Shown here: positions 1-13,475 of the stretch, piece by piece | Position numbering within the stretch: position 1 is the first letter of the stretch | Layout: every line of letters begins with the position of its first letter | Assembly (NCBI GenBank): GCA_017384185.1 | Contig: JAFNUH010000353.1 | Location: forward strand, 1 to 13,475 | Length of the DNA stretch: 13,475 bases | DNA from: Alistipes sp. | GTDB taxonomy: Bacteria > Bacteroidota > Bacteroidia > Bacteroidales > Rikenellaceae | Reading direction: 5' to 3' | Notes under the pieces: model-generated | The model's database searches: none | Seen by the model: only the letters and a program-made list of their open reading frames with translations | Told to the model about the DNA's origin: nothing | Made by a program: the position numbers and the translations under genes

Positions 1-33
1 AAAAGACTACTCTTTTGGAGTAGTCTTTTTTTT
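1..33. terminator. Bidirectional intrinsic terminator at the window edge
   Basis: An 8-bp perfect stem, GACTACTC (5-12) with GAGTAGTC (18-25), is flanked by AAAA on the left and eight T on the right. Read on the plus strand it ends in a T8 run. Read on the minus strand it ends in at least TTTT and lies about 30 nt past the stop codon of the phosphodiester glycosidase gene. It could therefore end that gene and also a plus-strand gene lying left of the window. Confidence 0.8.
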
Positions 34-55
34 GTGTAAATACCAAAAGTGAAGG

Positions 56-901
56 CTATTTCACATAAAATATATTCGATACTGAGCGTTCGCCGGCGTG
101 GTCGAAGAGTTTGTTGTCGGTGGGGTAGTTCAGAACGCCATTGTTGGGTGCGCCTTTGAGCCAAAGGGTTGTTGAGCCGCCGCCATCGAGGTTGATAGCA
201 TCGTCGCCACCAAGAATCTTCACCAGGTATGCCAACTCGGGGATGCTCATACCGTCGGCATTGCCTGCCGAGCGACCATCTACGGTTATAAATACTACCG
301 TACCGTCATCCTTAGTATATATGGCACTGCGAGGGTGACGAGTCTCGATAAAACTCTTGCTACAAGCACTCCAGTCGCTCCTCTTGCCGTTATCCAACAT
401 TATGGGACCCGATGCCAAAACCGTGCCTTTGCTCTTTTTATAGCTCTGCTCGATAGGTTTGCTCCACTCGATAATCTCGATTTTACCCCTCTTCTCACGT
501 ATAGCGCCATTCACACGAGATTTGAACTCCCCGTCTGTCGTAGTGTCGATAACGGTATCTCCAATTTTATAGAAGCAGACAGAGTTTCCCTCCTTCATAT
601 TATAATAGGTGCCATTAATTGCTGCCACGGCGCCCTTCTCGGTTGCCTGCTGGCTTGTGCGTTTCATCCCTTCGTTGCCAGCGATACCAATCTTTCGTTT
701 CGATGCACGAGGAATCTCTATTAGGTTAATAGACTGCACGCTATTGAACAAGCCTTTGATTTGTGCTTGCTTGTGTGTGAGTCCATCGGCAGTTGTCGTT
801 ACTCTCCAATCAGCCTTTACAATTAGCAGCGAATCCTGCTCTGAAGCTGATGCGGTAATGACCCACAACGAGAGTAGTAATGAAAATATAAGTCGTTTCA
901 T
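56..901 (-). CDS. Secreted phosphodiester glycosidase family protein (NAGPA domain)
   Basis: 281 residues. An N-terminal signal peptide (basic MKR, hydrophobic core to about residue 18, cleavage probably near ASA|SE) has no lipobox cysteine, so a soluble periplasmic or exported protein is expected. The rest matches the NAGPA fold (family of the mammalian uncovering enzyme that removes GlcNAc from a phosphodiester): AAINGTYY (93-100), GPIMLDNG (165-172), RHPRSAI (188-194), DGRSAG (208-213), the hallmark NLDGGGST (237-244) and the closing ERSVSN (271-276). The bacterial members are thought to cleave sugar-1-phosphodiesters in glycans or polymers; the substrate here is unknown. The ATG start at 901 places the signal peptide exactly at the N-terminus. 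It is separated from the upstream cyclophilin gene by that gene's terminator and by a repeat element. I see no clear -7 box of its own, so its promoter may lie in or next to the repeat. Family sure, function not. Confidence 0.9.
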   Translation of the reverse strand: MKRLIFSLLLSLWVITASASEQDSLLIVKADWRVTTTADGLTHKQAQIKGLFNSVQSINLIEIPRASKRKIGIAGNEGMKRTSQQATEKGAVAAINGTYYNMKEGNSVCFYKIGDTVIDTTTDGEFKSRVNGAIREKRGKIEIIEWSKPIEQSYKKSKGTVLASGPIMLDNGKRSDWSACSKSFIETRHPRSAIYTKDDGTVVFITVDGRSAGNADGMSIPELAYLVKILGGDDAINLDGGGSTTLWLKGAPNNGVLNYPTDNKLFDHAGERSVSNIFYVK

Positions 902-923
902 AATGATATGGTTTTACAAGAAA

Positions 924-1044
924 GAAACTGTCTAACAAGGCTCTTTTGTCATCTGACTTGCCCTCGAAATGCTCATTTACTCTCGGTAAACTGCGCTTTC
1001 TCGGACTGCGATCAGCTTCAAAATAGCTCTTGTTATACAATTTC
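924..1044. repeat. REP/MITE-like intergenic repeat, copy 1, with 16-bp terminal inverted repeats
   Basis: The ends are GAAACTGTCTAACAAG (924-939) and CTTGTTATACAATTTC (1029-1044), inverted repeats matching at 14 of 16 positions. The interior aligns over its full length with 11385-11504, including the block CTCATTTAC.CTCGGTAAACTGCG, which forms a small hairpin (TTTAC 976-980, GTAAA 986-990). Both copies are intergenic and lie in the same orientation in the window. No transposase is present, and short ORFs crossing it look spurious. It lies between the cyclophilin terminator and the NAGPA-family gene, so it may affect that gene's expression. Confidence 0.8.
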
Positions 1045-1050
1045 TCAAAA

Positions 1051-1088
1051 ATAGAGGGTGCTAACTTGACCTGTTAGACACCCTCTAT
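1051..1088 (-). terminator. Intrinsic terminator of the cyclophilin gene
   Basis: A long hairpin starts a few nt past the cyclophilin stop codon: ATAGAGGGTG (1051-1060) pairs with CACCCTCTAT (1079-1088), and CTAAC (1061-1065) pairs with GTTAG (1073-1077) across a single bulged A. On the minus strand it is followed by TTTTT (1051-1047). The minus-strand arm contains TGTCTAACA, a motif also present in the purine permease terminator and in the repeat ends. Confidence 0.85.
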
Positions 1089-1092
1089 ATTA

Positions 1093-1530
1093 TTACTCTT
1101 CAACAATAGTTACAGAGAGAATCAAATCGCCAGGGCGAATATCGTCAATCACGTCAAGACCCTCCACAACCTGACCAAAGCAGGTGTGTACACCGTCAAG
1201 GTGCTGTGTGTTGCGGCGATTGTGGCAGATGAAGAACTGTGAGCCACCTGTGTTGCGACCACGATGTGCCATAGACATTACGCCTCGGTCGTGATACTGG
1301 CGAGGAGCTGAAGTCTCACAATCGATAGTGTAACCCGGTCCTCCCGTACCATCGCCACGAGGACAGCCGCCCTGGATAACGAAGTCGGGAATTACACGGT
1401 GGAAGGTCAAGCCGTCGTAGAAGCGGCTCTCTGCCAACTTTATGAAGTTGCCTGCGGCAATAGGTGTTTCGTCAACGAAGAGCTCAGCTTTCATATCGCC
1501 CTTCTCGGTAGAGATAATTGCGTATTTCAT
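1093..1530 (-). CDS. Cyclophilin-type peptidyl-prolyl cis-trans isomerase
   Basis: 145 residues, a compact single-domain cyclophilin that catalyses cis-trans isomerisation of X-Pro bonds. There is no signal peptide, so it should be cytoplasmic. Active-site residues are visible: [13 protein letters not shown] (43-55) carries the catalytic Arg45 with Phe50 and Gln53; [17 protein letters not shown] (85-101) carries Gln98 and Phe100; LDGVHTCFG (111-119) carries the conserved His115. The position of human cyclophilin A Trp121, which governs cyclosporin binding, is His110 here; a non-Trp residue at this site is common in bacterial cyclophilins. The gene begins 34 nt after the GH99-like gene with no promoter box in the gap, so it is probably cotranscribed with it, and it ends in a strong terminator. 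The ATG at 1530 is directly followed by the family's first strand. Confidence 0.95.
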
Positions 1531-1564
1531 AATTTATTAGAGTTTAATTCAAGCATTAAATGTA

Positions 1565-2740
1565 TTATTCTTCAACGGGACCGAAAACCTCCTTTACTGC
1601 CTCCAGCCAGCCGTAGCCCCAATAGCGGTCGGGCAAGAGGTAGCTACCCTCTACCCACTCGTTCCAGGCGTTAATCATCACGAACTTAGGCTGCTCGGGA
1701 TGCTCGTCGGCATATCGTTTAGCCTCCTTAAGGAAGTTTTTGAAAGCCTCGGGTGAGTGGTTGAAGCGTGTTACATCGTTCTCGCCCTTTGCGGGGAATC
1801 GAGGTGTGTCGTCCCAACCAATAGATACTGTGGGGAATACGGGAATATCCATATAGCTATCCCAGCCGTTACGGTAGTCAATAGCATTCTGTCCGTGGCG
1901 CATATAATCGGGGTCAAAGCCACCCATATTATACAATGCCCAGCTGTCGGGCTTTAGGAACATTCTGTTGTCAACGCTTGCCTTATTACGCTCGTTGAAT
2001 GGGAATCCTCCGCCATCCATCATCATATAGTGCATATCGGGGAAGCCAGCCTTGCGCACCTCGCTACGCATATACTCCATAGCCTCGATTGCAGCCTCCT
2101 TCGTGCCGAAACTCTTAATGAAGTTGTCGGTGCTGAAAATAGCAAATACGGGGCAGCCGTCAATCTTGGTATAGTTGGGGAGCTTGAAGTATTGGTTAAT
2201 CACACGGTCAACAATCTTCGGGAAGTCGTTGGGGTCGATTGCGCCGTGCCAAAGGATAGACTCATCGTCCTGCCATTTGTGGTAGTTCCAGTAGTTGTGT
2301 TTAACATCGTGGTTTGCCCACATAATGAAAAACTCCATCTTCTCGTTTGACGGAGCCTTCAGGAAGCCGTCGTTGAGTGCGCTCTCAAGGTAGGGGTAGT
2401 GGTCGAACCAGTACCAATCATATACAAATGTATTTACACCGTATTCCAATGCTGTCTGAATCCATTTCTCAACAACTACGGGGTCGTTGTCCATCTCGTA
2501 GCCCCACAATGGCTGCTTGGGCTGGTAGTGTCCGGGGAAGCGAGGGTCGCCCTTCTTAATAACCTCCCACTCACCTATGCCTTGCTCCCAGTTGGTGCGT
2601 CCTAACGAATCATCGTGGCACGAGGGCCATATAAATGCACACACACGATAGTCGTCTGCAATGGGCGTGGCGGGCTTTGTGTTGCAACCATAAGCAAATG
2701 CTAAGATAACTGCGCACACAATTAAAATTCCTTTTTTCAT
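1565..2740 (-). CDS. GH99-like / WbsX-family lipoprotein, putative glycan-active enzyme
   Basis: 391 residues. The N-terminus is a lipoprotein signal (MKKGILIVCAVILAFAYGC, lipidated Cys19). The residues after the cysteine (NTKPATP) lack an acidic surface-export signal, which favours the periplasmic face. The body matches the Glyco_tran_WbsX/GH99-like domain: WGYEMDNDP then GVNTFVYDWYWFD (substrate-pocket strand), FFIMWANHD, PVFAIFST, MMMDGGG, and near the C-terminus AWNEWVEGSYLLPD, where Glu361 and Glu364 match the paired acidic residues of GH99 (EWHEG-type motif). Databases name members either 'glycosyltransferase WbsX' or 'GH99-like'. A secreted lipoprotein with this motif is more easily read as a hydrolase, perhaps on mannose-containing glycans (inference). 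A -7 box lies just upstream and the cyclophilin gene follows after 34 nt. Confidence 0.85.
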   Translation of the reverse strand: MKKGILIVCAVILAFAYGCNTKPATPIADDYRVCAFIWPSCHDDSLGRTNWEQGIGEWEVIKKGDPRFPGHYQPKQPLWGYEMDNDPVVVEKWIQTALEYGVNTFVYDWYWFDHYPYLESALNDGFLKAPSNEKMEFFIMWANHDVKHNYWNYHKWQDDESILWHGAIDPNDFPKIVDRVINQYFKLPNYTKIDGCPVFAIFSTDNFIKSFGTKEAAIEAMEYMRSEVRKAGFPDMHYMMMDGGGFPFNERNKASVDNRMFLKPDSWALYNMGGFDPDYMRHGQNAIDYRNGWDSYMDIPVFPTVSIGWDDTPRFPAKGENDVTRFNHSPEAFKNFLKEAKRYADEHPEQPKFVMINAWNEWVEGSYLLPDRYWGYGWLEAVKEVFGPVEE

Positions 2741-2766
2741 ATCTGTTAATTTTTAGGTTTCTTCAA

Positions 2767-2774
2767 CAAATATA
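2767..2774 (-). promoter_or_regulatory. Bacteroidetes -7 box (TATATTTG) for the GH99-like gene
   Basis: On the minus strand this reads TATATTTG, an exact TAnnTTTG match, and lies 26 nt before the start codon. That gives a leader of about 20 nt. I do not see a convincing -33 TTTG at the usual distance. Confidence 0.5.
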
Positions 2775-2820
2775 CAATTTTTTTTGATATTGGTTATTAT
2801 ATTATAGTTGTTATATTAAA

Positions 2821-2860
2821 ATTAGGTGACCACCTCCCGAAGTTTTAGTGGTCACCTAAT
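2821..2860 (-). terminator. Hairpin terminator downstream of the fimbrillin-like gene
   Basis: A perfect 13-bp stem (ATTAGGTGACCAC 2821-2833 with GTGGTCACCTAAT 2848-2860) has a 14-nt loop and lies about 80 nt past the fimbrillin-like stop codon. The T-run on the minus strand is weak (TTTAATAT), so termination may be partial. A second, A/T-rich hairpin (ATGATTGATA 2908-2917 with TATCAACCAT 2925-2934, one mismatch) lies right after the stop codon. Confidence 0.65.
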
Positions 2861-2942
2861 CTAATAAGTTGTTTTCTGTAAACGAGCTGCAAATAACTCC
2901 TTACGCAATGATTGATAATAAAAATATCAACCATTAAAAGGA

Positions 2943-4526
2943 TTATACTGTTGCGGCATTTGTAATTATAATATCTTTTCCGCTATTGTTTACAAATCCG
3001 GTGGTTTTTTTTCCGTTGAAATCAATCTCTTTGACTGTGGCACCTGCACCAATCTCTATTTTCGGAGCATATTTATCACCACTAACAGGAACAACGACTA
3101 TTTTTTCAATTGTACCGCCCTCAATTTTTAGATATCCACCTCCAATTGCTATTGTCGCTGTCGTTAATGTGTTAATCTTTACATCGCCCTTTATGGTCGT
3201 TTTTGCGTGCTCATATAAATATAGCTTTCCGTATTCTCCACCATCGATGGTCGCATTCACAGTGTTTACTACCGCACAATCGTACCAATCGTCAATGACA
3301 TTGCCGTATTGGTTTATAAATTTGCCATCACTATTTTTTGGACCGACAATTTGTGTTCCTGTTATTGTGCAATTTTTTAGATAACTATCTGTTCCATAAA
3401 TGAAAGTACCAATGCTGATAGTTCTTTTGTTATTAATAATACCCCAATTGCAGTTTACGGTAAGGTCTTTGATTGTAACATTCTCTAATGAATAAGTACC
3501 ATTATTTGTACCGTAGTCATAGTTACCAATTGATATATAACCTATCTTTCCGCTGAATGAAGTGTCCTTGATTTGAAGCGTGTTAGGCTTCTCAATTCCA
3601 AACATAATGCTATTATCCAAATTGCCTAATACATAGTTTTTACCTTCAACGGTCGCATCAGATGTAAAAGTATTAATCATACTATATAGCTTAAGCTTAG
3701 CCATAGGCTTTATTATGTTTCGCTTTAAGTCTATTGGAGTAGATGCACTCTTGGTAAATTCTCCACCTGCTGTATCGGTTACGGTTATGGTAAAACCTTG
3801 TTCGTATATTTGAACAGGCATACAAATGTAGAAAATAGTGGGTTCTTCTGTTAATTTGACGCCACCGCCTTCTTCCGCAGAGCAATCCAATGTGACGCTC
3901 GAACTACCGCCATCGTTCATTATTAGCTCAGGGGTATCGGCTGTGTTGTCGATGTGAAAACCTCCTGAGATTTTCTCTCCATTCTTTGTTGTGAGAGATA
4001 TTTTTTCCACAACGACATTCTCACCTTCGGCAGCACAAAGGTGTAGTCTGATGTATGACACCATATTTTTAAGCTCTATCTCATCGCCTAATGCTTCGCA
4101 ATTGGCATACATAATATGCGAGTTAGTGGCGAATGAGTTGGCACTATATGTCTGAGTTTCGGGCAACGTGCCGCTAATTTTCTCAGAGCTACAAGATACA
4201 CAAGCTGACGAGGGGTATAGCGCATAGGTGCCGGTCAGGCTCTCACCTGCATCAGATGAGGTGCCAGAGAATTTATTTGTCTCGACAGAGTATGTGTATT
4301 CACTCTTGGCGGTGTTGTTGTCGAAAATAGCAATTTTATCTCCATCGTCAAGTACAACTTTGAGATTGTCGAGATGAGCTCTTGTAGTGTCGCTGTTTGT
4401 TATGGACTCGATTTTTACATTGAAGCTATTGCTGTGGGGTATATCTGTGCCTAAATCGAAGTCATCCATTGACTCACAACCAACTGCAAACATTGTGATT
4501 GAGAGTAGAACAAATAATTTCTTCAT
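2943..4526 (-). CDS. Fimbrillin/Mfa-like surface lipoprotein with a possible beta-helix C-terminus
   Basis: 527 residues from the ATG at 4526. The reading frame is open further upstream, to 4715, but this start gives a clean lipoprotein signal (MKKLFVLLSITMFAVGC, Cys17) and the extension overlaps another small gene. The acidic residues after Cys17 (ESMDDFD) resemble the surface-export signal of Bacteroidetes lipoproteins. Residues of about 35-280 read like the fimbrillin/Mfa-like beta-sandwich: GDKIAIFD, a spaced YTYSVETNKFSG, GTYALYPSS, then LKNMVSYIRLHL. From about residue 300 the protein changes to short repeated strands with Asn and Gly turns (ENVTIKDLTVN, LKNCTITG, ATIDGGEYG, LKIEGGTIEKI), suggesting a right-handed beta-helix. 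The gene looks more A/T-rich than its neighbours. A role in adhesion or fimbriae is inferred from the family; no fimbrial assembly genes are in view. Confidence 0.75.
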   Translation of the reverse strand: MKKLFVLLSITMFAVGCESMDDFDLGTDIPHSNSFNVKIESITNSDTTRAHLDNLKVVLDDGDKIAIFDNNTAKSEYTYSVETNKFSGTSSDAGESLTGTYALYPSSACVSCSSEKISGTLPETQTYSANSFATNSHIMYANCEALGDEIELKNMVSYIRLHLCAAEGENVVVEKISLTTKNGEKISGGFHIDNTADTPELIMNDGGSSSVTLDCSAEEGGGVKLTEEPTIFYICMPVQIYEQGFTITVTDTAGGEFTKSASTPIDLKRNIIKPMAKLKLYSMINTFTSDATVEGKNYVLGNLDNSIMFGIEKPNTLQIKDTSFSGKIGYISIGNYDYGTNNGTYSLENVTIKDLTVNCNWGIINNKRTISIGTFIYGTDSYLKNCTITGTQIVGPKNSDGKFINQYGNVIDDWYDCAVVNTVNATIDGGEYGKLYLYEHAKTTIKGDVKINTLTTATIAIGGGYLKIEGGTIEKIVVVPVSGDKYAPKIEIGAGATVKEIDFNGKKTTGFVNNSGKDIIITNAATV

Positions 4527-4548
4527 AATATTTATTGTTTTAATGAGT

Positions 4549-4659
4549 TTAATCCCAGATACCTTCAGAATCTTCTGTGTAAGAACTTGCAAAGCCTTTT
4601 TCGATTGTAATCTCCAATATCTCAATCTTTGGAGATTCGTAAATTTTACTCTTTTCCAT
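4549..4659 (-). CDS. 36-residue peptide with a Y-SP-E-GFA-S pattern, upstream of the fimbrillin-like gene
   Basis: ATG at 4659, TAA at 4551-4549, 22 nt before the lipoprotein start. The peptide opens MEKSKIYESPKIEILEITIE (1-20), continues KGFASS (21-26) and ends in an acidic tail, YTEDSEGIWD (27-36). There is no hydrophobic signal segment. From memory, short peptides of this shape (Y.SP..E, then E.GFA.S, then a variable acidic or Gly-rich tail) recur in Bacteroidales ahead of fimbrillin-like and similar surface-protein genes and carry no assigned function; I could not check this here. The spacing implies cotranscription and perhaps translational coupling with the lipoprotein. It could be a secreted or modified peptide, a partner of the lipoprotein, or a regulatory leader. 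It is unlikely to be a chance ORF because the pattern is coherent and the start is well placed. Confidence 0.7.
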   Translation of the reverse strand: MEKSKIYESPKIEILEITIEKGFASSYTEDSEGIWD

Positions 4660-4716
4660 AGTTTTTTGATTTTAGTAGTTTGATATGCTGTTATTGAATT
4701 ATATGCACACGACAAT

Positions 4717-4741
4717 ACGGGTCGTATGTTCTACGACCTGT
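4717..4741 (-). promoter_or_regulatory. Leader hairpin upstream of the small peptide gene
   Basis: ACGGGTCGTA (4717-4726) pairs with TACGACCTGT (4732-4741) around a 5-nt loop, ten pairs including one G-T. In the minus-strand transcript it comes just after a C10 run (4756-4747) and about 60 nt before the peptide start codon. No T-run follows on that strand, so it is not an ordinary terminator; it may act on translation, mRNA stability or protein binding. Confidence 0.5.
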
Positions 4742-4877
4742 GTTATGGGGGGGGGGTAAAATGTTGATTAATAGCGATTTAAGTAATAATAGCGGGGTGG
4801 GGGGTAATTCCCTCTAATAAAATCTGATATTTAGGTTTTATGCGTATCATAATTGTTTAACCCCAAAATTTGTGACA

Positions 4878-4905
4878 CAAAAATAGGAAAATAACTCCAA
4901 AAATA
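4878..4905 (-). promoter_or_regulatory. Candidate tandem -7 boxes for the peptide/fimbrillin pair
   Basis: The minus strand carries TATTTTTG twice, at 4905-4898 and 4885-4878; each matches TAnnTTTG. These are the only matches I see between the peptide gene and the divergent gene, and they imply a leader of 200 nt or more that includes the C10 tract and the hairpin. No clear -33 element is visible and the area is A/T-rich, so chance matches are possible. Confidence 0.35.
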
Positions 4906-5046
4906 GCATAAAACGGAAATAAAAAAATGCGCTTACGGATTTTGTTATATTAATTATAGACATACGTAATTGAGTTGGGTGATAGATTTTTTCACGAGAT
5001 TTTAACAAAAAAGTCACGTTTTGTGTGGATATTTAATAAAAATGGT

Positions 5047-5054
5047 TATCTTTG
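5047..5054 (+). promoter_or_regulatory. -7 box (TATCTTTG) for the threonine dehydrogenase gene
   Basis: TATCTTTG matches TAnnTTTG and lies 23 nt before the ATG. A TTTTG at 5019-5023 could serve as the -33 element, though its spacing (23 nt) is a little long. Confidence 0.65.
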
Positions 5055-5077
5055 TCACATAATTGTGAACATTTCTT

Positions 5078-6019
5078 ATGAAAAAGATTCTTATCGTTGG
5101 TGCAGGTGGTCAGATTGGCTCAGAGTTGACGGGCTATCTGCGTAGCATATATGGCGGCTCGAATGTTATTGCAGCCGACCTTCGTCATAACGAGGAGTTG
5201 GCGGGTGATGGTCCCTTCGTTCAGCTGGATGTGCTTGACAAGGATAAGATGGCATATACAGTTCATAAGAATGGCATTGATACCATCTTCAACTTGGTTG
5301 CTCTGCTCTCGGCTACGGGCGAGAAGAACCCCCAGTTGGCGTGGAATATCAATATGGGTGCGTTGAACAACTCGCTGGAGGTTGCTCGTGAGTATAACTG
5401 CGCAGTCTTTACACCTTCGTCTATCGGTGCATTTGGTGGTGACTTCCCTCGTGATAATACTCCGCAGGATGTTGTGATGCAGCCCGATACTATGTACGGC
5501 GTTTGCAAGGTTACGGGCGAGTTGCTCTCAAATTACTACTACACACGCTACGGCGTTGATACTCGTTCGGTGCGTTTCCCTGGTATTATCTCGAATGTGA
5601 CACTCCCGGGTGGCGGTACAACCGACTACGCTGTTGAAATTTACTACGCAGCCGTTAAGGGCGAGAAGTTTGTCTGCCCTGTGCGTGATGTGTATATGGA
5701 TATGATGTATATGCCCGATGCTTTGCGAGCTATGGTTGAGTTGATGGAGGCTGACCCCAATAAGTTGCGCCACCGTAATAGCTTCAACATCGCATCGATG
5801 AGCTTTACACCCGATATCATCTATAACGAGATACGCAAGCGTATCCCCGATTTTAGGATGACCTATCGTATTGATCCTGTTAAGCAGGGCATTGCCGAAA
5901 GCTGGCCCAATAGCCTCGATGACTCTTGCGCACGTGAAGAGTGGGGCTGGAAGCCACAGTGGGATTTGTCGTCAATGACTGACGATATGCTGGAGGCAAT
6001 TCGTAAAAAGAATCTTTAG
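5078..6019 (+). CDS. L-threonine 3-dehydrogenase, SDR (epimerase-like) type
   Basis: 313 residues, cytoplasmic, an NAD-dependent extended SDR protein. The Rossmann motif GAGGQIG is at 8-14, with acidic residue D34 at the end of the second strand. The catalytic Ser/Thr region is TPSSIGAFG (112-120), and YGVCK gives the Tyr140/Lys144 pair. The stretch LPGGGTTDYAVEIYYAAVKG (176-195) is typical of the short-chain threonine dehydrogenases rather than of sugar epimerases. The expected reaction is L-threonine to 2-amino-3-ketobutyrate with NAD+. The usual partner, glycine C-acetyltransferase (kbl), is not adjacent, and the gene appears monocistronic, with its own -7 box and terminator. A related sugar-nucleotide epimerase is the main alternative, but the motif makes it less likely. 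Confidence 0.88.
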   Translation: MKKILIVGAGGQIGSELTGYLRSIYGGSNVIAADLRHNEELAGDGPFVQLDVLDKDKMAYTVHKNGIDTIFNLVALLSATGEKNPQLAWNINMGALNNSLEVAREYNCAVFTPSSIGAFGGDFPRDNTPQDVVMQPDTMYGVCKVTGELLSNYYYTRYGVDTRSVRFPGIISNVTLPGGGTTDYAVEIYYAAVKGEKFVCPVRDVYMDMMYMPDALRAMVELMEADPNKLRHRNSFNIASMSFTPDIIYNEIRKRIPDFRMTYRIDPVKQGIAESWPNSLDDSCAREEWGWKPQWDLSSMTDDMLEAIRKKNL

Positions 6020-6048
6020 TGATAAAGATAATTGTAATAGTTGAGAGA

Positions 6049-6086
6049 GGTGAGGGTTCCCAATAGGGGACCTTCACCGTTTTTAT
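6049..6086 (+). terminator. Intrinsic terminator of the threonine dehydrogenase gene
   Basis: GGTGAGGGTTCCC (6049-6061) pairs with GGGGACCTTCACC (6066-6078), with minor mismatches, around a short loop. It is followed by GTTTTTAT and begins 30 nt past the stop codon. Confidence 0.85.
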
Positions 6087-6141
6087 AGGTGTGGTGTAGA
6101 GTTATTTTGCTCTAAATTGCTATTTATTGGTCGTAATTTAT

Positions 6142-6149
6142 TATATTTG
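6142..6149 (+). promoter_or_regulatory. -7 box (TATATTTG) for the purine permease gene
   Basis: An exact TAnnTTTG match. The expected transcription start, about 6155, would leave almost no leader for the TTG codon at 6164 but about 30 nt for the ATG at 6188, supporting the ATG as the true start. A TTG at 6117-6119 is a possible -33 element (22-nt spacing). Confidence 0.6.
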
Positions 6150-6187
6150 TAAAGAGTAATTTATTGATAACTACCAACTCAAAAATT

Positions 6188-7477
6188 ATGAAAAAACTTT
6201 TTGGGTACGACCCAGCTATAACAACCATTCGTACGGAGTTGTTGGCGGGATTCACCACATTCCTTACGATGTCTTATATCTTGGCTGTAAATCCGTCGAT
6301 GTTTAGTCTGCTTGACGGTATGTCGGCTGGCGCAGTCTTCACTGCTACGGCTTTGGCAGCTATTATTGGCTCTTTGGCTATGGCTCTGTTGGCGAAGATG
6401 CCTTTCGGCTTGGCGCCGGGTATGGGTCTTAACGCATTCTTTGTCTATACCGTTTGCTTGGGTATGGGTTACTCGTGGCAGTTTGCCTTGACGGCGGTAT
6501 TCATTGAGGGACTGATATTTATAGCGATGACGCTCACTAACCTGCGTGAGGCTATCGTGAATGCTATCCCTGCGACGTTGAGAAATGCTATCGGTGCGGG
6601 TATTGGTCTTTTCATCGCCTTTATCGGTTTGCAGAATGCGGGTATCATTGCAAATAACGATGCAACATTGGTCTCTTTGGGCGATATTACATCGGATAAT
6701 GTGTTGCTTGCTCTTATCGGCTTGATTATCACGGGAGTGCTGGTGGTGAAGAATGTGCGTGGAGGTATGCTTATTGGTATTCTTGCAACAACCGTAATAG
6801 GTATTCCGATGGGTATTACCGATTATAACGGTGTAGTATCTATGCCGCACTCTATTTCGGATATCTTCTGCAAGTTTGAGTGGAACAATATCTTTACGCT
6901 TGATATGGTTGTTGTGGTCTTCACATTCTTGTTCATTGATATGTTCGATACTATCGGGACATTGGTGGGTGTCTGCACAAAGGTAAATATCATCGGTCCC
7001 GATGGTCGTATTCCTCGCATCAAGCAGGCGTTTATGGCTGACTCTATCGCAACAACTGTTGGTGCGTGCCTCGGTACATCGACAACAACTACCTATATTG
7101 AGAGTGCCTCAGGCGTGGCGCAGGGTGGTCGCACGGGTCTTACAGCCTTTGCTGTGGCACTCTGCTTCGCTATATCGTTGTTCTTCTCGCCCATCTTCTT
7201 GGCAATTCCTTCGGCGGCAACTGCGTCCGTGTTGGTGATTGTGGGTCTGTTTATGATGAGCCCGATTAAGAACATAGACTTAGATGACTATGCAGAGTCT
7301 ATTCCTGCATTTATCACTATGATTATGATGCCTTTTGCATACTCAATCTCTGATGGTATCTTGTTGGGAATGATTAGTTATGTCGTGCTTAATGTTTTGT
7401 GCGGAAACTTCGGGCGCATCACGCCTACGATGTATATTATTGCCGTTATGTTTATCCTAAAATATATCTTTATTTAG
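6188..7477 (+). CDS. NCS2-family purine permease (AzgA/PbuG-like)
   Basis: 429 residues from the ATG at 6188. The frame extends back to a TTG at 6164, but that codon is too close to the promoter and family members start with a short MKKxF leader such as this one. It is a polytopic inner-membrane protein with many hydrophobic segments. NCS2/AzgA signatures are LAGFTTFLTMSYILAVNP (19-36), PFGLAPGMGLNAFF (72-85), IDMFDTIGTLVG (250-261) and GTSTTTTYIESASG (296-309), which place it with hypoxanthine/guanine/adenine proton symporters rather than the xanthine/uracil branch. The exact purine cannot be read from the sequence. It appears monocistronic, with its own promoter box and a strong terminator; no purine riboswitch is evident in the short leader. 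Confidence 0.92.
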   Translation: MKKLFGYDPAITTIRTELLAGFTTFLTMSYILAVNPSMFSLLDGMSAGAVFTATALAAIIGSLAMALLAKMPFGLAPGMGLNAFFVYTVCLGMGYSWQFALTAVFIEGLIFIAMTLTNLREAIVNAIPATLRNAIGAGIGLFIAFIGLQNAGIIANNDATLVSLGDITSDNVLLALIGLIITGVLVVKNVRGGMLIGILATTVIGIPMGITDYNGVVSMPHSISDIFCKFEWNNIFTLDMVVVVFTFLFIDMFDTIGTLVGVCTKVNIIGPDGRIPRIKQAFMADSIATTVGACLGTSTTTTYIESASGVAQGGRTGLTAFAVALCFAISLFFSPIFLAIPSAATASVLVIVGLFMMSPIKNIDLDDYAESIPAFITMIMMPFAYSISDGILLGMISYVVLNVLCGNFGRITPTMYIIAVMFILKYIFI

Positions 7478-7505
7478 CGATTGGTGTAAAACTTATCTAA
7501 GATAG

Positions 7506-7546
7506 CGAGGTTGTCTAACAAAGTTGTTGGACAACCTCGTTTTTTT
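7506..7546 (+). terminator. Intrinsic terminator of the purine permease gene
   Basis: CGAGGTTGTC (7506-7515) pairs perfectly with GACAACCTCG (7530-7539), the inner TAACAA/TTGTTG can extend the stem, and T7 follows (7540-7546). The left arm contains TGTCTAACA, as in the cyclophilin terminator and the repeat ends. Confidence 0.95.
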
Positions 7547-7568
7547 GCGTATAAATTGAGCACTAAGA

Positions 7569-7599
7569 TTGCTGGTTTTCAAAAAAAAGCGTACATTTG
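7569..7599 (+). promoter_or_regulatory. Bacteroidetes promoter of the GH2-gal operon
   Basis: TTG (7569-7571), then a 20-nt spacer, then TACATTTG (7592-7599), a match to TAnnTTTG with near-standard spacing. The start codon follows 33 nt later. No other clear promoter box is seen before galK, so this may drive the whole cluster. No operator repeat is visible. Confidence 0.7.
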
Positions 7600-7632
7600 T
7601 AAGAATATTAACCTATAACAATTATAATAACT

Positions 7633-9450
7633 ATGAAATTCAAGATTCTGACTGTCGTGGCACTCCTTTTTGCCGTGGCATCTTTTGCACAGCAGCCTCG
7701 TGCTGAGTATCCTCGTCCGCAGTTTGAGCGTGCCGATTGGATGAATTTGAATGGTGAGTGGAGTTTTACACTCGACTTGGCTAATACGGGTCACGAGCGT
7801 GACTTCTATAATAGCAAGGGCTTTGATGGTAAGATAGTTGTGCCGTTTGCACCTGAGAGTAAGCTCTCGGGCGTAGCTCACACTGAGTTTATCAACGCCG
7901 TATGGTATCAGCGTCCTATCCAGATTCCCGCAGCGTGGCAGGGCAAGAGCGTGAAGTTGAACTTCGGCGCTGTATATTATGAGTCGGAGGTATTTATCGA
8001 CGGTAAGTTCGTAGGTCGCCACTATGGTGGTTCAGACTCTTTCTCATACGATATTACACCCTATGTTGCCGACGGTAAGGAGCACAACCTCGTTGTCCAC
8101 GCCGTGAGCGATGTTCGTAGCGAGCAGCTACCTGGTGGTAAGCAGTCACACCGCTTGAACTCTTACGGTTGTATGTACACCCGTACAACAGGTATCTGGC
8201 AGACCGTATGGATGGAGGCTGTTGACGCTCTCGGTTTGGAGCGTGTACAGGTTATGACCGACATCGACCAGAATCAGATTGTTGTAACTCCTACCTTCTA
8301 TGGCTATGCAAATGGAAACCGTTTCGTAGTGAGTGTTAAGGATGGCGATAAGGTGGTAGCTAAGGCTGACGTGGTAGCTGCGCAGGGTATCCCCGTAGTT
8401 ATTCCCGTTAAGAAGCCTAAGTTGTGGAGCCCCGAGTCTCCCTTCCTCTACGATGTTGTATATGAGGTGAAGAATGCCGCAGGTCAGACTTTGGATAAGG
8501 TTGACGCCTATGTTGGTATGCGTAAGATTCATATCGATGGCACAAAGATTCTCTTGAACAATAAGCCTTACTACCAGCGTTTGGTTCTCGATCAGGGCTT
8601 CTATCCCGATGGCGTATGGACAGCACCCTCGGATGCCGCTTTGAAGGCAGATATCGAGATGTCTATGGCCGCAGGTTTCAACGGTGCTCGTCTCCACCAG
8701 AAGGTATTTGAGGAGCGCTTCTACTATTGGGCTGATAAGCTCGGTTACCTGGTATGGGGCGAGATGGCATCGTGGGGTAAGGACTCTTCATCAGCCGTTG
8801 CTGCACGTAACTTTATCGGCGAGTGGACCAATATCGTGGTTCGTGACCGCAACCACCCCGCATTGGTAACGTGGACTCCCTTCAACGAGGAGTGGGCTGC
8901 AACAACAAACGAGATGGGTCGTTTCCTTACAGATGTTTATGAGTTGACTCGCAAGTTGGACCCCTCACGTCCCGTGAATACAGTCAGCGGTGGTCTGTAT
9001 GTTATCTCTGATTTCTGTACATCTCACAGCTACCAGCAGGATGGTGAGAAGTTACACAAGCAGCTCTTCGATGGCGAGAAGTTCTATCAGCCACAGGCTC
9101 CTGGTAAGGTGCATCCCAACACTATCAAGCAGCTCTACTATGATGGTAAGGTTCCCTATATCATCGACGAGTTTGGTGGTATCAAGTGCGCAGAGGCTAA
9201 CCCCTCGGAGGAGAATGCCTGGGGTTATGGTAATGCCGCTCCCACGAAGGAGGACTTCTACAAGCGTCTGGAGTCGCAGGTGAAGGCTATTATCGACCAC
9301 AGCGATAAGATTTGCGGTTTCTGCTACACACAGCTTACCGACGTTGAGCAGGAGCAGAATGGTGTATATTACTTTAACCGTGGTAATAAGTACGATATGG
9401 AGCGTGTGAAGGCTATCTTCCAGATGGCAGCTCCTGGTTATGAGCAGTAG
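7633..9450 (+). CDS. Secreted glycoside hydrolase family 2 enzyme, copy 1 (beta-galactosidase-like)
   Basis: 605 residues with a signal peptide (MKFKILTVVALLFAVASFA|QQ), so probably periplasmic. The layout is typical of GH2: a jelly-roll sugar-binding domain (about 35-195, including NLNGEWSFTLD and CMYTRTTGIWQTVWMEAV), an Ig-like domain (about 200-300, ending KLWSPESPFLYDV) and a TIM barrel. The catalytic acid/base is Glu419 in TPFNEEW and the nucleophile is Glu513 in IIDEFGG, both intact. The family retains beta-configuration and includes beta-galactosidases, glucuronidases and mannosidases. I do not see the NxKG motif of glucuronidases. Neighbouring galM and galK favour a galactoside substrate, which is inference. 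It lies 87 nt ahead of a close paralogue. Confidence 0.92.
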   Translation: MKFKILTVVALLFAVASFAQQPRAEYPRPQFERADWMNLNGEWSFTLDLANTGHERDFYNSKGFDGKIVVPFAPESKLSGVAHTEFINAVWYQRPIQIPAAWQGKSVKLNFGAVYYESEVFIDGKFVGRHYGGSDSFSYDITPYVADGKEHNLVVHAVSDVRSEQLPGGKQSHRLNSYGCMYTRTTGIWQTVWMEAVDALGLERVQVMTDIDQNQIVVTPTFYGYANGNRFVVSVKDGDKVVAKADVVAAQGIPVVIPVKKPKLWSPESPFLYDVVYEVKNAAGQTLDKVDAYVGMRKIHIDGTKILLNNKPYYQRLVLDQGFYPDGVWTAPSDAALKADIEMSMAAGFNGARLHQKVFEERFYYWADKLGYLVWGEMASWGKDSSSAVAARNFIGEWTNIVVRDRNHPALVTWTPFNEEWAATTNEMGRFLTDVYELTRKLDPSRPVNTVSGGLYVISDFCTSHSYQQDGEKLHKQLFDGEKFYQPQAPGKVHPNTIKQLYYDGKVPYIIDEFGGIKCAEANPSEENAWGYGNAAPTKEDFYKRLESQVKAIIDHSDKICGFCYTQLTDVEQEQNGVYYFNRGNKYDMERVKAIFQMAAPGYEQ

Positions 9451-9460
9451 TAATTCGATG

Positions 9461-9497
9461 CAAGCCTACGGCGGACTATGAGTTCGTTGTAGGCTTG
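9461..9497 (+). promoter_or_regulatory. Intercistronic hairpin between the two GH2 genes
   Basis: CAAGCCTAC (9461-9469) pairs perfectly with GTAGGCTTG (9489-9497). The loop is 19 nt and can form a small inner stem. No T-run follows, so full termination is unlikely; mRNA processing, 3' protection or partial attenuation between the paralogues is more plausible. Confidence 0.55.
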
Positions 9498-9537
9498 AAT
9501 TGTCTAAATCGGAATCTAAATAATAAAACTATAACCA

Positions 9538-11385
9538 ATGAAAAAAATTATTTTAGCAGTTGTTGCCCTTATGATTTGGGCAGGTGCGTTGGCTCAGGTG
9601 CCACGTGCTGAGTACCCCCGTCCTCAGATGGAGCGTGCGGAGTGGGTAAACCTTAACGGTGAGTGGTCATATACACTCGACCTCGTAAAGACTGGTTGGG
9701 AGCGTAACCTTATGGCAAGTAAGGGCTTCGACGGTAAGATTATCGTGCCGTTTGCTCCTGAGAGTAAGCTTTCGGGCGTTGAGCATACCGAGTTTATCCC
9801 CTGCATCTGGTATCAGCGTGAGATTACCATCCCCGCAGAGTGGAGTGGTAAGGATGTGCTGTTGAACTTCGGTGCAGTATATTATGAGTCAGAGGTTTAT
9901 GTTGATGGTCAGTTCGTTGACCGTCACTTCGGTGGCTCAGACTCTTTCTCTGTCGATATCACAAAGTTTGTCGAGGCTGGCAAGACTCACTCGTTGGTTG
10001 TTGCTGCATCAAGCGACTTGCGTTCGGGTCGTCAGTCGGCTGGTAAGCAGTCTTTGCGTCACGGTCCCTTTGAGTGTATGTACACTCGTACCACAGGTAT
10101 CTGGCAGACTGTTTGGATGGAGGCTGTTGCTCCCACAGCTATCAAGCGTGTGAAGTACACAACCGATATCGATCGTAGCGCCGTTACTATGGAGTTCACG
10201 ATGCGTCGTAACGCCGTAGGTGATGTTCTTACAATCAACGTTAAGGATGGCGCAAAGGTTGTTGCAACCGATACAGCTCCCGTAGCATCTGGCTCTATCG
10301 TTACATTGCCTATCAAGAAGGCTAAGTTGTGGAGCCCCGAGTCTCCTTTCCTCTACGATGTGGAGTTGATTTTGAAGAATGCGGCAGGTCAGGTTATCGA
10401 CAAGGTTGATTCATACTTCGGTATGCGCAAGATTCACACCGTTGGTAATAAGATCTATTTGAACAATGAGCCTTACTACCAGCGTTTGGTATTGGATCAG
10501 GGCTTCTATCCCGATGGTATCTGGACAGCTCCCTCGGATGCAGCTTTGAAGAAGGATATCGAGCTCTCTATGGCTGCAGGTTTCAATGGCGCACGTCTGC
10601 ACCAGAAGGTCTTCGAGGAGCGTTTCCACTACTGGGCTGATAAGTTGGGCTACCTTACTTGGGGTGAGGCTCCCAGCTGGGGCTTCGATGCAAATAATGT
10701 TGAGTCGGCTCGTAACTACATCGCTGAGTGGCGTAACGTGGTAGTTCGTGATATGAACCACCCCTCAATCGTAACTTGGACTCCCTTCAACGAGCAGTTC
10801 TGGCCCGATGAGACTGAGTTCCCCCGCTTCCAGGCTGATATCTACACTATCACTAAGCAGTTGGATCCCTCACGTCCTATCAATACCGTGAGCGGTGGTG
10901 TACAGACTATGACCGACATCTGGACCGAGCACCACTACGAGCAGAATCCCGAGAAGTTGCGTGAGATCGTATTCAACGAGGGTAAGATGTTCACTCGCAA
11001 GCCTCAGATTCAGGCTCGTCCCCGTGGTAACATCGGCTTCAACCGTGGTGTGTTGAACGATCCCTATACATTCCCCGTATATAATGGCGAGATTCCCTAT
11101 ATCCTTGACGAGTTTGGTGGTATCAAGTGTATGGAGGCTAACCCCGCCGAGGGCGATGCTTGGGGCTATGGCGATGCAGCAAAGACTAAGGAGGATTTCT
11201 ACAAGCGCTTGGAGGCTCAGGTACGTGTACTTATCGAGATGAGCGACAAGATGTGGGGTTACTGCTACACTCAGCTCACCGACGTTATGCAGGAACAGAA
11301 CGGTGTATACTACTACGACCGTGGCGTGAAGTACGATATGGAGCGTGTTCGTAAGATATTCCAGATGGAGTTACCTGAAAAGTAG
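9538..11385 (+). CDS. Secreted glycoside hydrolase family 2 enzyme, copy 2 (beta-galactosidase-like)
   Basis: 615 residues with a signal peptide (MKKIILAVVALMIWAGALA|QV). It is a tandem paralogue of the preceding gene: over residues 309-377 of both proteins, 63 of 69 positions are identical. The same three-domain GH2 layout is present, with acid/base Glu419 (TPFNEQF) and nucleophile Glu525 (ILDEFGG). Between the two catalytic residues it carries 12 more amino acids than copy 1, in a loop around residues 480-515 (MFTRKPQIQARPRGNIGFN and following). The residue after the acid/base also differs (Gln-Phe instead of Glu-Trp). These changes lie near the active site, so the two enzymes may differ in linkage or substrate. 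It is probably cotranscribed with copy 1; its stop codon abuts the second repeat copy. Confidence 0.92.
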   Translation: MKKIILAVVALMIWAGALAQVPRAEYPRPQMERAEWVNLNGEWSYTLDLVKTGWERNLMASKGFDGKIIVPFAPESKLSGVEHTEFIPCIWYQREITIPAEWSGKDVLLNFGAVYYESEVYVDGQFVDRHFGGSDSFSVDITKFVEAGKTHSLVVAASSDLRSGRQSAGKQSLRHGPFECMYTRTTGIWQTVWMEAVAPTAIKRVKYTTDIDRSAVTMEFTMRRNAVGDVLTINVKDGAKVVATDTAPVASGSIVTLPIKKAKLWSPESPFLYDVELILKNAAGQVIDKVDSYFGMRKIHTVGNKIYLNNEPYYQRLVLDQGFYPDGIWTAPSDAALKKDIELSMAAGFNGARLHQKVFEERFHYWADKLGYLTWGEAPSWGFDANNVESARNYIAEWRNVVVRDMNHPSIVTWTPFNEQFWPDETEFPRFQADIYTITKQLDPSRPINTVSGGVQTMTDIWTEHHYEQNPEKLREIVFNEGKMFTRKPQIQARPRGNIGFNRGVLNDPYTFPVYNGEIPYILDEFGGIKCMEANPAEGDAWGYGDAAKTKEDFYKRLEAQVRVLIEMSDKMWGYCYTQLTDVMQEQNGVYYYDRGVKYDMERVRKIFQMELPEK

Positions 11386-11504
11386 AAGCCGTCTAACAAG
11401 ATGATTTCTGCGTTATGCTTGTCCTCAAAATCCTCATTTACGCTCGGTAAACTGCGGTTTTTCGGACTTCGCAAGCCTGAAAATCCCTCTTGTTATACAA
11501 CTTC
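11385..11504. repeat. REP/MITE-like intergenic repeat, copy 2
   Basis: The ends GAAGCCGTCTAACAAG (11385-11400) and CTTGTTATACAACTTC (11489-11504) are inverted repeats matching at 13 of 16 positions. The element begins on the last base of the GH2 stop codon. It shares its length and central block (TTTAC 11437-11441, GTAAA 11447-11451) with copy 1. Where copy 1 has GAAA/TTTC in the arms, this copy has GAAG/CTTC, so one arm base pair is changed on both sides. It lies between the second GH2 gene and galM, inside what looks like an operon. Confidence 0.8.
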
Positions 11505-11529
11505 TAAAAATGATAATTAAGATAAGAAA

Positions 11530-12669
11530 ATGAAAAAGATATTTTGTGCATTAGCTGCCGCAGCCCTCTTGGTGGGCTGTGGCGGTGGTGCTCCCAAGGC
11601 GGAGCCAGCGTTGAACCTTATGAAGGTGGAGGATTTCACTGCTACCGTAGATGGTAAGCCCGTGAGCCTCTATACATTGACAAACGGAACAATCACTATG
11701 CAGGTCACTAACTTCGGTGGTCGTGTAGTGTCGTTGTGGACTCCCGACCGTGATGGTAATATGGAGGATATCGTGCTGGGTTACGATAAGTTGGAGCGTT
11801 ATGTAAACAACACTGGCGAGCGCTTCTTGGGAGCTCCCGTAGGTCGTGTGGGTAACCGTATCGACGAGGGTAAGTTTACGCTCGACGGTGTGGATTATCA
11901 GGTGCCGCAGAATAGCAACGGTCACGCCCTGCACGGCGGTAATAAGGGTATCGATATGGTTGTGTGGGACGTTGAGCACGTTTCAGATAACGCCATTTCG
12001 CTTCGCCTCGTATCGCCCGATGGTGCTGACGGTTTCCCCGGCAATTTGGATATCTCAATGACCTATACGCTTACTCCTGAGAATGAGTTTGAGGTGACTT
12101 ACCACGCTAAGACCGACAAGAAGACTATCGTAAACCTCTCTCACCACTCGTTCTTCAACCTCAAGGGTGAGGGTAATGGTCCTATCACAGACCACGTGCT
12201 TACAATCAATGCTGACCACATCACTCCTACCGATGCGGAGCTTATCCCTACAGGTGAGTTGATGGCTGTCGAGGGTACTCCCTTTGATTTCCGTCAGCCC
12301 CACGCTATCGGTGAGCGCATTGGCGAGAAGCACGAGCAGTTGATTAACGGCGGCGGTTACGACCAGAACTGGGTATTCGCACGTGAGGATAACGGTCAGA
12401 TTATGACCCTTGCATCTGTATATGAGCCTACGACAGGTCGTTGTATGGATATTGCTACGGATCAGGTTGCTATGCAGTTCTATAGCGGTAACTTCTTCGA
12501 TGGCACATATAACGGCAAGTATGGTAAGCCTATCAAGTATCGTGAGTCGTTGGCGCTTGAGACACAGAAGCACCCCGATGCTATCAACCACGAGAGCTTC
12601 CCCTCAATCGTGTTGAATCCCGATGAGGTTTATACTCACGTATGTATCTACAAATTCTACACAAAATAA
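11530..12669 (+). CDS. galM: Aldose 1-epimerase (galactose mutarotase), lipoprotein
   Basis: 379 residues. A lipoprotein signal (MKKIFCALAAAALLVGC, Cys17) places this mutarotase in the cell envelope rather than the cytoplasm. It interconverts the alpha and beta anomers of galactose or other aldoses. Active-site residues by motif are His132 and His135 in NGHALHGG, His206 in NLSHHSFFNL (the catalytic acid position) and Glu344 in SLALETQKHPD (the catalytic base position), all intact. Length and motifs are normal for GalM plus a signal and linker. It sits 144 nt after the second GH2 gene, with the repeat in between, and 30 nt before galK. As GH2 enzymes release the beta anomer and galactokinase uses the alpha anomer, the order of the cluster makes biochemical sense. 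I see no separate promoter box. Confidence 0.93.
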   Translation: MKKIFCALAAAALLVGCGGGAPKAEPALNLMKVEDFTATVDGKPVSLYTLTNGTITMQVTNFGGRVVSLWTPDRDGNMEDIVLGYDKLERYVNNTGERFLGAPVGRVGNRIDEGKFTLDGVDYQVPQNSNGHALHGGNKGIDMVVWDVEHVSDNAISLRLVSPDGADGFPGNLDISMTYTLTPENEFEVTYHAKTDKKTIVNLSHHSFFNLKGEGNGPITDHVLTINADHITPTDAELIPTGELMAVEGTPFDFRQPHAIGERIGEKHEQLINGGGYDQNWVFAREDNGQIMTLASVYEPTTGRCMDIATDQVAMQFYSGNFFDGTYNGKYGKPIKYRESLALETQKHPDAINHESFPSIVLNPDEVYTHVCIYKFYTK

Positions 12670-12699
12670 TCGAACGTAAAACCTTAAAACTCTAAGACA

Positions 12700-13475
12700 A
12701 TGGATATTAAATTAATTCGTGATAAATTTGCCGAGCACTTCGGCGCAGCAGGTGAGCTCTACACTTCACCCGGTCGTATCAACCTTATCGGTGAGCACAC
12801 CGACTACAACGGTGGTTTCGTATTCCCCGGTGCTATCGACAAGGCTATGGTAGCTGAGATTAAGCCCAACGGAACAGATAAGATTCGTGCTTATGCCGTG
12901 GATTTGAACGACTACGCTGAGTTCGGTCTTAATGAGGAGGATAAACCCGCTGCTTCGTGGGCGTGCTATATCTTTGGTGTTGCACGTGAGATTCAGAAGC
13001 GTGGCTTCAAGGTTGAGGGCTTCGATACAGCTTTTGCTGGCGATGTACCCCTCGGCGCTGGTATGTCATCATCGGCAGCCTTGGAGTCGACATTCGCTTT
13101 CGCTTTGAACCACATCTACAACGAGGATAAAATCGAAAAGTTTGAGTTGGCACGCATCGGTCAGTCAACCGAGCACAACTATTGCGGTGTGAAGTGCGGT
13201 ATTATGGACCAGTTTGCATCAGTTCACGGTAAGAAGGGTAACTTGATGCGTCTGGACTGCCTCTCTTCTGAGTTTGCATACTTCCCCTTCGACCCCGAGA
13301 AGTTCGGTTATCGTCTGGTGTTGCTCGACTCAGTTGTTAAGCACGAGTTGGTAGGCTCGCCCTACAACAAGCGTCGTGAGTCTTGCGAGCGTGTAGCCTC
13401 TATCCTTGGTCAGCAGACATTGCGTGGTGCTACTATGGAGCAGTTGGATGCCGTGAAGGAGCAGATTTCTGAGGA
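12700..13475 (+). CDS. galK: Galactokinase, 3' end outside the window
   Basis: Open from the ATG at 12700 to the window end: 258 complete codons of a protein that is usually about 380-390 residues. It phosphorylates alpha-D-galactose with ATP to galactose 1-phosphate, the first step of the Leloir pathway, in the cytoplasm. Signatures are the galactokinase motif GRINLIGEHTDYNGG (25-39, with Arg26, Glu32, His33, Asp35), the GHMP ATP-binding motif PLGAGMSSSAALE (117-129) and GIMDQFAS (167-174) with catalytic base Asp170. Only 30 nt separate it from galM, with no promoter box, so the two are cotranscribed. The protein is intact as far as visible; a galactose transporter or other Leloir genes may follow beyond the edge. 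Confidence 0.96.
   Translation, partial: MDIKLIRDKFAEHFGAAGELYTSPGRINLIGEHTDYNGGFVFPGAIDKAMVAEIKPNGTDKIRAYAVDLNDYAEFGLNEEDKPAASWACYIFGVAREIQKRGFKVEGFDTAFAGDVPLGAGMSSSAALESTFAFALNHIYNEDKIEKFELARIGQSTEHNYCGVKCGIMDQFASVHGKKGNLMRLDCLSSEFAYFPFDPEKFGYRLVLLDSVVKHELVGSPYNKRRESCERVASILGQQTLRGATMEQLDAVKEQISE

Follow-up and report, generated by a model that had tools for sequence, protein, structure and literature searches.

The DNA analysed here, the window, is a stretch of 13,475 nt from Alistipes sp. (contig C12; the draft genome has 1.77 Mb and is 74.5% complete). In it a gene of only 36 codons stands just ahead of a gene for a surface lipoprotein. What could such a small gene do? A sequence-only reading had put it 22 nt ahead of the lipoprotein gene, which is indeed the distance between the peptide stop and the lipoprotein ATG (Table 1), and had offered three options: a leader–core peptide, a chaperone-like partner of the lipoprotein or a regulatory peptide. 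We consider it probable that the peptide is a linear RiPP precursor resembling those of the linear polyphosphorylated peptides (LPP), that it is matured in trans and that it works together with the lipoprotein encoded downstream.

Table 1. Features of the peptide–lipoprotein locus (positions of the window)
Feature	Position	Strand	Sequence	Basis
36-aa precursor-like peptide gene	4549..4659	-	MEKSKIYESPKIEILEITIEKGFASSYTEDSEGIWD	ORF with ATG, family matches, purifying selection
Conserved leader part, Y7..S26	4582..4641	-	YESPKIEILEITIEKGFASS	Conservation in 60 relatives
Ser26 codon, predicted phospho-acceptor	4582..4584	-		Spacing from Tyr
Variable acidic core/tail	4552..4581	-	YTEDSEGIWD	Core composition and covariation over 56 pairs
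Paired lipoprotein, 527 aa, lipobox VGC, fimbrillin-like N-domain	2943..4526	-	MKKLFVLLSITMFAVGC	ORF and family profile
Hairpin in 5′ leader	4714..4744	-	GGTCGTA..TACGACC	
C10 tract in 5′ leader	4747..4756	-		
Mini-ORF in 5′ leader	4779..4850	-	MIRIKPKYQILLEGITPHPAIIT	Similar in three relatives
Promoter-like box	4878..4885	-	TAnnTTTG	

The 36-codon ORF is a genuine gene under selection and belongs to a family of the Bacteroidales. A search with the single sequence found the peptide in 27 of 61 genomes (the window's genome counted), while a 29-row profile matched 118 of the 151 genomes of the genus at E ≤ 0.01, with 1 to 23 copies per matching genome. The window's genome has two copies, the second one located 16 nt ahead of another lipoprotein gene. 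The 60 loci fetched for comparison are a selection from the better-scoring profile matches listed, and the peptide was present in all of them. The Ka/Ks comparison proposed in the sequence-only reading shows purifying selection: dN/dS values between the window peptide and its relatives in L094, L063 and L064 were 0.11, 0.08 and 0.05 (NG86), and 116 peptide pairs, which are not independent of each other, had mean pS of 0.60 and mean pN of 0.18 (NG86). One relative, in L097, is cut after GFAGS, a sign of decay or of sequence error.

Order-wide, among 295 genomes including the window's own, the peptide profile matched 14, i.e. 13 of the 294 others outside the genus; by eye, two of these matches (G308, G347) seemed false and we discarded them, which left 11. 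We also saw more divergent small proteins with YxxP in other Bacteroidales (L127/L256, L129, L131), two of which precede lipoprotein-like genes; given these copies, a broader YxxP peptide family may be far larger.

That similar peptides recur ahead of surface-protein genes had been put forward in the sequence-only reading, and the loci bear it out. The next gene encodes a lipoprotein by a strict pattern in 54 of the 60 loci; when an M start anywhere within the first 60 residues is accepted, it is lipoprotein-like in 56 of 60, versus 43 of 292 other ORFs of the same loci. One of the 56, L097, has its next lipoprotein 671 nt off and unlike the others; among the four failures of the pattern, inspection by eye shows lipoproteins in L102, L106 and L109 but not in L115. 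The gap between peptide and lipoprotein has a median of 22 nt over 57 loci. The expected link to fimbrillin-like genes proved strong as well: a fimbrillin-like N-domain profile, in which positions 4032-4478 represent the window lipoprotein, matched 54 of the 60 next genes, among them 22 of the 28 that were outside the profile. A profile of 33 lipoprotein N-domains (A6), with a near-invariant Arg (in TR) and Trp, matched the adhesin-like PDB proteins 4k4k (1.9e-7) and 4eps (1.9e-5); at profile level, the partner family has the fimbrillin-type N-domain. Pfam Mfa_like_1 was found in 5 of the 33 N-domains, and the window lipoprotein searched alone gave no significant Pfam match and no PDB match.

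Elsewhere in the window, past the paired lipoprotein, positions 1565-2740 (-) encode a protein with Pfam Glyco_tran_WbsX (3e-47), and 7633-11385 (+) holds a glycoside hydrolase family 2 gene, with what looks by eye like a similar gene in tandem to it.

The ordered pattern that had been read along the whole peptide held for its front part. Among the 60 fetched relatives, Y and P are present in 60 each, E in 59, and the second position after P is V, I or L in 58; G, F and A are present in 60 each, with the last position S in 59 and T in one (54 of the 60 relatives are outside the search profile, and profile-based selection favours conservation). The family consensus is YxxPx[VI]E[VI].EI.VE.GFA.S. 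Its YxxPx[VIL] is of the motif type [Y/W]xxPx[L/V/I/F/A], to which the discrete RiPP recognition elements (RREs) of lasso and LPP pathways bind (PMC13381572). Ser26 is a predicted phospho-acceptor because its spacing from Tyr is 19, versus 18 to S3 in LppA of the LPP system; by this analogy, Ser26 within F-A-x-S is a plausible equivalent of S3 in A-Q-S3.

The tail, on the other hand, is not one fixed motif but a variable acidic stretch. It was characterized in 56 peptides (60 loci less four without a found motif, lipobox or 5-aa tail): median length 14 aa, median charge -3, no Cys, with G 21%, E 14%, D 12%, P 8% and W 6.7%; a W is among the last six residues in 43 of the 56. Over the 56 pairs, the more alike two lipoprotein N-domains are, the more alike are the tails paired with them (r 0.73, against at most 0.19 in permutations), whereas leader similarity hardly shows this relation (r 0.24; partial 0.08). 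The covariation of tail and lipoprotein could be plain co-inheritance of a fast part located beside a constrained slow part.

The presence of a PqqD-type RRE follows that of the peptide. The RRE was found in 114 of the 151 genus genomes, nearly always in single copy, and the genomes fell into four groups: (i) those with both peptide and RRE (112); (ii) those with neither (31); (iii) those with RRE only (two, G068 and G163); (iv) those with peptide and no detected RRE (six: G035, G084, G104, G119, G135, G161); the Fisher p-value, uncorrected, is 7e-24. The usual RRE locus has the order RecQ / RRE – His-rich protein – TonB receptor – HMA protein. These neighbours (in L179, L181, L184 and others) look like a metal-uptake operon and have no evident link to the peptides. 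In 24 RecQ loci from genomes without RRE or peptide, 16 still have RecQ and TonB but lack an RRE in between; in one of the 24, that of G068, an RRE is present.

Two further enzymes behaved likewise. A kinase, searched by similarity to one from a RiPP-like cluster in another family, was found in 80 of 101 genus genomes: 79 of 85 with the peptide versus 1 of 16 without. For NTP_transf_5 the count was 74 of 101, with 73 of 85 versus 1 of 16. Considering the 38 genomes that are ≥90% complete and ≤5% contaminated, we saw peptide, RRE, kinase and NTP_transf_5 all together in 29, none of the four in 8 and three of them in one (G096, where NTP_transf_5 is missing). Among 20 genus loci fetched, an ABC transporter adjoins the kinase in at least 12, and ABC transporter, kinase and S26-like peptidase adjoin in at least 8. 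The fimbrillin-like N-domain class is itself more frequent where the system is present: we compared 13 chosen genomes that have the system with 13 chosen ones that lack it and counted 119 matches (3-24 each) against 20 (0-4 each; p 3e-5), the profile used being one made from paired proteins.

In the window's genome the machinery genes are scattered and lie apart from the peptides. The RRE is on C346, C316 carries the kinase and the peptidase (ORFs L287 3911-4804(-) and L287 3487-4026(-), respectively), and NTP_transf_5 (PF14907) is on C135. The S26-like peptidase has GNSMRP, HR and GDG; its S32/H72/D87 are invariant in 11 relatives, and its profile matches signal peptidase I at 3e-4, while two such peptidases tested gave no Pfam match. 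A related kinase has the PEPCK/HprK fold (two kinases tested gave no Pfam HprK match), and a related RRE folds like lasso RREs. For the ABC exporter the window's genome gives no more than a candidate, with 31% identity in the best match. Two of the genomes in group (iv), G035 (71% complete) and G119 (75%), keep four peptides and one peptide, respectively, with RRE (RecQ locus retained), kinase and NTP_transf_5 missing; these gaps reflect either recent loss or missing sequence. In G116:C29, stops inside the NTP_transf_5 match are a sign of decay or of sequence error.

Outside the genus the genes also occur side by side. L255, from another family of the order, has peptide, kinase, S26, RRE, NTP_transf_5 and ABC together. 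Around the kinase in 80 named loci, the fetched DNA contained S26 in 57, ABC in 46, RRE in 33 and NTP_transf_5 in 14, counts that come from thresholded profiles and many short contigs. A peptide of GFA/GFG/GY type was seen by eye in nine of the 80 (L319, L320, L328, L331, L336, L339, L343, L344, L350); in the eight of these that were read, the next gene was a lipoprotein in seven and the RRE in L343. Phocaeicola faecalis FXJYN30E22 (L344), for example, has the order peptide – lipoprotein (1086 aa) – RRE – NTP_transf_5 – ABC – kinase – S26. Mfa_like_1 was found in one of six partner lipoproteins of clustered loci (L350). In L339 (Phocaeicola sartorii JCM 17136) the lipoprotein, ABC and kinase frames are split, by decay or sequence error. 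PqqD was present in 9 of the 11 peptide genomes outside the genus (11 of 13 with the dropped ones) versus 185 of 295 overall, which is weak support for the link between RRE and peptide.

A second, different RRE–NTP_transf_5–kinase set was observed inside exopolysaccharide export loci (L194, L265 and L266, of G033, G026 and G008, and L256); in L265 the RRE was found by search yet missed by ORF calling, and the loci in L266 and L256 also carry a YxxP peptide and a fimbrillin-like lipoprotein.

The 5′ leader of the peptide gene has elements of its own. The leader at 4690-4910 (-) is common to the window and three close relatives, with TAnnTTTG (which we take to be the Bacteroidetes -7 consensus), a mini-ORF of pattern MIxIKxKYQIL.EGITP, two C tracts and the hairpin; another 17 of the 60 loci have single C tracts, mostly of exactly nine. 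Tracts of C≥8 numbered 23 in 20.0 kb upstream of peptides versus 6 (C or G) in the other 429 kb of these loci. Such elements could serve phase variation or RNA-level control.

How far is the joint presence of peptide and enzymes a matter of descent? On a tree of 56 genomes built from four genes, the peptide had 7 changes and the RRE 9. The well-supported branches gave five independent contrasts, about 2.7 of them concordant and none discordant (median p 0.25); remaining contrasts on these branches had no peptide change. As independent contrasts are few and the median p is 0.25, co-loss of peptide and RRE is by itself suggestive but underpowered, and the co-occurrence of peptide and enzymes is partly phylogenetic. 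One could go further and suppose that peptide and enzymes were gained and lost in the same lineages for unrelated reasons, given that absences cluster on the tree and well-supported contrasts are few. However, the seven peptide changes on the best tree came with no discordant contrast, RRE, kinase and NTP_transf_5 behave alike at three separate places, and clusters of other genera hold peptide and enzymes together; we find such a coincidence very improbable. That the gene encodes a genuine lasso precursor, with its cyclase encoded at a remote site, is equally hard to accept: the YxxPx[VIL] leader and the lasso-type RRE fold would suit it, but the clusters carry lipoprotein, RRE, NTP_transf_5, ABC, kinase and S26, and no B2 cysteine peptidase or macrolactam cyclase was seen by eye among the ORFs of L344, L331, L328, L343 and L255.

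Two options remain. Translation of the small ORF might couple or attenuate lipoprotein expression, its product having no role; the 22-nt median gap to the lipoprotein start agrees with this, as does the long 5′ leader, with poly-C in some loci and mini-ORF plus hairpin in the window and three relatives. Arrest peptides, though, act at their C-terminal end, and here the conserved residues, under strong amino-acid selection, are in front; peptide presence, moreover, tracks RRE, kinase and NTP_transf_5, so that regulation of this kind seems quite unlikely. Alternatively, a cytoplasmic chaperone or escort could bind the paired lipoprotein before export by its beta-strand-like front. The tight pairing (56 of 60 loci by pattern, 54 of 60 by profile) and the covariation of core and lipoprotein N-domain speak for an escort; yet it is the invariant part that would have to bind the diverse lipoproteins, and the RRE-binding motif and RRE/kinase co-occurrence are left unexplained, which makes an escort unlikely, if slightly less so than regulation. 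Neither option accounts for the copies in L255 and L343, which stand directly before machinery with no lipoprotein next. Thus, of the three options offered at the start, the leader–core peptide is the one favoured by the RRE motif, enzyme co-occurrence and clusters.

For an LPP-like precursor we infer the following steps by analogy: RRE binding, phosphorylation of Ser26, cleavage, export and action on the lipoprotein. Against this reading stand the six peptide genomes with no RRE detected, the siting of the RRE next to a TonB/HMA operon instead of the peptides, the departure of the leader from the LPP consensus and the weak similarity of the RRE to LppB. The leader (YxxPx[VIL]E..., beta-strand-like) would be bound by the discrete PqqD-type RRE from the RecQ locus, which would hand the precursor to the HPr-kinase-like kinase for phosphorylation of the conserved Ser of GFAxS, and also to the S26/signal-peptidase-like leader peptidase. 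NTP_transf_5 probably decorates the phosphate, and an MsbA-like ABC transporter would export the acidic core. A single enzyme set would thereby serve many genome-scattered precursors; since each is just ahead of its own fimbrillin-like lipoprotein, the mature core is most likely to function together with it, as ligand, strand or decoration.

One could speculate about a modular surface assembly, in which one RRE/kinase/peptidase/transporter set matures many phosphopeptides, each dedicated to its adjoining lipoprotein, and the core, once exported, would switch on, polymerise or tag the adhesin as its matched ligand, donor strand or covalent decoration. We hold this tentatively, as possible rather than probable; if true, RiPP chemistry would here serve cell-surface architecture, not chemical warfare. 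In gut Bacteroidales, where the LPP core set occurs, the precursors point to a partner, the fimbrillin-like surface lipoproteins, and make the role of phosphorylated linear RiPPs directly testable in cultured Phocaeicola or Alistipes. A one-to-many architecture with dispersed precursors is easily missed when genomes are searched around enzyme genes; knowing it opens a way into a large class of small genes of gut bacteria that lack annotation.

Three known systems invite comparison. Lasso pathways with a discrete RRE (paeninodin-type; TbiB1, TfuB1, PbaB1) are alike in RRE fold and leader motif and differ in the B2 peptidase and cyclase, not seen in ORFs of the clustered versions. Type V pilus fimbrillins and Mfa_like_1 lipoproteins are like the partner N-domain, which resembles 4k4k and 4eps; unlike the pilus fimbrillins, the partners vary in length from about 270 to 1086 aa and are diverse at the C-terminus.

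The closest likeness is to the LPP system, lppA-K-B-S-D-N of Paenibacillus alginolyticus (PMC13381572, 2026). There the YxxP leader is the binding site of the RRE, LppB; the kinase LppK acts on S3 repeatedly and accepts Ser only, LppS, assisted by the RRE, cuts FET|AQS, LppD is the export pump, and deletion of LppN had no effect in the test host (PMC13381572). The enzymes found here correspond: discrete RRE, SpI/S26-like Ser-His-Asp peptidase, HprK-like kinase and NTP transferase, with an MsbA-like transporter as a candidate. So does the precursor, which is short and carries the RRE motif in a YxxPxV leader, a conserved Ser 18-19 residues past the Tyr and a variable C-terminus. We nevertheless describe the system as working in an LPP-like way and do not file it as LPP, because the leader departs from the LPP consensus YxxPxVLxHQxIxFETxxS (GFAxS stands instead of FETxxS, at similar spacing), the genes of the genus are unclustered and the RRE is at most a candidate for the LPP clade; RRE similarity to LppB is weak (9x8z, E 0.3).

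LPPs are stated to be restricted to Bacillota (PMC13381572), and the word stem Bacteroid is absent from the main text of that paper; judged by sequence, the core gene set of LPP is present in gut Bacteroidales as well. The locus had been singled out as a candidate for an undescribed system. The core gene set has been described in Bacillota (PMC13381572); literature searches found no RiPP–fimbrillin link, and it is the occurrence in Bacteroidales, with the lipoprotein pairing, that appears to be new. LPP genes are clustered in a Bacillota host, whereas in the genus of the window, within Bacteroidales, scattered genes go with many precursors, and these are paired with fimbrillin-like lipoproteins.
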